From positions 1 to 64,000 of the forward strand of contig JAIXQS010000144.1 in NCBI GenBank assembly GCA_027485615.1: 64,000 nucleotides of DNA, in the 5' to 3' direction. The translations under genes and the position numbers were made by a program. The stretch comes from Verrucomicrobiaceae bacterium. GTDB taxonomy: Bacteria > Verrucomicrobiota > Verrucomicrobiia > Verrucomicrobiales > Akkermansiaceae. Of this stretch, positions 1-64,000 are shown piece by piece. Below the pieces are notes generated by a model. The model did no database searches, had not been told where the DNA came from, and saw only the letters and a program-made list of their open reading frames with translations. The first letter of the stretch is position 1. Every line of letters starts with the position of its first letter.

Positions 1-250
1 CGAAAAAATATCTCCATTCGGGCGTAATACTTTGGGCAGTTTGAGGCAAAAAAGTAACTGAGAGTCCAAGTTTGTCTAATTTGTTTACGCTATCGTTTTC
101 AACGTAGGCATATAGGTTGACACCCCCATTTTCCTCAATCGGATCCCTATTCAGCCATCGGCCTTGGTCTGGCGCATAGTAGGCATCGGCGAAAGAGGAC
201 AGCGCGGCAATCAGGAGCAGGCATTGGAACATGCGTTGGATCGGTTTCAT
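1..250 (-). CDS. Secreted mini Rhs-core protein (3' end beyond window)
   Basis: The reading frame starts at ATG 248-250 and runs off the left edge. Residues 1-23 form a signal peptide (MKPIQRM, hydrophobic [10 protein letters not shown], then ADA). Directly after it comes the Rhs-repeat-associated core signature: [20 protein letters not shown] followed by [13 protein letters not shown] and a K-D-K-L-G-L-like end. In known Rhs/YD-repeat proteins this motif closes a very long beta-cage and precedes a variable toxin tip. Here the cage is absent and the core follows an export signal. The gene lies 27 bp downstream of the transglutaminase-like gene, so the two are probably co-transcribed. The variable C-terminus lies outside the window, so its activity is unknown. 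The Rhs-core identification is strong; function is not assigned. Confidence 0.75.
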
Positions 251-277
251 TTTTTGTTTCTTAAATGTATTTGTAGG

Positions 278-1564
278 CTAGCGTGGAAAATATGCATTCG
301 GCGTATTGGGAAATGCGGGAGAATTTGAGGGGAATCCATATGAGTTCCCCTGCGGAAAGCCTGGTATTGGCGGCTGATGGGCACCCGGCACGACAGGTAA
401 GGCACCACCTGAAGACCGGAAGTGCAAATCAGCTTCATACCTCTGTCGCGCCATTTGCTGTGCTTGGATCATTTCATTCACCTTATGGATCTCATTATCG
501 TAAGGTCGCGGCGAGTGGATTGGAGCGGGAGTGCCGCCGACACTCAAACGAAGTGCTTCGGCTACACCGCCGAGATTCGGCGCAAGGCGGAACGCGGCGC
601 TCGCGGCGGCGATGGCATCCGCACGCTGTCCCTTGGCTTCTAAACAAGCTGTGCGGGAAGTCAGGAAAATGGCGAGGCACTGTTGCGCAGTCAGGTTCTC
701 CAAATAGCCACCCCGCTCCTCCTCATTGTGTGAAAGTGCGTGAGGCCATGTGCGGTAATAGGAGTCCGGATGACTCGTGTAGCCTCCAGCATTTGCCGCT
801 TCCACGTTGACGCGGGTGCCTTTGCCATCGTCCCAGCGGGCGAACAGGTGTCCTTTCGCGGCGACAAGATACATCGGGTAACCCATTCTTCTACCAAGGG
901 CTACGTAAAGAACGGGAAGCGAGGCACAGGTGCCAATTCGTGATTCACCCAGGCATCCGGTGAGGAATATCGAGTTGGGATTCGCGAAAAATTTGTCGTT
1001 GGACGTGTTTTGGCGGTCGGTAGTGGTTAAAGATGGGTCGTAGCGAACCTTGAAATCCTGACCAAGAACGGAGCACATCATGGCCATCTTCCAGCCAGCC
1101 TCGTTTCCAAACTCATTGGGCTTCTTCAGATAGTGATGACGGTTTCGATAGGTTTCTTGCATGATGGCTTTCGCCCATTGGTCGAGTGTATCCAAAGATT
1201 CGCGAATAATCCGACCTCTGTCGGAAGGAGGTAGGCCGGGGGTGACAGCGAGGTTCAGAAGCGCAATATCGGTGTTATCGGCAAGAGTTGGCTGGACAAG
1301 CAACGAATCGATAAGTTGCGGGGTGGTTAATTGTTGGGTCGGAGAGGTAACGGAATTTTGCTGGTCGCTATTATTTGAACTTACACTCCTTGAATTGAAG
1401 AAAAGCGCAGTGACGGAACACGCCACAATGCTTGTGACCACCATTAGAATGACGCGGGATTTGATCGCCTTGCTCTGCGAGCTGGCGATGGCTTCATTCC
1501 GAATCTGTGTGCGTTTTCCCACTTCTACCATATGCAATCGAGCGTTTCTGAGTAAGGCTGTCAA
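278..1564 (-). CDS. Membrane-anchored transglutaminase-like protein
   Basis: A 428-residue protein with a cytoplasmic N-terminus, one transmembrane helix (about residues 37-56), a Ser/Asn/Gln-rich linker and a transglutaminase-like cysteine-protease fold. The likely catalytic residues are Cys213 in GTCASLP and His239 in AAKGHLFARW, with an acidic partner around NVEAA. The C-terminal part has a TPR-like helix pair (TACLEAKGQRADAIAAASAA) and a Pro-rich tail. The start is TTG at 1564, preceded by GGAG 11 nt upstream. An ATG 11 codons further in has no visible ribosome site. It probably forms an operon with the mini Rhs-core gene downstream. The substrate cannot be told from sequence. Confidence 0.7.
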   Translation of the reverse strand: MTALLRNARLHMVEVGKRTQIRNEAIASSQSKAIKSRVILMVVTSIVACSVTALFFNSRSVSSNNSDQQNSVTSPTQQLTTPQLIDSLLVQPTLADNTDIALLNLAVTPGLPPSDRGRIIRESLDTLDQWAKAIMQETYRNRHHYLKKPNEFGNEAGWKMAMMCSVLGQDFKVRYDPSLTTTDRQNTSNDKFFANPNSIFLTGCLGESRIGTCASLPVLYVALGRRMGYPMYLVAAKGHLFARWDDGKGTRVNVEAANAGGYTSHPDSYYRTWPHALSHNEEERGGYLENLTAQQCLAIFLTSRTACLEAKGQRADAIAAASAAFRLAPNLGGVAEALRLSVGGTPAPIHSPRPYDNEIHKVNEMIQAQQMARQRYEADLHFRSSGGALPVVPGAHQPPIPGFPQGNSYGFPSNSPAFPNTPNAYFPR

Positions 1565-1654
1565 ACTATTTCACGCTCCAATAAGTTCCAAGTTTGTCAC
1601 CCACCTCGGACTAAAATTTGATTTCCCCGCAACACGTGTAGATTCGCGGCGGAC

Positions 1655-2485
1655 ATGCTCCGTTCCCATTTCATTTCCCTCCTCGCCATGGTGTCCGCAT
1701 CTCTGGCAGGTCGCGCCAGTCCACCGACGGCGGCCCCGAAGTCGCGTTTCGTCGCATGGAAGGATGCGGCCTATACTCCGGAGGGCTGGCCCTCGCGGCT
1801 GATCGCCGATCTTTACGTTCCTTCGGCGGATGCGCCGACGCCCGCCGTGCTGCTGATCCACGGCGGTGGCTGGAACGGAACGGAACGCCGCTCGGACATG
1901 GACGGCATCGCGCGGAATCTGGCGAAGCGCGGTTACTTCGTGATGAACGCAACCTACCGGCTCACCCCGGATTGGAAATTTCCCGCGCAAACGGATGACC
2001 TTGAACAAGCGCTGGCATACATGCGGAAAAATTCCGGCGAGTTGAACATCGACACCTCGCGCATCGCCACCTTCGGCTACTCGGCGGGCGGGCATCTCGC
2101 CGCTCTCATCGGCCTCGATCCCGCGAACGGCGTGAAAGCCATCGTCGCCGGCGGCGCACCGAGCGACCTTTCCTTTTGGCCGGATGGCAAACTCACCGGC
2201 CTGCTGTTAGGCGGCCCGGTCAAAGGCAATGAGGCGATCTACCGCAAGGCCTCACCCGTCCACCACGTGAAAAAGGGCAGCCCTCCCGTTTTCATCTACC
2301 ACGGCACCGCCGACGACCTTGTCCCCATGGAACATGCCAAGGCGTTCGTTTCCGCATTGGAGAAAAACGGCGTGCAGCACGAGACATACTGGATCGAAGG
2401 CCGCTCGCACATCATGTCCCACCTTTTTCCTGCCGGAGCCATCCGTGAGGCAACCGATTTCCTCGACAAACACCTGAAGGCATGA
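1655..2485 (+). CDS. Secreted alpha/beta-hydrolase (BD-FAE-like esterase)
   Basis: A 276-residue exported hydrolase with an N-terminal signal sequence (residues 1-19). It has the oxyanion motif HGGGW (69-73), nucleophile elbow GYSAGG (Ser143), an acid in HGTADDLVP (Asp220/221) and a catalytic His near RSHIMSH (His252). This layout matches the BD-FAE/acetyl-esterase group of hormone-sensitive-lipase-like enzymes that cleave short acyl esters. Its stop overlaps the start of the DoxX gene by 4 bp (ATGA), so it is the first gene of the lipid block that follows. It could act on acyl esters or polysaccharide acetyl groups; the context does not decide. Confidence 0.85.
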   Translation: MLRSHFISLLAMVSASLAGRASPPTAAPKSRFVAWKDAAYTPEGWPSRLIADLYVPSADAPTPAVLLIHGGGWNGTERRSDMDGIARNLAKRGYFVMNATYRLTPDWKFPAQTDDLEQALAYMRKNSGELNIDTSRIATFGYSAGGHLAALIGLDPANGVKAIVAGGAPSDLSFWPDGKLTGLLLGGPVKGNEAIYRKASPVHHVKKGSPPVFIYHGTADDLVPMEHAKAFVSALEKNGVQHETYWIEGRSHIMSHLFPAGAIREATDFLDKHLKA

Positions 2486-2904
2486 ACCTCCGCAACCTAT
2501 CGCGCTACCTCCTCGCGGCTTTCTTCATCGTCGCCGGAGCGAACCATTTCCGAGATCCGGCGACCTATCTATCGATGATGCCGCCGTGGCTCCCCGCCCA
2601 CGGGGCGTTGAATTTCATCAGCGGCGCGTCGGAAATCGCCGGCGGAATCGGCCTGCTGATTGCCCGCACGAGAACCGCGGCGGCGCTGGGCCTGCTCCTC
2701 CTGCTTGTTGCGATTTTCCCCGCGAACATCCACATCGCTCTCAACGGCTGGCCGGGCATGGACGTCCCGCGCTGGGTGCTGTGGGCGAGGCTGCCTTTCC
2801 AGTTGCTCTTCATCGGATGGGTGCTTTTATCCTGCCCGGGCCTGGCCGGAAAGATATGCTCGCTTTTCCCGCCTCGTCCCGCTCGCAACTTCCCTAAACC
2901 GTGA
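2482..2904 (+). CDS. DoxX-family membrane protein
   Basis: A 140-residue protein with four predicted transmembrane segments. The N-terminus LSRYLLAAFFIVAGANHF is the typical DoxX opening (a helix ending in G-x-N-H-F), followed by ISGASEIAGGIGLLI and LLLLVAIFPANIHIAL. DoxX-like proteins are small quinone- or redox-associated membrane proteins, mostly of unknown reaction. It is translationally coupled to the esterase upstream (4-bp overlap), and the next gene starts 11 bp downstream of its stop. It is probably a partner in the redox chemistry of the desaturase/FAD-oxidase cluster, by inference from position only. Confidence 0.85.
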   Translation: MNLRNLSRYLLAAFFIVAGANHFRDPATYLSMMPPWLPAHGALNFISGASEIAGGIGLLIARTRTAAALGLLLLLVAIFPANIHIALNGWPGMDVPRWVLWARLPFQLLFIGWVLLSCPGLAGKICSLFPPRPARNFPKP

Positions 2905-2915
2905 TACTCTCGGAC

Positions 2916-3506
2916 ATGTCTTTGAAAATCGCCCTCCAAACCCTCCCCCTCCTGCTGCTCGCCCTGTTGGTGATCGCGATCCTGATCCCCGCCTGCGCAC
3001 CCCATTTCGACACCGCCACGCGCACCAAGGAATACAAGGACGTCCTCTCCTCCACGAAAGCGGCGTCCTCTCAGAGCCCCTCATTGGAACCCTTCACCTC
3101 CTTTCTCCAGAAAATCGGCGACAAGGAATTCGTCCGTGAAAACACCGCCAAGGTCTATTCCGCCGATGCCTACCTGAACGACACGCTCGTCACCCATCGC
3201 GGCCCCGAGCAGATCATGGCCTATTTCCACAACACCGCCGACACCATGACCTCCTATCAGGTGACCATCGACGACATCGCCAGCAACGGCTCCGAGCACT
3301 ACGTCCGCTGGACGATGGTGTTCAGCGCGCCGAAACTCAACGGCGGCAAACCGGTCGAGTCCTGCGGCGTTTCCCACGTCCGCCTCAACGCCGACGGCAA
3401 GGTCACGATGCACCAGGATTTCTGGGACTCCGGCACGAACATCTACGGCCAGATCCCCGTCCTCGGCGGCGTCATCGAATCCATCCGCCGCCGTTTCGAA
3501 AAATAA
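2916..3506 (+). CDS. Membrane-anchored NTF2/SnoaL-like protein
   Basis: A 196-residue protein starting at ATG 2916; an upstream GTG at 2901 is also possible. Residues 1-25 are a hydrophobic export segment ending LIPAC, which could be a weak lipobox, so it may be a lipoprotein. The rest is an NTF2-like cone: FTSFLQKIGDKEFV, an ASNGSEHYVRWTMVF strand and ADGKVTMHQDFWDSG. Such SnoaL-like proteins recur beside FAD-oxidoreductase/DUF1365/CFA genes in other bacteria (family knowledge). It is followed after 12 bp by the desaturase. The proteins of this fold bind small hydrophobic ligands; no catalytic residue assignment is made. Confidence 0.75.
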   Translation: MSLKIALQTLPLLLLALLVIAILIPACAPHFDTATRTKEYKDVLSSTKAASSQSPSLEPFTSFLQKIGDKEFVRENTAKVYSADAYLNDTLVTHRGPEQIMAYFHNTADTMTSYQVTIDDIASNGSEHYVRWTMVFSAPKLNGGKPVESCGVSHVRLNADGKVTMHQDFWDSGTNIYGQIPVLGGVIESIRRRFEK

Positions 3507-3518
3507 ATTCCGCCAACC

Positions 3519-4484
3519 ATGACTACTCGCATCAAGGCTCTCACGACCCTCCTCGGCCAATGGTGGGACTCCGACTACCGGGCTCCCGGCTCGCCGGATC
3601 CCTCCACGCTTCCAGACAAGGTGGACTGGCAGCGAACGATCCCGTTTATCTTCCTCCATCTTGGATGCCTCGCCGTTCTCTGGGTCGGCATCAGCCCTGT
3701 GCCGGTCATCGCGGCGGTCGCCCTGTATTTCGTCCGCATGTTCGCGATCACCGGATTTTACCACCGCTACTTTTCGCACCGCTCCTACAAGACCTCCCGC
3801 GCCTTCCAGTTCATCCTCGCCATCGTGGGAAATACCTCGATGCAGCGCGGCTCGCTCTGGTGGGCAGCCACGCACCGCCACCACCACAAGCATTCAGACG
3901 AGGAGGAGGACATCCACTCGCCGCGCGTCAGCGGCTTCCTATGGTCGCACATCGGCTGGCTCACCTCGAAACGGAATTTCCCCACCAACTACAAGGCGAT
4001 CCCGGATCTCGTGAAGTTCCCGGAGCTTGTTTTCCTGAACCGCTTCGACCAGCTCGTCCCCATCGCGTTCGGCATCGTGATGCTCGCCATCGGGTGGGCG
4101 CTGGAAACCTTCGCCCCTTCGCTCGGCACGACGATGTGGCAGTTCTTCGTGTGGACGTTCTTCATCTCCACCACCGTCCTGCTGCACGGCACCCTGTTCA
4201 TCAACTCCCTTGCCCATGTGTGGGGGAAACGCCGCTTCGCCACCGAGGACGACTCCCGCAACAATTTCTTCCTCGCCCTCATCACCCTCGGCGAGGGCTG
4301 GCACAACAACCACCACCGCTTCCCGCACTCCACGCGCCAGGGCTTTCTGCCTCACGAGATCGACCCCACCTACTACATCCTTCGTATCTTGGAAAAGTTC
4401 CGTCTTGTCTGGGATCTCCGCCCCGTGCCCGAGGCCGTGATGGAGGAGGCGCGCAACAACCCGCTCACGCGCCATGAGCGGTAA
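3519..4484 (+). CDS. Membrane fatty-acid (acyl-CoA/lipid) desaturase
   Basis: A 321-residue integral-membrane di-iron desaturase. The three histidine boxes are complete: HRYFSHR (82-88), HRHHHKH (119-125) and HNNHHRFPH (262-270), with the extra His in NSLAHVWG (His233). Four transmembrane helices flank them. It belongs to the delta-9 stearoyl-CoA desaturase-like branch, which introduces a double bond into a saturated acyl chain. Its 3' end overlaps the following FAD-enzyme gene by 11 bp, so the two are translationally coupled. That pairing suggests it supplies an unsaturated chain for the downstream enzymes. Confidence 0.93.
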   Translation: MTTRIKALTTLLGQWWDSDYRAPGSPDPSTLPDKVDWQRTIPFIFLHLGCLAVLWVGISPVPVIAAVALYFVRMFAITGFYHRYFSHRSYKTSRAFQFILAIVGNTSMQRGSLWWAATHRHHHKHSDEEEDIHSPRVSGFLWSHIGWLTSKRNFPTNYKAIPDLVKFPELVFLNRFDQLVPIAFGIVMLAIGWALETFAPSLGTTMWQFFVWTFFISTTVLLHGTLFINSLAHVWGKRRFATEDDSRNNFFLALITLGEGWHNNHHRFPHSTRQGFLPHEIDPTYYILRILEKFRLVWDLRPVPEAVMEEARNNPLTRHER

Positions 4485-5760
4485 GCCCATCCCCGCAATG
4501 GGCGGCAAGCCGAAGCTCGCCATCATCGGCACCGGCATCTCCGGCCTCGCCTGCGCTCATTTCCTGAAAAGGGATTTCGATCTCACTCTCTACGAAAAGG
4601 ACGGACGCATCGGCGGCCATTCCAACACCGTCGAGGTTCCGGAGAACGGCAAGATGCTGCCGCTCGACACAGGGTTCATGGTTTACAACGAGGTCACCTA
4701 CCCGCACCTCACCAGGTTATTCAAGGAGCTGAATGTCGACACCAAGCCGACCGACATGTCCTTCTCCGTCCAGCACGCAGACGCGGGGATCGAGTTCAAC
4801 GGCGGCTCCGTGAACCTGCTTTTCTCCCAGCGCAAGAACCTGCTCCGCCCGCGTTTCTGGAAAATGCTGCTCCAGATCAACCGCTTCAACAAGGAGACCG
4901 TAGCCGAGCTGGCGGATCCGAAATACGGCGATGTCACGCTCGCCGAATACGTCGCCGCGCGCGGATACGGCCGTGATTTCCTCGAATGGTATCTCGCCCC
5001 CATGGCTGCCGCCGTCTGGTCGTCCCCGCCCGAGCGCATCGATTCCTTCCCCGCCCGCACCCTGATGCGCTTCTGGCACAACCACGGTTTCCTGGGCCTC
5101 GACACCCAGCACCCATGGCGCACTGTGAGCGGCGGCTCCCGCGAGTATGTGAAAGCCATCACCGCGCCTTTCACCGACCGCATCCTCAGGGGCAACGCCG
5201 TCACCGCGGTGAGCGGAACCACACTCACCCTGGCCGACGGCACCGCCCACACTTTCGACAAAGTCATCTTCGCCTCCCACGGCGACCAATCACTCGCCCT
5301 TCTCTCCGCACCCACCGCGCTCGAAAGGGAGATCCTGGGGCCTTTCGAATACCAGCCGAACAAGGCCATCGTCCACACCGACGCCCGTTTCATGCCCCGC
5401 ACCCGCCGCGCATGGGCTTCATGGAATTACCGCGTCGATCCCTCGGGAAAACACTCCACCCACTACTGGATGAACCGCCTCCAGGGAGTTTCCGACAAAG
5501 TGGATTACTTCGTCTCCATCAACCCGCCCGATGGCATCCCTGAGGAAAAAATCATCCACCGCCTGAACTACGAGCACCCCCTCTTCACCGCCGCCGCCAT
5601 CACCGCCCAATCCCGCATCCCCGAGCTCCACGAAGCCGCCCTCACCACCCACCGCCACTACTGCGGCGCATGGCAACGCTACGGCTTCCACGAGGACGGC
5701 ATCTGGTCTGCCTACCGCCTCTGCAAGGAAATCCTCAACCGCGATCCGAATTTTTCTTAA
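4474..5760 (+). CDS. FAD-dependent amine oxidase-like oxidoreductase (COG2907)
   Basis: A 428-residue flavoprotein with the dinucleotide-binding motif IGTGISGLACAHFL near the N-terminus, then YEKDGRIGGHSNT, typical of NAD(P)-binding Rossmann/amine-oxidase flavoproteins of the COG2907 group. The substrate region contains DTGFMVYNEVTYPHL and a C-terminal FAD loop around CGAWQRYGFHEDGI. Members of this group nearly always neighbour DUF1365 and CFA-like genes, as here, and have been linked to modification of phospholipid acyl chains. The precise reaction (desaturation or oxidation of a methylated chain) is inference. It overlaps the desaturase by 11 bp. Confidence 0.88.
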   Translation: MSGKPIPAMGGKPKLAIIGTGISGLACAHFLKRDFDLTLYEKDGRIGGHSNTVEVPENGKMLPLDTGFMVYNEVTYPHLTRLFKELNVDTKPTDMSFSVQHADAGIEFNGGSVNLLFSQRKNLLRPRFWKMLLQINRFNKETVAELADPKYGDVTLAEYVAARGYGRDFLEWYLAPMAAAVWSSPPERIDSFPARTLMRFWHNHGFLGLDTQHPWRTVSGGSREYVKAITAPFTDRILRGNAVTAVSGTTLTLADGTAHTFDKVIFASHGDQSLALLSAPTALEREILGPFEYQPNKAIVHTDARFMPRTRRAWASWNYRVDPSGKHSTHYWMNRLQGVSDKVDYFVSINPPDGIPEEKIIHRLNYEHPLFTAAAITAQSRIPELHEAALTTHRHYCGAWQRYGFHEDGIWSAYRLCKEILNRDPNFS

Positions 5761-5903
5761 CCGCGAATGAACGCCAATGAACGCGAATTTTCAGAAGTTA
5801 AACCCCTCTTCATCCCATTCTTCCATCTGCGTGAATCTGCGTGAATCTGCGGTTGAAAAAACTCTTAATTCGCGTCCATTCGCGTCCATTCGCGGTTAAA
5901 ATC
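5758..5903 (+). repeat. Intergenic repeat block with long inverted repeat
   Basis: The 150-bp gap between the FAD enzyme and DUF1365 is almost entirely repeats. The left arm (about 5758-5790) reads AACCGCGAATG, ACGCCAATG, AACGCGAATT. The right arm (about 5868-5902) is its imperfect reverse complement, TTCGCGTCCA twice then TTCGCGGTT. Between them is a tandem of CTGCGTGAAT. The arms could form a long hairpin in the transcript. Related units occur at 8100-8157, near 44871 and at 60796-60850. No transposase or tRNA-like signal accompanies it. Confidence 0.8.
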
Positions 5904-5910
5904 TTCATCC

Positions 5911-6663
5911 ATGTCCCACGCTCCATCCCTCTACGAATGCCGCGTGAACCACACCCGCATCTCCCCAAAGAAACATGCATTCACCTACCGCGTCTTCATG
6001 CTCGCCATCGACCTCGATGACTTCCCGAAACTCCCTCTCCTTTCCAAGAACCGCTTCAACCTCTTCTCCATCGACGACCGCGACCACATCCTCACCGAGC
6101 CCGAAAAATCCACCCGAGAAAACCTCACCGCATGGCTCGCCGAAAAAGCAACCACCATCCCCGCCGACGCCCGCATCATCCTGCTCACTTTTCCCCGCGT
6201 CCTGGGCTACGCCTTCAACCCCGTATCCTTCTACTACATTTCCAGTAAATCCGGCGAGCCCATCACCGCCGTCGCCGAGGTCACGAACACCTACCGGGAA
6301 ATGAAACTCTTCCCCCTTGGCGTGCCGGACGCCGAGGGAAAATTCGACCATCTAATCGCCAAAAATTTCTACGTATCCCCCTTCTCCGATCCCAACGACG
6401 CCTTCCACTTCCGTATCGGCCAACCCGGGGAAAAGTGGCACGTATCCATCAACAACCTCACCGAAGGCAAGCCCACCCTCATGTCCTCCATCACCGGCGA
6501 GCGCCGCGAGCTCACCACCGCCCGCCTCGCCCTCTACGCCCTGAAATACCCCCTCATCTCCCTCTCCATCATCTTCCGAATTCACCTCCACGCCCTCCTC
6601 CTCTTCCTCAAGAAAATCCCCCACTTCCCGAAATCCACGCCCGTGAAAGGACCCGCGATTTAG
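5911..6663 (+). CDS. DUF1365 protein of the lipid-modification cluster
   Basis: A 250-residue DUF1365 (COG3496) protein. Recognisable family features are the opening LYECRVNHTRISPKKHAFTY, the conserved VLGYAFNPVSFYY segment, EVTNTYREMKLF, and KNFYVSPFSDPNDAFHFRI. The fold and reaction are not established. Family members sit between a COG2907 flavoprotein and a CFA-like methyltransferase, exactly as here. There is no signal peptide; the C-terminus is hydrophobic (YPLISLSIIFRIHLHALLLF), suggesting membrane attachment. The stop codon TAG lies inside a dispersed palindrome (6654-6671). Confidence 0.9.
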   Translation: MSHAPSLYECRVNHTRISPKKHAFTYRVFMLAIDLDDFPKLPLLSKNRFNLFSIDDRDHILTEPEKSTRENLTAWLAEKATTIPADARIILLTFPRVLGYAFNPVSFYYISSKSGEPITAVAEVTNTYREMKLFPLGVPDAEGKFDHLIAKNFYVSPFSDPNDAFHFRIGQPGEKWHVSINNLTEGKPTLMSSITGERRELTTARLALYALKYPLISLSIIFRIHLHALLLFLKKIPHFPKSTPVKGPAI

Positions 6664-6671
6664 AAATCGTG
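6654..6671 (-). repeat. Dispersed palindrome, family A (copy 1)
   Basis: The sequence CGCGATTTAGAAATCGTG is a near-perfect palindrome around a TAG centre. It supplies the stop codon of the DUF1365 gene. Two further copies lie at 11685-11702 and 29241-29258, in the opposite orientation relative to the plus strand. Similarity with the 11685 copy extends into the flank (GGGTTGTC and GGTGGAAGA on the minus strand), so this is a dispersed repeat rather than a chance palindrome. It may act as a transcription-processing or termination hairpin. Confidence 0.65.
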
Positions 6672-6727
6672 ACAACCCCAGCCTCTTCCACCGATCACCT
6701 CCCACTCGGCACTTTCCACTCTTCCCC

Positions 6728-8092
6728 ATGAACCCCGTCCATTCTGAACTCTGCGACCCTCAGGGATCTCTTCGCCTCTGCGGCAAAAAATCCGCCACCC
6801 TCCCGGAAAAGATCGTCCTCTCGCTTCTCCGCAAATTCACACAAGGCGGACTCTCCCTCTCATACCCGGATGGACAAACCCTCCACTTCGGCGAAGCCGG
6901 CGCCCCCATCACCGCCCGCATCACCCTCAACAACCCTGCGGAGTTCTACAAACGCTGCGCCTTCTACGGCAACATCGGCATGGGCGAGGCCTACACCGAC
7001 GGCGTCTGGGACACCCCCGACATCGCGGCCGTCATCTCGTGGTTTGCCATGAACATGACCGCCCTCCAGGGCGACGACTCCGATTCCTCCACCCTCCCCG
7101 GCGTCAACCTCCTGAAGATCGTCAACTGGTTCCGCCACCTCAAGCGCTCCAACACCGTCGAGACCTCCCGCCGCAACATCGCCGAGCACTACGATCTCGG
7201 TAACGAGTTCTACTCCCTCTGGCTCGATGAGACGATGACCTACTCCTCCGCGAAGTTCACCCCGGAAAAACACCGAAGGCCTGTAGGTGTTTTGGACAGG
7301 AGCTCAGCGACGTGGGGCGAAGCCCCGAAGTGCCGTGAGGTGGCGCTGAGTCAAACGCAAACCCTCGCCGAAGCGCAGGCCGAAAAATACGACGCCCTCT
7401 GCCGAAAACTGAAACTAAAGCCCACCGACCACGTCCTCGAGATCGGCTGCGGCTGGGGCGGTTTCTCCCACCACGCCGCCAAAAACTACGGCTGCAAAGT
7501 CACCGCCGTCACCATCTCCGAAGCGCAAGCCGCCTACGCCCGCCAACGCATCGAAACCGCCGGCCTCGCCCACCTCGTCGAGATCCGCATCCAGGACTAC
7601 CGCCACATCACCGGAAAATTCGACAAGATCGCCTCCATCGAGATGCTCGAAGCCGTCGGTCACAAGTTCCACGAGCCCTTCTTCGCGAAATGCCACGAGG
7701 TCCTCACGCCCCATGGACTACTGGGAGTGCAGTACATCACCGTTCCCGACAACCGATACCAATCGCTCACCAAAGGCGTCGATTGGATCCAGAAAGTCAT
7801 CTTCCCCGGCTCCCTCCTGCTCTCCGTCGGCCGCGTCAACGAAGCCATCAACAAGACCGGCAACCTGTTTCTCCACCACCTCGAAGACCTCGGCCTTGAC
7901 TATGCCCGCACCCTTTCCACCTGGCACGAAACCTTCAACGCCAAGCTCGACCAAATCCGCCCCCTCGGCTTCGACGAACCCTTCATCCGCACCTGGAACT
8001 ACTACCTGAAATACTGCGAAGCCGGCTTCGCCACCCGCAACATCTCCGTCGTCCAGGCCATCTACACGCGACCGAACAATTTGAAACTTTAA
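6728..8092 (+). CDS. Cyclopropane-fatty-acid-synthase-like SAM methyltransferase with in-frame insert
   Basis: A 454-residue protein of the CFA synthase family (COG2230). It has an N-terminal lipid-binding region (residues 1-150), RRNIAEHYDLGNEFYSLWLD before the active site, the SAM motif VLEIGCGWGGFSHHAA (about 236-251), IEMLEAVGHK and a C-terminal YYLKYCEAGF. These enzymes transfer a methyl or methylene group from SAM to unsaturated phospholipid acyl chains at the inner membrane face. Residues 181-209 have no counterpart in the family and correspond to a palindromic DNA element inserted in frame (7268-7354). It could still be functional because the frame is kept, but the insert lies between the conserved YSSAKF and the SAM domain. 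Confidence 0.92.
   Translation: MNPVHSELCDPQGSLRLCGKKSATLPEKIVLSLLRKFTQGGLSLSYPDGQTLHFGEAGAPITARITLNNPAEFYKRCAFYGNIGMGEAYTDGVWDTPDIAAVISWFAMNMTALQGDDSDSSTLPGVNLLKIVNWFRHLKRSNTVETSRRNIAEHYDLGNEFYSLWLDETMTYSSAKFTPEKHRRPVGVLDRSSATWGEAPKCREVALSQTQTLAEAQAEKYDALCRKLKLKPTDHVLEIGCGWGGFSHHAAKNYGCKVTAVTISEAQAAYARQRIETAGLAHLVEIRIQDYRHITGKFDKIASIEMLEAVGHKFHEPFFAKCHEVLTPHGLLGVQYITVPDNRYQSLTKGVDWIQKVIFPGSLLLSVGRVNEAINKTGNLFLHHLEDLGLDYARTLSTWHETFNAKLDQIRPLGFDEPFIRTWNYYLKYCEAGFATRNISVVQAIYTRPNNLKL
7268..7354 (+). repeat. In-frame palindromic element inside the CFA-like gene
   Basis: About 87 bp (29 codons) interrupt the otherwise family-typical run from YSSAKFTPE to TQTLAEAQAEKY. The DNA contains nested inverted repeats: CTCAGCG (7303-7309) pairs with CGCTGAG (7344-7350), and GGGGC (7314-7318) pairs with GCCCC (7322-7326) around a GAA loop. 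The encoded peptide (KHRRPVGVLDRSS, then ATWGEAPKCREVALSQ) is Arg-rich and low in hydrophobic order, unlike the host protein. The insertion keeps the frame. This resembles protein-coding palindromic elements such as those of Rickettsia, although no sequence relation is claimed. Borders are accurate only to a few bases. Confidence 0.65.
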
Positions 8093-8099
8093 ACCTCAA

Positions 8100-8157
8100 G
8101 ATTCCTTAATCCCAGCTTTGCGTCCCTTTGCGGACTCTGCGCCTTTGCGGTGAAAAA
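8100..8157 (+). repeat. Dispersed CTTTGCGG-type repeat overlapping a start codon
   Basis: Short degenerate units GCGTCCCTTTGCGG, ACTCTGCGCCTTTGCGG and GTGAAAAAC run together between the CFA-like and DUF2062 genes. The last unit contains the GTG used as start codon of the DUF2062 gene at 8150. An inverted relative lies near 44871-44895 (CGCAAAGGCGCGG). Such units are scattered through intergenic regions of many environmental bacteria. Confidence 0.6.
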
Positions 8158-8650
8158 CATAACCGACAATCCCGACAAATCCCGCTTCCATCGCTGGGTC
8201 ATCCGCCCCATAGCCAACCAGCTCCGGCAGGGCACCAGCCCGGAGAAACTTTCATGGAGCGTCTCCCTCGGTCTCACGCTCGGGATCTTTCCCATCATGG
8301 GTTCGACCTCCTTGGTCTGTTTCGCCGTCGGTCACTTGCTTCGGCTGAACCAACCCGTCCTGCACCTCTTCAAGACCTTCACTTACCCGATCCACTTGGT
8401 GATGATCCTCGTCTTCATCCGCATCGGCCAGCGCCTCAACGGCGTCCCGCCCATCCCGCTCTCCATCCCCCAGCTCCTCACCCGCTTCAAGGAAAACCCC
8501 GCCCAGTTCGCCAGCGATTTCGGCATGGCCGCCCTCCATGGCATCGAGGCATGGGCGATCTCGGCGATTTTCCTGATTCCGATGATCTACTACAGCTCAC
8601 TGCCTATCCTAAGAAGACTCCTCGGAAAAGTCCGCACGGCGGCGGTGTGA
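8150..8650 (+). CDS. DUF2062 membrane protein
   Basis: A 166-residue protein with three to four hydrophobic segments. The DUF2062 core is clear: GTSPEKLSWSVSLGLTLGIF followed by PIMGSTSLVCFAVGHLLRLN and a TYPIHLVMILVFIRIG helix. DUF2062 proteins are inner-membrane proteins of unknown reaction, often found near glycosyltransferase or lipid genes. The start is GTG 8150, inside a dispersed repeat. It is the last gene of the plus-strand lipid block, 57 bp after the CFA-like gene, so it may be co-transcribed. Confidence 0.85.
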   Translation: MKNITDNPDKSRFHRWVIRPIANQLRQGTSPEKLSWSVSLGLTLGIFPIMGSTSLVCFAVGHLLRLNQPVLHLFKTFTYPIHLVMILVFIRIGQRLNGVPPIPLSIPQLLTRFKENPAQFASDFGMAALHGIEAWAISAIFLIPMIYYSSLPILRRLLGKVRTAAV

Positions 8651-8661
8651 AGCAAGGAGGG

Positions 8662-11622
8662 TCATTCGCTTTTCTCTAGCTTTGTGATGGGGCGCTCGGG
8701 GGAACTGGAACCGCCTTTGGTGACGTAGTCGTGGTTCCAATCGAGTTTCACTTCGTCGCCGGGCTTGAGGGTGCGGATGGCGGTGAGGATGTTTTCCGCG
8801 ACCTTGGTGTTTCCCTTGTTGTCCTGGATCAGGATCTGGAAGGTTTCCTGTTTCGGGTCGCCGTATTCGCCGGGTTTTTCGTAGGCGAGGTATTTGATGA
8901 TCTTAAAGGAGGCGAGTTTTCCGGAGTGTCCGCATTCGTCCGGGCATAATGAGGTGAGACCCATGCAGCGGTGATCCTTGAGGCCGTCGAAGCGGGCGAG
9001 GGTGGAATGGGAGGAGAGGAGTTCGCGTTTTTCTCCTTGGAGTTTCTTTTCGACGGCGCTGCGCCATTCCTCGGATCCGATGTCCGGGCCGTGGCCTTGC
9101 TTGTCGGTGATGCCGAGTTTTTTATCCAACGCGCCCATCCACTCATCGGAGCCGATGTCTGGACCGTGGCCTTGGGCATCGGTGATGGGATGGAGCTTTT
9201 CGACCCATCGGGCCCATTCTTTGGGTTCCTTGGGTGCGATGTTTTCTTCCGCGCTCAGCGTGGAAAAGAGGAGTGGGGCGGTGATGAGCGTGAACATGCG
9301 TTGGGTTTTCGCGTCGTTGGCGTAGGTTTGTTTCAGCTTCGCGATGGTTTCCGCATGATCGGGGAAACGGATCGCGTCGGCGAGGGGGCCGCCCTGGAGT
9401 TTCTGGGCGGCCATCAAGGCGAGGGTGGCGAGCTGAGTTTGGGGGGCGGCCTTGTCGAAGGCGGGGGTGGTGGGGTCGTGGGGGATCGTCCAGGCGCGCT
9501 CGGCCATTTCGCCGGAGGCGGTGACGCGGAAACGGACGCTGACCTCGCCGATCTCGCCGGAGCCTTCGGGCAGGGTCTCGACCTGATAGATGGCGACCCC
9601 GGCCTCGTCCGCAGCGAGCTCGGCGGCGTCGACGGAATCGTCGTGGAAGTCCTCGGTCTTGAGGCGGTCTTTCTCAAAGCCGATGAGCTTGTAGTTTCCG
9701 ACGCGCTCGGGGTTGAGCTTTATCTGGACTTTCACGTTCTCGGCGGCGAGGCGGAAGGCGCCCGCGAGCTGGGCGGCGAGGGACGCTCCGGTGTTTTCGC
9801 CGACGAGGTAGTAGCGGCCGTTACCGTGGCGGGCGAGTTCGGAGAGGAGGCGGTCGTTGGTGTCGTTCGTGCCGATGCCGGCGATGTCGAAGGCGAGGCC
9901 TTGCTGGCGGAGTTCCTTGACGCGCTCCGCGAGGCGGTCGGGATCGGCGTCGCCGAGGTTGGCGGCTCCGTCAGTGAAGAGAACGATGCGGTTCTGCGCG
10001 CCATCGAGCTGGTGGCGGAGGGCGAGTTCCGAGGAAAGGTTGAGCGCCTGTTCCAGGTTCGTGCCGCCTTCGCTGGCGGAGGGGTTGATGAGGTCGGGGA
10101 TTTTCGCGGCCTCGTTTCCGGGGAGCGAATCGGCGATCAGACGCAGGGTGCGGGAGAAACCGATGACGGTGACCTGGTCGTTTTCCGTCAGCAAGGTGGC
10201 GAGCTGCGCGAGGGCGGTGTCCATCGCGGCACGGCGGTCGGCGCGGGCCATGGAGCCGGATTGATCCACCAGCAGGGTGAGGCGCAGCGGCTGCGCGGCG
10301 GTGCGGCCGGTGGAGGCGGTGCGGATCGCTACGCGGACGAGATGGCGGCCGGGGATGACCGGGTGCGCGGTCTGGTCGATGGCGGCAGCGACGGGCTCCA
10401 ACGAGGACGGCGCGGGATCGCCGTAATCGACCGCGTTGTAAAACTGCTCCGGCTTGATGGAAGCGGGATCGGGGCGCTCACCTTTCTCCACCGCCGCGAG
10501 GGCGAGCTGGAACGAGGCGTCGGAAATGTTCAGCGAGAATGTGGAGAACGGCTCCTGCGCGGCGGGGATTTCCGTGGATAAATCCGATAGATCGGCTTTT
10601 TTTTGCGCCTTATCACGAAGGGAACGGGCGAGGTTCTGAGGCAATGAAACCGAGTCTTCCGATGCCTTCTCTACGGCAGCAGCCGCGAGGGGAGCCAGTT
10701 CAGATTCGCTCGGGGTGGGAGGGAGGCCAAGCGATGCGGCTCTGGACGAGCCTTCGGTTTCAAGAATCGAGCCCGCAATCATACCCACCTTGCCAATCGG
10801 TTTCTTGGATTCCGAATCACCCGGGTTGCGGGCCTTAGCGGTGCCTTCGGTGTTGTTTAGGATCGCGCCAAGCGTAGCACGGTTGATGGATGTCTCGACG
10901 GGACGTTCGCGGGACCCCACGATCGCTCGTTCCAGTTCGACTGACGATTCGGCCTGCCCGTCGCGGCGGGCGCTTGGTCGGCTACCTTTAAGGGTCTCAG
11001 CCTCATGCTTCTTAATACCAGCTGTTCCGTCCGAGCCTGCGTCATAGGCTACCGAACCTCCGGAAGCCATGGCAGATTCGTCGCGGGTCAGCATAGTTCT
11101 GCCAATCGACGCTGGAGAACCTGTCTTTTTGTCGATTTCTACAGGGGTGGCCTTCTCAAGAGGAGCGCCTGATTCGTAGGCTATATCCGCGGTATTTCTG
11201 ACTGTCTGGGACATGTTCTTATCGGATGTCGCAGGGATGAACAGGAAACGCTCGGTGAAGAAAGTGAGGATGAGGACGGCGGCGATGCCCCATGCGGCGC
11301 GGAAGGAGGCTCGGCGGATGCGGGATTCCTTCTCGGGAATGAGAACGTGGATGTCGCCGAGGATGGGGGAGAGCTTGGCGCGTTTTTCGTCGGGCAGTTT
11401 CCAATCCTCAGACGGAGCGTTGGCGGTGGTTTCGGCTTCCTGGAGGAGGGAGTGGATGGCGAGGGTGCGGGCGAGGAAGAGCTGGAGTTCGGGGGATTTC
11501 GCGACGAGGGATTCGAGTTCGGCGATTTCGAAAGGGGACGCCTCGCCGAGAACCCACGCGGTGATGCGGGCTTCGAGCTGCTCATCCGGGTGGATGGAGA
11601 AGGGTGACGGGGTGTCGTTCAT
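8662..11622 (-). CDS. Large vWA-domain protein with anti-sigma-like N-terminus
   Basis: A 986-residue protein. Residues 1-90 resemble the cytoplasmic part of anti-sigma or zinc-finger-less regulators (DEQLEARITAWVLGEASPFE). A transmembrane helix follows (AWGIAAVLILTFFTERF, about 110-126), then a long disordered linker. The YfbK-type region comes next: a vWF-A N-terminal domain (FSTFSLNISDASFQLALAAV), a vWA domain with MIDAS motif DQSGSMA and FTDGAANLGD, and a DUF3520-like C-terminus. The end has two 26-residue repeats with GHGPDIGS-[DE]-EW and a Cys-rich domain (HRCMGLTSLCPDECGHSG). It follows the ECF sigma gene by 87 bp and probably responds to that sigma factor or restrains it. The ligand is unknown. 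Confidence 0.85.
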   Translation of the reverse strand: MNDTPSPFSIHPDEQLEARITAWVLGEASPFEIAELESLVAKSPELQLFLARTLAIHSLLQEAETTANAPSEDWKLPDEKRAKLSPILGDIHVLIPEKESRIRRASFRAAWGIAAVLILTFFTERFLFIPATSDKNMSQTVRNTADIAYESGAPLEKATPVEIDKKTGSPASIGRTMLTRDESAMASGGSVAYDAGSDGTAGIKKHEAETLKGSRPSARRDGQAESSVELERAIVGSRERPVETSINRATLGAILNNTEGTAKARNPGDSESKKPIGKVGMIAGSILETEGSSRAASLGLPPTPSESELAPLAAAAVEKASEDSVSLPQNLARSLRDKAQKKADLSDLSTEIPAAQEPFSTFSLNISDASFQLALAAVEKGERPDPASIKPEQFYNAVDYGDPAPSSLEPVAAAIDQTAHPVIPGRHLVRVAIRTASTGRTAAQPLRLTLLVDQSGSMARADRRAAMDTALAQLATLLTENDQVTVIGFSRTLRLIADSLPGNEAAKIPDLINPSASEGGTNLEQALNLSSELALRHQLDGAQNRIVLFTDGAANLGDADPDRLAERVKELRQQGLAFDIAGIGTNDTNDRLLSELARHGNGRYYLVGENTGASLAAQLAGAFRLAAENVKVQIKLNPERVGNYKLIGFEKDRLKTEDFHDDSVDAAELAADEAGVAIYQVETLPEGSGEIGEVSVRFRVTASGEMAERAWTIPHDPTTPAFDKAAPQTQLATLALMAAQKLQGGPLADAIRFPDHAETIAKLKQTYANDAKTQRMFTLITAPLLFSTLSAEENIAPKEPKEWARWVEKLHPITDAQGHGPDIGSDEWMGALDKKLGITDKQGHGPDIGSEEWRSAVEKKLQGEKRELLSSHSTLARFDGLKDHRCMGLTSLCPDECGHSGKLASFKIIKYLAYEKPGEYGDPKQETFQILIQDNKGNTKVAENILTAIRTLKPGDEVKLDWNHDYVTKGGSSSPERPITKLEKSE

Positions 11623-11684
11623 GGGAAGAGGTGGTGGGTGAGCGGTGAGCGGTGGAAGACTTGGGTTGAGTGGGCTTGGGTTGT

Positions 11685-11702
11685 CGCGATTTCTAAATCG
11701 CG
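11685..11702 (-). repeat. Dispersed palindrome, family A (copy 2)
   Basis: CGCGATTTCTAAATCGCG is a perfect palindrome apart from its centre. It lies between the ECF sigma stop codon (11710) and the vWA start (11622). The flank GGGTTGT and a GGTGGAAGA unit are shared with copy 1. Positioned in the sigma-vWA intergenic transcript, it could form a hairpin that sets their relative expression, but that is inference. Confidence 0.65.
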
Positions 11703-11709
11703 GTTCCTT

Positions 11710-12309
11710 TCAGCCTTCGGCGGTTTCTATGCCTAGTTGGCGCAATGAAGAGGCGAGGGATTTGAGGGTGTGGTGGAGTTTGTAGCCGACGTTGGAGACG
11801 GTGAGCTGGGTTTGGACGGCGATTTCCTCGTAGCGGAGGCCGGAAAGGTATTTGAGGGAGACGAGGGTGCGGTCGGGCTCGGGGAGTTCGGAGATGAGGA
11901 GCTGGAGAGTGCCTATGGCCTCCATTTTCCCGAGGGCGGCGTCGGGATCGGGGGCGGGGGTTTCCCATTCCTTGGAGGTCTGGGGATTGGTTTCGATGGA
12001 TGAGGTGCGTTTGTTGTCGCGGAGGTGGTTGAGGGCGAGGTTGCGGACGCAGCGGAAAAGCCAGGGGCGGGGCTGTTGCACTTCGTGCCAGTGGGTGTGG
12101 AGCTTCAGAAAAGCATCCTGGACGATGTCCTCCGCCGTCTCGCGCTGGCCGGTGAGGCCGTGGGCGAAGCGCAGCAATGCGGATTCCTCGGCGTCGAAGA
12201 CCTGGCGGAGCGTGGGTTTATCCTCCCTGGCGGCGGCGTTCGGGGTCGGCAGAACCGAAATGACTGCGTCCCTCCTAAGGGCGGCGGCGCTGGAGGTAGG
12301 GGGTTCCAT
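11710..12309 (-). CDS. ECF-type RNA polymerase sigma factor
   Basis: A 199-residue sigma-70 family protein of the ECF class. Region 2 is visible as FDAEESALLRFAHGLTGQRE, then TAEDIVQDAFLKLHTHW and RPWLFRCVRNLALNHLRD. Region 4 is LPEPDRTLVSLKYLSGLRYE followed by EIAVQTQLTVSNVGYKLHHTL, a helix-turn-helix. An N-terminal extension of about 35 residues precedes region 2. It pairs with the downstream membrane vWA protein, whose N-terminus looks like an anti-sigma domain. The regulon is not known; a hairpin-like inverted repeat lies in its leader (12325-12343). Confidence 0.93.
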   Translation of the reverse strand: MEPPTSSAAALRRDAVISVLPTPNAAAREDKPTLRQVFDAEESALLRFAHGLTGQRETAEDIVQDAFLKLHTHWHEVQQPRPWLFRCVRNLALNHLRDNKRTSSIETNPQTSKEWETPAPDPDAALGKMEAIGTLQLLISELPEPDRTLVSLKYLSGLRYEEIAVQTQLTVSNVGYKLHHTLKSLASSLRQLGIETAEG

Positions 12310-12324
12310 GGATCGTTTTTGGCA

Positions 12325-12343
12325 TGTCTCTAATAGGAAGACA
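12325..12343 (-). promoter_or_regulatory. Inverted repeat in ECF sigma leader
   Basis: TGTCT (12325-12329) and AGACA (12339-12343) form a 5-bp inverted repeat with a 9-bp spacer, 16 nt upstream of the sigma start codon. It could be an operator or a leader hairpin. No clear ECF promoter pair was identified by eye, so this is only a candidate. Confidence 0.25.
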
Positions 12344-12392
12344 CGCGGGAACGGGGATCCTTAGAAAAAAATTCAGGGATAAATTCCGTGCG

Positions 12393-13136
12393 TCAGCCCA
12401 CCCCGTTTTGCCAGAGGACGAAGGCCCCCGTGGCGATAACCATAACCGCGAAGCCCTGCCGGAGGCGGGCGACGGGTAGGCGCTTGGCGAGTGCGGCACC
12501 AGCGAGCACGCCAAGCGCCGCGATGCCCGCGAAAAGGAAGGCGAGTGGCCAGCGCGGCGGGGCTTCGCCGAAATGGCCGAGGAAGCCGGAGGCGGAGTTG
12601 AATGCGATGATGGCCAGCGAAGTGCCGGTGGCTTGGCGGAGCGGGAGCTTGGCGAATTTCACCAAAGCGGGCACCAGCAGGAACCCGCCGCCGACGCCGA
12701 TGAAGCCTGTGAGCACACCGACCGCCAGCCCCGCGAGTAGGCAGCGGATGGGCTTGCACTCGGCGGCGGGGGAGAGCTCGTCGTTTTTTCCGATGAGCAT
12801 GTTCACCGCGACCACGAGCATGAGCGCCGCGAAAATGATCATCAGCGCCTGCGGGGAAACGAGCGGAGTAAGCCTCGCGCCACCCGCCGCACCGACCATG
12901 CCGGAAAGCGCGAACATCAGCGCAGCCTTGGGATGGATTCCGCCGCCGCGAATCCTTTGCAAAGCCCCCACTAGCGCCGCCGCACCGACGATGAAAAGGC
13001 TGAGACCGACAGCTTCTTTCGGCGCGACGCCCGCCAGATAAACGAGCACCGGCAGCGTAATGATGCTGCCGCCTGCCCCCGTGAGACCGAGCGACAGGCC
13101 GATCAGCGCGGCACCGAGCAGGGCGAGAGTGTTCAT
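12393..13136 (-). CDS. TauE/SafE-family sulfite/anion exporter
   Basis: A 247-residue polytopic protein with about eight hydrophobic segments. It has the family N-terminus LIGLSLGLTGAGGSIITLPV and the repeat-related GLAVGVLTGFIGVGGGFLLV at mid-protein. TauE/SafE members (COG0730) export sulfite, sulfoacetate or related anions. It is the last gene of an operon with persulfide dioxygenase and rhodanese proteins; its start overlaps the dioxygenase stop by 4 bp. Export of sulfite made by the dioxygenase/rhodanese step is the likely role. Confidence 0.92.
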   Translation of the reverse strand: MNTLALLGAALIGLSLGLTGAGGSIITLPVLVYLAGVAPKEAVGLSLFIVGAAALVGALQRIRGGGIHPKAALMFALSGMVGAAGGARLTPLVSPQALMIIFAALMLVVAVNMLIGKNDELSPAAECKPIRCLLAGLAVGVLTGFIGVGGGFLLVPALVKFAKLPLRQATGTSLAIIAFNSASGFLGHFGEAPPRWPLAFLFAGIAALGVLAGAALAKRLPVARLRQGFAVMVIATGAFVLWQNGVG

Positions 13137-14563
13137 TTCCGGATGCCCGCCGGGATTTCACCGAAGGAGCCGTTCACATACACGACCTCGTGCCCTTCGC
13201 CCGCGAGAAACGAGGTCGCGAAGGCGGCGCGGAGGCCGCTGCCACAGTGGACGAAGAGCGGCGCGCCGGACGGCACCTCGGAAATCCGCGCGGCAAGGCG
13301 AGTGTAGGCGATGTTCACTGCGCCCTTCACTTGTCCTGCCGCGAACTCGCCCGCGCCGCGCACATCGAGCACGGCGGCTCCGGGATTCGCGGCCAAGGCC
13401 TCGGCGAGCTGTGCGGTGGTGATGCTTTCCTGGTGGGCCGTGATCTCATCGACGGCGAGCGCCTCGGATGAGGGCAACCATGCCTCCACCTTGTCGAGGC
13501 CGATGCGGATGAGTTGGCGGACGGCTTCCTCCACTTCGTCCGCGTCGTTGACGAGAAGGATGATGGAGGCGCTCTCATCGAGATAGGAACCCGCGACGAG
13601 AGGCAGTTTCCCGCCCGCCAGTGGCGCGAAAAGTGAGCCGGTGACGTGGCGCTCCATGAAGGCGGCGCGGTCGGCGCGGAGATCGAGGAGCGCGTATATT
13701 CCCTGTCTCACGAGGGCGGTGAATTTATCCGCATCGAGTCGGCGGGGCTTTGGCAAAGTGCCGTCCGGCAAAAGCGCGGGGCCGATCTTATTGTCGCGCT
13801 TCATTCGTGCGAAATAGAGCGGCGGCTCGGGTTGGCCGGAGAGGATGTCTTTCACGAACGCCTCCTCCTCGCCCGCGAGGGCTTCGCGCAAGGCTCCGTT
13901 GAAACGCCTTTCGTATCCCATCACGCTGATCGGCACCGCGCCGAGGGCTTTGCCGCACGCGCTGCCGGCCCCGTGCGCGGGGAGGATCTGGATGTGATCT
14001 GGAAGCGCGGCGGTCGCGCGAAGACTGGCGTAAAGCTGGCGGGCGCTCGGCTCCATCACGCCCACCTGCCCGGCGGCGCTCTCTAACAGATCGGGGCGAC
14101 CCACATCGCCGACGAAGATGAAATCGCCGCTGAGGAGCGCGATGGGTTCCGTCGCGCCGCCGCCGATGTCGGTGACGAGGTAGCTGATATGCTCCGGCGT
14201 GTGGCCTGCGGAAAGGACGGCTTTCAGCTCGATGTTGCCCACCTTGAAAACATCGCCGTCATGCAGGAAGCGGGCCTTGGGATTTCCCTTCGCCCACTCG
14301 AACTGCCAGTCCGGGCCGCCCTCAGCGGAAAGGTAGGCGATGGCTCCGTGGCGTTCAACGAGTTCGCGGGCGCCGCTCAGGTAATCCGCATGGATGTGGG
14401 TTTCCGCCACGGCGGTGAGGCGAAAACCGTTCTCGGCGGCGAGTTTCAGGTAACGATCCACATCGCGTTCGGGATCGACGATGACCGCCTCGCCGGTGCG
14501 TTGGCAACCGATGAGGTAGGCGTATTGGGCGAGGGCGTGGTCGGGGATTTGGCGGAGGAACAT
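13133..14563 (-). CDS. Persulfide dioxygenase-rhodanese fusion (CstB/Blh-like)
   Basis: A 476-residue fusion. The N-terminal metallo-beta-lactamase domain (1 to about 240) carries ETHIHADYLSG, SAGHTPEHISY, SGDFIFVGDVGRPDLL and ILPAHGAGSACGK, the mononuclear iron site of ETHE1/CstB-type persulfide dioxygenases. Two rhodanese domains follow. The first (about 270-350) has no active-site Cys and is probably structural. The second (about 380-476) has LFVHCGSGLRAAF with the persulfide-carrying Cys. The protein oxidises glutathione or bacillithiol persulfide to sulfite and can handle thiosulfate. It lies between the rhodanese-DUF2892 protein and the sulfite exporter. Confidence 0.92.
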   Translation of the reverse strand: MFLRQIPDHALAQYAYLIGCQRTGEAVIVDPERDVDRYLKLAAENGFRLTAVAETHIHADYLSGARELVERHGAIAYLSAEGGPDWQFEWAKGNPKARFLHDGDVFKVGNIELKAVLSAGHTPEHISYLVTDIGGGATEPIALLSGDFIFVGDVGRPDLLESAAGQVGVMEPSARQLYASLRATAALPDHIQILPAHGAGSACGKALGAVPISVMGYERRFNGALREALAGEEEAFVKDILSGQPEPPLYFARMKRDNKIGPALLPDGTLPKPRRLDADKFTALVRQGIYALLDLRADRAAFMERHVTGSLFAPLAGGKLPLVAGSYLDESASIILLVNDADEVEEAVRQLIRIGLDKVEAWLPSSEALAVDEITAHQESITTAQLAEALAANPGAAVLDVRGAGEFAAGQVKGAVNIAYTRLAARISEVPSGAPLFVHCGSGLRAAFATSFLAGEGHEVVYVNGSFGEIPAGIRK

Positions 14564-14570
14564 GGTTTCG

Positions 14571-15137
14571 TTAGTTGGAAGTGGAGCAGTTTCCGGAGGC
14601 GCAGCAGGACTGACCGGCCACGCGGTTCCAGGGCATTTTCGACATCAGGATCGCGAGTCCGCACCAACCGGTGGAGCCGGCCATGGTGAGTCCCGCGCCG
14701 AAGAAGGCGCAGAGGAAAACCCAGTTCGGATGAACGGTGAGGGCGAGGATCGCGCCGGTGAGCACGCCGAGGCCAATGGTGAGCTGGACCTGCTGCATGA
14801 GCGGAAGGCAGCCGCTGCGGCTTTTGCCGGTGGGATAGCCATCGCCCTTCCAGGCGAGGATGCCGCCTTCGAGGTTGCGGACGTTCGTGATGCCCAGCGC
14901 GTGCAACTTCTTCATCGCCTCCGCGCCGCGCTTGCCGCTGCGGCACATGACCACGACGGGCGCGTTGCGGTCGATCTCGCCGCTGCGCTGCTCAAGCTGG
15001 CCGAGCGGGATGAGTTTCGCGCCGACGATGTGTTCCTCGGCGTGTTCGACCGGCTCACGGACATCGATGAGGTGGCAGCCGGACGGGAGTAGGGACTTGA
15101 GTTCGGCGGGCTGGATGATTTCTTGGTTCGTATTCAT
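14571..15137 (-). CDS. Rhodanese domain with DUF2892 membrane tail (YgaP-like)
   Basis: A 188-residue protein if begun at ATG 15137 (MNTNQEIIQPAELKSLLP); an in-frame upstream ATG at 15191 would add a basic, non-conserved stretch. The rhodanese domain occupies residues 1-110 with active-site Cys in VVVMCRSGKRGAEAM. The C-terminus holds two transmembrane helices of DUF2892 (QVQLTIGLGVLTGAILAL and WVFLCAFFGAGLTMAGS). It resembles E. coli YgaP, a membrane sulfurtransferase. It is the first gene of the sulfur operon and lies 7 bp before the dioxygenase start. A divergent ArsR-type gene shares its promoter region. Confidence 0.88.
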   Translation of the reverse strand: MNTNQEIIQPAELKSLLPSGCHLIDVREPVEHAEEHIVGAKLIPLGQLEQRSGEIDRNAPVVVMCRSGKRGAEAMKKLHALGITNVRNLEGGILAWKGDGYPTGKSRSGCLPLMQQVQLTIGLGVLTGAILALTVHPNWVFLCAFFGAGLTMAGSTGWCGLAILMSKMPWNRVAGQSCCASGNCSTSN

Positions 15138-15180
15138 GGAGAGAAATTTCGACTTGATTTTCTTTCGGTTAACGCAACTA

Positions 15181-15198
15181 TATCGCCACATAACGATA
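15181..15198. promoter_or_regulatory. Candidate ArsR operator between divergent sulfur genes
   Basis: TATCG (15181-15185) and CGATA (15194-15198) form a perfect 5-bp inverted repeat with an 8-bp AT-rich spacer. It is centred in the 79-bp gap between the rhodanese operon (minus) and the ArsR-family gene (plus). ArsR-family repressors such as BigR/SqrR bind AT-rich imperfect inverted repeats over their own promoter. The position fits autoregulation and control of the sulfur operon. Confidence 0.45.
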
Positions 15199-15216
15199 AA
15201 TCAAACCATTTTTACC

Positions 15217-15573
15217 ATGTCCGCCAAAAAAAAATCCGAGCCGAAGAAGCAGCTCTCCCCTCTCGCGTTGGAACTGATCGCCGCGCGTTTTCGGGCGTTG
15301 TCCGAACCGATGCGCCTGCGCCTCCTCAACCTGCTGATGGACGGCGAAAAGAGCGTCGGCCAGCTCGTCGAGGCGACCGGCTCCAGTCAGGCGAATGTTT
15401 CCAAGCATCTCTCCGTGCTCCGCGAGGCGGGTATGATCGCGATGCGCAAGGAGGGGCTTTCCTCCTTCTGTTTCATCGCGGATCCCATCGTGAACGAGCT
15501 GTGCGAGATGATGTGCTCACGGCTCAGGGAGGAAATGGAAAGCAAGGTGCAGGCGTTTGATGCGGGGATTTGA
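15217..15573 (+). CDS. ArsR-family transcriptional regulator of sulfur operon
   Basis: A 118-residue winged-helix protein. The HTH region is RFRALSEPMRLRLLNLLMDG, then KSVGQLVEATGSSQANVSKH and LSVLREAGMIAMRKEGLSSF. Start is ATG 15217; longer upstream frames overlap the divergent gene and are not conserved. Three Cys (85, 96, 100) lie in the C-terminal half; the SqrR/BigR N-terminal Cys near helix 2 is missing, so if it senses persulfides it must do so differently. It is divergent from the rhodanese/persulfide dioxygenase operon and probably represses it. Confidence 0.88.
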   Translation: MSAKKKSEPKKQLSPLALELIAARFRALSEPMRLRLLNLLMDGEKSVGQLVEATGSSQANVSKHLSVLREAGMIAMRKEGLSSFCFIADPIVNELCEMMCSRLREEMESKVQAFDAGI

Positions 15574-15589
15574 GGTGGAAATCGGTCTC

Positions 15590-16006
15590 CTATTTCCGCA
15601 TTAACGCGTTGAATCCCGCTTGGCGGAAGTGGTCGTCGGAGGTCAGGGCATCGGTGATACCCCGCTCCCGCATCACAACAAAGGACACGCAATCGACCAA
15701 GCCCCATTCCTTGTCCGTCCTCTCACTAAAGAGCTTGAATGCCTGCGCGTAAAGATCGCCTGAAACGGGAACAATTTCGATCTTCGGATCGTTTTCGAGA
15801 GACAGCAGCAACTCGACCGCCGCCGGGCGATAACGCTGCTTGGAAAGGGCATTGCCGATTTCCATCAAGACAGCCCTTGTCGTCACGATGCGGGTTGGGC
15901 TTGTTTCCAACTCATCAGCGAGAGCAAGAGCAACCCTGTGTAAATCATCGCCTGATGAAGACAACGCGATGGCAAAAGCGGTATCCAGAAATGCCTCAGT
16001 CCCCAC
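15590..16006 (-). CDS. PIN-domain ribonuclease toxin (VapC-like)
   Basis: A PIN-domain protein of about 138 residues. The acidic site residues appear in FLDTAFAIAL (Asp), LMEIGNALSK (Glu) and EWGLVDCVSF with TDALTSDDHF (Asp). I chose GTG 16006 because GGAGG lies 9-10 nt upstream; the frame extends to an ATG at 16024 without a better ribosome site. It overlaps the antitoxin gene end by 11 bp, so translation is coupled. PIN toxins cleave tRNA or other RNAs when the antitoxin is lost. The target here is unknown. Confidence 0.85.
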   Translation of the reverse strand: MGTEAFLDTAFAIALSSSGDDLHRVALALADELETSPTRIVTTRAVLMEIGNALSKQRYRPAAVELLLSLENDPKIEIVPVSGDLYAQAFKLFSERTDKEWGLVDCVSFVVMRERGITDALTSDDHFRQAGFNALMRK

Positions 16007-16229
16007 GCCGCGCTTCCTCCCCATAGAGATATGTGTCTACGTTATCCGACCAATCCGCCGGACCATCCAGCTTCAGGGCGCGCGCGGTTTGGAGAAATGA
16101 GGCGGCCTTTCCCGCTGTCTCGGGCATGGCCTCGATGACAAGACGAACGCGCGTATTCGCTTTCACCGCAAGCGGGAAATCGGGGCGGAACACTTCGCCA
16201 TCAAACACTGCTTCCAAAGTCTGAATCAT
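15996..16229 (-). CDS. Antitoxin, AF2212/DUF104-like
   Basis: A 77-residue protein beginning MIQTLEAVFDGEVFRPDFPL, the beta-rich opening typical of AF2212-like (DUF104) antitoxins paired with PIN toxins. The C-terminal half (KAASFLQTARALKLDGPADW) likely wraps the toxin. A good ribosome site (AGGAG) lies 8 nt before ATG 16229. The gene directly precedes and overlaps the PIN toxin. Such pairs are self-repressing in related systems, but no operator was recognised. Confidence 0.82.
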   Translation of the reverse strand: MIQTLEAVFDGEVFRPDFPLAVKANTRVRLVIEAMPETAGKAASFLQTARALKLDGPADWSDNVDTYLYGEEARRGD

Positions 16230-16309
16230 TTTCTTCTCCTGTCCTAGTTTGAGGTAACACGTAAAAGTTTAAACGACCCTCTTTGATCCTGCAAGAGGCA
16301 AGGTCACGC

Positions 16310-16726
16310 CTATTTCCCCACCTTGATCCGCGCAGGGACATCGTTGATGGAAATGCCGGCTTTGCCGAGGGCATCCCAGATTTCAAGGAGGCGTTCGAGG
16401 GGCAGGCGGCGGTCGGCTTCCAGTTCGAGTTTCCGGCCGGGGTTCTGTTTCTGGTAGGCTTGCAGGTATGCTCCGAGAAGTCCTTCAGGGACGGCGAGGG
16501 AGTCGAGGGTGATGTTTCCCGTCGCATCCACAGCGATGACGGAGCGCGTATCGGTGACGGTCTCCGAGGGGATTTCGCGGATGGTGGGCAGCTCGATCTG
16601 GAGGATCTCGCGGGGTTTCTTGAAGGTGGTGGAGACGATGAAAAACACGAGCAGGATGAAAAGGATATCGATCATCGGCACGATGGGCACCTCGGCCCGG
16701 CGGCGCTGGACGCGGTGGAATTGCAT
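16310..16726 (-). CDS. exbD: ExbD/TolR-type biopolymer transport protein
   Basis: A 138-residue protein with one transmembrane helix (about residues 17-35) that contains the functional Asp in PIVPMIDILFILLVFFIV, followed by a periplasmic domain (LERLLEIWDALGKAGI). It starts one base after the ExbB stop. Together with ExbB it forms the proton-driven stator that powers TonB-dependent transport or a Tol-like machine. It is last in the TonB-ExbB-ExbD operon. Confidence 0.92.
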   Translation of the reverse strand: MQFHRVQRRRAEVPIVPMIDILFILLVFFIVSTTFKKPREILQIELPTIREIPSETVTDTRSVIAVDATGNITLDSLAVPEGLLGAYLQAYQKQNPGRKLELEADRRLPLERLLEIWDALGKAGISINDVPARIKVGK

Positions 16727-16727
16727 C

Positions 16728-17369
16728 TCAGTTTGCGGGCGGGGTTTGCTGGGAGCAGGCGGAGACGTAATCGGCGAGGACGGATTCCATGCGGGCGGTG
16801 AGGCGCTCGATGCGGCGGGTGAAATAGCTGTGGGCGATCACGCAAGGCACGGCGATGGCGAGACCGAAAATAGTGGTGTTGAGCGCCTCCGCGATGCCGC
16901 GGGCGATGGCGAGGTGGTCGGTGGTTTCGCCGAGGCCTTGGAAAATGGTGACGAGGCCGGAGGCGGTGCCGAGCAAACCGAGCAGCGGGGCGACGGTGAT
17001 GACCACATCGAGCACGCTGATGCCATCGTGCATTTTCACGACCTCCTCGCGGGCGGAGGACTCCACGGCGCGGGTGATTTCATCGGCGGGTTTGCCGTGG
17101 TGACGGAGAGCCACCGCGCCGAGGCGGGCGAGCGCGCTGCCGCCTTGGTTGATCTGGCGGACAACGAGATCGGAATCACCGGAGCCAATGCCCGCCATGC
17201 CGCGGGCCAGTCCATCCGGGACGGTGCGGGAACGTCCGAGCGACATGGCCTTGAAGCCGATCGCCGTGAGGCCGGTGATCGAGCAGAGGACGAGCGGATA
17301 CATGAAGATGCCGCCCTTATCGATGAATTCCAGGGTCGCCTTGGTGGCGCTGATTGCGAGTATGTCCAT
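16728..17369 (-). CDS. exbB: MotA/TolQ/ExbB proton channel protein
   Basis: A 213-residue integral-membrane protein. It has an N-terminal helix (FMYPLVLCSITGLTAIGF), a cytoplasmic region (VKMHDGISVLDVVITVAPLL, GLLGTASGLVTIFQGLG) and a final helix (LNTTIFGLAIAVPCVIAHSY). The GLLGT-x-GLV and EAL-x-TT-x-FGLAIA motifs define the MotA/TolQ/ExbB family. It is placed between the TonB-like gene (12 bp upstream) and exbD (1 bp downstream). Confidence 0.93.
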   Translation of the reverse strand: MDILAISATKATLEFIDKGGIFMYPLVLCSITGLTAIGFKAMSLGRSRTVPDGLARGMAGIGSGDSDLVVRQINQGGSALARLGAVALRHHGKPADEITRAVESSAREEVVKMHDGISVLDVVITVAPLLGLLGTASGLVTIFQGLGETTDHLAIARGIAEALNTTIFGLAIAVPCVIAHSYFTRRIERLTARMESVLADYVSACSQQTPPAN

Positions 17370-17380
17370 GCGTGTTGCTG

Positions 17381-18538
17381 TTAGAAATAGAAGTTGAAGA
17401 TGAGTTCGAGGGCATCACCGCCCATTTCCTTTTTCACGGCTTTAGGCATGGCCGGGATGGGGGCGTTGCGGATCGAGTTGAGGGTGAACCCTTTCTGCAC
17501 CTCCCCGGTCTCGCTGTCGCCAAGAAACTGGACGCTTTTCACACGGCCGTCATCCGCGACGAAGAAACGCACGGTAAGGTAGCCGGGGGTGATGAAATCG
17601 CGGTGCTTCACGCAGTTGCGCTGCCACTCCAGCTCCACCGCGCGGCTGATCTGCGCCTGATAGCGGCCCATCGGGGAATCGGCGACGTCGAGCGCACTCC
17701 GGCCGGTGCGGGAAATATTGCCCTGGATGGCGGTCTTGCTCTGGTTTCCGGTGAAGGCCGGATCCGAAACGGGAGATGGCTTGGGCTTGGGAAGATCCTC
17801 GGCCTTTTTCTCGGCCAAGGCATCGGGCGCGCCGTCGCGCGCCTTTTTTTCCTCGCGGGGTTTCATGTCCTCGCGCACCTCGCTTTTCGCGACCGGCGTG
17901 TCGATGGGGTTCGGGCCGTCTAGGATCTTTTCGCGGATGGCGGTTTCGGCTTTTTCGGCATCACTCGGTTCAGTGCGTTTTTCGCCTTTTGCAGTTTCGG
18001 CTTTTGTCATCTCGGGTGGCTCCGGAGAAAACGGTGCGGGATCGGCAGGAAGTGAGGGGACGGGATCGACGGTGTTCAGCTTGCCGTCCTGGTAGCGGCT
18101 TTCGGTGGTTTCCGGGGCTTCCTCGGGGCGGGCTTCGCGACCGGCTTGGGAGGGCATGGAAGCGTCATCGGAAGTCGGGGCGCGGTCGCTGGTGGCGTTG
18201 GTGTTGCGCTCGCCGATGTAACGGCGGCTGGCGGGAGGCTCGGCGCTTTCCTGATCGGGGGTCGTGCGGGCGAGCTCAGGCGGGGCTTCGGGTTGCTTCG
18301 CGGCGGCGACCGGGACTTCCTCGATGCGCTCCAACATTTCCGGGAAAATTCGCACCGTTTGTTCGGGTTGGAAGACCGCCGGCGGCTTGTTTTTCCGCGC
18401 CAGCTCCGACTGGATCGCCTCGATGCTGACCCATGCGAGCAGCAGCAGGTTCAGCACGACGGATACGCAGAGCGCGACCGCCCACAGTCGGGCGTCGTCC
18501 ATTCTGCTTTTTGCATCCACGCTGACCATGCTTTTCAT
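17381..18538 (-). CDS. TonB-like energy transducer
   Basis: About 385 residues from ATG 18538 (MKSMVSVDAKSRMDDARLWA); upstream in-frame ATGs encode a basic non-conserved extension. The N-terminus has one transmembrane helix (AVALCVSVVLNLLLLAWVSI). A long Pro/Glu/Lys-rich periplasmic linker follows, then a TonB C-terminal-like domain (AVELEWQRNCVKHRDFITPG, YLTVRFFVADDGRV, ALELIFNFYF). It is first in the operon with exbB and exbD. It links the inner-membrane stator to outer-membrane transporters, none of which is in the window. Confidence 0.82.
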   Translation of the reverse strand: MKSMVSVDAKSRMDDARLWAVALCVSVVLNLLLLAWVSIEAIQSELARKNKPPAVFQPEQTVRIFPEMLERIEEVPVAAAKQPEAPPELARTTPDQESAEPPASRRYIGERNTNATSDRAPTSDDASMPSQAGREARPEEAPETTESRYQDGKLNTVDPVPSLPADPAPFSPEPPEMTKAETAKGEKRTEPSDAEKAETAIREKILDGPNPIDTPVAKSEVREDMKPREEKKARDGAPDALAEKKAEDLPKPKPSPVSDPAFTGNQSKTAIQGNISRTGRSALDVADSPMGRYQAQISRAVELEWQRNCVKHRDFITPGYLTVRFFVADDGRVKSVQFLGDSETGEVQKGFTLNSIRNAPIPAMPKAVKKEMGGDALELIFNFYF

Positions 18539-18598
18539 TAGACTGTTCCCTGCCCTCTTGCAACGGTGGGTTTGGGGCGCGAGGTTCTCCTTTACCTG

Positions 18599-19900
18599 AT
18601 GCCGGGTATGCATTCTCTTCCGCTCATGCATGCGCTCTCGGCCTCGTTTTTTCTCCAAATGGCGATCATCCTGATCGTTTGCAGGTTGGTGGGTTTGGCG
18701 GCGAAGCGCATCGGGCAGCCTCAGGTGGTAGGGGAAATGATCGCGGGCGTGATGCTTGGGCCGTCGTTGTTAGGGTTGATCTGGCCGGAATCAACGGCGC
18801 TCATTTTCACCAAGGAATCGCGGGGCATATTGTATGCGGGGGCGCAGCTCGGCGTGGGGCTCTACATGTTTCTGGTGGGGCTCGAGTTCCGCACGGATCA
18901 TTTCCGGACAAGGATACGCAGCGCGGCTTGCGTTTCGGTGGCGGGCATGGTGGTGCCGTTCATTTTGGGTGCCTTGCTGGTTTTGTGGCTCATCGATGTG
19001 CCGGGCATTTTCACGCCGAAGGTGGAGTATCATGAAGGCGCGCTGTTCCTCGGCGCGGCCATCGCGATCACCGCTTTCCCGATGCTGGCTCGGATCATTT
19101 CGGAAAGGGGGCTTTCCGGCACGCCCCTTGGCACACTCACTCTTGCGGCGGGAGCCATTGATGATGCCGCCGCATGGTGCGTTTTAGCCATCGTGCTGGC
19201 GTCGTTCGGCGCCTCGCAGCCGTTGCAGATCGGCGGGATCAGCATCGGTGCGGAAGTGATCGCGATCGGCGGATCGATACTCTACGGCGTGCTCATGCTG
19301 ACGGTGGGGAAAAAGCTGCTCGCCGGGCTGGGACGCAAGGCCGAGAGGGACGGAGAGGTTTCCCAGCCAATGATGGCGGTTACGCTGGCACTGTTCTGTG
19401 CATCGGCTTGGTATGCCGACATCATCGGGGTGCATGCGGTGTTCGGTGGTTTCATCCTAGGCATCGCCATGCCTCGCGGTGTTTACGCGGAAGACATCCG
19501 CCGCAAGATCGAACCCTTCGCGGTGGTGTTCCTGCTGCCGATGTTCTTCACCTTTTCCGGGCTCAACACGAAACTGGATGTGCTGGTGTATCCGGGCTTG
19601 TTGCTGGTCGGCCTGGTGATCCTGATCGCATCGATTTTCGGGAAAGGCGTAGCCTGCTGGGCCGCCGCGCGCCTCAACGGAGAGGATAATGCGACCTCGC
19701 TCGCCGTCGGCACGCTGATGAACGCGCGGGGGTTGATGGAGCTGATTATCATCAACATCGGCCTCCAGCACGGCATCATCGGCGAGGCGCTGTTTTCGAT
19801 CCTCGTGGTGATGGCCATCGTCACGACGCTGATGGCATCGCCGGTGTTCGAACTGGTTTACGGGCGGCGCATGAGAGCGGCCTCCGCGGAATCGAAATAA
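18599..19900 (+). CDS. Kef-type cation:proton antiporter (CPA2)
   Basis: About 433 residues with 12-13 transmembrane helices. Family features are GQPQVVGEMIAGVMLGPSLL, GLYMFLVGLEFRTDHFR, GAAIAITAFPMLARIISERG, AGAIDDAAAWCVLAIVLASF and NARGLMELIIINIG. The conserved Asp pair AIDDA is the ion-binding site. No C-terminal TrkA domain is present. Start placed at ATG 18599; a GTG at 18566 and an ATG at 18608 are alternatives. It is divergent from the TonB gene and its 3' end overlaps the convergent rhomboid gene by 43 bp. Confidence 0.92.
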   Translation: MPGMHSLPLMHALSASFFLQMAIILIVCRLVGLAAKRIGQPQVVGEMIAGVMLGPSLLGLIWPESTALIFTKESRGILYAGAQLGVGLYMFLVGLEFRTDHFRTRIRSAACVSVAGMVVPFILGALLVLWLIDVPGIFTPKVEYHEGALFLGAAIAITAFPMLARIISERGLSGTPLGTLTLAAGAIDDAAAWCVLAIVLASFGASQPLQIGGISIGAEVIAIGGSILYGVLMLTVGKKLLAGLGRKAERDGEVSQPMMAVTLALFCASAWYADIIGVHAVFGGFILGIAMPRGVYAEDIRRKIEPFAVVFLLPMFFTFSGLNTKLDVLVYPGLLLVGLVILIASIFGKGVACWAAARLNGEDNATSLAVGTLMNARGLMELIIINIGLQHGIIGEALFSILVVMAIVTTLMASPVFELVYGRRMRAASAESK

Positions 19901-20724
19901 CGGCAGGCTACTCCAGCGAGAACACCGGCGGAAAATCCGAACACGTGCCCGAAGACATCGACGCCCGCGCCGGGTGCAGCACCGCCGAGCCAGCCGAGCA
20001 AAATCAATCCCGCGAGCAGCGGTGCCAGCACGCGCATCCAAGGCATGCGGAGATCCTCGCGGAAATTTTCCACGATGCCGATACCCGAAAGTATCCCTAA
20101 CGCACCGAAGACGGCGGTGGATGCCCCGAGCGAAACGAAGGATTCAGGATAAGTGACTAGGGAAGTGATCGCGTTGCCGACCGTCCCGGCGAGCAGGATC
20201 AGCGCCCAGCCTTTCCACGGGCCGATGGATTTCGAAACCAACGCGCCGAAGACCGCGCCGCTGGCGAGGTTGCCGATGATGTGCCCGCCATCACCGTGGA
20301 GGAATAGCGCGGTGAAGGGACGCCACCACTCGCCGCCCGCGATGAGGCCGATGCTCGACGAAGCGCCGCGATCCGCGAGGGAAGGAACCTGCGATTGTTG
20401 ATGGAAGATAATCAGCAACACCGCAGCCCAGACGAGGTAGTGAAGCGCACCCGCGGGATGCTGCGACCAGCTTGCGGAAACAAGGGGCCGCGGCAGCGGT
20501 TTCACCTCGGCCTCGGCGGCGTATTCTCGCAGCTCCTCGGACACACGCGGCGCGGCGGCAGGCTCGACGCGCAGCTCGAACTCGCCGGGAACCTCGCCGT
20601 GATCCACGCGGATCGATTCGCCCATCGCGAGCGCGACGAGGGCGTTTTCCTGAGCTTCATCGAGGCTGGGGAAACGGGCGACATCGACCCACTCCTCATC
20701 ATCGGCTTGTTGAGTTTCAGGCAT
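19858..20724 (-). CDS. Rhomboid intramembrane serine protease
   Basis: A 288-residue protein. Residues 1-75 are a soluble domain similar to DUF2007-like N-termini (EWVDVARFPSLDEAQENALV). Six to seven transmembrane helices follow. The rhomboid motifs are WWRPFTALFLHGDGGHIIGN, catalytic Ser202 in SLGASTAVFGALG and catalytic His260 in DVFGHVFGFSAG. It cleaves transmembrane segments of membrane proteins. Its start overlaps the stop of the upstream hydrolase gene by 8 bp, and its 3' end runs 43 bp into the convergent antiporter gene. Confidence 0.92.
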   Translation of the reverse strand: MPETQQADDEEWVDVARFPSLDEAQENALVALAMGESIRVDHGEVPGEFELRVEPAAAPRVSEELREYAAEAEVKPLPRPLVSASWSQHPAGALHYLVWAAVLLIIFHQQSQVPSLADRGASSSIGLIAGGEWWRPFTALFLHGDGGHIIGNLASGAVFGALVSKSIGPWKGWALILLAGTVGNAITSLVTYPESFVSLGASTAVFGALGILSGIGIVENFREDLRMPWMRVLAPLLAGLILLGWLGGAAPGAGVDVFGHVFGFSAGVLAGVACRYFDSAEAALMRRP

Positions 20725-21646
20725 GTCCTTTCAGATAATCGAGAGCCGCTTCGGCGCGCAGCGCGGCGAGCGAGAAATGGCCGAGACCATCCACGGCCTC
20801 AAGCTCCGCGCGGGGGAGGATTTCGCAAAGCCTTTCCACCAGCGAGATGGGTATGTTTTTGTCATCCGCGCCATGCCAGTAGCGGATGGCGTGCGTGTTT
20901 TCCTCCACGCCAAAACCGGGCATTCGGAGGTAGATTTCCGAATCCGTCATTACACCCTGGCCACCCGATGGCCCACAAACACCCTCGGTGAAACTTTTCG
21001 TGAGCACATCCCAGATACCCGGAACTCCCAGCATGATCGCCCTGTCTTCTTCGGCGAGACTCTGGAGAAGAAGGGACATCGGCGGGACATCCGGGCGGCA
21101 TTTGCAAGCGAGCGCAGCGGCTTGGAATCCGAGGGTGAAAAGTGGCGCAGGCAATTTCCGCAACGGTATCAGCATGCGGTAAAGCGGATGCAACCCTCGC
21201 CTACCATGGCCTAACAGCGGCAGCGGCACCATCCCCGCCAGCACGGCGGAACGCGTGAGCCGCTCCGGTATCATCACCGCGCAGGCCAGCACATACGGGC
21301 CGCCGCCGGAAACGCCAAGCTGCGCGAATTTTTCGATCCCGAGATGATCCGCGAAACGCGCCATCAGCTCCGGCCAATCCTCCAGCTTGCGATCGCGGAT
21401 GAGCGTCGATTTCCCCATCCCCGGTCGATCCATCGCGATGAGCCTCAGTCCGCGATCCGCCGCGAGATGATGCGCCAGCCGCGCCTGCAAACGCGAGCTA
21501 GGCCAGCCGTGGTAGTAGAAAACCGGCGCGCCATCGGGATCGCCGAATTCGTTCCACGCCAGCGAAAGACCGGGCGCATGTTCCCGGAAACGCGGTTCCG
21601 GGGCAGGCGGGAGATCGCGAAGGGAATGGAAGCTATCAATGGTCAT
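20717..21646 (-). CDS. Alpha/beta-fold hydrolase
   Basis: A 309-residue protein from ATG 21646. It has the oxyanion stretch FYYHGWPSSR, MDRPGMGKST, nucleophile elbow GVSGGGPYVLA, acid around WHGADDKNIP and His in DGLGHFSLAAL. It belongs to the general abhydrolase_1 family (esterase, haloalkane dehalogenase or epoxide hydrolase types) and no substrate can be assigned. The start lies inside the 3' end of the DUF3500 gene (11-bp overlap) and its stop overlaps the rhomboid start, so the three minus-strand genes form one translationally linked operon. Confidence 0.85.
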   Translation of the reverse strand: MTIDSFHSLRDLPPAPEPRFREHAPGLSLAWNEFGDPDGAPVFYYHGWPSSRLQARLAHHLAADRGLRLIAMDRPGMGKSTLIRDRKLEDWPELMARFADHLGIEKFAQLGVSGGGPYVLACAVMIPERLTRSAVLAGMVPLPLLGHGRRGLHPLYRMLIPLRKLPAPLFTLGFQAAALACKCRPDVPPMSLLLQSLAEEDRAIMLGVPGIWDVLTKSFTEGVCGPSGGQGVMTDSEIYLRMPGFGVEENTHAIRYWHGADDKNIPISLVERLCEILPRAELEAVDGLGHFSLAALRAEAALDYLKGHA

Positions 21647-22640
21647 GGCCAACGTGATCACCCAGCAGGTCGCGGCCGAAGTCGTTCGCGCTGTCGCGCC
21701 AGACACCGTGGAAGTGGTTGCCGTTGTTCTGGACGTTGGCGACTTCCACTAGGAAAGTAGTACCTTGAATGCGGTAGTAGTAAGGTTCGCCGCGCTTGAG
21801 GCCGCCCGCCCAGCCGAAGCGGAGGTTACCCATATCGGCACCGATTTTCGCGATATCGGCTTCCGCGAGTTCCTTGCGGTGGCGATTTGCAAACTCCGCG
21901 ATGAGTTTCCTTAAGGCAACCAGCTGGGATCGGTTCATTTCGGATGCCTTCACGCCGACCGGTTCCAACTGCTTCACGGCCCTATCCTCGGCGGTCAGGA
22001 TATCGGCGGGCGGCTTTTTGGAATAGACCACGGCTTTGCCGCTTTCCACGAGCGTGGTGGCAAGGGCGCGGGCGAGGTCTTCCTCGGCGTGGAAAGGGCG
22101 GGTGCCTTTCATTTTGTGCTCAATGGTGACCTCGCCGGGGTTCGCCGCAAAAAAGGAGGGCGTGACAGCAACCGTTTTGCCATCGACGACGGTGTAGTTG
22201 AGCGAGAGGTGATGACCCTCGAAGCGCCATGCCCATGTGCCTTCGGCTTTCGGCTCGCCGAAGACGGAGGTGAAATAAGCTTTGGGGTTACGGAAGTCCG
22301 GGTTTTTCTCGATCTCGCCCAGGAAGGCTTCGAGGGCGATCACGGCATCGACCTTTTCCAGGCCGGGATCGCTGAGCGCGGTCTTGAGAAGCGTGCGGAC
22401 GAGGGCGGTTTGCTTCTCATCGAGTTCCTCAAGCGCCAGGCCTTTGCGATCACGGGGAACGAAGCCCCAGTTCTCACGCTGGTCGGCGGCGAAGGGGAAC
22501 TTCGCTTTCTTCGCCTGATTCTCGTCCAGGGCGGAGAGGAATGCGTTCGCGGCGGCGGCCATCTCGGCGGGAACGTTCGCGGGTTCCTGCGCGAATGCGG
22601 TGGCGGCGGTGAGGACGCCGATGAGGAAAAGCTTTTGCAT
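21636..22640 (-). CDS. Secreted DUF3500 protein
   Basis: About 334 residues from ATG 22640, with a signal peptide (MQKLFLIGVLTAATAFAQ). The body matches DUF3500: FPFAADQRENWGFVPRDRKG, FRNPKAYFTSVFGEPKAEGT, WAWRFEGHHLSLNYTVVDGK and a C-terminal YYYRIQGTTFLVEVANVQNN followed by HFHGVWRDSANDFG. The terminal His/Asp-rich tail (HVGHDH) could bind metal. DUF3500 proteins are extracytoplasmic and of unknown function; some are annotated near c-type cytochrome or copper proteins. Confidence 0.85.
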   Translation of the reverse strand: MQKLFLIGVLTAATAFAQEPANVPAEMAAAANAFLSALDENQAKKAKFPFAADQRENWGFVPRDRKGLALEELDEKQTALVRTLLKTALSDPGLEKVDAVIALEAFLGEIEKNPDFRNPKAYFTSVFGEPKAEGTWAWRFEGHHLSLNYTVVDGKTVAVTPSFFAANPGEVTIEHKMKGTRPFHAEEDLARALATTLVESGKAVVYSKKPPADILTAEDRAVKQLEPVGVKASEMNRSQLVALRKLIAEFANRHRKELAEADIAKIGADMGNLRFGWAGGLKRGEPYYYRIQGTTFLVEVANVQNNGNHFHGVWRDSANDFGRDLLGDHVGHDH

Positions 22641-22735
22641 GGTTTTTGCGCTTACGTGCGTTCGCATGATGGGCTTACTGGATTCGCTCGGGAAGAGATT
22701 TCCTTCGTCTCCGGGGACTGGTAGAAATCGCGGCG

Positions 22736-24649
22736 GTGAAGGATTTGCTGCGAGAGGTTTTCGGTTTTGACGCGCTGCGGGCAGGACAGGAGGAGGTGAT
22801 TTCCTCGCTGATGGACGGGCGGTCGGCGCTGGCGGTGTTTCCGACGGGAGGCGGGAAATCCATGTGCTACCAGCTTCCGGCGCTCATGCTGGAAGGGACG
22901 GCGCTGATCGTATCGCCCTTGCTGGCGCTGATGAAAGACCAGGTGGATCGCCTCGCCGCGAAAGGGGTCGCGGCGGCGCGGCTGGACTCGACGCTCAACC
23001 CGGAGGAATACCGAGAGGTTGTCGCGCGGCTGCTGCGGGGCGAGTGGAAGCTGCTCTACGTTTCGCCGGAGAAACTCGGAAACGCGGAGTTCCGCAAGCT
23101 TCTCAAGGGCGTCTCGCTCTCCATGATCGCGGTGGACGAGGCGCATTGCATTTCCGAATGGGGGCACAATTTCCGGCCGGACTACCTGAAGCTCGGAAAG
23201 ATCCGCAAGCAGCTCGGTGTGAAGCGGTTGCTCGCCCTGACGGCCACCGCGACGCCGAAGGTCGAGGCTGACATACGAAAGCGCTTCGGGATCGCGAAGG
23301 CGGATGTGGTGAAGCTGAGCTTCCACCGTCCCAACCTCGATCTGCACATCACGCCATGCAAGGCGGGCGATAGAAAAAATCTTCTGTTAGATCGGCTCGC
23401 GTCGCACGGCACTCCGGCGGTGGTGTATGTCACGCGGCAGGAAACGGCCGAGGAGGTGGCGACGTTTCTTGCGAAAAGCGGCCTTTCCGCGAGGGCGTAT
23501 CATGCCGGGTTGAGATCGGAGCTGAGGCGCGAGATCCAGGAGGAGTTCATGGGCGGCGCGGTGGATACCGTGGTCGCGACGATCGCCTTCGGGATGGGAG
23601 TGGACAAGGCGGACATCCGTGCGGTGATCCATTACAACATGCCGAAAAGCCTGGAAGGATACACACAGGAGATCGGGCGCGCGGGTCGCGACGGCCAGCC
23701 CGCCGTCTGCGAATGGCTGGCCTGCGGCGATGACCGGACGACGCTGGAGAATTTCATTTTCTCCGACACACCCAGCGACCGCGCGGTGCGCAATCTATTG
23801 GAGCGCGTGCTGAAACTCGGGAGGGACTTCGATGTCTCGCTGTATGATCTCGCGACGACCTGCGATATCCGCCAGACGGTCGTTTCCACGATCCTCGCCT
23901 ACCTGGAGATGGACGGAATCATCGAGGCGCGGGGGAGTTTCTTCGACCGCTTCGGGATCAAGCTGCTGCGGCCTTTGGAGCGGCTTCTGGCGGGGCGTCC
24001 CGCAAAGGAGCGGAAAATTCTGGAAGGTGTTTTCGCCGAGCTGGACGCGGAGTGGAAATGGCTGCGCGTGGAGATTTCGGAAACGGCGGAGAGGCTGAAG
24101 GTTCCGGCGGCGGATCTGCGCGATCTCATTTCGGATCTGGAGGCGGCGGGCGATGTCGCTCTGAAAAAATCGAACTGGCGGCAGGCTTATCGGTTGAGAA
24201 AGGAGCCGGGAAATTTGCGCGAACTCGCGGAGGCGATGGCGGCGGGTTTCAAGAAGCGCGAGGCCTCGGATCTCGCGCGGCTGGAAAAGGTGCTGGCGCT
24301 TTCATCGACCAAGAACTGCCTGACCGGATCGCTGCTTCGGCATTTCGGCGAGAAAATGGACCAAGCCTGCGGGCACTGCGACCGTTGCCGGGGGATCGCG
24401 CCGACCAGGCTGAAGGTTTCCAAGCCGAGAAAAGTCGCGGCACAAGAGCTGTTAGAGATCCGAGCTTTGGCGGATACGAAACACGCGGCGCTAGGCACGC
24501 CGAGGCAGATGGCGCGTTTCCTCTGCGGGATGTCCAGCCCGGCCTCGATACGGGCGCGTCTTTACCGCCTCGATAAATACGGGATGCTCTCCGACCTGCC
24601 CTTCGGCGAGGTCGAGATGGTGGCGGAAAGTTTTTTCCGCAGCACCTAG
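22736..24649 (+). CDS. recQ: RecQ-family ATP-dependent DNA helicase
   Basis: A 637-residue superfamily-2 helicase starting at GTG 22736. Motifs: GQEEVISSLMDGRSALAVFP with Walker A TGGGKS, DEAH box in VDEAHCISEWGHNFRPDY, LTATATPKVEADI, QEIGRAGRDGQPAV with the arginine finger, and a four-Cys zinc knuckle CGHCDRCRG. A winged-helix region precedes the zinc site. The HRDC domain of classic RecQ is not recognisable; the C-terminus has a different helical region (LGTPRQMARFLCGMSSPASI). The stop TAG shares its CTAG with the convergent gene stop. Confidence 0.93.
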   Translation: MKDLLREVFGFDALRAGQEEVISSLMDGRSALAVFPTGGGKSMCYQLPALMLEGTALIVSPLLALMKDQVDRLAAKGVAAARLDSTLNPEEYREVVARLLRGEWKLLYVSPEKLGNAEFRKLLKGVSLSMIAVDEAHCISEWGHNFRPDYLKLGKIRKQLGVKRLLALTATATPKVEADIRKRFGIAKADVVKLSFHRPNLDLHITPCKAGDRKNLLLDRLASHGTPAVVYVTRQETAEEVATFLAKSGLSARAYHAGLRSELRREIQEEFMGGAVDTVVATIAFGMGVDKADIRAVIHYNMPKSLEGYTQEIGRAGRDGQPAVCEWLACGDDRTTLENFIFSDTPSDRAVRNLLERVLKLGRDFDVSLYDLATTCDIRQTVVSTILAYLEMDGIIEARGSFFDRFGIKLLRPLERLLAGRPAKERKILEGVFAELDAEWKWLRVEISETAERLKVPAADLRDLISDLEAAGDVALKKSNWRQAYRLRKEPGNLRELAEAMAAGFKKREASDLARLEKVLALSSTKNCLTGSLLRHFGEKMDQACGHCDRCRGIAPTRLKVSKPRKVAAQELLEIRALADTKHAALGTPRQMARFLCGMSSPASIRARLYRLDKYGMLSDLPFGEVEMVAESFFRST

Positions 24650-25497
24650 CGCGAGAGTTCGCGGGCGACCAGCATCAAGGTTTCGCGGACACCCGGGGCG
24701 AAGCCGCCATCGGTCTGGACGGCAAGCAGTATATGGCCTTCACGAATGAACTCGATGGGGACGGAGCCTGAGTAAAGTTTCAGGGCGCCATTCCCGAAGC
24801 CCAGGTTGTTGATGACCTGCTTGAGCGCGTCCACTGCGGCGATGTCGGTGGCGCTGACGATCGCGATCTGACGCACGCCGGGCAGGGAGCGGGAGCGCTG
24901 GATGATCTCCTCCTTGGACATCTCCCGATCCACTCCGAAAATGGCGCGGAGTTCTAGTTGCTTGATGTAGAAGGAATCGGAACCGGTCGGTTCTAGCGCG
25001 GAGTGAAGATGTTGTGGAGCCAGAGCCTGGTACTGAGGAGGGTATGCTGGGGGAGCCATCGCGGACTCGATTTGCGCCCATCCACCATATGAACCGGGGT
25101 GAACCGGATAGGGCGAAGGGGCGGCGGAATGATGTTCCACTGTAAAAGGGGAAAACGGCGCAGGCTGTTGGGATTGGGAGGCGGGCTCGAAGGGATTAGC
25201 CCTAGCCACCAGCGAAGGCGCTTCAAATCCGAAACCCTGAGGCTCCGCGATATGGAAAGGGGTTTCGGCCTGCTTCCGGAGGCCGGGGAGCCGCATTGTT
25301 TTCGGATCCTCTTGGTCGTCGCTCATGCTTGCTACGGAGAACGGCGATTCCCTGCGCGATTCGACGGGGTTCGCAGCGGTAAACGGGCTTTGCGCAAACC
25401 CCTCCGACGCGACTCCGAATGGAGACAAAGGGTGAGCCACATCGACTGGGGCTGATGGGATGTGATAGGCTTCGAATATACCTCTTGGCGCGCTCAT
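24646..25497 (-). CDS. Protein with SPF-motif repeats and a roadblock-like C-terminus
   Basis: A 283-residue protein of unknown function. The first 170 residues are disordered and contain at least six degenerate units of the form S/T-P-F-x-V/I/A: LSPFGVAS, QSPFTAAN, ESPFSVAS, ETPFHIAE, FSPFTVEH and PSPYPVHP. The last 100 residues (ELRAIFGVDREMSKEEIIQR, SRSLPGVRQIAIVSATDI, FIREGHILLAVQTDGG) look like a Roadblock/LC7-type fold by their GV-x-x-x-x-IVS and AVQTDGG spacing; this is an impression only. It shares a stop-codon CTAG with recQ. The likely role is a scaffold or small-GTPase-type adaptor, by analogy. Confidence 0.5.
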   Translation of the reverse strand: MSAPRGIFEAYHIPSAPVDVAHPLSPFGVASEGFAQSPFTAANPVESRRESPFSVASMSDDQEDPKTMRLPGLRKQAETPFHIAEPQGFGFEAPSLVARANPFEPASQSQQPAPFSPFTVEHHSAAPSPYPVHPGSYGGWAQIESAMAPPAYPPQYQALAPQHLHSALEPTGSDSFYIKQLELRAIFGVDREMSKEEIIQRSRSLPGVRQIAIVSATDIAAVDALKQVINNLGFGNGALKLYSGSVPIEFIREGHILLAVQTDGGFAPGVRETLMLVARELSR

Positions 25498-25613
25498 GAT
25501 ATTATGATGGTTTGATACAAGTGCTAACTATCGCATAATGTTTCTAAAACTAATTACAAATAATTACAGATGTCGAGCCAAATGGGGGAGGCTTATGGAT
25601 AAATCCACGAATT

Positions 25614-26168
25614 TTAAAAATCTTTCTCCGCAAGCAACCGCTTCAGGCGATTTTTGACGCTGACTTTCCCTACCGCCGAAAGCCTGTCAGTGAACAGGAT
25701 GCCGTTGAGATGGTCGATCTCATGCTGGAGAGCGCGGGCGAGGAGGCCGTCCGTCTCTACGACGAGCGTTGATCCGTCCAGCTGAGGCAAGGTCGCTTTG
25801 ACATCCATGGGTCGGCGGACTTCGCAGCGAATTCCCTGTATGCTCAGGCAGCCCTCGAAACCGATTTCCTTTTCCTGTCCGTATTCGAGAGTGGGATTGA
25901 TAAATATGAGCGGCATGATCTCGCCGAGTTCCGCGTCCTCTCCGTTGACTTTCAGGTAGGAAACACATTCGGGGTCGTGGGATACATCGATGACCGCGAG
26001 CCGCAAATCGCGCCCGATCTGCGGTGCGGCAAGACCCACGCCGTTCGCGTCGGTCATGGTTTCCAGCATTTCGGCGACAAGAGCGATGAGGCTGTCGTCG
26101 ATTGTTTCGACAGGACGGCACTGTTGGCGGAGGATGGGGTCGCCGTATTGGATAATGGGCAGGGACAT
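25614..26168 (-). CDS. def: Peptide deformylase
   Basis: A 184-residue iron-dependent deformylase. The three signature motifs are GVGLAAPQIG, EGCLSIQG (metal Cys) and QHEIDHLNGILF (HEIDH metal site). It removes the formyl group from nascent N-terminal methionine. The start was set at ATG 26168 (MSLPIIQYGDPILR), which is where family members begin; an upstream ATG at 26198 adds ten residues. A 116-bp AT-rich stretch without a gene follows downstream. No fmt gene is adjacent. Confidence 0.95.
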   Translation of the reverse strand: MSLPIIQYGDPILRQQCRPVETIDDSLIALVAEMLETMTDANGVGLAAPQIGRDLRLAVIDVSHDPECVSYLKVNGEDAELGEIMPLIFINPTLEYGQEKEIGFEGCLSIQGIRCEVRRPMDVKATLPQLDGSTLVVETDGLLARALQHEIDHLNGILFTDRLSAVGKVSVKNRLKRLLAEKDF

Positions 26169-26278
26169 AGGCTCGGAAAAGAAAACGGAGTAAGACATGT
26201 CGGGTCGAGCGTAAAACGCCCGCTCGAAAACACAAAACCTCCCCTTGCGCCGATGCGCGGTGGGCCTAGCTTAGGCGC

Positions 26279-26902
26279 GTGAAAGGAAAACAGGCGGTGA
26301 TCTTGAAAGGCTTGGCGGTGCTGGCGCTGGTTTGGGCGTTGGTGTTCGCGGTCCGCTCTTTCGCTTCGTCGAAAAAAATCACCGCCGAACTGATCGACCG
26401 CGAGATTCGGGAGATGAAATTCGAGGACTGGTCGGAGAATCCAGGAGACGGGGCAGTGGCGACGGAGCGCGAAGAGGAAGTCCGCCGGATCGCGGATATG
26501 GTGAACCGGCTCGATTTCGCGGAGCGCGAGAAGAATCGCGATAACCGCTCGGGAGAGGGTTTTTTCCGCAAGCTCAGCGCAAAGGAAAAGAATTTGTTCG
26601 TCGACCTGACCATCGTGGAATCGATGAGCCGCTTCATGGAGGCGCTCGACCAGATGCCGGAGGCGCAGCGGAAAAGTTTCGTGGAGAAGGGCTTGAAGGA
26701 AATCCAGCAAGGCCGCACGGAGGAGGAGATGGCACGCGCCAGGGAAATGGATGAGACCTTGCTGACGAAAATCAGCGAGGAAGGCATGCGCGCCTATTTC
26801 GACAAGGCCAGCGCCGACACGAAGCTCGACCTCGCGCCGCTGATGGAGGCGATGAACGAGGTCATGCAAGGACTCAGGGGCAATGAATTCGGGCCGCGAT
26901 GA
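26279..26902 (+). CDS. Membrane-anchored protein of unknown function, operon with pseudopilin
   Basis: A 207-residue protein starting at GTG 26279. One N-terminal transmembrane helix (VILKGLAVLALVWALVFAV) is followed by an acidic, helical, charge-rich body (EIREMKFEDWSENPGD, REEEVRRIADMVNRLDFAER, FVEKGLKEIQQGRTEEEMAR) that could form coiled coils. I recognise no family. It overlaps the pseudopilin gene by 4 bp (ATGA), making it the first gene of a four-gene operon with an ABC transporter. Confidence 0.6.
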   Translation: MKGKQAVILKGLAVLALVWALVFAVRSFASSKKITAELIDREIREMKFEDWSENPGDGAVATEREEEVRRIADMVNRLDFAEREKNRDNRSGEGFFRKLSAKEKNLFVDLTIVESMSRFMEALDQMPEAQRKSFVEKGLKEIQQGRTEEEMARAREMDETLLTKISEEGMRAYFDKASADTKLDLAPLMEAMNEVMQGLRGNEFGPR

Positions 26903-27432
26903 GAAAGCCATCCCGCACCAACCGAGGCTTCACGCTCACTGAGCTGCTCATCGTTATCGCGATCATCGCCACGCTGGTCGGCATCGCGGTGCCGGTGAGC
27001 ATATCGATGGTTGCCAAAAGCCGCGAGACCGCATGCCTGGGAAACCTCCGGCAAATCGGAGCCGGGCTTCAGGACTACCTTTCGGAGAACAACCAGCGCA
27101 TACCGGTCCTCGCACTGGGCCGGGATGACAAAAGCTCGGAAGAGCCTGTCTTGGAAACGGTGCTGCTGCCTTACTGCGGAGGTGAGGATGTGTTCCGTTG
27201 CCCCGCCGACAAGGAGCAGTTCGCGAAAACCGGCAGCAGCTACAACTGGAACATCACGCAGAACGGGCTGCATGTCACGAAGCTCTCGTTCTTCGGCATC
27301 GAGGACAGGCCGGAACTCATCCCTCTCGTCAGCGACAAGGAAAGCTGGCATCCCGGCGGCACGAATTTCTTGTACGCCGACTCTAGTAGCTCCAACAAGG
27401 CCCGTTTCGCGACGGCAAACAGGAAGGATTGA
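26899..27432 (+). CDS. Prepilin-type protein (pseudopilin, HPGG class)
   Basis: A 177-residue protein with a type IV prepilin leader: RGFTLTELLIVIAIIATLVG (cleavage after Gly, Phe+1, Glu+5). The globular part has the CLGNLRQIGAGLQDYLSEN region, CGGEDVFRCPADK with two Cys, and HPGGTNFLYADSSS near the end, a variant of the H-X9-DG motif where the final Gly is Ser. Such proteins are numerous in Verrucomicrobiota and Planctomycetota. It lies in an operon with a 4-bp overlap upstream and a 1-bp gap to the ABC ATPase gene downstream. Confidence 0.85.
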   Translation: MRKPSRTNRGFTLTELLIVIAIIATLVGIAVPVSISMVAKSRETACLGNLRQIGAGLQDYLSENNQRIPVLALGRDDKSSEEPVLETVLLPYCGGEDVFRCPADKEQFAKTGSSYNWNITQNGLHVTKLSFFGIEDRPELIPLVSDKESWHPGGTNFLYADSSSSNKARFATANRKD

Positions 27433-27433
27433 T

Positions 27434-28330
27434 ATGCTGGAAGCGCGCGGACTCACCAAAGCCTTCGGCGGGAAACCCGCTCTGCGGGACGTCTCTTTCA
27501 AACTGGAAAAAGGCGAAATCTACGGCCTTCTCGGCCACAACGGCGCGGGCAAAAGCACCTCGCTCGGCATCATCCTCGGCATGGTGGCGCCGGACGAGGG
27601 CGAGGTGGAGATCGGGGGAGTTTCGGTGCAGAAAAATCGCGGCCAGGCGCTGCGCAAGGTCGGCGCGATCTTCGAGGCTCCCGCGTTTTATGATTACATG
27701 AGCGGCTGGGAAAACCTCCGCATCCTGATGGGATACTCGGGGGGATTCGATGCGAAGGCGGCGCGGGAAGTCGTCGAGCGCGTCGGGTTGACGAAGCGGA
27801 TCAGCTCGAAGGTGCGCACCTACAGCCACGGCATGCGGCAACGGTTGGCTTTGGCACAAGCGTTGTTGCCGGAGCCGGAATTGCTTCTGTTAGACGAGCC
27901 GACGGACGGCCTCGACCCGGAGGGCATCAAGTGGTTCCGCGATTTCATCCTCCAGCTCCGCGAGGAACGCGGGATGACCGTGCTTTTCAACTCCCACCTC
28001 CTTGCCGAGGTCGAACTGATGTGTGATCGCGTGGCGATCCTGCGCGAGGGGCAGCGTGTTTTTGAGGGTTCGGTTAATAGTTTCCGAGACGGGGTGCCCA
28101 CCTATCAGGTGAGCTTGGAGACATGGGAGAAAGGTTCGGAAATCGTCCGCAGCCTGGGCGGGGAAATCATCGCGCAAGACAAGATCGCGCTGCCTGCGGA
28201 GATCGATCCGGCACAGCTCGTGGAGCGGCTCGTGCAAACAGGCGTGAAAGTCCGTGAGTTCGCCCGCATCCGCCGCTCGCTGGAAGATGTGTATATGGAA
28301 ATCCTGGACGGAAAGGGCAGCCCGAACTGA
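27434..28330 (+). CDS. ABC-2 type transporter ATP-binding protein
   Basis: A 298-residue ATPase from ATG 27434. Walker A is GHNGAGKS, the signature is YSHGMRQRLALAQA, and Walker B is LLLLDEPTDGLDP. The C-terminal 80 residues form a CcmA/DUF4162-like extension (SLGGEIIAQDKIALPAEIDP). It pairs with the permease that starts one base after its stop. The substrate is not evident; such pairs export lipids, drugs or small proteins, or act in gliding and cell-surface assembly. Confidence 0.93.
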   Translation: MLEARGLTKAFGGKPALRDVSFKLEKGEIYGLLGHNGAGKSTSLGIILGMVAPDEGEVEIGGVSVQKNRGQALRKVGAIFEAPAFYDYMSGWENLRILMGYSGGFDAKAAREVVERVGLTKRISSKVRTYSHGMRQRLALAQALLPEPELLLLDEPTDGLDPEGIKWFRDFILQLREERGMTVLFNSHLLAEVELMCDRVAILREGQRVFEGSVNSFRDGVPTYQVSLETWEKGSEIVRSLGGEIIAQDKIALPAEIDPAQLVERLVQTGVKVREFARIRRSLEDVYMEILDGKGSPN

Positions 28331-28331
28331 C

Positions 28332-29180
28332 ATGATCTTTCTCCAGCAACTCGGGGGCGAGCTCCGCAAGCTGTTCGCAAGGCCGCGGACGTGGATGGGA
28401 TACGGGGCGTTTCTGATCATGGAAGTGGTGATCCTCCTGGTTTACAAGCTGGAGAGGAGCCAGCAGCACATGCGCGGGCTGGTGGAGAGGAACGGGCTGG
28501 AGTTCGGAACCTACTACAGCTCGCTGACGATCACTTTCACCATCATGCTGCTGAGCATGTTCCTGCTGGGCTCGATCTATTTCGCGCTGGTGGCGGGGGA
28601 TATCGTCGCGAAGGAAAACGAGGACGGGAACCTGCGCATGGTCTTCGCGCGCCCGATCACCCGGCTACGGCTGCTGCTGGTGAAATATACGGCTGTCTGC
28701 CTCTACACGTTCAGCTTCGTTTTTTTTGTGGGCGTCAGCGGATACGCCATGGCCGTGGCGGCGGTAGGCTGGGAGGGAGGGCTGTTCGTGATGGAGCCCA
28801 AAATGAAGGTCTTCGCCGCGTATCCGGATTGGTGGGAGGGCGCAAGCAGGCTGGCACTCTCAGCGGGCGGCATCGGAATCAGCATGATCACGCTGTCATC
28901 GATCGCATTCATGTTCTCCTGTTTTAAAATCAAACCGGCCGCCGCGACAATCATCACGCTGACCATCCTTTTCGTGGACATGATCCTGCAGGGCTTTCCG
29001 TTCTTCAAACCCTACGAGAGCTACTTTGTCACCTGGCGGATGAGCGCATGGGTCTTTTTCATGGAGCAGCAAATTTCATGGCCGAAAATGATCGAAAGCT
29101 ATGCGTTCCTGTTAGGACTGAACGCGACGCTGTTCATCATCGGCTGGCTCGCGTTCCAGACGCGGGATTTCAAGACCTAA
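28332..29180 (+). CDS. ABC-2 type transporter permease
   Basis: A 282-residue membrane protein with about six helices (GYGAFLIMEVVILLVYKL, TITFTIMLLSMFLLGSIYFA, VSGYAMAVAAVGW, AGGIGISMITLSSIAFMFSC, AATIITLTILFVDMILQG, NATLFIIGWLAF). The phrase DIVAKENEDGNLRMVFARPI is the cytoplasmic loop typical of ABC-2/ABC-2_2 permeases. It is the last gene of the operon that begins with the unknown membrane protein at 26279. Confidence 0.9.
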   Translation: MIFLQQLGGELRKLFARPRTWMGYGAFLIMEVVILLVYKLERSQQHMRGLVERNGLEFGTYYSSLTITFTIMLLSMFLLGSIYFALVAGDIVAKENEDGNLRMVFARPITRLRLLLVKYTAVCLYTFSFVFFVGVSGYAMAVAAVGWEGGLFVMEPKMKVFAAYPDWWEGASRLALSAGGIGISMITLSSIAFMFSCFKIKPAAATIITLTILFVDMILQGFPFFKPYESYFVTWRMSAWVFFMEQQISWPKMIESYAFLLGLNATLFIIGWLAFQTRDFKT

Positions 29181-29240
29181 AGAGAGAAACCGTGGTTTCG
29201 AAACCCCGCCTGCAACGGGAACGGGCTTTGCTGGTGATTT

Positions 29241-29258
29241 CGCGATTTCTAAATCGCG
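29241..29258. repeat. Dispersed palindrome, family A (copy 3), between convergent genes
   Basis: CGCGATTTCTAAATCGCG is identical to copy 2 and lies between the ABC permease stop and the sucD stop. The right flank (CGGCTCCGTTCC) resembles that of copy 2. In this convergent setting it could serve as a two-way terminator hairpin, though it has no T tract. Confidence 0.6.
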
Positions 29259-29272
29259 GCTCCGTTCCGAAA

Positions 29273-30169
29273 TCACTTACCCCACGCGATCATCAGCGCG
29301 GAGGCCATCTCGCTTGGAGTTTCAGCAACAGTGATGCCGCACTCTGCCAGGATCTTTTTCTTCGCCTGCGCGGTATCTTCCTCGCCGCCGACGATGGCTC
29401 CGGCATGACCCATGCGGCGTCCGGGAGGTGCGGTGGCACCGGCGATGAATCCGGCGATGGGCTTCTTGCAATTATCCTTCGCCCAGCGCGCGGCCTCGAC
29501 TTCCGCCGTGCCGCCGATCTCGCCGATCATGATGATCGCTTCTGTTTCGGGATCGTTGTTGAACATTTCGAGCACGTCCAGGTGGGAGGTGCCGTTGATC
29601 GGGTCGCCGCCGATGCCGACGCAGGTGCTCTGGCCGTAGCCCATTTGCGTGAGCTGGAAAACCGCCTCGTAGGTGAGCGTGCCGGAGCGGGAAACGACAC
29701 CCACGTTGCCGCGCTTGTGGATGTATCCCGGCGCGATGCCGATGCGGCAGCCGCCATGGCTTTTCTCGCCGCGACCGGGCGTGACAAGGCCGGGGCAGTT
29801 GGGGCCGACAAGACGTGACTTCGAGCCTTTGAGAGCCTGCTTCACCTTCATCATGTCCATGACAGGGATGCCTTCGGTAATGCAGACGATCAGCTCCACG
29901 CCGGCATCCATCGCCTCAAGGATCGCATCGGCTGCGAACGGTGGGGGAACGAAAATCGCGGAGGCAGTGGCTCCCGTTTCGTTCACCGCTTGGGAAACCG
30001 TGTCGAAAATAGGAACGACATTCTCGAATTTCTGTCCGCCCTTGCCCGGAGTCACGCCGGCCACAAGTTTGGTTCCGTAATCCAGTGAAAGCTGCGCGTG
30101 GCGAGCGCCGAAGCTGCCGGTGATGCCCTGCACGAGGACTTTGGTGTTTTCGTCGATGAGAATGGCCAT
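29273..30169 (-). CDS. sucD: Succinyl-CoA synthetase alpha subunit
   Basis: A 298-residue subunit with an N-terminal CoA-binding Rossmann domain ([30 protein letters not shown]) and the phosphohistidine loop [13 protein letters not shown]. It makes succinyl phosphate/CoA exchange in the TCA cycle together with SucC. The gene follows sucC by 43 bp. The intergenic gap carries a short TTCAG/TTTTAAG repeat stretch. Family identity is certain. Confidence 0.97.
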
Positions 30170-30212
30170 GGGGAAAGTTTGCTAGTGTTCAGTTTTAAGT
30201 TTTCAGGGTGTT

Positions 30213-31394
30213 TCAGCCGACCGCTTTCACGATCTTCTGTGCGCCATCTGCCATGTTGTCGGCGGCGACGATATCGAGGCCGGAAGCGGCGAGGGTGGCT
30301 TTGCCCATTTCGACGTTGTTGCCTTCGAGGCGGACGACGAGCGGGATGGGGAGGCCGGTTTCCTTGGCCGCGGCGATCACGCCCTCGGCAATCACGTTGC
30401 AGTCCATGATACCGCCGAAAATGTTGATGAGGATGCCCTTCACGTTCGGATCACCCAGGATGATCTTGAACGCCGCCGTGACTTGCTCCGTGGAAGCGCC
30501 GCCCCCCACGTCGAGGAAGTTCGCCGGCTCGCCGCCGTAGTGTTTGATGATATCCATCGTGGCCATGGCGAGACCCGCGCCGTTCACAAGGCAGGCGATA
30601 TTGCCGTCCAGGCCGATGTAGTTGAGCTCGTATTCCGAAGCGGCAACCTCGCGTGGATCCTCCTCTTCCTTGTCGCGCATCGCGACAATGTCCGGGTGGC
30701 GGTAGAGGGCGTTGTCATCGAAGCCAAACTTCGCGTCGAGCGCCAACACGCGGCCGTCGGGGGTGGTGACGAGCGGGTTGATCTCCAGCATCGAGCAATC
30801 GCATTGGATGAAGAGCTTGTAGAGGTTGGAAAGCAGTTTCCCGAACTGCTTCGCGATATCTCCGGCAAGGCCAAGCTCGGCGGAAATTTTCCGGATCTCA
30901 TAGGCCTGAAGGCCGAGCAGCGGATGGACGACCTGGCGGAATATTTTCTCCGGCGTGTCGTGGGCGACGTCCTCGATGCTCATGCCGCCAGCGGTCGAGG
31001 CGACGATGATCGGTGCGCAGGTGGCGCGATCCATCAGGATGGCGAGGTAGTATTCGTGGGTGATGTCCACCGCCTCGGCGATCATCACTTTCCGCACCAG
31101 GCGGCCTTCCTCGCCGGTCTGCACGGTCACAAGGGTTTCGTTAAGCATTTTCCCGGCGAACTCCGCCGCCTGCTCCGGGCTTTCGATGAGATGCACGCCG
31201 CCCTTGAAGCCGTTTTTGAAATGTCCCTTGCCGCGACCGCCCGCATGAACCTGCGCTTTGATCACAAGCTTCGCACCGGCGAACTCCTTGGCAGCGGCCG
31301 ACGCCTCCTCCGGGGATGACGCCACCTTGCCCTTCGGGCTGGGGACTTGGAATCGGTCAAACAGCTCCTTGGCTTGGTATTCGTGGATGTTCAT
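30213..31394 (-). CDS. sucC: Succinyl-CoA synthetase beta subunit
   Basis: A 393-residue subunit from ATG 31394 ([20 protein letters not shown]). It has the ATP-grasp domain ([20 protein letters not shown]) and the C-terminal domain with [30 protein letters not shown] and [16 protein letters not shown]. An in-frame upstream ATG at 31454 lies in the promoter-like gap and is not conserved. It heads the sucCD operon and binds nucleotide and succinate. Confidence 0.97.
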
Positions 31395-31548
31395 AGGTCG
31401 GGTCAGGCAAAAACCGGGCCGTTCTATCCCCCACTCCATTCCGGGGTCAAGCAACCCTTGAGAAAACTTCCGCGCTCTGCTCTGCCTTCCATGCTTTTCC
31501 TCTTATCCCATTGATCCCGGTGGCCGGACCCGTCATTGATTGTGCGCC

Positions 31549-33948
31549 ATGAAGCACCGGCTCGCCCAAATCATCCCCCTCCTCACCGCAATCCTGCTTC
31601 TACCCGCCTCCGCCGCGGTTGAGATCGCAGAGAAAGACAGCCGCGTATCCATCGAAAACGGCACCGTCAGCCTTGGCTACCATCTCAAGTCCGGCACCTA
31701 TTCCGCCACCGACCTCACCTCCGGAGTCACTGCCTTTGCCAACGCCCGGTTCACCGTCGATGAAACCGGCTGGCGCCCACCCATACCCCCCACGCGGAAA
31801 TGGGAATCCTCGGAAATCAAAGACGATTTCGGCAGCGGGAAACGACTCACCATCACCGAGACCCCCGGCGGCGGCTACCTCCCGGTGAAATCCCTCCACA
31901 TCACCCTCTACGATGGCCGGCCCTTCGTCGTCCTCGGATTCTCCGTCACGAACCACCGCGAAATCCCCGCACGCATTGCGCGTATCGGGATCATCGATAA
32001 GGCGAATTTTTTTCCCGGCAAGAAACTCACCGAGCCCCGCCTGCTGCGCGGAGGATCCGGAGCCCAGCCGAACCGCGTCCAGACCGAACTCAGCATCGTC
32101 GCCCACAACAACCTCCTCGCCACCGGGAAAATCGATGGAAAACGCAGCTCCATGGTCGTCGGCGGACTGCATTACAAAGAGTTCCTGCGGCAGATCCTGC
32201 TCGATGAGCGCAAGGGGCATTTCTCCGTCACCATCGAGGATCCGCAGGGGAAACTCATCGAACCCGGCACCACCTACCATGGCACCGATAGCGTATTTCT
32301 CGATATCTCCACCGCCGATCCCTTTGCCTCGCTCGAAGCCTACGGCCTCGCCATGCGCGCCGCCAACAACGCCCGCCCCAAGCCCTACGACTTCCCCACC
32401 CTCTGCGGCTGGCTCGTTTCCCAAGGCTCCTACGGCGAAGGCCGGCCGCTCAACAACTCCAAGGAACTCGTCGGCCAAATGGAAATCGCCGCCAAGTCCG
32501 GCATCCTCAACTACACCCCCGTCGCCATCCGCCTTGAGCCGGATTACTACTGCAACCGGAACTTCGGCGATACCCCCCAAGGCTGGTGGAACGACGAAAT
32601 GTGGGCGAAATCCAACGCCCTTGTCCCGCCCTACGAAACCTTCGGGAAATTCAACGGCAAAATCCGCGAACTCGGCGGCATCCCTTTCACCTATATCCAG
32701 AGCAACATGCCCTCGAATGACTTCGCTCTCGCCCACCCCGACTGGATGCTCAACAACGACATCACCCGCCTCCACTCCGAGCATCCCCACCACCAGCCCT
32801 TCGTCCGCTGTGATTTCACTGATCCCGCTTTCCAAGCCCACACCCTTGCCATGTGGAAACGCCTCGGCGAGCAGGGATTGGGCGGCATCAAGTTCGACTA
32901 CCCGGAAACCGCCTGGATTTCGAACGGCGGCTTCGAGGACAAAACCTACACCACCACCGCCGCCTACCGCAAAGTTTTCGAACTCTGCCGCGAAGGTCTC
33001 GGCGAAAAAGCCTTCATCCACGAGCGCAACCTCGGCGAAAGCCTCGCCCCCATGCTCGATGTCACCGCCGGCATCGTTGACCTCCAACGCGTGTGGGGAG
33101 ACTCCTCCCATTTCGAGCCCGAAATGGCCTCCCGCATCGGCCTCCGCTGGTACAAGCACCGCAGCGTCTTCGGTTACTATCCGGATGGGAAATCCTTCAA
33201 GAACATGGATACCGATGCCCGCCGCACCATGCTCATCCAGGTTGGCCTGCTCTCCGGTCGCCTCGAACTCGGCACCTCCTTCAGCCGGATGACCGCCGAG
33301 GAACAGCACGATCTCACCCGCCTCTACCCCATCCTCAGCGGCACCCAATCCTTCCGCCCGGTCGATATGCTCATCGAAGGCCGCACCGACCCCTCCGTCT
33401 ACGTCTATCGGATCAGCGACGATTGGTCGCAGCTCATCCTCTGCAACAACCACAACGAGCCGCACACCGTCACCACCCCCCTTTCCGGCGACCAGGCGGA
33501 CACCGGCTCCCTCGGCCACGATCCCGCTGCCACCTACTATCTCCATGATTTCTGGAACGACAAATTCCTCGGGGAAATCTCCGGCAAGCAATCCATCGAG
33601 CAAACCCTCAAGCCGCAACAAGCCCTCACCTACTCGCTCCACCGCAAAAAGGATCACCCGCAGTTCCTCTCCACGAACCGCCACATCATGCAGGGCATGT
33701 CCGACCTCGCGGATGTGAAATGGGACGCGGAAACCCTCACCTACAGCGGCAGCGCAAAGCTCATCGGCGGCGAGCCATTTGTCATCACCCTCGCCAACAA
33801 CGGCCACACCGCCACCAAAGTCACCGCCTCCACCGGCCAAGCCACCCTCGCCACAACCCCCGAGAAACTCACCCGCCTCACCATCCGAACCGATGCGAAC
33901 AACGAGGTGAAGTGGACAGTCACTTGGGTGAAAGCACCCTCGGAGTAA
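31549..33948 (+). CDS. Secreted glycoside hydrolase, alpha-galactosidase-like (clan GH-D type)
   Basis: About 799 residues with a signal peptide (LLTAILLLPASAA). An N-terminal beta-sandwich (residues 25-250) precedes a catalytic barrel. The candidate nucleophile is Asp450 in GGIKFDYPETAW, the K-x-D-Y-type position of GH27/GH36-related enzymes; a second acid could be in LDVTAGIVDLQRVWGD. A C-terminal beta domain (DPSVYVYRISDDWSQLILCN) completes the typical GH36/GH27 layout. It probably acts outside the cytoplasm on plant or algal galactosides; the exact family was not determined. Start is ATG 31549; a TTG three codons upstream is less likely. Confidence 0.7.
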   Translation: MKHRLAQIIPLLTAILLLPASAAVEIAEKDSRVSIENGTVSLGYHLKSGTYSATDLTSGVTAFANARFTVDETGWRPPIPPTRKWESSEIKDDFGSGKRLTITETPGGGYLPVKSLHITLYDGRPFVVLGFSVTNHREIPARIARIGIIDKANFFPGKKLTEPRLLRGGSGAQPNRVQTELSIVAHNNLLATGKIDGKRSSMVVGGLHYKEFLRQILLDERKGHFSVTIEDPQGKLIEPGTTYHGTDSVFLDISTADPFASLEAYGLAMRAANNARPKPYDFPTLCGWLVSQGSYGEGRPLNNSKELVGQMEIAAKSGILNYTPVAIRLEPDYYCNRNFGDTPQGWWNDEMWAKSNALVPPYETFGKFNGKIRELGGIPFTYIQSNMPSNDFALAHPDWMLNNDITRLHSEHPHHQPFVRCDFTDPAFQAHTLAMWKRLGEQGLGGIKFDYPETAWISNGGFEDKTYTTTAAYRKVFELCREGLGEKAFIHERNLGESLAPMLDVTAGIVDLQRVWGDSSHFEPEMASRIGLRWYKHRSVFGYYPDGKSFKNMDTDARRTMLIQVGLLSGRLELGTSFSRMTAEEQHDLTRLYPILSGTQSFRPVDMLIEGRTDPSVYVYRISDDWSQLILCNNHNEPHTVTTPLSGDQADTGSLGHDPAATYYLHDFWNDKFLGEISGKQSIEQTLKPQQALTYSLHRKKDHPQFLSTNRHIMQGMSDLADVKWDAETLTYSGSAKLIGGEPFVITLANNGHTATKVTASTGQATLATTPEKLTRLTIRTDANNEVKWTVTWVKAPSE

Positions 33949-33963
33949 CTTGATACATCCCCC

Positions 33964-34647
33964 TCAGTTTTCCCAGCTCTTCGACCTCAGCGCCTCGGCG
34001 GCGGCTCGCGCCTCGGCCTCCTTTTTGCTTTTGCCTTTTCCTGAGGCCAGCAGCTTCCCCTGCCATGTCACCTCCGCCTGGAAAACGCGGCGGTGGTCGG
34101 GGCCGCTCTCGCCCACGATCTGATAGATGGGCGCGATGGGATGGATCGCCTGGAGAAATTCCTGGAGCTCGCCCTTGGGGTTGCGCTCGTCGGGGCTTTC
34201 CACCATCCCCTCGATCTCGGATTCAAAAAGGCGCAGGATCATCGTTTTGGCGGCGTCCAGGCCCGTATCGAGGTAGACCGCCCCGATCAGGGATTCGAAG
34301 GCATCCGCCAAGGTCGAGAGCCGCCGCCGCCCGCCGGTGGCCTCCTCGCCTTTTCCCAGCAACACATAATCGCCGAGGTGGATGACCATCGCGAACCTCG
34401 CCAGCGCCCGGCGCGAGACCACGCGCGAGCGGAGTTTCGTGAGATCCCCTTCGGCAGCTCCCGGGAATAGCCGGAAAAGGGCTTCCGTCACGACGAGCTG
34501 AAGCACCGCATCTCCGAGAAACTCCATCCGCTGGTTGTCGAAATGCGGCCGCTGCGACTCGTACGCAAGGCTGGGATGGGTCAGCGCTTCCGCCAAAAGG
34601 AGGGAATTGCGAAACTTGTATTGGATCCGGTTCTCCAGCGGTTGCAT
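33964..34647 (-). CDS. rnc: Ribonuclease III
   Basis: A 227-residue enzyme from ATG 34647 (MQPLENRIQYKFRNSLLLAE). The catalytic signature is NQRMEFLGDAVLQL, with further acids in TLADAFESLIGAVYLDTG. The double-stranded RNA-binding domain is C-terminal (NPKGELQEFLQAIHPIAPIY to GKGKSKKEAEARAAAEAL). The longer frame upstream passes through the tRNA-His gene and is not coding. It processes rRNA and structured RNAs. The tRNA gene on the same strand ends 67 bp upstream. Confidence 0.96.
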   Translation of the reverse strand: MQPLENRIQYKFRNSLLLAEALTHPSLAYESQRPHFDNQRMEFLGDAVLQLVVTEALFRLFPGAAEGDLTKLRSRVVSRRALARFAMVIHLGDYVLLGKGEEATGGRRRLSTLADAFESLIGAVYLDTGLDAAKTMILRLFESEIEGMVESPDERNPKGELQEFLQAIHPIAPIYQIVGESGPDHRRVFQAEVTWQGKLLASGKGKSKKEAEARAAAEALRSKSWEN

Positions 34648-34714
34648 CGGGAAAATGTCCTCGTTTTCACCGCTTTCACCGTGCTCGGCGACTTGCCGGA
34701 CACGGGGAAAAAGG

Positions 34715-34791
34715 TGGGGTGATCGACGGGACTCGAACCCGCGACAACCGGAATCACAATCCGGGGCTCTACCAACTGAGCTACGACCACC
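34715..34791 (-). tRNA. tRNA-His (anticodon GTG)
   Basis: A complete 77-nt cloverleaf on the minus strand, including the extra G at -1 and an encoded CCA. The acceptor stem pairs GTGGTCG with CGATCAC; discriminator base is C, as expected for tRNA-His. The D-arm reads GCTCAGTTGGTAGAGC, the anticodon stem CCGGA pairs with TCCGG around loop TTGTGAT (anticodon GTG), and the T-arm reads GCGGGTTCGAGTCCCGT. G-1 pairs with C73, the histidine identity element. Confidence 0.97.
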
Positions 34792-35010
34792 ATTCAGGCG
34801 GGCGGCTTGCATACAACAGCCCCAACGCGTTGCAAAGGGAAAAATCGGTTCACACCGTTAAATCGCTGAGCGTGCGTGGGCTGACGGAAACGGAATCCGG
34901 CAACGGCCAGCTTAGCGGGGACGGGTAGGAATTCCCATCTGCCGACCGCCTTGGCGAGCGATTCGACGGCAAGCAAGTCGCCGAAACGATCCTTGGCAGG
35001 ACGCAGGCAC

Positions 35011-35037
35011 AGGGAGCTGATTAAGGAAGCTTTCCCT
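35011..35037 (+). promoter_or_regulatory. Leader hairpin of the DUF1549 gene
   Basis: AGGGAGCT (35011-35018) pairs imperfectly with AGCTTTCCCT (35028-35037), a two-base bulge apart. The loop GATTAAGGA contains AAGGA, a Shine-Dalgarno-like run too far (about 18 nt) from ATG 35046 unless the hairpin brings it closer. The rest of the 34792-35045 gap holds no gene I can support. Confidence 0.25.
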
Positions 35038-35045
35038 GCCCACGC

Positions 35046-37877
35046 ATGGAAGAACCGATTAGCCCGCCGCGTAAACACTGGATGCTACGTCTCTCCGCCA
35101 TTCTGCTCGGCGCAAGCGCCCTTGCCCCGGCGTATGAGGAGACCTCGCCGTTCCGAAAGGCAAAGGCCGTGCTGGAGGTGAATTGCGTGGAATGCCACAC
35201 GCCCGAGGAAGCGGAGGGCGGCCTCATCATGACCACTGCCGCGGAAATGAAAGCGGGCGGCGATTCCGGCGCGGCGCTGGTTCCCGGCGATGCCGTGAAA
35301 TCCGGCCTGCTCACCCGCGTCATACTCCCCGCCGACGATTCCGACCGCATGCCTCCGAAAAAGCACGGCGAACCGCTTTCCCCCGAGGACATCGCCGCGC
35401 TGAAAGGCTGGATCGAGGCCGGAGCCGGGTGGCCGGATGGCGAAACGCTGCGCCCCCGCGCGAAAACCGCCCTGCCCCGCTGGGACGCGCCGCCCGATCC
35501 TGCGATCGTTTCCATCGAGGCCTTTCCGAAAACCGTCAGCCTCGAAACCTCCGCCGATTTCCACCGCGTGATCGTCATCGCCCGGATGAAGGATGCCTCC
35601 ACCCACGACATCACCCATCAATCGAAGCTCACCCTCGAAACCCCGGACATCGCCGCTCTCGACGGAAATCTCCTAACCCCGCGCAAGGATGGTGAAACAA
35701 AGCTGAAGATCGATTACCGGGGACTCGCTGCCGAAGTCGCCGTGAAAGTGAAGGATGCTGCAAAAGAGCGCCCCGTTTCCTTCCGGCTCGATGTCATGCC
35801 CGTGCTCACCGCCGCAGGCTGCAACACCGGCTCCTGCCACGGCTCGGCACGGGGGCAGGACGGATTCCACCTCAGCTTGTATGGCTTCGATCCGAAGGGC
35901 GATCACTTCCGCCTCACCTCGGAAATGGCCGGCCGCCGCATCAACCTCGCCATCCCGGAGGAATCCCTGCTCATCACGAAAGCCATCGGCACCGTCCCCC
36001 ACACCGGCGGGAAACTTTTCGCGGCGGGCACTCCTTTCCACGAAACCCTGATCCGCTGGATAAAAAACGGCGCGGAATACGACGCGGGCGAGATCCCCCA
36101 ACCCACAGGCATCGAGATCCAGCCCGCCGAGGTGGTGATGACCGGCCCGGACATCCGCATCCCTTTCACCGTCCGCGCCAGCTACACCGACGGCACTGAC
36201 CGCGATGTCAGCACGCTCACCACCTTCTCCAGCTCGAACGACAACTCCGCGAAAATCGACAAGCACACCGGCATGGCCGCCTCCGCCGAGCGCGGCGAGG
36301 CCTTCCTTCTCGGGCGTTTCCACACTTTCACCGAAGGCTCGCAGGCCATCGTCGTCCCGGCGGAAATGGAATACGTCCGCCCCGAGTTCCCGGCCTTCAA
36401 CTACATCGATGGCCACGTCGCCGCGAAACTCGACAAGCTCCGCCTCATCCCCTCCGGCCTCGCCAGCGATGAGGCGTTCCTGCGCCGCGCCCACCTCGAC
36501 ATCGTCGGCCTCCCGCCCACACCCGAGGAGCGCGAGAAATTCCTAACTGACGCCCGCCCCGACAAGCACGCCCAGCTCGTGGACTCACTATTGGCGCGCG
36601 AAGAGTTCACCGAGATGTGGGTCATGAAATGGGCCGAACTGCTCCAGATCCGCACCGTTCGCCAGGGCAACAACCAGGTCTCCTACAAGGCCGCGCTGAA
36701 TTTCCACAGTTGGCTGCGCGATCGCATCGCCGACAACACGCCCTTCAACAAACTCGTCGCCGAAGTCCTATCCGCAAAGGGCGGCACTTTCTCCAGCCCC
36801 GCCACGAACTTTTTCCAAATGGAAGCGGATGTCATGAAGCTCACGGAAAACGTCGCCCAGGTCTTCATGGGTACCCGCATCCAGTGCGCCCAGTGCCACA
36901 ACCACCCCTTCGACCGCTGGACGATGGACGATTATTACGGCTTCACCGCTTTCTTCGCGCAGGTGAAACGCAAGCCCGCCGAGGATCCGCGGGAGCGGGT
37001 CGTCTTTGATGGCGATGGCGAGATCCAGCATCCGGTCACCAAGCAAAACATGCCTCCAAAATTCCTCGGCGGCCCGCGCCCGGAAATCAAGGGCGTCACC
37101 CGCAGGGAATCCGTCGCCGGATGGCTCGCCTCGCCGGAAAACCCGTGGTTCGCCCGCAATGTCGTCAACATCGTCTGGGATCATTACATGGGCGTCGGCA
37201 TCGTCGACCCCGTCGATGACATCCGCGTCTCCAATCCCCCTTCCAACCCCGAACTGCTCGACGACCTCGCCACGAAATTCGTCTCCTACGGCTACGATTT
37301 CAAACGCCTCGTCCGCGACATCTGCACCTCCCGAACCTACCGGCTTTCCACGGAGACGAACGCCACCAACGCCGCCGACACCCGGAATTTCTCCAAAGCC
37401 ATGATCCGCCGCGTCCGCGCCGAGGTCTTGCTCGACAGCATCTCTCAGGTCACCGCCACCAACGAAAAATACAAAGGCCTGCCCAAGGGTGCCCGCGCCG
37501 TCCAGATCGCCGACGGCAACACCTCCAACTATTTCCTCACCACCTTCGGCCGCGCCACCCGCGCCACCGTCTGCTCCTGCGAGGTGAAAATGGAACCGAA
37601 CCTCTCCCAAGCCCTCCACCTCATCAACGGCGAAACCGTCCACCAGCGCATCCTGCAGGGGAAAATCGTCCAGGAAATGCTCGCCGCGAAAAAGCCCGCC
37701 GCCGAGATCATCCAGTCCCTCTACCTCCGCACCCTCACCCGCGAACCCACCGCCAAGGAAACCGAACACCTCCTCGCCGCCGTCCAGCAAGGCCAGAACC
37801 CCAACGAACAGAAACAGATCCTCGAGGACATTTTCTGGGCCTTGCTGAACTCGAAGGAGTTCATATTCAACCATTGA
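35046..37877 (+). CDS. DUF1549/DUF1553 c-type cytochrome-like protein (Planctomycete type)
   Basis: A 943-residue exported protein. The N-terminus has a membrane/signal segment (LRLSAILLGASALAPAYEE), then a single heme motif NCVECHTPEEAEGG (Cys47-x-x-Cys50-His51; PSCyt1 type). Bacterial Ig-like (BIG2) segments follow, plus another Cys site GCNTGSCHGSARG. DUF1549 carries CAQCHNHPFDRWTMDDYYGF; DUF1553 carries NPWFARNVVNIVWDHYMGVG, RVRAEVLLDSISQVT and the terminal ILEDIFWALLNSKEFIFNH. Family members are typically followed by a DUF1501 partner, which is missing here. Function in these phyla is unknown, though links to sulfated polysaccharide degradation are discussed. Confidence 0.9.
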   Translation: MEEPISPPRKHWMLRLSAILLGASALAPAYEETSPFRKAKAVLEVNCVECHTPEEAEGGLIMTTAAEMKAGGDSGAALVPGDAVKSGLLTRVILPADDSDRMPPKKHGEPLSPEDIAALKGWIEAGAGWPDGETLRPRAKTALPRWDAPPDPAIVSIEAFPKTVSLETSADFHRVIVIARMKDASTHDITHQSKLTLETPDIAALDGNLLTPRKDGETKLKIDYRGLAAEVAVKVKDAAKERPVSFRLDVMPVLTAAGCNTGSCHGSARGQDGFHLSLYGFDPKGDHFRLTSEMAGRRINLAIPEESLLITKAIGTVPHTGGKLFAAGTPFHETLIRWIKNGAEYDAGEIPQPTGIEIQPAEVVMTGPDIRIPFTVRASYTDGTDRDVSTLTTFSSSNDNSAKIDKHTGMAASAERGEAFLLGRFHTFTEGSQAIVVPAEMEYVRPEFPAFNYIDGHVAAKLDKLRLIPSGLASDEAFLRRAHLDIVGLPPTPEEREKFLTDARPDKHAQLVDSLLAREEFTEMWVMKWAELLQIRTVRQGNNQVSYKAALNFHSWLRDRIADNTPFNKLVAEVLSAKGGTFSSPATNFFQMEADVMKLTENVAQVFMGTRIQCAQCHNHPFDRWTMDDYYGFTAFFAQVKRKPAEDPRERVVFDGDGEIQHPVTKQNMPPKFLGGPRPEIKGVTRRESVAGWLASPENPWFARNVVNIVWDHYMGVGIVDPVDDIRVSNPPSNPELLDDLATKFVSYGYDFKRLVRDICTSRTYRLSTETNATNAADTRNFSKAMIRRVRAEVLLDSISQVTATNEKYKGLPKGARAVQIADGNTSNYFLTTFGRATRATVCSCEVKMEPNLSQALHLINGETVHQRILQGKIVQEMLAAKKPAAEIIQSLYLRTLTREPTAKETEHLLAAVQQGQNPNEQKQILEDIFWALLNSKEFIFNH

Positions 37878-37968
37878 TCGGAGCGGCATACACGCCCGGA
37901 AAATCCGGAGAGCCGTATTCTGAACTCCCGTGCCGAGGGCTTCAAATCACCTTGGCCTGACATTCCGG

Positions 37969-40323
37969 TCAGATCCTCGAGCGGGAGATCATCAGCAGGC
38001 GGAGTCCGTTGAGGCAGACGATGACGGTGCTGCCCTCGTGGCCGATTACACCGATGGGCAACGGCAGCGCGAAGCCGAGGGCGGCGATGATGAGGAAAAA
38101 AATGACGGCGGAGGCGAGGGAGAGGTTCTGGATCAGGACGCGGCGCGCGCGGCGCGAGTGGCTGAGGAGCAGCGGGATGTTTTCAAGGCGGTCGCCCATC
38201 AGCACCACGTCGGCCGTTTCCATGGCGACGTCGGTGCCCGCGCCGCCCATCGCAACGCCGAGGTCGGAGGTGGCGAGCGCGGGGGCGTCGTTCACGCCGT
38301 CGCCGACCATCATCACGCGGCCTTCCTTTTTCAGCTCACCGATCACGCGGAGCTTGTCCTCCGGCAGCAGCTCGGCACGGACTTCGTCGATGCCCGCCTC
38401 GTCGGCGATCGTCTTTGCGACGAGACGGTGATCGCCGGTGAGCATGACGACTTTTTTCACGCCGTGTCGATGGAGCTGTGCGGTGAGCTCGCGCGCCTCG
38501 GGGCGTATGGTGTCGGCCATGGCGAGGACGGCGAGGGCGGTGACGGAATCGCCGTCACGCAGTCCCATCCAGACGCAGGTGCGTCCTTTTTCGAGCAGGG
38601 TTTTGGAGCTTTCGGAAAGGGCGGCGAAGCCCGCCGCCTGGTTCTCGCGGAACCAGCGCTCGCTGCCGATCACGTAGCGCTTGCCTTCCACGGTGGCCTC
38701 CGCGCCTTTGCCGGCGGTGGATTGGAACGCGGTCGCTGACGGCGCGGTGATGCCCGCTTTCTCAGCGGCAACGACAATGGCGCGGGCGAGCGGGTGCTCC
38801 GACTTCGACTCCAGAGAGGCGGCGACGCGGAGGAGTTCCTTCGCCTCCGCCGGGAGCTCGTTTCCGAAAGCTTGGCTGCCCTGCGGCGTGACGATCTCGG
38901 TGAGCGAGGGCTTGCCGACGGTGAGCGTGCCGGTCTTGTCTACGGCTACGATGTCTATCGTAGATGCGCGCTCCAGGTGGGAGCCGCCCTTGATCAGGAT
39001 CCCGCGCCGCGCCGCGCCGCCGATGGCGGAAAGGACGGTCGCCGGCGTGCTGATGACCAGCGCGCAGGGCGAGGCCACGACCATGATGGTCATCGCGCGG
39101 TAGAACGCGGCGGCGAAGGTTTCACCCCACAGCAGCCAAGGAACGAGGAACACGCCGATGGTGAAAAGGATCACGCCCATCGCATACCACTGCTCCGCTT
39201 TCTCAAGGAAACGCTGGGCTCGGGATTTCTCCGCTTGCGCCTCCGCAACGAGTTTCACCATACGCGCCAGCGCGGAGTCGTCCGAGCGCTTCAGGACGGT
39301 CAGCTCGATGCCGCCGCTCTGGTTTATCGTACCCGCGAAAAGCTTGCTGCCCGCGTGTTTCGTGACCGGCATCGATTCGCCGGTGAGCGAGGATTCATCG
39401 ACATGCGTCTCGCCCTCGGAAAGCTCGCCGTCCACCGGGATCTGGCCGCCGGGTTTCACCACCACCGTCTCGCCGATCTGCAGATCCTCGACGCGCACCT
39501 CGATCAAAGCGCCACCGCGTTTCACCGAGGCGGTGTCAGGCCGCAGCTTGAGCAGTGACTCGATCGCGCGATGCGTGCGCTCCATCGCGTAGCGCTGGAG
39601 GACGTTGGAAAAGGCGAACAGGAACAGCAGCAGCGCGCCCTCGAAGGGAGCGCCGACAAGAGCCGCCCCGAGAGCGGCCAGCACCATTAGCACATCCACA
39701 TCGAGAACCTTTTCACGCAGCGACGCCATGGCCGACTTCACGCCCTCCTGCCCGGTGAAAAGATAGGCTCCGAAATACAAGCCGTGCGTCAGCCAGCCGA
39801 CGCCGGAAATTTTCTCCGCCGTGAACGCGGCGACCAGGAAAAGCAGCCCGAGGCCGCAGGAAATCTCCTCGTTGTGCTCGCCGGCGCGGATGCGGGCCGC
39901 GAGCGGTTTGTCCTCGGTCTTGCGGATTTCCAGCGGCGTGATCGAGGCACCCGTCCCTTTCACCCCGGCGATCACCGCCTCCTCCGGCGAGACCGAGGAA
40001 TCGAAGGTGAGGCACAGCACCTTGCCGATGTAGGTGGCTGTCGCGCGGCGCACACCGGGAACCTTGCCGACCTTTTTCTCCAGCTTCAGTGCGCCCGCCT
40101 CGCTGCTTGAGCTTTCCAGCCGGAAACTCAGCTTTCGCAGCGCGTTGGAAAGGTAGGCAGCATCCTCCGAGGCCATCGCCCGTAGGTCGCTCTCGCTGAG
40201 TCGGCTCGGGTCGTAATCGATCTCGAGCCGCCCATGCTCCGGATCTGCCGTCACACCCAAGATACCTTCGTGCTCCGCCAGTTCGCGGATCGGTTCCCCG
40301 GGATGATCAGTTCCGTTTGTCAT
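37969..40323 (-). CDS. Heavy-metal P1B-4-type ATPase (Co/Zn/Fe-like)
   Basis: A 784-residue P-type ATPase from ATG 40323. Key motifs: phosphorylation site DKTGTLT, TGES, MVGDGVNDAPALATSDLGVA, and the membrane metal site SPCALVISTP. SPC instead of CPC plus HEGSTVIVCLN in the last helix marks the P1B-4 (CoaT/CtpD) group that exports cobalt, zinc or ferrous iron. Two N-terminal ferredoxin-like regions (EGILGVTADPEHGRLEIDYD and GKVPGVRRATATYIGKVLCL) resemble HMA domains but lack the CxxC metal site. No metalloregulator gene is adjacent. Confidence 0.93.
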   Translation of the reverse strand: MTNGTDHPGEPIRELAEHEGILGVTADPEHGRLEIDYDPSRLSESDLRAMASEDAAYLSNALRKLSFRLESSSSEAGALKLEKKVGKVPGVRRATATYIGKVLCLTFDSSVSPEEAVIAGVKGTGASITPLEIRKTEDKPLAARIRAGEHNEEISCGLGLLFLVAAFTAEKISGVGWLTHGLYFGAYLFTGQEGVKSAMASLREKVLDVDVLMVLAALGAALVGAPFEGALLLFLFAFSNVLQRYAMERTHRAIESLLKLRPDTASVKRGGALIEVRVEDLQIGETVVVKPGGQIPVDGELSEGETHVDESSLTGESMPVTKHAGSKLFAGTINQSGGIELTVLKRSDDSALARMVKLVAEAQAEKSRAQRFLEKAEQWYAMGVILFTIGVFLVPWLLWGETFAAAFYRAMTIMVVASPCALVISTPATVLSAIGGAARRGILIKGGSHLERASTIDIVAVDKTGTLTVGKPSLTEIVTPQGSQAFGNELPAEAKELLRVAASLESKSEHPLARAIVVAAEKAGITAPSATAFQSTAGKGAEATVEGKRYVIGSERWFRENQAAGFAALSESSKTLLEKGRTCVWMGLRDGDSVTALAVLAMADTIRPEARELTAQLHRHGVKKVVMLTGDHRLVAKTIADEAGIDEVRAELLPEDKLRVIGELKKEGRVMMVGDGVNDAPALATSDLGVAMGGAGTDVAMETADVVLMGDRLENIPLLLSHSRRARRVLIQNLSLASAVIFFLIIAALGFALPLPIGVIGHEGSTVIVCLNGLRLLMISRSRI

Positions 40324-40372
40324 TTCGCTTACACTATCGCCGGTGAAGCGGAACGGCGAGCGAGGATCTGGA

Positions 40373-40876
40373 TTAAAATGCGGCGGGCGGCGGGGTCTTT
40401 CCGGGTTCAAAAGGTTTTCCCGAATCCGGATCGATCCCGATCATGCGCCACACGTCACGGATGATGCGCACTGAGGCCTCGCCCAGGACTTCCCCCTCTC
40501 GCCCAATCCCGGATACCCCGATGTTGATCGAAGGGACGGAGCCGGTCGGAGTGTCAGCGCTGCCGACCTTCACGAAAAGGCGGCGGTTGAGATCCTTCAC
40601 CGCCGCGTCCTCGCTGGCCTGCTTGAACTTCTGCTGCAAGCCGACATCAACAACGACCGCGCGCAAAATCTCGTCGGTGCGGAGTTTTTCTTCGATCTGC
40701 CCCGCGAGCATTTTCTGATCCGCGATGGAAAGATCCGCCCGCAGCGCGACCGGCACCCAGATCTTGGCGGGCTGGCGCAGGTGGTATTCGCTTTTCGCGA
40801 AACGCGCCCCAAAAAACAACGCAACCAGTCCGACGACCCCCGACACAGCCCATAACATCCAACGTTGCATGCGCAT
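40373..40876 (-). CDS. Membrane-anchored protein of unknown function
   Basis: A 167-residue protein with one N-terminal helix (MLWAVSGVVGLVALFFGARF) and a soluble remainder (KIWVPVALRADLSIADQKML, AGQIEEKLRTDEILRAVVVD, GEASVRIIRDVWRMIGIDPD). The region KMLAGQIEEKLRTDE looks helical; no catalytic motif or family is recognised. It is the gene immediately upstream of the P1B ATPase (49-bp gap, same strand). It may resemble the extracytoplasmic domains of chain-length or exopolysaccharide proteins, but that is a guess. Confidence 0.6.
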   Translation of the reverse strand: MRMQRWMLWAVSGVVGLVALFFGARFAKSEYHLRQPAKIWVPVALRADLSIADQKMLAGQIEEKLRTDEILRAVVVDVGLQQKFKQASEDAAVKDLNRRLFVKVGSADTPTGSVPSINIGVSGIGREGEVLGEASVRIIRDVWRMIGIDPDSGKPFEPGKTPPPAAF

Positions 40877-40921
40877 CGTTTATGCCGCATTCATCCTCCA
40901 TCCAAGCCGGAAATCAGCCCC

Positions 40922-43435
40922 ATGGAATACCCGCCCACCCACGCCACCCGCCACACCCTCCCGAACGGACTCACCCTGATCCTCGATCCCGAACCCGCCG
41001 CGCCCGTGATCAGCGTCCAGGCATGGGTGGCCACCGGCAGCATCCATGAGGGCGAAAGACTCGGCTCCGGCCTCTCGCATTTCCTGGAGCACATGGTCTT
41101 CAAGGGCACCCGCGATTTCACCTCCGAGGAACTCGCACAAGCCGTGCAGGCGGCCGGCGGCCACTGGAACGCCTACACCACCTTCGAGCGCACGGTCTAT
41201 TACATCGACGGCCCCTCGCGCTCGCTGGGAACGTTCCTGAAATGCCTCACCGGGCTGGTGTTTTTCCCCGTCATCCCGGAGTCGGAGTTCGAATCGGAAA
41301 AGGACGTGATCCGCCGCGAGATCGACATGGGGCTCGATGATCCCGACAACGCCTCGATCCGCCTGCTCCTTTCTACGGCGTTCACCGTAGATGCCCGCCG
41401 CCACCCGGTCATCGGACACCGCCATCTCTTCGATGAAATTTCCTATGGAGATCTCACCGCCTACCACCGCGCCCGCTACACGCCGGATCGCACCCACATC
41501 GTCATCTCGGGCGACTTCGATCCGGCGAAAGCCCGCGAGCTCGTCGCCGCCCTCACCGCTGATTGCAAAATCGTCCCCGGCCCCGAGCCTCATATCCAGT
41601 CGGATCCACCGCAACTCGGGCCGCGCGAGGACTTCGACACCTTCGATGTGCCGACGAGCCGTCTCTGCCTTTCCTGGAAAGCCCCGGACGTCGCCCATCC
41701 CGATGCGCCCGCCTATGATCTGCTCGCGGCCATCCTCGGGCGCGGCAAGGCCTCCCGCCTCCACCGCCGCCTCCGCGACCAGCGCGAGCTCGCCATCGAA
41801 ATCTCCGCATGGACATGGATCGGCCCCGGCTCGGAAGGGCTCATCGCCGTCTCCGCCGAATCCGTCCCGGAGAAACGCGACGAGCTCAAAGCCGCCATCC
41901 TCGCCGAGATCCAAGACATCGCCGCCAGCCCGCTGGAGGATGATCTCGCCAAGGCGAAGCGCCAGACGGCCGCCAGCCAGTTCCGCTCGCTGACCACCGC
42001 CTCGGGCCGCGCCTCGGATCTCGCGTCGAACTGGCACGAGGCGCGCGATCTCGATTTCACCCGCAGCCACCTCGCCGCGATCAACGCCGTCTCCGCCGAC
42101 GACATCCGCCGCGTCGCTGCGAAGCTTTCTGAAAACCGCCTCACTTTCACCTCTGTCGATCCGAAAGATCACATCCACGCCGCCGCGCTGAGCAAAGCCG
42201 CCGCCATCTCCCACGCGATCACCACCCACACCCTTCGCAACGGCCTCCGCCTCGCGCTCCTGCCGGATCGCCGCGTGCCTCTCATCCATTTCCAAGCCGC
42301 CGCCCGCGCGGGCTTGCCTTCGGAAAACCCCCAGAACAACGGCCTCAACCAGCTCTTTGCCTCCACTTTGCCCAAAGGCACCGCCACCCGCAGCGCCGAC
42401 GAGATCGCCAACGCACTGGAATCACTGGGCGCATCCATTTCCGCCTCAGCGGGCAACAACGCCCTGCTTGTCCAAGCCTCCGGCCTTTCCGCGGATACCT
42501 TGCCGATCATGGAGGTTTTCGCGGATGTCATCTTGAATCCGACCTTCCCCGCCGAGGCCATCGCCCGCGAAAAAGCCTCGCAGCTCGCGTCGCTGGAGGA
42601 AGCCCTCGCCGATCCGCTGCACCGCTGTTTCGCCCAGCTCCGCGCCACCCATTACACCGGCACCGGCTACGGGCTCGATTCGCTCGGCACCGTGGAATCG
42701 TTGGGAAAAATCACCCACGCCGATCTCGCCGCCCACCACGCCCGCCATTTCAACGCCGCCAACCTGACCCTCGCCGTCTCCGGAGATTTCGACCCCGATT
42801 TCCTCATCGGCCTGCTTGAAACCTTTTTCGAAGATCTCCCCGCCGGCGAAATCTGGAACGCGCCTGCATCTACTGCATCTCTAGGAGTTAGCGCCGATCT
42901 CACCCTCCCCAAGAAGCAGGCCGTGCTCGCCATCGGCTACCCCGGCACCCACGTCAGCGGTGTGGATCGCCACGCGCTCGCCTTCCTCCAGGAGCACTCC
43001 TCCGACATGGCCGGCCCGCTCTTCGGCCGGATCCGCGAGGAACTCGGCCTCGCCTACCGCGTCGGTGCCACCCAGTTCCTCGGCTACGACAGCGGCCTGT
43101 TCACCTTTTACCTCGCCACCTCGCCCGAGCAGCTCGACCTCGCCCGCACCGAGTTGCTCAAGGAAATCGCGAAAATCGCCGCCGAAGGCATCCCTGCGGA
43201 CACCTTCGAGCGAGTCCGCTCCACCGTCCTCAGCGGAGCCGCCATCCAGCAGCAATCCATCTCCTCCAACGCCCGCCACGCCGCCCTCGACCTCCTCTTC
43301 GGCCACTCCGCCGACACCCACCGCCTCCTCCCGGAAATCTACGAAAGGCTCACCCCGCAGGAGGTATGTGCGGTGGCAAGAAAGGTCTTCGCCGTGGAGC
43401 CGACGGTTTCCGTGATCCTTGGGGAAAAGGTGTGA
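40922..43435 (+). CDS. M16-family zinc metalloprotease, two-domain
   Basis: An 837-residue protein with tandem M16 halves. The first half has the inverted zinc motif HFLEHMVFKGT (HxxEH) and the third ligand in the helix VIRREIDMGLDDPDNA. The second half (from about residue 435, TLRNGLRLALLPDRRVPLIH) lacks HxxEH (NGLNQLFASTLPKGTATRS) and is the inactive structural partner, as in PqqL/pitrilysin-type proteins. There is no signal peptide. Start ATG 40922 is at the conserved beginning (MEYPPTHATRHTLPNGLTLI). It is divergent from the gene at 40373-40876 with only 45 bp between. Confidence 0.93.
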   Translation: MEYPPTHATRHTLPNGLTLILDPEPAAPVISVQAWVATGSIHEGERLGSGLSHFLEHMVFKGTRDFTSEELAQAVQAAGGHWNAYTTFERTVYYIDGPSRSLGTFLKCLTGLVFFPVIPESEFESEKDVIRREIDMGLDDPDNASIRLLLSTAFTVDARRHPVIGHRHLFDEISYGDLTAYHRARYTPDRTHIVISGDFDPAKARELVAALTADCKIVPGPEPHIQSDPPQLGPREDFDTFDVPTSRLCLSWKAPDVAHPDAPAYDLLAAILGRGKASRLHRRLRDQRELAIEISAWTWIGPGSEGLIAVSAESVPEKRDELKAAILAEIQDIAASPLEDDLAKAKRQTAASQFRSLTTASGRASDLASNWHEARDLDFTRSHLAAINAVSADDIRRVAAKLSENRLTFTSVDPKDHIHAAALSKAAAISHAITTHTLRNGLRLALLPDRRVPLIHFQAAARAGLPSENPQNNGLNQLFASTLPKGTATRSADEIANALESLGASISASAGNNALLVQASGLSADTLPIMEVFADVILNPTFPAEAIAREKASQLASLEEALADPLHRCFAQLRATHYTGTGYGLDSLGTVESLGKITHADLAAHHARHFNAANLTLAVSGDFDPDFLIGLLETFFEDLPAGEIWNAPASTASLGVSADLTLPKKQAVLAIGYPGTHVSGVDRHALAFLQEHSSDMAGPLFGRIREELGLAYRVGATQFLGYDSGLFTFYLATSPEQLDLARTELLKEIAKIAAEGIPADTFERVRSTVLSGAAIQQQSISSNARHAALDLLFGHSADTHRLLPEIYERLTPQEVCAVARKVFAVEPTVSVILGEKV

Positions 43436-43486
43436 CTCAACTGAGCCATTCCTGAGAAACAGGCCATGCCCGTATCCAGCCCATAA

Positions 43487-43570
43487 TGTTTCGCCTTCAT
43501 TGTCATGCCGCTCGATCCGGAGTTTGACGATGTTTACAAGCTCGGCATGTTCGAAAAGCTCATGCAGTAA
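43487..43570 (+). pseudogene. Fragment of a TIR/nucleoside 2-deoxyribosyltransferase-like N-terminus
   Basis: A 27-codon open stretch bounded by TAA codons reads CFAFIVMPLDPEFDDVYKLG then MFEKLMQ. The FVIMP-like strand followed by D-P-E-F-D-D-V-Y-x-L-G is characteristic of TIR-like or deoxyribosyltransferase-like proteins, where it starts the domain. Here the frame stops almost at once. No continuation could be found in the neighbouring frames of the 43436-43733 gap. Interpreted as a decayed fragment, not a gene. The rest of the gap holds nothing I can assign. Confidence 0.5.
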
Positions 43571-43733
43571 CGACGTCACACAGGCGGTATCGAACCTGGC
43601 CTTCGGCCCGGCTTCTGTGGGCCCCGGGAGGGGCGAGCTGATCCCGCCGTTCTTTCCGGCGGCGATTAATGTTCCGGTGACAAATCCACCTGTTGTCACG
43701 ACGGTGAACCCATGATGATTTCAGCTCAGGCAG

Positions 43734-44480
43734 CTACAGCGAATCGAGCGTCTTGCGGCCCCGCTCCCTGCTGTCTTTGTCATCGGCTTCCCGGTTCGGC
43801 ATATCGAGACCTTTTTGTATTTCTGTCCTCGCCTCGGCGTCGCGTCCCATCATGGCGAGGGTCCGCCCGTATTCGATCTGGTGGATCAGGCGGCGGCTGT
43901 TGATTTTCCGTGCGAACCCGAAGTGCTTCAGCGCCTCGTCATAAGTGCCTTTCGGAACACCTCCGTAGATGATTTTCGCGAGTGCGCGGGTTCCTCCGCC
44001 GATGCCCGCCATTTCCTGATGCCAGCGTCCGAGCATGTGGTGGGCGTAGTCGGATTTCGGGTTCAGCCGCAGCGCGGTGTCCGCCGCCGTTTTCATTTCA
44101 CGCGACGCCTCGATTTTCTGCCTGCTTCCCATGAATTCCGTATTTTTCCCGAGGGAAAGCGCGAGGGCGAGATGGGAGTCGGATGATTTCGGATTCACCG
44201 CGACAGCCTTGCGCGAATACTCCAGGGATTTGAATGAGGCGTCCTTTTTTGCCGCTCCAGCCAGCGATGGCATGAGGTCTCCGTATTGCTTCGCGATCTT
44301 GACGAGAAGGGCGGAGTCCTTCGGCGTCGTTTTTTCCGCATTCCGGTAGGCTTCGAGAGCCAATTTGGGTTTCCCGGCCGCCTCGTAAGCGTCGCCCTTT
44401 TTGATCCACTCGGAAGCGGATTGGGAAAAGGCGCAAGGTATCGTCAGCAGCCCGATGAGCAAAAGTCGGGATAAATGCAT
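43734..44480 (-). CDS. Secreted TPR protein, regulator-of-microtubule-dynamics-like
   Basis: A 248-residue exported protein from ATG 44480, with signal peptide MHLSRLLLIGLLTIPCAF. TPR helices follow (ASEWIKKGDAYEAAGKPKLA, LEAYRNAEKTTPKDSALLVK, SLEYSRKAVAVNPKSSDSHL). The segment YAHHMLGRWHQEMAGIGGGT with IYGGVPKGTYDEALKHFGFA matches the family called regulator of microtubule dynamics (RMDN-like) in eukaryotes, which has many bacterial relatives. Its bacterial role is unknown. Upstream in-frame codons to 44738 are not conserved. Confidence 0.8.
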   Translation of the reverse strand: MHLSRLLLIGLLTIPCAFSQSASEWIKKGDAYEAAGKPKLALEAYRNAEKTTPKDSALLVKIAKQYGDLMPSLAGAAKKDASFKSLEYSRKAVAVNPKSSDSHLALALSLGKNTEFMGSRQKIEASREMKTAADTALRLNPKSDYAHHMLGRWHQEMAGIGGGTRALAKIIYGGVPKGTYDEALKHFGFARKINSRRLIHQIEYGRTLAMMGRDAEARTEIQKGLDMPNREADDKDSRERGRKTLDSL

Positions 44481-44929
44481 GACTAATTGTAGCATAACAA
44501 GGAGACCACGCATCCTCCGAATTTCCGGTGCGGGGTGTTTTTTTTCTGTGGATATGATTGCCGTCTTCCGCTCATAGGGAATGTGCGTCAAGTCAAGGGC
44601 TGGGAACGCGAGTTTAAAACTCGCACGCCCATGAATGGAGAAAGGAATAGGCCTTTGAGGCTTGTCCCTTTCGCAGGTTCTTGGGCGAGCGGGTGAGCTG
44701 CGGTTGGAAATTTTCAAAACGAGGATTCCTGCGTTCACCGCTCAGATGCAATCTGCCGCCACGATCTTTCACTTCTTCCGCCAAACCGGCCGCGCATTCG
44801 CGGTGATCTCTGCGTCCAGTTCCTTGAGGCGGCGGTGAGAAGGAGGTGTTTCAGGGTGGGAAAAAATTCAACGCATAGCCGTAAAGATCGCAAAGGCGCG
44901 GAAAGCGGGTCTGTTTTGAGGTTTAAAAT
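44481..44929. other. 449-bp gap with palindrome and dispersed repeat, no gene
   Basis: No coding frame with family character was found. The stretch includes a perfect 17-bp palindrome GCGAGTTTAAAACTCGC (44608-44624; family B), flanked by GGGAAC, which resembles the 54943-54958 copy. Near 44871-44895 lies a CGCAAAGGCGCGG unit, the reverse complement of the 8100-8157 repeat, followed by an AT-rich TTTAAAATTTAGAGC block. Confidence 0.7.
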
Positions 44930-45970
44930 TTAGAGCTTAGAGTTTCGGAACAGGTAGTGCGAGACGATCCATTCGTGCCCCTTGCGGTATCCCCACAGCT
45001 CGGCGCAGGCCATGTAGAAAACGCGCCAGTAAGACCACCATTTCACGGCCTGATCCGCGCCGTAGGTTTCGGAGATGAGGGGGAATAGCTCGTCCTTGTG
45101 CTCGTCCATGTTGCGGAGCCATGCCTCGGAGGTTTTCTGGTAGTGCCGCCCGCTGACCTGCCAGTGATCCTCGATGCGGAGATGATCCTGGAAGTAGAGG
45201 AGCAGGTCATCGGAGGGCATCTGGCCGCCGGTGAAAAAGTATCTCGCCATCCAGTCGTCCTCGTTTTCCGCGATGTAATGATAGGCGTTCTCACGGTGGG
45301 TGAAGATGTGGACGAAGAGCTTGCCGTCCGGCTTGAGCCATTTCGAGATCCGCTCCAACAGGATCTGATAGTTCTTCATGTGCTCGAACATCTCGACGGA
45401 CACGCAGCGGTCGAAGACGGATTCGCCGACTCCCTCGAAGGTGATCATGTTCGCGGTGATGACCGTGACGTTGTGGAGGCCGCGCTTTTCCGCCTCGGAC
45501 ATGATGTGCTCGCGCTGGGTGCGGGAGTTGGAAACGGCGGTGATCTTCGCGTCGGGATAATGCCGCGCCATCCAGAGGGTGAGCGAGCCCCAGCCGCAGC
45601 CGAGTTCGAGGATGTTCTGGCCGTTGGCGAGCTGGGCGCGCTGGCTGGTGATCTCCAGCATGCGCGCCTCGGACTCGCCGATGCCGGTGACGCCCTCTTC
45701 CCAGTAGCCGGAGGAGTATTTCATGTGCGGGCCGAGGCACCGTTTGAAGAAAGCGGTGGGCAGCTCGTAATGCTGCTCGTTGGCCTCATCCGTGGCGATC
45801 GCGACGGGCATGGTTTTCAGCTCCGCGATGTGCGCCATGAGCTTCGCCTGGCGGTCTTCGGGGTCAAGTTTCTCGAAAGGGGCGATGGTGTTGGCGAGTC
45901 GGTGGCGGATGCCGAGGCGGATCGCGGAGTCGGGGAGCTTGCCGGAGGCGATGAGGTCGTTGGTGGTCAT
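44930..45970 (-). CDS. CFA-synthase-like SAM methyltransferase, second copy
   Basis: A 346-residue methyltransferase of the COG2230 superfamily but of a different branch from the 6728 gene. It lacks the N-terminal lipid-binding domain. Motifs: [35 protein letters not shown] site [33 protein letters not shown], and C-terminal [20 protein letters not shown]. The family includes plant coclaurine N-methyltransferase-like and fatty-acyl methyltransferases. It follows the DUF1295 gene by 54 bp on the same strand, an arrangement seen in lipid-modification clusters. The acceptor is not known. Confidence 0.88.
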
Positions 45971-46024
45971 AAAACTTTAAATCTTAAATTTTAAACTCGA
46001 AGGAAGAGGCTGGGGTTTTGGATT

Positions 46025-46813
46025 TCATGCTTGGTGCTTCGTGCTTGCCGCAGGCGGCCACGGGATGAAGGGGGAGGTGGTGCGCTGGTATTCGCGGTAG
46101 GCTTCGCCTTTGCGTTTCAGGGCGGAGGCTTCGGTGGGTGGTATGCCGGTGACTTTCAGAAGGAGAAAAGTGATGATGGCGGGGGCGTAGAGGGTCGTCC
46201 AGCCCCATGGCGAGCCTGCGGCGAAAAGGAAGATGCCGGTCCAGATGACGGATTCGAAAAAGTAGTTCGGGTGGCGGGAGTATTTCCACAGGCCGCGTCG
46301 GCAGACGGATTTCGGATCGGGGTCGGTGGCTTTGAAATCGGCCATCTGCTTGTCGGCGAGCGTTTCACCGATGAGGCCGCAGGCCGCGACGACAACGCCG
46401 ATGATGTGGAGGAAATGCCATGAGTGATCGGGATCGGCGGCGATGAGGTGGAAGGGCAGTGCGAGCAGGAAAACCGAAAGCGCCTGCGCCTGGAAGAACC
46501 AGAAGAACGCTGAGTTTTCACGCCCTTTCCAGACCTCGCGGAGCTTGATGTATCGCGAATCCTCCTCCGGATGGTGTTTTGCGATCCGCTTCGCAAGATG
46601 GCTGCCGAGCCGCATCGACCAGACCGCGATGAGGATTCCCGCCGTGATCCGTCTCCCATCGGGAGGGCTATCGCCGAAGAGAAAGAAGAGGGAAGTGATG
46701 CCGATGCCGAAGGCCCAGAACGCATCCACGGGCGAAAAATTCCGCAGCCGCACGCACCAAGCCCATGCGGCGGCGAAGAGCAGGATGTCGGCGATGAGTG
46801 CGGCGATCAGCAT
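46025..46813 (-). CDS. DUF1295 membrane protein (steroid 5-alpha-reductase-like)
   Basis: A 262-residue polytopic protein with about six helices. Family features: SPVDAFWAFGIGITSLFFLF, GSHLAKRIAKHHPEEDSRYI, FQAQALSVFLLALPFHLIAA, CRRGLWKYSRHPNYFFESVI and EASALKRKGEAYREYQRTTS. The RHPNYF-x-E motif is the NADPH-binding signature of the steroid 5-alpha-reductase/ICMT fold. DUF1295 proteins reduce or methylate lipid-like substrates and frequently accompany CFA-like genes. It is upstream of the 44930 methyltransferase and probably acts in the same step series. Confidence 0.9.
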   Translation of the reverse strand: MLIAALIADILLFAAAWAWCVRLRNFSPVDAFWAFGIGITSLFFLFGDSPPDGRRITAGILIAVWSMRLGSHLAKRIAKHHPEEDSRYIKLREVWKGRENSAFFWFFQAQALSVFLLALPFHLIAADPDHSWHFLHIIGVVVAACGLIGETLADKQMADFKATDPDPKSVCRRGLWKYSRHPNYFFESVIWTGIFLFAAGSPWGWTTLYAPAIITFLLLKVTGIPPTEASALKRKGEAYREYQRTTSPFIPWPPAASTKHQA

Positions 46814-46960
46814 GGAGTAATCATCCTTGAGCGGAAAGGACTGGCGCTAGAATCCGCCGGATATCCATGGCCGCAACCACCTTTTTCCACCGACACCCGT
46901 GGCTTTCCCGCCCCCACATCCATCTTGACTCCCTTCTCTCCTGCGAAACAACCTGAGGGC

Positions 46961-47977
46961 ATGTCAGAACCCAAATATTTCGTCGGGCTGGATATCGGCG
47001 GATCCACCGTGAAGTCGGTCATCATCGGTCCCGACGGGGAGCAGGTGGGGCCGATCGTGGAGGTGAAGAGCCTCGTGAAGGACGGCTATGAGGCCACCTT
47101 CGGCCAGCTCGACCTGGCGATCGCGGAGCTTTGCGGAAACGCGGGTATCACAGTGGCGGACATCGGCGGGATCGGGCTGGATGTTCCGGCACCCTCTTCG
47201 GGCGGGGTGATCTGGGGCAAGGCGAACCTCGGCGACGATTGGGTGGGCACGGATATCTGCGGGCTGCTCAAGCAGCGCCTCGGCATCCCGGTGACGATGA
47301 CGAACGATTGCAACGCGGCGGCCGTCGGTGAATACGCGATCCGCAACAAGCATCTCGGCGGCCTGCTGCTCGTCGCGCCCGGCACAGGGTTGGGTGGTGG
47401 TTTCGTGCTGCCCGGGGGGCATCTTTACGAGGGCGCTAACGGCCTCGCGCTTGAGGTCGGCCATGTTTCCGTCCCTTTCCGTGAGGATGACGGTTCGCTG
47501 CCGGATTGCACCTGCGGGCTCAAAGGTTGCATGGAGGCATGGGTATCATTGGTGGCTTTGCGCCGGAGGCTCGGGATCGAGCTTAGGAAGCAGGAGTGGG
47601 AGTTTCACGATCTCAACAACGATCCGGGAAGCATCGAGGAAAAGGCCTTCAAGCTCCGCACCCTTGCGGAAAACGGAGATGCCCTCGCCATCCAGCTTTT
47701 CAAGCAGCAGGGCTTTATCCTCGGCTACGGCATCGCGGATCTCGTCCGCGTGTTCGACCCCGGCCTGGTCGTGATTGGCGGCGGTCTGGCCGAGTCGAAA
47801 TTCCGCGACCGGTTCATGGAGTGGGTGAAAGAAGGTTTCAACGACCGCGCATGGCCGATCTACCGCCACAGCCCCATCGAGCCGGAGAAAGCGACGACCG
47901 TTTTCCAGTGGGCGGAGGGGGGCGACGCCGCCGCGTCCATCGGGATGGCCTACACCGCGCGGGAGCTATTTGCCTGA
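46961..47977 (+). CDS. ROK-family sugar kinase (glucokinase-like)
   Basis: A 338-residue kinase from ATG 46961 (MSEPKYFVGLDIGGSTVKSV). The ROK motifs are DIGGSTVKSVIIG (phosphate 1), NDCNAAAVGEYA, LLVAPGTGLGGGFVLPGG, EVGHVSVPF and the zinc site CTCGLKGCMEAW. It phosphorylates hexoses, most likely glucose. The frame extends upstream over the DUF1295 leader but begins at 46961 by family comparison. It is followed by a repeat-rich gap and nspC. Confidence 0.93.
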   Translation: MSEPKYFVGLDIGGSTVKSVIIGPDGEQVGPIVEVKSLVKDGYEATFGQLDLAIAELCGNAGITVADIGGIGLDVPAPSSGGVIWGKANLGDDWVGTDICGLLKQRLGIPVTMTNDCNAAAVGEYAIRNKHLGGLLLVAPGTGLGGGFVLPGGHLYEGANGLALEVGHVSVPFREDDGSLPDCTCGLKGCMEAWVSLVALRRRLGIELRKQEWEFHDLNNDPGSIEEKAFKLRTLAENGDALAIQLFKQQGFILGYGIADLVRVFDPGLVVIGGGLAESKFRDRFMEWVKEGFNDRAWPIYRHSPIEPEKATTVFQWAEGGDAAASIGMAYTARELFA

Positions 47978-47985
47978 ATCCAGAA

Positions 47986-48022
47986 ATTTCAGCATTTCAG
48001 TTTCAGCGTTTCAGCATTTCAG
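47986..48022 (+). repeat. TTTCAGCA tandem repeat abutting nspC
   Basis: Four units of ATTTCAGC/TTTCAGTT type stand in tandem between the ROK kinase stop and the nspC start, ending 12 bp before ATG 48035. Similar TTCAG-rich stretches lie in the sucC-sucD gap (30185-30212). The repeat may have replaced the original 5' end of nspC. Confidence 0.6.
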
Positions 48023-48034
48023 TTTTACCAAATA

Positions 48035-49255
48035 ATGTTCCTCATCTCCATCGAAGCCCTCCGCCGTAATGTAGCGATCCTGCGGGAAACCGCCGACGCC
48101 GCGGGCTGCAAGGTCGTGCTCGCGCAGAAAGGTTTCTCCTGCTGGAAAGCCTATCCATACATTTCCGGTGAACTCGACGGCTGTTGCGCGTCGGGGCTTT
48201 GGGAAGCGATGCTGGCCCGCGACCATTTCAGGAAACACATCGTCACCTACTCGCCCGCCTATGATGAGGCGGAGATCGACGAGCTGCTGGATTTCACCCA
48301 CCACCTCGATTTCAACTCGCTCTCGCAGTGGTTCCGTTTCCGCGAGAGAATTTTTCAACACCCGCGTTTCCTCTCCGGCGAGTTGCTTTGCGGGCTGCGG
48401 ATCAATCCGGAGCATTCCACCGGCCAAACGCCGATCTACGATCCCTGCGTGCCGGGTTCACGTCTCGGAATCACCGCCGACCAGCTTGCAGGCGCGGATC
48501 TGACAGGTCTTTCCGGGCTCCATTTCCACACCCTCTGCGAGCAGGACTCGCCGGATCTCGAAAGCACGCTCAAGGCGGTGGACGAGAAATTCGGCCACCT
48601 CCTTCGCAGCGAGCAGTTCACTTACCTCAACATGGGCGGCGGGCATTGGATCACGAAGCCGTTCTATGACCGCGGGCTTCTCATCCGGCTCGTCCGCGAG
48701 GCGCGGGAAAGATACGACGTCGAGGTCTGGCTGGAGCCCGGCGAGGCCGTCGCGATCCATACCGGCGTGCTCCGCGCGAAGGTGATGGACGTGTTCGAAT
48801 CCGCCGGCCACAAGCTCGCCATCCTCAATGTCTCCGCCACCGCGCACATGCCGGATGTGATCGAGATGCCCTACCGGCCCGATGTGTTTCTCGTGGAAAG
48901 CGGCGCGGACATTAGCCCACCGCAACCCGCCGTCACCCTCGAAGGAGAAAGCTATTGCCTCGCCGGTGATCCCACCAATCTCCAATATCCAATATCCAAT
49001 ATCCAATCTCTTCACACCTACCGCCTCGGCGGGCCGACCTGCCTCGCGGGCGATGTGGTCGGCGATTACTCGTTTCCCCGCGAACTCGTCGTCGGCGACA
49101 TCCTCGTCTTCGACGACATGGCGCACTACACGATGGTGAAAACGACGACTTTCAACGGCGTGAAACACCCGCCCATCGCCCTGCTCCACCCCGACGGGAG
49201 GGTTGAAACGGTGCGGGAGTTCTGCTATGGAGATTTCTGTAACCGCCTTTCCTAA
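48035..49255 (+). CDS. nspC: Carboxynorspermidine/carboxyspermidine decarboxylase
   Basis: A 406-residue PLP enzyme of the LysA/NspC family. The PLP lysine is in VVLAQKGFSCWKAYPYI; other motifs are GLRINPEHS, HFHTLCEQDS, NMGGGHWITKPFYDRG, WLEPGEAVAI and LGGPTCLAGDVVGDYSFP. It makes (nor)spermidine from carboxy-precursors in the alternative polyamine route. The N-terminus is about 10-15 residues shorter than family norm and starts right after a tandem repeat. Residues around 313-325 (NLQYPISNIQS) are encoded by CCAATAT repeats inserted in frame. The partner dehydrogenase is not in the window. Confidence 0.9.
   Translation: MFLISIEALRRNVAILRETADAAGCKVVLAQKGFSCWKAYPYISGELDGCCASGLWEAMLARDHFRKHIVTYSPAYDEAEIDELLDFTHHLDFNSLSQWFRFRERIFQHPRFLSGELLCGLRINPEHSTGQTPIYDPCVPGSRLGITADQLAGADLTGLSGLHFHTLCEQDSPDLESTLKAVDEKFGHLLRSEQFTYLNMGGGHWITKPFYDRGLLIRLVREARERYDVEVWLEPGEAVAIHTGVLRAKVMDVFESAGHKLAILNVSATAHMPDVIEMPYRPDVFLVESGADISPPQPAVTLEGESYCLAGDPTNLQYPISNIQSLHTYRLGGPTCLAGDVVGDYSFPRELVVGDILVFDDMAHYTMVKTTTFNGVKHPPIALLHPDGRVETVREFCYGDFCNRLS
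48974..49010 (+). repeat. CCAATAT tandem repeat inserted in frame in nspC
   Basis: The units CCAATCT, CCAATAT x3 and CCAATCT run in tandem within the nspC coding sequence, encoding NLQYPISNIQS between GDPT and the conserved HTYRLGGPTCLAGD. Such CCAATAT arrays are usually intergenic in related genomes (from general recollection). The array does not disturb the frame. Confidence 0.7.
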
Positions 49256-49330
49256 GATCCATTTAAACCACTGCCCTCCCTGTATCAGAACGCGTGATAC
49301 GCGATGGACTTCAGTATGGCTTTGCGTGTC

Positions 49331-50149
49331 CTAGGGAATAACGACCCTGTAGAATTTCATCGGAGCTGACGTAACGTCAACATGAGTGGCGATGCCGCTG
49401 CTATTTGTGCTGAGGGTTATGAGAGGGGAAAAACTGTCTTCGAGCAGCGAAGGCGAAAACTGAACTTGGTATTCGGTGGAAGGCGCGCCGGTGATCTGCA
49501 GGCGTACGGATCCGGGCGCAGGCCTTGAGATTTCCAATTCGGGAATCAGCACGACGGAAATAATATGAACGAGATTGGAATCCTGAACCGGCCCGGAAGC
49601 GTAATTTTTCAGCGGGAGATGGTCGAACAAAGTGCCAGCATAGTATATTGGAACGGCGGCGATGGTATCCATGGCGGCAAGGCTGGAACTGTTGGCTACA
49701 CGACCGAAAACGGTAAAACCGCCATTTTGGTTATCGAGGTTGGCGGAGTTGTCTCCGAGATTAAAAAACCACTGATTGGTCGCGCTATTGGGATCCCCAC
49801 CCAATTTCGCCATCGCCAAGGTGCCGCGCGTGTTCGAAATGTTGAACTCATTCACAATCGGCTGCTGCTGAGGGACGATGACCACGCTGTCGTTCACATA
49901 CTGGTATCCACCGCCCTGTATAACGAAACTCGGAACGGAACGGTGAATGAAAGTGTTGTCGTATTCCTTCCGATTCACGTATCCGAGGAAATTGGCCACT
50001 GTGGCTGGAGCGATATCCTTCAGCAGGACAACATCGATATCTCCAAAATCGGTATGGAAGCGAACCACGGGATTCGCAGCGAAGCCTTGCCCTCCTGTCA
50101 ACAGCAGGAAGGCAAGAACTTGGTTAAGGATGGGTTTGGCGAAATTCAC
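49331..50149 (-). CDS. Secreted cyclophilin-type peptidyl-prolyl isomerase
   Basis: A 272-residue exported protein starting at GTG 50149. A signal peptide (ILNQVLAFLLLTGGQGFA) precedes a cyclophilin domain: FHTDFGDIDVVLLKDIAPAT, FIHRSVPSFVIQGGGYQ (catalytic Arg and Q-G-G), GTLAMAKLGGDPNSATNQWF and GGFTVFGRV. The last 70 residues (PELEISRPAPGSVRLQITGA) form a beta-rich tail common in secreted verrucomicrobial proteins. The base composition is visibly lower in GC than the neighbours, which could indicate transfer. It is a folding catalyst outside the cytoplasm. Confidence 0.9.
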   Translation of the reverse strand: MNFAKPILNQVLAFLLLTGGQGFAANPVVRFHTDFGDIDVVLLKDIAPATVANFLGYVNRKEYDNTFIHRSVPSFVIQGGGYQYVNDSVVIVPQQQPIVNEFNISNTRGTLAMAKLGGDPNSATNQWFFNLGDNSANLDNQNGGFTVFGRVANSSSLAAMDTIAAVPIYYAGTLFDHLPLKNYASGPVQDSNLVHIISVVLIPELEISRPAPGSVRLQITGAPSTEYQVQFSPSLLEDSFSPLITLSTNSSGIATHVDVTSAPMKFYRVVIP

Positions 50150-50433
50150 TTAGGACGATAGAGTTATTTTAGAGAATTCTAAATAGGAGATTCGCAAGTT
50201 GTCTAGACTCACGTCTTCGTTTTCCTGAAACTCTATACGTGAAATTACGTCGCTATCTGCGACAATATGACGCATACGGTCTCCCAAACTAGGAATAGGA
50301 TGATTCGCAACCTCTTCCGGACAGACGCTACTAACTCCCCGCCGCCTCCCCTTCGAAATCCTTTCAAACTAAATTTAGCCGCAGTCGGTTCTTGCCTCTT
50401 GCGCGGCCTACCCGCCCGCCTTAGCTTTCGCCC

Positions 50434-50697
50434 ATGAACATTCCGCAACTCGCACTCATCGGCCCCATCGGCGGCCCGGAGATGATCATGATTTTCGTCG
50501 TGATCCTTCTCCTTTTCGGCGCGAAGAAACTGCCCGAACTGGCGCGCGGGGTGGGCAAGAGCATGGGTGAGTTCAAGAAGGCCCGCGAAGAGTTCGAGCA
50601 TGAAATCACCCGCTCCGCAGAGGAAGTCAGCCGGGATGAGCGGACGAAGGAAGCCAGCCCGAAGCCGGCTGCCGGCAAGGAGTCCCACGAGGCCTGA
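50434..50697 (+). CDS. tatA: Twin-arginine translocase subunit TatA/TatE
   Basis: An 87-residue protein with an N-terminal transmembrane helix (GPEMIMIFVVILLLFGAKKL), the conserved FG hinge, then the amphipathic helix PELARGVGKSMGEFKKAREE and a charged tail (VSRDERTKEASPKPAAGKES). TatA forms the pore-like part of the Tat system for folded proteins. No tatC is seen nearby. The 284-bp gap before it (50150-50433) shows no gene. Confidence 0.93.
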   Translation: MNIPQLALIGPIGGPEMIMIFVVILLLFGAKKLPELARGVGKSMGEFKKAREEFEHEITRSAEEVSRDERTKEASPKPAAGKESHEA

Positions 50698-50717
50698 TCT
50701 TTCGAACCGATACCGGC

Positions 50718-51686
50718 ATGAGGACGCGCCGCAACCCCGCGCCGGTCATTTTCGCGCTGATCGCAGCGGTTGTGGCGGTAACCTCCTGGTTCTGGTTCCG
50801 TTCGGTCGAAACCCCGCCGTGGGATCGCAACACCCCGTCACGCCACGCCGAGAAAAGCGCCGGTGGGAAACCGCCGGTCACGCGTCAAGCGGAGTTCACA
50901 CCCTTCACTTTCATCACCTACAATGTGAAGAACTGGCTGGTTTCCTACCAAGCCCCCGAAAAATCCGCTGAAGCGAAGGCCGCGATTATCGGGCTCCTGG
51001 CGGGTGGAAAACCGGATGTCATCGGCCTGTGTGAAATCGGCTCCGAGGATGACGTTAAAGAGATCCAGGCCATGCTGAAAGCGGCGGGGTTTGATCTGCC
51101 GCATATCTACCACACGGGAGGAGAGGATCTTGTCCGCCATCTTGCCATCATCTCCCGTTTTCCCATCCTCTCCACCGAGCGCCCCGATCCCCGGCTGCGC
51201 GGACTCGAGCAATCCATGCAGCGCGGCATCCTCGACGCAACGCTCGACGTCGGCGGTCGCCAAGTGCGCTTCATCGGGCTGCACCTGAAATCGAAGCGGA
51301 CGGTGCCGGACTTCGACCAAGCCGGGGTCAGGCTCGCGGAGGCGCAGCACGCCCGGCGGCACATTGATGGCATACTCGAGGCTGATCCCGGCGCCGCGCT
51401 CGTCGCCTACGGTGATTTCAACGACACGACACGCAGCCACAGCACCCGCACCATCAACGGCACTTACCGCACCCCCGGATACCTCAGCCACGTGCACGTC
51501 AGGGATAGCCGGGGTGAAACATGGACGCATCACTACGCCGTGGAGGACGCCTACACGCGGATCGATTTCGTAACCGTTTCCGCAGGCCTCCGGCGGCATG
51601 TGAAAAAGGACAAGTCCCGCATTATCGACGATCCGGACTGGGTGACCGCCTCCGACCACCGCCCCGTGCTCGTACGCTTCGAGTGA
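50718..51686 (+). CDS. Endonuclease/exonuclease/phosphatase-family protein
   Basis: A 322-residue protein with an N-terminal membrane anchor (PVIFALIAAVVAVTSWFWF) and the EEP fold. Motifs: FITYNVKNWL (Asn), VIGLCEIGSEDD (Glu), IGLHLKSKRTVPDFDQ, LVAYGDFNDTTRSHST (Asp-x-Asn) and TASDHRPVLVRFE (catalytic Asp-His). Members cleave phosphodiester bonds in DNA, sphingolipids or phosphoinositides. Being membrane-anchored and extracytoplasmic, a role in extracellular nucleic-acid or lipid turnover is likely. Its stop adjoins the convergent PBP2 stop with no spacing. Confidence 0.87.
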   Translation: MRTRRNPAPVIFALIAAVVAVTSWFWFRSVETPPWDRNTPSRHAEKSAGGKPPVTRQAEFTPFTFITYNVKNWLVSYQAPEKSAEAKAAIIGLLAGGKPDVIGLCEIGSEDDVKEIQAMLKAAGFDLPHIYHTGGEDLVRHLAIISRFPILSTERPDPRLRGLEQSMQRGILDATLDVGGRQVRFIGLHLKSKRTVPDFDQAGVRLAEAQHARRHIDGILEADPGAALVAYGDFNDTTRSHSTRTINGTYRTPGYLSHVHVRDSRGETWTHHYAVEDAYTRIDFVTVSAGLRRHVKKDKSRIIDDPDWVTASDHRPVLVRFE

Positions 51687-53723
51687 TCACTGGCCGTCAA
51701 AGCCTTCATCGACTTCACCCTCGAAGCCTTCGCTGACCTCCTCATTTTCATCCACGGGAATCGCCCGCTGCACTTCCTCGAAATCGGTCTCTTCCGATTC
51801 GCCGATCTCGGGCTCTTCGATCGGGATCGCCTTGAGCACATCATCACCCTCCCCGGCCTCCTCTTCCCCCTCGGGGACGACCACCAGCGCCTTCTTCGGC
51901 GGCTCGATGATTTCCTTGATGTCGTCTTTCAGCGGCTCAAAGAAATTCCGCACCATCGGCGCGGCCATGCGCCCGCCGGAAACAGTCTGCCCGGGCTTAC
52001 CTTCGTATAGGACGGCGAAAGCGTAGCGCGGGTTATCATGCGGCAGGAAACCGGCGAACCACGCAAGCCGCTGGTTGAGGCTCGGCGGCCCCCACTGGGC
52101 CGTGCCCGTTTTCCCTGCCAGGGTGGTGAAGCTCAGGTTGCCGCTCGTCCCCGTGCCGCCGGATACGACATCGCGCATCCCGTCGCGCACGATCTCCACG
52201 GAAACGGGATCCACACCGAGCCAGTTTTTCCGCTCCGGCACCGACGCACGGACGACCTTGCCCCGGGTGTCCTGAACCTGGCTCACGAGCGAAAGTTTGG
52301 GAAGCGCCCCACCGTTGCCGATGCCGGCCATCATCTGCGCGACCTGCAGCGGGGAGGCGAGCAGGCTGCCCTGGCCGATCGACATGTTCGCGGTGTCGCC
52401 GTTGAGGATCCGGCGCTTCTCGTTTTTCATCATCCATTCGTCCGATGGGACCAGACCCGCCGTTTCCCCGACCAATGGCAGGCCGGACTTCTCGCCCATC
52501 CCCAGGCGGCGGGACAGGCTCAGGAAAACTTCCGGACCGGTGTCGATACCGACCTGATAGAACCAGGTGTTGCAGGATCTCGCCAGCGCCCGCCGGACAT
52601 CGATGTCCCCCTCCGGCGTCTTCGACCAGTTCCTGAACGTGTGGTTTCCGATCCGGATCGAGGCCGGGGAATACACCGTGGATCGCTCGGTGACGACCCC
52701 GGCGTTCAGGGCGGCGAGGGCTACCACAGGCTTGTAAGCGGAGGCGGGCGGGTAGGAGGACTGGAAAGCGCGCCCGAAAAGCGGTGTGCCGGGCTCGTCC
52801 TGCAACGCGCGGAATTCCTCCTCGCCAATGCCGGGGATGAAACGGTTCAGATCGAAGCTCGGCCGCGAAGCCATCACCAGCACCTCGCCGGTCACGACAT
52901 CGATCACCACGAAAGCACCGCGCTCGCAGCCTTTTTTCAGGACGCTTTCCGCAAGCTTCTGCCATTTCAGGTTGAGCGTGGTCACAACGGTGCCGCCCGG
53001 GCGGGGCCGCTTCACCTGCTCTTCAAGGAGCTTGTTGCCCTTCTCGTCGAATAGCAGCCGCTTCATGCCGGGAACCCCGGTGAGCTCGCGGTCGAAAATC
53101 TTCTCGAGCCCTGCGCGCCCCTCGCTTTCCTCCCACAACGGCTCGTTATAATTGATCGGTCCGGTCGGAAGTTTCCCCACGCTGCCGGAGTAGCCGATGA
53201 TGTGGGCGGCCAGCGAATCCTGCGGATAGACGCGGCGGTAAACCGGCTGGAGTGCCAGGCCTGAACCGAGCATCGGCTCGATCTTCTTCGCCTCCTCCGA
53301 TTCCAACTGACCGCTCACATAAAGCGGCATCCAGCGCCGGTGCCGGTAATGCTCGTAAAGCTCCTCGTCCGTCTTCGCCGTGTAACCTTTCACCTTGCCA
53401 TCGATCCTCGCCAGACGGGTCCGCGCCCAATCCACCACATATTCGCGATCCACATCCTGGAACTGCTCGAACTGCAGCGCCACCTGATAGGCCACCTCGT
53501 TCTGCGCCAGCGGCTCGCCCTCCCGATCCACAATCTGCCCGCGCGGCGGCGGGATCTTCAGCGTGATCGTCCGCGCGTCCTTGCGCGTCAGGATCGATCC
53601 GTCGCTGGCGGAAGGCGCGGCGGCGGGCGACAGCGGAGGACTCAGATCCAGCTGCCCTGGAGCCGCTCCATCCAGTGTCTGCGCCTGCAGAGCACCCGAA
53701 GCCAACATTGCGGCGATAAGCAT
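51687..53723 (-). CDS. mrdA: Penicillin-binding protein 2-type transpeptidase
   Basis: About 678 residues from ATG 53723; an in-frame ATG at 53849 would add an Arg-rich cytoplasmic N-terminus and is an alternative. Features: short membrane segment (MLIAAMLASGALQAQ), PBP dimerisation domain (PPPRGQIVDREGEPLAQNEV), and the active-site triad motifs SAYK (in YPPASAYKPVVALAALNAGV), SCN (ARSCNTWFYQ) and KTG (AGKTGTAQWGP). It cross-links cell-wall peptidoglycan during elongation. The last 75 residues are a very acidic tail with two similar units (LKAIPIEEPE and QRAIPVDENE), not usual for PBP2. It lies downstream of dus (182-bp gap). Confidence 0.92.
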   Translation of the reverse strand: MLIAAMLASGALQAQTLDGAAPGQLDLSPPLSPAAAPSASDGSILTRKDARTITLKIPPPRGQIVDREGEPLAQNEVAYQVALQFEQFQDVDREYVVDWARTRLARIDGKVKGYTAKTDEELYEHYRHRRWMPLYVSGQLESEEAKKIEPMLGSGLALQPVYRRVYPQDSLAAHIIGYSGSVGKLPTGPINYNEPLWEESEGRAGLEKIFDRELTGVPGMKRLLFDEKGNKLLEEQVKRPRPGGTVVTTLNLKWQKLAESVLKKGCERGAFVVIDVVTGEVLVMASRPSFDLNRFIPGIGEEEFRALQDEPGTPLFGRAFQSSYPPASAYKPVVALAALNAGVVTERSTVYSPASIRIGNHTFRNWSKTPEGDIDVRRALARSCNTWFYQVGIDTGPEVFLSLSRRLGMGEKSGLPLVGETAGLVPSDEWMMKNEKRRILNGDTANMSIGQGSLLASPLQVAQMMAGIGNGGALPKLSLVSQVQDTRGKVVRASVPERKNWLGVDPVSVEIVRDGMRDVVSGGTGTSGNLSFTTLAGKTGTAQWGPPSLNQRLAWFAGFLPHDNPRYAFAVLYEGKPGQTVSGGRMAAPMVRNFFEPLKDDIKEIIEPPKKALVVVPEGEEEAGEGDDVLKAIPIEEPEIGESEETDFEEVQRAIPVDENEEVSEGFEGEVDEGFDGQ

Positions 53724-53905
53724 CCCAGAATTCCTGAACACACCGGAAAATATCGTCGCAAGATCAGCATGGCAACCACGCAATAGCCCTTCAACCCGGG
53801 ATCGTTTCCCACCCCTCCTCCTCCCATTCGCCGGCGGGCTTGCCGACATGGAAACCTGCCCACCGTTCACCTCCGCGCCGCGCCCGGATCGTGGCGGAAA
53901 CAAAA

Positions 53906-54910
53906 TCACGCAACCGCCTCGCGGGCGGCGAGCGATAGTTCCGCCAAACCTTCCACGCTCGCCACCGAATCCACCTGGCAGAGCCTCTGCCGCAGATCCT
54001 TCGCACCGGGAAAACCCTTGCAATAGGCCATCAGCCGCCCGCGCATCGCCGTCAGCGTCTGGCGCTCATTTCCGTATCGCCCGCTCTCCACCGCCATCCG
54101 GCAGTGGCGCAGGATCAGCGCCCACCTTTCCTCAAGCGGCACCGGATCCATCACCTCGCCGGTCTCCAGGAAATATTTCGCCTCACGGAAAACCCACGGG
54201 TTCTGCATCGCCGCGCGGCCGATCATCACGCCGCTGACCGCCGTTTCCCGCTTCCGTTTCGCGAGATCCGCGCCAGTGGCGATGTCGCCGTTGCCGATCA
54301 CCGGCACGCCCACCGCCCGCGCCACCGCATCGATCGTTTCCCAATCCGCCTCGCCGCCGTAGCCCTGCGCCCGCGTCCGCCCATGCACCGCGATCGCCCG
54401 CATCCCGCAATCCTCCAGAGTCTTCGCCACTTCGACCGCGTTCACCGAATCCGCATCCCAGCCGATCCGGATCTTCGCCGTCACCGGCACATCCATCCCC
54501 ACCGCCTTGTGGACACCCTCCGCCACGCTCGCCAGCAGCGGGCAATCGCGCAGCAGCGAGGAGCCGCCGTTGCGGGAAACCACCTTGTTCACCGGGCAGC
54601 CGAAATTGATGTCGATGAAATCCGGCACCCGCCCCGCCAAACCCTTGTCGATGATCTTGCGCGCCGCCTCGCCCATCCGCATGCCGTCCGCCCCGAAAAG
54701 CTGCACCCCCACCGGCCTCTGCCCCTCATCGAACTCCGTGTATTTCCGCGTCCGCTCATCCGCCTGCATGATCCCCTCCGCGCTGACGAACTCCGTCACC
54801 ATCACATCCGCCCCCATCTCCTTGCAGATCCTGCGAAAAATCAAATCCGTCACCCCCGCCATCGGCGCGAGATACAAGGGGAATTTCCCGTCTGAAAACC
54901 AGTGCAACAC
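53906..54910 (-). CDS. tRNA-dihydrouridine synthase
   Basis: About 334 residues with start set at GTG 54910; a TTG at 54934 is an alternative. Dus motifs: YLAPMAGVTDLIFRRICKEM, DFIDINFGCPVNKVVSRNGG, catalytic Cys in NFGCP, IAVHGRTRAQGYGGEADWET, PVIGNGDI and GVMIGRAAMQNPWVF. It reduces uridines in tRNA with FMN and NADPH. It is upstream of PBP2 on the same strand. A family-B palindrome sits in its 5' leader. Confidence 0.93.
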   Translation of the reverse strand: MLHWFSDGKFPLYLAPMAGVTDLIFRRICKEMGADVMVTEFVSAEGIMQADERTRKYTEFDEGQRPVGVQLFGADGMRMGEAARKIIDKGLAGRVPDFIDINFGCPVNKVVSRNGGSSLLRDCPLLASVAEGVHKAVGMDVPVTAKIRIGWDADSVNAVEVAKTLEDCGMRAIAVHGRTRAQGYGGEADWETIDAVARAVGVPVIGNGDIATGADLAKRKRETAVSGVMIGRAAMQNPWVFREAKYFLETGEVMDPVPLEERWALILRHCRMAVESGRYGNERQTLTAMRGRLMAYCKGFPGAKDLRQRLCQVDSVASVEGLAELSLAAREAVA

Positions 54911-54942
54911 ACCCGCACCGTAGCACGCTGGCAACGCGGAAC

Positions 54943-54958
54943 GCGAGCTTTAGCTCGC
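54943..54958. repeat. Dispersed palindrome, family B
   Basis: GCGAGCTTTAGCTCGC is a perfect palindrome apart from its two central bases, preceded by GGAAC. Together with 44608-44624 (GCGAGTTTAAAACTCGC, also preceded by GGAAC) it defines a second palindrome family. It sits in the leader between dus (minus) and serA (plus). Confidence 0.6.
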
Positions 54959-55127
54959 CCCGGAGGACACGGATTGTTTCTTAAACATCCGAATCGGTAG
55001 TAATCAGATCGCAGACTTTCACTACACAAACAGAATGGACGAACCCAGCACGGTTGCCGATCCACCCACCACCCCTCCCCCACTTCCTCTTGCAAGTCAA
55101 CGGCATCGCGTTTACCGAAGCCGTCCC

Positions 55128-56732
55128 ATGACCAGCTACCGAGTCCTCGTATCCGATCCCATTTCCGAAAAAGGCGTGGAAGCCCTGCGCTCCGCCGAAG
55201 GCATCACGGTTGACGTGAAAACCGGCATGTCCCCGGACGAACTGCTTTCCGTGATCGGCGATTACCATGGTCTTGTCGTCCGCTCGCAGACCAAGGTCAC
55301 CCCCGAAGTCCTTGCTGCCGCCAAGAATCTCAAGGCCATCGGCCGCGCCGGTGTCGGGGTGGATAACATCGACCGCCAATCCGCCACCGACCACGGCGTC
55401 ATCGTGATGAACACGCCCTCGGGCAACACGATCTCCACCGCCGAGCACGCATTCACCCTCATGCTCTCCGCCGCGCGAAACATCGGCCCCGCCCACGCAG
55501 GCGTCCTTGCCGGTGACTTCACCGCCGCCCGCAAAGCCTTCCAAGGCATCGAGCTGAATGGAAAACGGCTCGCCGTCATCGGCATGGGCCGCATCGGCAC
55601 GGAGTTCACCAAGCGTGCCCAGGCCTTCAACATGGATGTCGTCGCATACGACCCCTTCCTGACAGAATCCCGCGCCCGCGAGCTCAAAGTCACCCTCGCC
55701 GAGTCCCCGGACATCGCCCTCACCGGAGCCGATGTCGTCACGCTCCACGTCCCTCTCACCGATGACACCCGCCACCTGATGAACAAGGAGCGCATCGCCC
55801 TCATGAACAAAGGCGCCCTGATCATCAACTGCGCCCGCGGCGGTCTCATCGACGAAGCGGCGCTCAAGGACGCCATCGATTCCGGCCACATCGCCGGTTG
55901 CGGGCTCGATGTGTACGAAGACGAACCCCCTGCCGCGGACCACCCGCTCTTCGGCCTCAAGAAGCACATCGCTTTCACCCCACACCTCGGCGCCTCCACC
56001 AACGAAGCCCAGGAAAACGTCGGAATCGAGGTCGCCATCCAGATCCGCGATTTCCTCACCACCGGGGAAATCCGCAACGCGATCAACATGCCCTCCCTCG
56101 ATGCGGCGGCGCTTGCCGCGATCGGCCCTTACCTCGAACTCGCCGGCGCTCTTGGCACGCTCCTCGCGAAACTCGGCCCGGCCAACCCGGACTCGATCCG
56201 CGTTTCCTATCACGGCGACCTCGCCACCAAGGACACCGGCCTCATTTCCCGCACCGCGCTCTACCGCCTGCTCGAATGCTCGCGCCCCGATGGCCAGGTG
56301 AACCTCGTCAACGCCCCCGCCATTGCGAAAGCCATGGGACTCGACCTCGTCGAATCCACCATCAGCGCACAGACCGAATTCAACGACCTCCTCGTGGTCG
56401 AACTTCGCAAGGGCGATGAGAAGTACCGCGTTGCCGGCACCATCATCGGCCGCAGCCCGCGCATCGTCGAAATCGACCGCCTCTTTGTCGATGCCCCCAT
56501 CAAGGGCCACCTGCTCATCGTCCGCAACGATGACCGCCCCGGCATCGTCGGAGCCGTCGGCACCGTGCTCGGAAACGCCGGCCAGAACATCGCGAACTTC
56601 TCCCTCGCCCGCGACAAATCGAAAAGCGATGCGCTCTCGCTCATCGAGCTGGACGCAGCCCTTCCCGCCGACGTCATGCAAGCCATCCGCACCATCCCGG
56701 GCGTCACCTCCGCCACCGGAGTCAGTCTGTAG
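55128..56732 (+). CDS. serA: D-3-phosphoglycerate dehydrogenase
   Basis: A 534-residue enzyme from ATG 55128 (MTSYRVLVSDPISEKGVEAL). The NAD site is IGMGRIGTEFTKRA; catalytic features are NCARGGLIDEAAL, CGLDVYEDEPP and TPHLGASTNEAQEN (His). An allosteric-substrate-binding domain (residues 320-450) and an ACT domain (LLIVRNDDRPGIVGAVGTVL, from about residue 462) complete it. It performs the first step of serine synthesis and is usually inhibited by serine through the ACT domain. Upstream codons to 55035 are not conserved. Confidence 0.96.
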   Translation: MTSYRVLVSDPISEKGVEALRSAEGITVDVKTGMSPDELLSVIGDYHGLVVRSQTKVTPEVLAAAKNLKAIGRAGVGVDNIDRQSATDHGVIVMNTPSGNTISTAEHAFTLMLSAARNIGPAHAGVLAGDFTAARKAFQGIELNGKRLAVIGMGRIGTEFTKRAQAFNMDVVAYDPFLTESRARELKVTLAESPDIALTGADVVTLHVPLTDDTRHLMNKERIALMNKGALIINCARGGLIDEAALKDAIDSGHIAGCGLDVYEDEPPAADHPLFGLKKHIAFTPHLGASTNEAQENVGIEVAIQIRDFLTTGEIRNAINMPSLDAAALAAIGPYLELAGALGTLLAKLGPANPDSIRVSYHGDLATKDTGLISRTALYRLLECSRPDGQVNLVNAPAIAKAMGLDLVESTISAQTEFNDLLVVELRKGDEKYRVAGTIIGRSPRIVEIDRLFVDAPIKGHLLIVRNDDRPGIVGAVGTVLGNAGQNIANFSLARDKSKSDALSLIELDAALPADVMQAIRTIPGVTSATGVSL

Positions 56733-57093
56733 GGGCTGATTTTCGGATTTTGGGAGATCAATCTTCCGGAAACAAGGGGCCTTCTGTGATGTGCCTTTAC
56801 GCGGTGCGTCGGTCGAGCCGCGTGAGGCGCGTCTTCGCTTCGTAGGTGCCGTGTTGCTGATAAAGCGAGCGACAATATCAAAAGAAGCCAGGCTTTTTGA
56901 TGCCAAGTGGAGACCAGCCCCACCGGGCGTTTCCTCTTTGTGGAAAACGACGACCGCCCCGGCATCGTCGGGGTGCTGAGCTTCGAGCTTTGAGGAAATG
57001 GCAGTCTGGCGTCCCGCAGAAATAGCGGAACTTCGTCGAGGTAACGCGTTGCCATCTCCCCCGCTGGATCGCCGCTGCCTGCGTGCGAGTTTC
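56733..57093. other. Gene-free region downstream of serA
   Basis: This stretch contains no intact gene. It holds the ACT-like fragment (56923-56994), a segment with a GCCGCGTGAGGCGCG inverted repeat near 56817-56831 and a TAGGTGCCGTG unit. Short pieces superficially resemble the repeat-derived insert in the CFA-like gene (a TAGGTG unit), but similarity is too small to claim relation. Confidence 0.5.
56923..56994 (+). pseudogene. ACT-domain fragment similar to SerA C-terminus
   Basis: The frame reads TGRFLFVENDDRPGIVGVLS then FEL and stop. It matches the serA ACT segment KGHLLIVRNDDRPGIVGAVG, and the DNA CGACCGCCCCGGCATCGTCG is nearly identical. It lies about 190 bp after the serA stop. Interpreted as a remnant of a duplicated or truncated serA/ACT gene, not a functional protein. 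Confidence 0.55.
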
Positions 57094-57276
57094 TCAATCC
57101 CCGAAAGTCCAGACCCGCTTCGAGCCGCCCTTGCGGGTCTCCCTGTCCTCGGTCTGGCCTTCGAAGCTGATGAGATCGATCACCTTCGCCTCGCAATGCT
57201 CCTTGATCGCCTCGACGAGAGGCTTGGTTTTGTAAAAGAGAGGGATCACCGGGAAACTAACTTGCCAATTACCCAT
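57094..57276 (-). CDS. Possible small protein upstream of vapB
   Basis: A 60-residue frame from ATG 57276 with GC-rich codons and plausible protein character (GNWQVSFPVIPLFYKTKPLV, EAIKEHCEAKVIDLISFEGQ, TEDRETRKGGSKRVWTFGD). No family is recognised. It is divergent from the antitoxin gene (23 bp apart). It could be the 3' part of a lost gene or a real small protein. Confidence 0.3.
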   Translation of the reverse strand: MGNWQVSFPVIPLFYKTKPLVEAIKEHCEAKVIDLISFEGQTEDRETRKGGSKRVWTFGD

Positions 57277-57298
57277 ATTCCCGTATGGTTGGCTTGTT

Positions 57299-57589
57299 AT
57301 GAAAACCACCTTGGATCTTCCCGATGATCTGCTGATCGAGGCGAAAGCCGTGGCAGCGCGCCGTCGGATCACGCTCAAGGATATGGTCGCCCACGCACTG
57401 CGACGGGAAATCATGCCTGCAACTGCACTCAGCTCTTCCGAGTCCGAACTCTATGAGGTCGGGCCGTTTGGGATTTTGCGTCTCAAGAAGCGGGGCGATA
57501 CGGTGAATGAGGATACGGTCAGGAAGCTTCTCGACGAAGCCGATGAGGAGGAGTTCGCCCGAGCCATGAAACTAAGGGAGGGGCAATGA
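57299..57589 (+). CDS. VapB-type antitoxin
   Basis: A 96-residue protein with a ribbon-helix-helix N-terminus (MKTTLDLPDDLLIEAKAVAA, RRRITLKDMVAHALRREI), the usual DNA-binding part of VapB antitoxins, and a C-terminal toxin-binding tail (TVRKLLDEADEEEFARAMKL). It overlaps the PIN toxin by 4 bp (ATGA), so the pair is translated together. It is expected to repress its own promoter at 57200-57298. Confidence 0.87.
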   Translation: MKTTLDLPDDLLIEAKAVAARRRITLKDMVAHALRREIMPATALSSSESELYEVGPFGILRLKKRGDTVNEDTVRKLLDEADEEEFARAMKLREGQ

Positions 57590-58068
57590 TCCACCTTCTC
57601 GACGCAAATGTCCTGATTGCGCTGGGCGACGTATCCCATGTGCATGCGAAGTCGGCATTGGATTTTTTTGAGACCCGCGCCGTCCGCGAAGGATGGGCGA
57701 CGTGCCCGCTGACCGAAAACGCGTTTCTCCGCATCATGGGAAATCCGAAATACCCGGGTGGCTCGGGCTCCACCGCGCAGGCGCGGCGGGCTTTGTCCAG
57801 CATCCTGGCGGCACCGGGACATCGCTTCTGGCCTGATGACCAGAGCCTCATGGAGGCTGCACGGATCCCGGTTCTACCCGCCTCTCAGCAACTGACCGAT
57901 TGCTATCTGCTTGCACTGGCCGCCTCAAAAGGTGGCTGTCTGACAACCTTTGACCGCAGCATCGACCCAAGCTGCGTGAAAGGCGGCGGGCATGCACTGC
58001 TGGTTTTGGGTAAACCGAATGAAACCGAGCCCCAATCCCGGCTTCCCTCTTCCACAGGGCTCGCCTAA
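57586..58068 (+). CDS. VapC-type PIN-domain toxin
   Basis: A 160-residue PIN protein with MIHLLDANVLIALGD (Asp), CPLTENAFLRIMGNPKYPGG (Glu) and QQLTDCYLLALAASKGGCLT followed by TFDRSIDPS (two Asp). This is the TA-associated PIN subgroup that cleaves RNA. It is immediately downstream of the VapB-like antitoxin and ends 9 bp before cysS, with which it might be co-transcribed. Confidence 0.9.
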   Translation: MIHLLDANVLIALGDVSHVHAKSALDFFETRAVREGWATCPLTENAFLRIMGNPKYPGGSGSTAQARRALSSILAAPGHRFWPDDQSLMEAARIPVLPASQQLTDCYLLALAASKGGCLTTFDRSIDPSCVKGGGHALLVLGKPNETEPQSRLPSSTGLA

Positions 58069-58077
58069 AACCCCACC

Positions 58078-59469
58078 ATGCTTCTTTTCAACACCCTCAC
58101 CCGCACCGAAACGGAGATTCGCCCGCTCGACGGGAAGACCTACCGTTTCTATTGCTGCGGGCCAACGGTCTATGGCCCGGCGCACATCGGGAATTTCCGC
58201 ACCTTCGTGCTGCAGGATGTGTTCCGCCGCGCACTGGAGACCGGCGGCACGCCGACGCTGCATGTCCGCAACCTCACCGACGTGGACGACAAGACGATCC
58301 GCGACTCGCAAAAGGCCGGGCAGACACTGGAGGCTTTCACGAAAACCTGGACAGAGAAATTCCACGCCGATTGCACCGCGCTTGCCTGCCAGGCGCCGCA
58401 CATTGAGCCGTCGGCCATCGCCCACATCCCCCAGCAGATCGCGATGATCGCGGAGCTCATCGAAAAAGGCCACGCTTACGCCTCCGATGACGGCTCGGTC
58501 TATTTCCGCATCTCCTCGTTCCCGAACTACGGCCGCCTCTCCCGGCTCGACGAACGCGAGCTCGACCTCGGCAAAACGCAGAGCACCCGCGCCGACGCCG
58601 ACGAGTACGAGAAAGATAGTATTTCCGACTTCGTGCTGTGGAAGGCGCGCCGCGAGGAGGATGGCGAGAATTTCTGGGAATCCCCGTGGGGCGAAGGCCG
58701 ACCCGGCTGGCACCTCGAGTGCTCGGCGATGATCCGCGAATACCTCGGCGATTCCTTCGATATGCACTCCGGCGGGGTGGATCTCATTTTCCCCCACCAC
58801 GAGAACGAGATCGCGCAGAGCGAATGTGCGTGCGGCGGAAACTTCGCGGCGCATTGGTTCCACATCACCCACCTGCTGGTGGACGGCGGGAAAATGTCGA
58901 AATCACTCGGCAATATGTACACCCTCTCCGATCTGGAGGCCAAGGGTTTCACGGCGATGGAAGTCCGCTACGTCCTGATCGGCGCGCATTACCGCAAGCA
59001 ACTCAACTTCACCCTGGAATCGCTCTCCGGCGCGAAGGAGGCGCTGGCGAAGCTCGCGAAATCCGCCGCGAAGCTCGCGGAAAACATGGGCGGCGAAACG
59101 CAGCTCCCGTCCGCCGACTTCGGCCCGTTCCAGGGCGCGTGGCAATCGCTCAACGACGACCTAAACACCCCCGGCGCGCTGGGCGGAATTTTCACCGGCC
59201 TCCGCGAAGCATCAAAACTCACCGGCAAGGATGCCGCGGCCGCCCTCGCCGGCCTCAACCGCATCCTCCGCGCGCTCGGCATCACGCTGCCGGAAATTTC
59301 CTCAGCCACGACAGACATCCCTGCCGAAATCCGCGACCTAGCCGAGACCCGCTGGGCCGCGAGATCCGCGAAAGACTGGGCAGCGTCCGACAAGCTCCGC
59401 GACGAACTCGCCGCACAGGGCTGGGGCGTAAAGGACGGCAGCGGAGGTTATGAACTGACAAGAATGTAG
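58078..59469 (+). CDS. cysS: Cysteinyl-tRNA synthetase
   Basis: A 463-residue class I synthetase. Signature motifs: YCCGPTVYGPAHIGNFRTFV (HIGN plus zinc Cys), WHLECSAMIREYLGDSFDMH, GGVDLIFPHHENEIAQSECA and KMSKSLGN. The DALR/anticodon-binding helical domain and C-terminal region (SAKDWAASDKLRDELAAQGW) follow. It charges tRNA-Cys. The gene follows the vapBC pair and is convergent with bioA. Confidence 0.97.
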   Translation: MLLFNTLTRTETEIRPLDGKTYRFYCCGPTVYGPAHIGNFRTFVLQDVFRRALETGGTPTLHVRNLTDVDDKTIRDSQKAGQTLEAFTKTWTEKFHADCTALACQAPHIEPSAIAHIPQQIAMIAELIEKGHAYASDDGSVYFRISSFPNYGRLSRLDERELDLGKTQSTRADADEYEKDSISDFVLWKARREEDGENFWESPWGEGRPGWHLECSAMIREYLGDSFDMHSGGVDLIFPHHENEIAQSECACGGNFAAHWFHITHLLVDGGKMSKSLGNMYTLSDLEAKGFTAMEVRYVLIGAHYRKQLNFTLESLSGAKEALAKLAKSAAKLAENMGGETQLPSADFGPFQGAWQSLNDDLNTPGALGGIFTGLREASKLTGKDAAAALAGLNRILRALGITLPEISSATTDIPAEIRDLAETRWAARSAKDWAASDKLRDELAAQGWGVKDGSGGYELTRM

Positions 59470-59566
59470 CGGATCAGAAAATCACCGAAGATGGAACCTT
59501 TGGTTCACACCTTCATGGCGGCCAGCCGTATCCATTCCGGCTCAAAGGCATTTTTTCGCGGACGGC

Positions 59567-60793
59567 CTAGGCACGAGCCAGGGCATCCATGGCGAAATCG
59601 ATCTCCTCCAGGGAAACACAAAGTGGCGGCATGAGCACCACCGTGCCCAGGATGTTGCGGGTGAGGAGCCCATGATTCCGGGCGGCGAGGGTGATTTTAT
59701 CGCCCATGCCGGCCTGAAATTCCATACCCGCGATCAGGCCGCATTGGCGGATCGCCACCATGTCGTTTCTTGTCGCGCTGAGTTTTTCCAGGCACGCGGC
59801 GAGGTGGGCGATCTTCGCGGGCAAGCCTTCGAGAACCTTGTCCGTTTCAAATATCCGGAGCGAAGCCAGTGCGGCCGCGCAGCCGATGGGGTTCGCGGTA
59901 TAACTATGTCCGTAGTAGAAGGCGTTCTCAGCGCCACCCAGGAACGTTTCATAGACGGCTCGGGTGGTGAGCGTCGCGGCGAGCGGGACGGTGCCGCCGG
60001 TGAGGCCCTTCGCGAGGCAGAGGAAATCCGGGATCACGTTTTCCCGCTGGCAGGCGAACATCGTGCCGGTGCGGCCGAAGCCTGTCATCACCTCGTCAAG
60101 GATGAGGTGGATGCCGTGCTTCTCCGTCCATTCGCGGAGATCCCACAGCATGCCTTCCGGCCAAGGGCGCATCTCGTTCACGCCCTGGATGAGCGGCTCG
60201 ATGACTACCGCGGTCACCGTAGTTGGATCGACGGATTTCAGATCATTCGTTGATGCGATGAATTCCGTTTCGAAGCCGAGATTCCTGAAACGGGAAAAAA
60301 AGCGGTTCACGCCGCCGAGGGAGGCCGCGCCGAGGGTGTCGCCGTGATAGGCGTTGTCGAACGCGAGGAAGCGCGTCCGGCTCCCCTGCCCCGTCTGCAA
60401 CCTGGATTGGAGCGACATCTTAAGCGCCGCCTCGACGGCAGTGGAGCCGTTATCGGAGAAGAAAACGCGCTCCAGCGTATGCGGCGGGAAAAAGGAAACG
60501 AGTTTCTCCGCCAGCTCCGAGGCCAGCGGATGGCCAAGGCCTAGATACGACGAGTGGTCGAGGGTGGCGGCTTGTTTCGCAATGGCCTCCGCGATCTCCG
60601 GGCGGCAGTGGCCGTGGATGTTCGTCCAGATCGAGGAGTTGCCGTCGAGGTAGCGGTTGCCCTTGGAATCGTAGAGCCAAACGCCCTCGGCGCGGACGAT
60701 CATCAGCGGCTCGTGCGCGGGATCACACCACGCGGACTGGCGCGTGAAAGGATGCCAGCAATGGGCTTTGTCGGCGCGGACGGGATCGGTCAC
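59567..60793 (-). CDS. bioA: Adenosylmethionine-8-amino-7-oxononanoate aminotransferase
   Basis: A 408-residue class III PLP aminotransferase. Motifs: HPFTRQSAWCDPAHEPLMIV, SSIWTNIHGHCRPEIAEA, VFFSDNGSTAVEAALKMSLQ, FDNAYHGDTLGAASLGGVNR and the PLP lysine in LCLAKGLTGGTVPLAATLTT. The acid/aromatic set is typical of BioA rather than ornithine aminotransferases. It converts KAPA to DAPA in biotin synthesis. No other bio gene is nearby; accC at the window end is a biotin-dependent enzyme. Confidence 0.95.
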   Translation of the reverse strand: MTDPVRADKAHCWHPFTRQSAWCDPAHEPLMIVRAEGVWLYDSKGNRYLDGNSSIWTNIHGHCRPEIAEAIAKQAATLDHSSYLGLGHPLASELAEKLVSFFPPHTLERVFFSDNGSTAVEAALKMSLQSRLQTGQGSRTRFLAFDNAYHGDTLGAASLGGVNRFFSRFRNLGFETEFIASTNDLKSVDPTTVTAVVIEPLIQGVNEMRPWPEGMLWDLREWTEKHGIHLILDEVMTGFGRTGTMFACQRENVIPDFLCLAKGLTGGTVPLAATLTTRAVYETFLGGAENAFYYGHSYTANPIGCAAALASLRIFETDKVLEGLPAKIAHLAACLEKLSATRNDMVAIRQCGLIAGMEFQAGMGDKITLAARNHGLLTRNILGTVVLMPPLCVSLEEIDFAMDALARA

Positions 60794-60795
60794 GC

Positions 60796-60850
60796 GAAAG
60801 ATCTAACCACGAATGGACGCGAAAACCAGATGAGCGTTAGCGAATTTCAT
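60796..60850 (-). repeat. GCGTCCATTCG-type repeat ending the DoxX stub
   Basis: On the minus strand the run reads TTCTTATGAAATTCG, CTAACGCTCATCTGG, TTTTCGCGTCCATTCG then TGGTTAGA. The TTCGCGTCCATTCG unit is shared with 5868-5902. It begins exactly where the small frame of 60847-60906 stops, consistent with a repeat replacing the end of a gene. Confidence 0.6.
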
Positions 60851-60906
60851 AAGAATACGAAGATCAGGCCGAGAAGGCCTCCAGCGATTTTTTTTGCGTG
60901 TTTCAT
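60847..60906 (-). pseudogene. Truncated DoxX-like N-terminus downstream of pirin
   Basis: A 19-codon frame begins at ATG 60906, 18 bp after the pirin stop, and reads MKHAKKIAGGLLGLIFVFL then stop. The Lys-rich start followed by GLLGLIFVF is the typical beginning of DoxX-family membrane proteins. The stop lies within a dispersed repeat. Pirin-DoxX pairs are common, so this is likely the 5' stub of a lost DoxX gene. It could also be a free micropeptide. Confidence 0.45.
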
Positions 60907-60924
60907 GTTTTGTCTTTGTTGGTT

Positions 60925-61629
60925 TCAGGCCAGGTCGAAGAGCAGCGCCTCGCTGTCCTCGGTGGCGGTGAAATGGACTGAGCCGGGGGTTTCCGTGCTG
61001 GCGGCGTCGCCGGGGCGGAGGGTGGTTTCACCAGCGGTGAGTTCTCCCTCGATGATCTGGAACCACAGGCCACGGCCGGCCGCGAGGTCGTGGGAAATAC
61101 TTTCCCCCACTTTCAGGCGGACGCGATAGACATCGGCGTCCTGGTGGATTGTGGCGGAATTTTCACGGCCATCTGGCGAAATCACGAGCACCTTGGCCGC
61201 GCTTTCAGAGGCGGGTGTCGGATGCCACTCGGTGTAGCTGGGCGTGAGGCCGCGCGCTTCAGGCAGTATCCATATTTGCAGGAGATGAAGCGGCTCGGTC
61301 TTCGAGGGGTTGAACTCGGAATGGGTCACGCCGGATCCGGCGCTCATCAGTTGGATCTGGCCGGGCTTGAGCTCGCGGCCATTTCCCATGCTGTCCTTGT
61401 GGGCGATGGTGCCGGAAACGACGTAGCTGAAAATTTCCATATCGCGGTGTGGGTGCGTCGGAAAGCCCGCGCCGGACGCGACCTTGTCCTGGTTGATCAC
61501 GCGAAGGCTGCGGAATCCCATGTGGGCGGGATCGTAGTAATCGGCGAAGCTGAATGTGTGATAACTGTCCAACCAGCCGTGGTTCGCATGGCCACGTTCG
61601 GAGGAGCGGCGGATGGTGAGATTTGACAT
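60925..61629 (-). CDS. Pirin-family protein (YhhW-like)
   Basis: A 234-residue bicupin from ATG 61629 (MSNLTIRRSSERGHANHGWL). The N-terminal cupin carries the metal ligands in FPTHPHRDMEIFSYVVSGTI and GVTHSEFNPS. Family members bind iron or nickel; some have quercetin 2,3-dioxygenase activity and others are redox sensors. The C-terminal cupin (GLWFQIIEGELTAGETTLRP) is intact. It is followed by the DoxX stub. The 227-bp region upstream (61630-61856) shows no gene. Confidence 0.93.
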   Translation of the reverse strand: MSNLTIRRSSERGHANHGWLDSYHTFSFADYYDPAHMGFRSLRVINQDKVASGAGFPTHPHRDMEIFSYVVSGTIAHKDSMGNGRELKPGQIQLMSAGSGVTHSEFNPSKTEPLHLLQIWILPEARGLTPSYTEWHPTPASESAAKVLVISPDGRENSATIHQDADVYRVRLKVGESISHDLAAGRGLWFQIIEGELTAGETTLRPGDAASTETPGSVHFTATEDSEALLFDLA

Positions 61630-61856
61630 ATTCGTTTTCGTTACGGGATAAGAATGACACAGGACGGAGCATTCGCATAATGCCGCCTTCTTCCGAAGTT
61701 CATGCCGTGCGGCTATGAACTTTTCCATTAATTTCCTCGCCAAGCCGCCAGATTCGGCTGCTAGAGGAGCAGATCGGCCTGATGCCCGGGCACGCCTAAG
61801 GATTATGAAAAGCCTGATTGTGCCACTAAGGGAGCGCGCGACAGGGATATGGTATT

Positions 61857-62045
61857 TCAACCCTCCACCAGCTCCGCGCCCTTGAGCAGGCGGCAGAATT
61901 CCTTCTTGGTCACATCGTGGATGGTTCCTTCCGCGGCGTCGGGACTGTCGGTCTCCTTGTAGCGGATCGCGAGGCGTTCCCAGACGACGATGCGGAGATA
62001 GCGGTCGCCCTGTTTCCAGAGCTGGTTTTGTGCGAGTTGGATCAC
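61857..62045 (-). CDS. Small conserved-looking protein coupled to thiE
   Basis: A 62-residue protein (MIQLAQNQLWKQGDRYLRIV, VWERLAIRYKETDSPDAAEG, TIHDVTKKEFCRLLKGAELV). It looks like a compact beta-strand protein; no family is named. Its start overlaps the thiE stop by 4 bp, which supports real coupled translation. Function is unknown. Confidence 0.65.
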   Translation of the reverse strand: MIQLAQNQLWKQGDRYLRIVVWERLAIRYKETDSPDAAEGTIHDVTKKEFCRLLKGAELVEG

Positions 62046-62673
62046 AGGCGGAGCATGGCGGATTTCACGGCGAATGTCGCTGCGGAAATATCGGGGGCGG
62101 TGAGGAGGTGGGAAACGACCACGCAGCGACGCGCGCCAGAGGCGATGATTTCGGCGAGGTTTTCGGGCTTGATCCCGCCGATGCAGAACGCAGGAACCTT
62201 GGATCCGACCTCGCGCTCCATTTCCGCGATGTCCCCGAGGCCGATCGCCGGGCGGCCGGCCTTTGTCGGTGTCGGGAACAAGGGGCCGAAGCCGATGTAA
62301 TCAGCGCCGTCGGCGAGAGCTTGGCGGGCTTGCGCGAGGCTGTGGGTGGAGCGACCGATGATCATGTCGGCTCCAATTTTACTACGAACCTCGTAGATAG
62401 CCCCGTCGTCCTGGCCAATGTGGACGCCGTCGGCACCGAGCTCCGCGGCGAGCTCCGGGTGGTCGTTGAGGATGAACGGGACGCCCGCCATCCTGCAAAG
62501 CGGGATGATCTTCACGGCGACGCTGGAAACGGTTTCCAAGGGGATTCCCTTCGCACGGAGCTGAAGGATATCCACCCCTCCGGCGAGGAGGTCGGCCGCT
62601 ACTTTTTCCATCGCATCTTCGGCGACGTATCCGAAATCAACGATCCCGTAGAGCCGGGCATCAGCGCGGATTT

Positions 62674-62677
<4 letters not shown>
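62042..62677 (-). CDS. thiE: Thiamine-phosphate synthase
   Basis: A 211-residue TIM-barrel enzyme. Motifs: LYGIVDFGYV, GGVDILQLRAKGIPLE (diphosphate-binding Q-x-R-x-K), PFILNDHPELAAELGADGVH with IGQDD, IIGRSTHSLAQARQA, GADYIGFGPLFPTPTKAGRP and CIGGIKPENLAEIIASGA. It couples HMP-PP and thiazole phosphate to thiamine phosphate. Its start overlaps the accC stop by 4 bp; the order accC-thiE-small protein forms one operon. Confidence 0.95.

Positions 62678-64000
<1,323 letters not shown>

Follow-up and report, generated by a model that had tools for sequence, protein, structure and literature searches.

How 87 extra nucleotides came to lie in frame within a CFA synthase gene, and what they are, is the question raised by a gene at positions 6728-8092 on the forward strand of the window, the 64,000-nucleotide stretch of Verrucomicrobiaceae DNA analysed here. 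The gene is open throughout, encodes 454 amino acids and belongs to the CMAS family (CFA synthase; Pfam PF02353, E 5.8e-81). The insert occupies 7268-7354 on the same strand (codons 181-209), its net length of 87 nt being defined by the empty site in orthologs; in G014, for instance, the DNA alignment reads TTTACACAGG followed directly by AAACCCAAACC. The junction can be slid by 2-3 A, and the coordinates follow the family convention that the insert follows SAA. A covariance model of the element matches 7266-7354 with 102.5 bits. The first-pass annotation had proposed an in-frame insert in a CFA-synthase-like gene that splits the YSSAKF/TLAEAQ junction without breaking the frame; the PF02353 match, the exact empty site at the same coordinates and the ortholog alignment bear this out.

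In the protein, the insert adds 29 in-frame residues, KHRRPVGVLDRSSATWGEAPKCREVALSQ, between the conserved segments YSSAKFTPE and TQTLAEAQ, and it coincides with the break point in the alignment to the E. coli and Lactobacillus CFA synthase structures. Among 29 relatives with a CFA protein match, G016 alone aligns straight through the insert, and nearly all other matches come in two pieces that leave out approximately residues 181-208. The 29 residues are not a family-wide trait, orthologs other than that of G016 being without them; the insert is derived, and its frame is open. Because it lies between two codons, is a multiple of three long and is open in the sense frame, translation should yield a loop of 29 residues joining the two conserved segments. 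The enzyme appears to tolerate this loop, and the insert-bearing protein is presumably made and active. An AlphaFold prediction run without an alignment was uninformative, with a mean pLDDT of 34.

The earlier suggestion that the insert is one of many copies proved correct. The window's genome contains three, and related genomes hold many more: BLAST detected the element in 21 of 59 relatives and the covariance model in 31 of 59. We collected about 100 distinct copies, all from Verrucomicrobiota, with 87 nt as the commonest net insert length; once duplicates and copies not ending in CAA had been discarded, the set numbered 102. A 288-genome sample of the phylum yielded 15 positive genomes, every one from a single family; copy number reached 15 in small genomes of one genus, probably the gut genus Akkermansia. 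When one genome per species was scanned across GTDB (84,980 species) with a 22-letter pattern, 26 matches were obtained, exclusively in Verrucomicrobiota (Akkermansiaceae, Luteolibacter, Haloferula and Akkermansia). Viral carriage was considered and rejected, as the exact pattern had zero matches in IMG/VR. Rfam did not match the element at either gathering or permissive cut-offs. In G049, three head-to-tail copies form a tandem array with a period of about 84 bp (L201, 189-441).

The conserved fold of the element is four consecutive hairpins. In the CFA gene, all on the forward strand, P1 (7267-7293) pairs AAAACACC (7267-7274) with GGTGTTTT (7286-7293) around the loop GAAGGCCTGTA, and is followed by the unpaired stretch GGACAGGA (7294-7301), whose columns are near-invariant. 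P2 (7302-7308) is a short GC..GC stem, 7302-7303 with 7307-7308, which is longer in some copies, such as CCCGC-TCA-GCGGG in L012. P3 (7314-7326), GGGGC-GAA-GCCCC, shows covariation and is mostly CCCC/GGGG elsewhere, while P4 (7329-7347), AGTGCCG/TGGCGCT, is the most variable stem. The element closes with GAGTCAA (7348-7354), for which the family consensus is GA(A/G)TCAA. Across 24 copies aligned by sequence alone, the consensus runs from P1 (AAAACnnC..GnnGTTTT around GAAGGCTTGTA) through GGACAGGAGC and the short P2 to GACGTG, P3, the variable P4 and GA(A/G)TCAA. The inverted repeats reported initially, CTCAGCG/CGCTGAG (7303-7309/7344-7350) and GGGGC/GCCCC (7314-7318/7322-7326), are both present, but the outer, nested pairing is not part of the conserved fold.

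The structure is supported by covariation and not by the stability of single sequences, which did not exceed that of shuffled sequences (z 0.16). In the 24-copy alignment, 92.4% of the cells pair, and both sides have changed in 15 of 22 pairs, including 4 of 8 in P1 and, as compensatory changes, 7 of 7 in P4. The covariation score is 0.438, versus 0.157 in shuffles (0 of 500 as high) and at most 0.115 in slid controls. In the G049 array, P1 has a different sequence and still pairs. G.U and U.G pairs outnumber A.C and C.A mismatches by 27 to 6 in the sequence-only alignment, which was not fitted to the model, and by 73 to 15 in a larger alignment that was, and that leans in this direction for that reason. 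Given this excess, the folded strand appears to be the sense-frame strand. Such a bias suggests that selection acts on a single strand in an RNA-like manner; this fits RNA, though the strand may also be single-stranded DNA.

The sole target preference detected is a (G/C)AA trinucleotide immediately 5' of the insert. Of 102 copies, 98 and 95 have A at the last two positions ahead of the junction, and 93 have G or C preceding these, counts that should be read in light of the CAA end having been a selection criterion for this set. The host genes are mostly unrelated. They encode RHS proteins (Rhs_assc_core match; also in L171), an HsdR-like helicase interrupted between DIKPLE and CLIFLRD, integron integrases (TIGR02249 match, with further cases recognized by motif) and an IS110 transposase; IS91-type transposases, RAYT-like transposases and HigA-like antitoxins were assigned by motif reading only. 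Insertions in integrases are mostly antisense. In Akkermansia-like genomes, the RHS site between YNKRSE and LTGA is empty in L171 and filled in L115. In L171, two adjacent RHS genes each contain this same element in frame, within their core region and ahead of PIQWSSEMYDAE (1501-1586 and 4371-4456), and three copies break an apparently single integron integrase gene in L196 (552-640, 1258-1345 and 1756-1845). Some copies appear nested, with the outer element interrupted, for example after GGGCGAA in L104.

Insert length depends on the kind of host. With host classes assigned by ourselves and events not all independent, multiples of three make up 12 of the 15 insert lengths in cellular, RHS or antitoxin hosts (p 0.0003), versus 4 of 17 in integrase and transposase genes. 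This contrast indicates that selection on the host keeps the frame, and dispensable host genes commonly carry out-of-frame insertions. The element itself gave no indication of selection on its encoded peptide; within it, variation does not peak at third codon positions. The otherwise intact hosts that carry out-of-frame copies, such as the integron integrase of L015 with 88 nt, could be taken to mean that the insert is removed or skipped at the RNA or translation level, like an intron or a bypass, and never enters the protein. We consider this very improbable, as the surplus of frame-preserving lengths in cellular, RHS and antitoxin hosts would then be needless, and the lack of an Rfam match speaks against any known ribozyme family.

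The history of the CFA site allows several readings. In FastTree trees built on the CFA gene and on the gene next to it, G000 groups with G004 as its sister, and G016 with G014 (support 0.947 and 1.000 in one tree set, 0.992 and 0.983 in the other), and both sisters, G004 and G014, are without the insert; the two CFA insertions do not track the gene tree. Between G000 and G016, the inserts are 95% identical, versus 81% for the CFA gene and 57.5% for its third positions; in 87-nt windows along the gene, identity peaks at 92%, and none reaches 95%. The two elements differ by three codon changes, all nonsynonymous. The insert may have been gained twice, gained once and then precisely lost several times, or transferred locally, in each case with or without constraint on the element. 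With SAA as the only target, independent insertions at one and the same site would be surprising.

At other shared sites, too, copies are often better conserved than their own flanks, a pattern not expected of simple passenger DNA. Element identity is 0.88-0.98 at integrase sites, versus 0.57-0.83 in the flanks, and 0.97 versus about 0.65 at a RAYT-like site; some RHS copies behave likewise, whereas in the HigA-like and IS91 groups the element is not uniformly above its flanks. Random pairs of copies share a mean identity of 0.69. Together with the conserved loops and the RNA-like wobble asymmetry, this conservation could suggest a structured RNA, or its gene, that is functional where it sits and is kept by selection rather than by mobility. 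We think this improbable: the sites lie mostly in genes that are unrelated and in many cases mobile or degenerate, sister species are without the element, and the G016 copy is changed at positions otherwise conserved in the family.

The same insert scattered over related bacteria in unrelated genes argues for a small mobile element. We therefore favor, with a probability of roughly 0.75, a small mobile element that is non-autonomous, belongs to a family spread through Akkermansiaceae and allied Verrucomicrobiales, and is tolerated in the CFA gene. The multi-copy family, its structure and its target are observed directly; that the element moves is what we infer from them. One strand folds into the four consecutive hairpins, and insertion occurs directly after (G/C)AA, leaving at most an AA duplication; in the mechanism we propose, a mobiliser would act in trans on this folded single strand, as RNA or ssDNA.

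Searches for a mobiliser, made in draft genomes, found none, which weighs against the favored reading, as does the conservation of copies above their flanks. The richest Akkermansia-like genomes (G063, G162 and G126; completeness 98-99%) contain no PF01797 (Y1), PF00078 (reverse transcriptase) or PF07282 (TnpB-like) match, and their TIGR02249 (integron integrase) matches are weak, below cut-off and at the level of Xer recombinases. None of these four enzymes qualifies as a required partner, being absent from the most element-rich genomes; given the draft state of the genomes and a possible loss of the mobiliser, this absence is not final. A TnpB guide RNA was rejected on the lack of a TnpB-like domain in these three genomes and of an Rfam match, and the guide-RNA idea also because flank-element matching was no higher than in shuffles. 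An integron cassette or attC site was discarded, as no integrase in Akkermansia-like genomes exceeds the cut-off; across the genus, integrase presence does not clearly track the element.

IS200/605 elements have hairpins at their ends and a short target adjoining the left one. The element has a similar look, in that hairpins lie close to either end, the 3' end is TCAA and a short target adjoins the left end, and 57 of 59 relatives have Y1 transposases. A REP or IS200/605-type element moved as folded ssDNA by a Y1 (RAYT/TnpA) transposase, present or since lost, is nevertheless unlikely. The element occurs 2 to 15 times in G063, G162, G126, G109, G241 and G337, which all lack a PF01797 match, while at least one Y1 gene is present in each Akkermansia-like genome tested that is free of the element; none of the 10 Y1 loci searched has an element copy. 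The left-half pattern is never found without the right half, which argues against a split autonomous copy. Some copies do interrupt genes that resemble RAYT, an assignment made by motif only. As to the nature of the favored mobile element, a selfish structured-RNA element that spreads and seemingly returns to the same sites, using none of the enzymes tested (HUH, reverse transcriptase, TnpB, integron), is a tentative proposal that we would rate as possible but doubtful.

Protein-coding palindromic repeats have been described mainly in Rickettsia and Wolbachia. The RPEs are small, structured and in frame in unrelated genes, with orthologs sharing a site (PMC2229807, PMC3767692), and an RPE host enzyme, Gmk, is translated and active according to a passage in PMC2229807 that cites Ogata 2000 and Abergel 2006. 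Like the Rickettsia and Wolbachia elements, which are ~100 bp, palindromic, multi-copy and tolerated in unrelated ORFs, our element is inserted in frame with the ORF kept in unrelated genes (CFA, HsdR-like, RHS and HigA-like). It differs in phylum and in its SAA target; its size is comparable, 87 nt being somewhat below the RPE range of about 100-150 bp. The long stem-loop with 12-bp terminal inverted repeats of RPEs is absent here, and four serial hairpins with unlike ends (AAAC.. and ..GA(A/G)TCAA) are found instead. Compared with the published descriptions of RPEs, the evidence supports an element that behaves as they do and is set apart by the missing terminal inverted repeats; we regard it as RPE-like and do not count it as a member of that group. 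The Rickettsia-type reading suggested initially is supported, the small size, palindromic sequence, multiple copies and tolerated in-frame position in unrelated ORFs all fitting.

REP/RAYT elements (GTAG/CGTC families; PMC3733652), in which the Verrucomicrobia species O. terrae is reported to be rich as GTAG repeats, are likewise short dispersed hairpin DNA with some intragenic copies. However, they are 20-40 bp tagged single stem-loops, unlike the untagged multi-hairpin element of 87 nt, and element-rich Akkermansia-like genomes have no match to a Y1 transposase. The enterobacterial sequences ERIC/RU-1, RU-2, RU-3 and other bacterial MITEs are also small, non-autonomous and both inter- and intragenic, some with open frames (PMC2229807, PMC2759123), but the element has neither terminal inverted repeats nor TA ends. 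In the open-access literature we found no Verrucomicrobiota description beyond the GTAG REPs of O. terrae; an earlier one elsewhere is possible.

The Verrucomicrobiota family, Akkermansia-like genomes included, offers free-living hosts, some of them culturable, for studying how palindromic repeats move and how proteins absorb them. The frame contrast between cellular and mobile hosts suggests that the in-frame habit arises from selection after insertion, and comparative genomics can be aimed directly at the missing mobiliser. Separately, the window contains the palindrome GCGATTT-NN-AAATCGC three times (6655-6670, 11686-11701 and 29242-29257; 0.07 expected), the first copy overlapping the end of an ORF; it is probably a terminator-like or REP-like repeat.

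Follow-up and report, generated by a model that had tools for sequence, protein, structure and literature searches.

The window analysed here is a stretch of 64,000 nucleotides from a Verrucomicrobiaceae bacterium. It carries at 26279-29180 a block of four genes on the same strand, encoding a protein referred to here as ORF1, a pilin-like protein, an ABC ATPase and an ABC-2 type permease:

26279-26902, + strand: ORF1 gene, GTG start, 207 aa
26899-27432, + strand: pilin gene, 177 aa, overlapping the ORF1 gene by 4 bp
27434-28330, + strand: ABC ATPase gene, 1-bp gap after the pilin gene
28332-29180, + strand: ABC-2 type permease gene, 282 aa, 1-bp gap after the ATPase gene

The preliminary description had read this block as a four-gene operon joined by overlaps or 1-bp gaps, and one 4-bp overlap and two 1-bp gaps were indeed found. 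Its view of the products as an unknown anchor protein, a prepilin-like protein and an ABC-2 exporter was borne out by the translations and by Pfam and NCBIfam scores. The window neighbours on both sides lie on the opposite strand, with a deformylase upstream and succinyl-CoA ligase subunits downstream; RecQ and one protein without a Pfam match are also immediate neighbours. A promoter scan gave no promoter-like site, and a terminator scan gave 5 terminator-like sites compared with 3.0 (sd 1.5) in shuffles.

The window copy of ORF1 is predicted to have a single N-terminal transmembrane helix and an all-helical domain, and had no Pfam or NCBIfam match above cut-off. Across 69 ORF1 homologues Pfam matches were weak and scattered; the best was to FUSC (E 1.5e-5), with FUSC matches at E <=0.01 in 18 of the 69. 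Kinship with FUSC was rejected, as the score reached 17.6 bits against a cut-off of 30.9, and the matches were read as helical noise. AlphaFold2 models were built from one alignment with 69 sequences for ORF1 and one with 72 for the pilin. The ORF1 model (mean pLDDT 85.8) has ten helices, and Foldseek found no PDB match to it at E <=0.001, the best (0.13) being a designed helical repeat. Charge flanking the transmembrane helix averaged +2.6 before and +2.1 after it (69 rows), favouring an N-in topology in 31 of the 69 rows and the reverse in 14, with ties in the others. As judged from sequence, charge around the helix does not settle the side on which the ORF1 domain lies.

The pilin has a class III signal with Glu at +5 and two conserved Cys. 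It exceeded the cut-offs for PF07963 (N_methyl; 30.7 bits against 21.2), TIGR02532 and TIGR04294 (H-X9-DG; 22.7 bits against 19), and barely that for PF07596 (DUF1559; 24.0 against 23.3 bits). The window motif reads H-X9-D-S, without the literal D-G dipeptide, and Gly stands at the second D-G column in 60 of 131 aligned pilins. Since the curated model passes despite the D-S, we file the window pilin as a degenerate member of the H-X9-DG family. Of the 131 aligned pilins, 126 retain Glu+5 and 124 have Gly or Ala at -1. The pilin model (mean pLDDT 93.6) shows a long N-terminal helix (13-63) and a small globular head. Foldseek returned no significant match for it, and in a second look with VIA-align at 40 chains Thermus PilA4 came first with a middling Z of 6.8 (rmsd 3.0, 114 aligned); the other rows listed were pilins or a pseudopilus model. 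The T2SS major pseudopilin GspG (TIGR01710) was rejected, at 27.8 bits against a cut-off of 88.85. The earlier label of pseudopilin is one possibility only, as the type IV pilin PilA4 ranked first and GspG fell below cut-off.

The source genome has 20 N_methyl hits. In the 11 stretches covering the remaining 19, some of them shortened by contig ends, the operon's ATPase and permease models matched nothing adjoining these pilins, bar a partial ATPase match of 30 bits some 2.4 kb off. Nine class-level paralogues of the operon pilin likewise had no such ABC neighbours within about 3 kb. On other contigs of the source genome we found one prepilin-peptidase match, five PF00437 (T2SSE) matches and three secretin matches, and a prepilin-peptidase match was present in 55 of 59 relatives. 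Type II/IV-type machinery encoded elsewhere in the genome could thus process or assemble the operon pilin.

The ATPase matched PF00005 at 112.7 bits (cut-off 25; E 2.7e-32) and its motifs are intact, with Walker A GHNGAGKST at residue 34, a signature-like SHGMRQR at 131 and Walker B LLLLDEPTDGLD at 150. Its DrrA1-3_C score of 21.7 bits lay under cut-off, and the daunorubicin-resistance DrrA ATPase (TIGR01188) was rejected at 195 bits against 312.45. ABCA transporters were its best solved relatives, and NosF (7o0y, E 2.3e-44) was among the closest bacterial ones. By these comparisons the ATPase is DrrA/NosF-like. The permease exceeded the cut-offs for PF12730 (39.5 bits against 27) and PF12679 (34.8 bits), and an alignment of 38 orthologues has 23 invariant columns. 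An ABC_tran ATPase with intact motifs is thus paired with an ABC-2 membrane domain, the make-up of an ABC-2 exporter.

Next, conservation of the gene order was studied. A profile scan of genome contigs with the ORF1 alignment, to which ORF1-less loci are invisible, gave 77 named loci. Labels placed 76 of them in Verrucomicrobia lineages (including Luteolibacter, Haloferula, Verrucomicrobium and Akkermansiaceae MAGs); the one locus from a MAG labelled Pelagibacteraceae seems mislabelled. The pilin directly follows ORF1 in all 77. The ATPase comes next in 74, made up of 73 loci and L187, which is cut by a contig end; it is missing from L138, where the contig stops first, and from L191 and L192. 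In 49 of the 73 loci the permease is 100 bp or less from the ATPase. In the remaining 24 it is 214-4502 bp off (5 loci) or was unseen (19 loci, one at a contig end). As a side observation, L118, L119 and L121 carry an RND-type pump gene and a second gene behind the ATPase, assigned in L119 by Pfam to the AcrB family and the HlyD type, with homologues in L118 and L121.

At class level, 60 loci came from 58 of 85 ORF1-positive genomes, and 50 of them have the order ORF1-pilin-ATPase-permease, two with pilin and ATPase about 1.1 kb further apart. The other ten comprise two loci without the pilin, two without a permease behind the ATPase (one at a stretch end), five with ORF1 and pilin only (one near a contig end) and one with ORF1 only. 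The genomes of the ORF1-only locus (G346) and of one ORF1-pilin locus (G059) hold pilin, ATPase and permease together elsewhere. Every flanking family is confined to 6 or fewer of the 60 loci, a count that uses guessed locus orientation and in which a few rows may be mis-oriented. Surroundings turn over whilst the block stays, indicating that the four-gene order is more than chance. Of 337 genomes sampled across the phylum, 21 matched the ORF1 profile, among them G484, which lies outside the class and keeps the four-gene order. The named loci overlap the class and relative sets (L121/G032, L189/G053, L192/G318), so these counts are not independent. The order was thus kept in Verrucomicrobiota, where the preliminary description had proposed looking for it, and is not unique to this genome. 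The four-gene system is genuine and conserved in this phylum.

Co-occurrence was assessed with tallies that, like the accompanying Fisher P values, ignore shared ancestry. Among 335 genomes of the class, 86 gave a match to the ORF1 profile, or 85 once G237 (20 bits) was dropped. Left out of the 335-genome tallies were 51 genomes with weak permease matches only (E 9e-26 or worse), and left out of the pilin tally were 8 genomes whose best pilin match (2e-35 to 7e-31) fell in the paralogue range. ORF1 and permease occurred together in 82 genomes, ORF1 alone in 3, the permease alone in 2 and neither in 248. The pilin subfamily was found in 78 class genomes, in every case with ORF1 (0/78 without) and in 75 with the permease; one of the 3 genomes lacking the permease is 76% complete. 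Seen from ORF1, 82 of 85 positive genomes have the permease, 78 have the pilin, and 7 have ORF1 and permease without the operon pilin; 2 of 84 permease-bearing genomes lack both ORF1 and the operon pilin. The 59 close relatives divide into 29 with ORF1, pilin and permease, 20 with none, 7 with ORF1 and permease without the pilin and 3 with the permease alone. All three are jointly absent from 9 of 37 same-genus genomes, three of the nine being less than 80% complete. Co-occurrence holds when the genes are unlinked, as in G004, G012, G013, G022 and G039. The pairing of pilin and exporter is thus a stable feature and not the accident of one genome, as the 77 named loci and 60 class loci also attest. 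All six partial distance correlations computed for pairs of the four proteins came out positive (r 0.22 to 0.43; a few class-level rows may be mis-oriented). This signal is therefore not specific to ORF1 and the pilin and does not point to interacting partners.

We also followed how the block comes apart, using wider stretches fetched for part of the 59 relatives. The permease leaves most often. Nine fetched relatives hold ORF1, pilin and a detached permease (G004, G008, G012, G013, G020, G022, G029, G032 and G039), and in eight of them the ATPase stays with ORF1 and the pilin; in G039 it moved with the permease. G017, G025 and G035 have no pilin, and ORF1 stands directly before ATPase and permease. 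ORF1 is 35-55% identical to the window copy in these three genomes and 61-68% in the pilin-bearing G008, G009, G020, G029 and G031, the permease being 81-84% identical in both groups. ORF1 is also kept without the operon pilin in G043, G047, G050, G056 and G319, all five from another family. In G043, G047 and G050 it sits right behind MurJ, with ATPase, permease and PanC elsewhere. ATPase and permease occur without ORF1 in G018, G028, G040, G119 and G216, and in the first three of these the pair stands alone. In the near-complete genomes G175 and G318, ORF1 and pilin are present and a permease match is absent. From these splits and pilin losses, the core seems to be ORF1 plus the ABC pair, with the pilin as its usual companion. 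MurJ, the lipid II flippase, lies within 400 bp upstream in 11 of the 77 named loci, and in part of the bacterial order the block stands behind Sua5-MurJ and before PanC-NadB. We read this context as an inherited neighbourhood, because most loci lack it.

Taken together, our results lead us to favour, tentatively, a reading in which ORF1 and the ABC pair act on the pilin. All four genes would then encode one inner-membrane machine. ATPase and permease, whose family identity comes from sequence, would form an ABC-2 transporter, with ORF1 as its membrane-anchored helical partner and the pilin as its usual client. The complex of transporter and ORF1 would spend ATP to translocate, extract or mature the pilin, which the prepilin-peptidase would cleave. 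Assembly would then follow on a type II/IV-like platform whose genes lie elsewhere in the genome, in a mode similar to that thought for Myxococcus PilGHI acting on PilA. We infer the physical complex, the client role of the pilin and the direction of transport.

The near-invariant placing of pilin and ATPase behind ORF1 (77/77 and 74/77) and the order kept in 50 of 60 class loci argue for this reading. So does a pilin subfamily never found without ORF1 and rarely without the permease (3/78), as do the ATPase staying with ORF1 and pilin in 8 of 9 split relatives and the greater divergence of ORF1 where the pilin is gone. The retained Glu+5 and Gly/Ala at -1, the prepilin-peptidase in 55 of 59 relatives and the PilGHI precedent are also in line with it. 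Against it stand G175 and G318, which keep ORF1 and pilin without a permease match, G039, where the ATPase moved away with the permease, and the genome's 19 other pilin hits, which have no such adjoining transporter. As ORF1 and permease persist without the pilin, it could not be the only client in every genome, unless a different pilin takes its place.

A further proposal, that ORF1 and the ABC pair themselves pass the pilin to the outside, with ABC-2 transport in place of a PilB/GspE motor building a filament or surface coat, appears improbable to us. The preliminary description had likewise suggested a separate export or surface-assembly system. The conserved pairing of pilin and exporter upholds part of that suggestion, but its distinctness from type II/IV machines does not follow, as the peptidase, T2SSE and secretin matches could serve the pilin.

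Second in our ranking, and on balance unlikely, is export of a lipid, glycan or small peptide to the periplasm by the ABC-2 transporter, with ORF1 and pilin as accessories. ORF1 would receive or gate the substrate, which at the surface would be carried or sensed by a short pseudopilus-like element formed by the pilin. Small hydrophobic or polymeric compounds are common substrates of ABC-2 permeases, and the resemblance of the ATPase to DrrA and ABCA lipid transporters, the 7 of 85 class genomes keeping ORF1 and permease without the pilin and the MurJ gene upstream of 11 of 77 loci are consistent with this. However, the flanks hold no conserved substrate-making gene, no family there exceeding 6 of 60 loci, and 8 of the 9 split relatives have kept the ATPase beside the pilin and not beside the permease.

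Third, and doubtful, is ATP-driven mechanical coupling without transport, as in NosDFY: the ABC pair would move ORF1 to remodel an envelope client, the pilin being one client of several. NosDFY resembles the operon in combining a NosF-like ATPase and an ABC-2 type permease with a partner protein. The solved bacterial structures closest to the ATPase include NosF, ORF1 comes out as anchored and helical in prediction, and ORF1 is the hub of the co-occurrence (permease 82/85, pilin 78/85). By contrast, NosD is a beta-helix protein whilst ORF1 is predicted to be all-helical, the charge around its helix leaves the side of its domain unsettled, and no nitrous oxide reductase gene was found among the window operon neighbours tested.

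Least probable of the four is an operon of convenience, two unrelated modules merely co-transcribed: in 24 of 73 loci the permease is more than 100 bp from the ATPase or was unseen, and both ORF1-pilin without a permease match (G175, G318) and ATPase-permease without ORF1 (G018, G028, G040, G119, G216) occur, but the order is kept class-wide whilst flanks turn over, the genes co-occur even when unlinked (G004, G012, G013, G022 and G039 among others) and all three are jointly missing from 9 of 37 same-genus genomes, three of them <80% complete.

The order kept in many Verrucomicrobiota suggests a machine, so far little known, that builds or exports something at the cell surface. In the literature searched, outside which most subscription papers lay, we found no description of this operon. 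Verrucomicrobiota and Planctomycetes may hold dozens of H-X9-DG/DUF1559 pilins: in Verruconatronum one pulG-like pseudopilin has 67 homologues (PMC13274419), and 74 DUF1559 genes are counted in Rhodopirellula (PMC2754498). The operon links one orthologous subfamily of these pilins with a specific transporter and with ORF1, an undescribed marker family, and thus offers a defined four-gene target for asking what H-X9-DG pilins do. It also bears on whether ABC transporters help pilin export, a question that Myxococcus PilGHI has raised and that a 2018 study of myxobacterial pili takes up (PMC6060248).

Besides NosDFY, two known systems come nearest to the operon. The first is the H-X9-DG prepilins (DUF1559/PF07596, TIGR04294) of Planctomycetes and Verrucomicrobia: the operon pilin passes the N_methyl and TIGR04294 models and barely PF07596, and differs in that its subfamily goes together with ORF1 and an ABC-2 pair. 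The second, which we take as the closest functional precedent by analogy, is Myxococcus xanthus PilA with PilGHI. One account calls PilG, PilH and PilI essential for pilin translocation over the inner membrane (PMC3724824), and pilGHI and pilAGHI deletions described in another show that pilG, pilH and pilI adjoin pilA (PMC5544727). The 2018 study states that experimental support for an ABC transport role was unavailable, and that homology searches gave hits in nearly all the bacteria it covered (PMC6060248). On these accounts the premise of the preliminary description that pseudopilins usually serve type II or IV machines is not strict, as PilA would also pair with an ABC transporter. In Myxococcus the pilin gene adjoins an ABC ATPase gene (pilH) and two partner genes; here an ABC ATPase and a membrane permease are likewise encoded beside a pilin. 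The Verrucomicrobiota operon differs in lying outside any pilus-machinery locus in the window, with T2SSE and secretin matches on other contigs, and in having a pilin of the H-X9-DG kind. The likeness is thus one of gene arrangement and described role, ORF1, ATPase and permease being set beside PilG, PilH and PilI by description.

In two Verrucomicrobium strains (loci L186 and L189), the operon was found within an extended gene order, Sua5-MurJ-ORF1-pilin-ATPase-permease-PanC-NadB; judged by length, L073 and L189 are one contig. One genus has lost the pilin. Its ORF1 lies directly behind MurJ (L076, L080, L082), and at its ABC locus (L077, L081, L083) two small proteins, c13 and c15, precede the ATPase. 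A Pfam search with the L083 copies of c13 and c15 returned no match. At locus L079 of genome G056 the permease is accompanied by PanC, and no ATPase of the operon's family was detected before it at the search threshold used.

Behind the ATPase, three loci carry pump genes on the opposite strand, with the family assignment based on Pfam in L119 only:

L118:5522-9754, strand opposite to the ATPase, AcrB-family pump and HlyD-type protein
L119:9053-13588, strand opposite to the ATPase, AcrB-family pump and HlyD-type protein (Pfam)
L121:9106-13455, strand opposite to the ATPase, AcrB-family pump and HlyD-type protein

In L119 the permease follows downstream, approximately 4.5 kb from the ATPase. 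This Verrucomicrobiales-type locus sits on a contig whose title reads Pelagibacteraceae, and is probably from a mislabelled MAG.

Four assemblies hold the ORF1-pilin unit in two to three divergent copies each:

G002, L085 and L086
G083, L202 and L236
G224, L225 and L243
one MAG, L120, L138 and L142

These may be the result of either duplication or mixed bins. The pilin gene at L187:7609-8134 is split across two frames, due to either mutation or assembly error.

Within the window, a 283-aa protein (24646-25497) adjoins deformylase. It had no match in a Pfam search; its homologues adjoin deformylase in L089 and L090 too.
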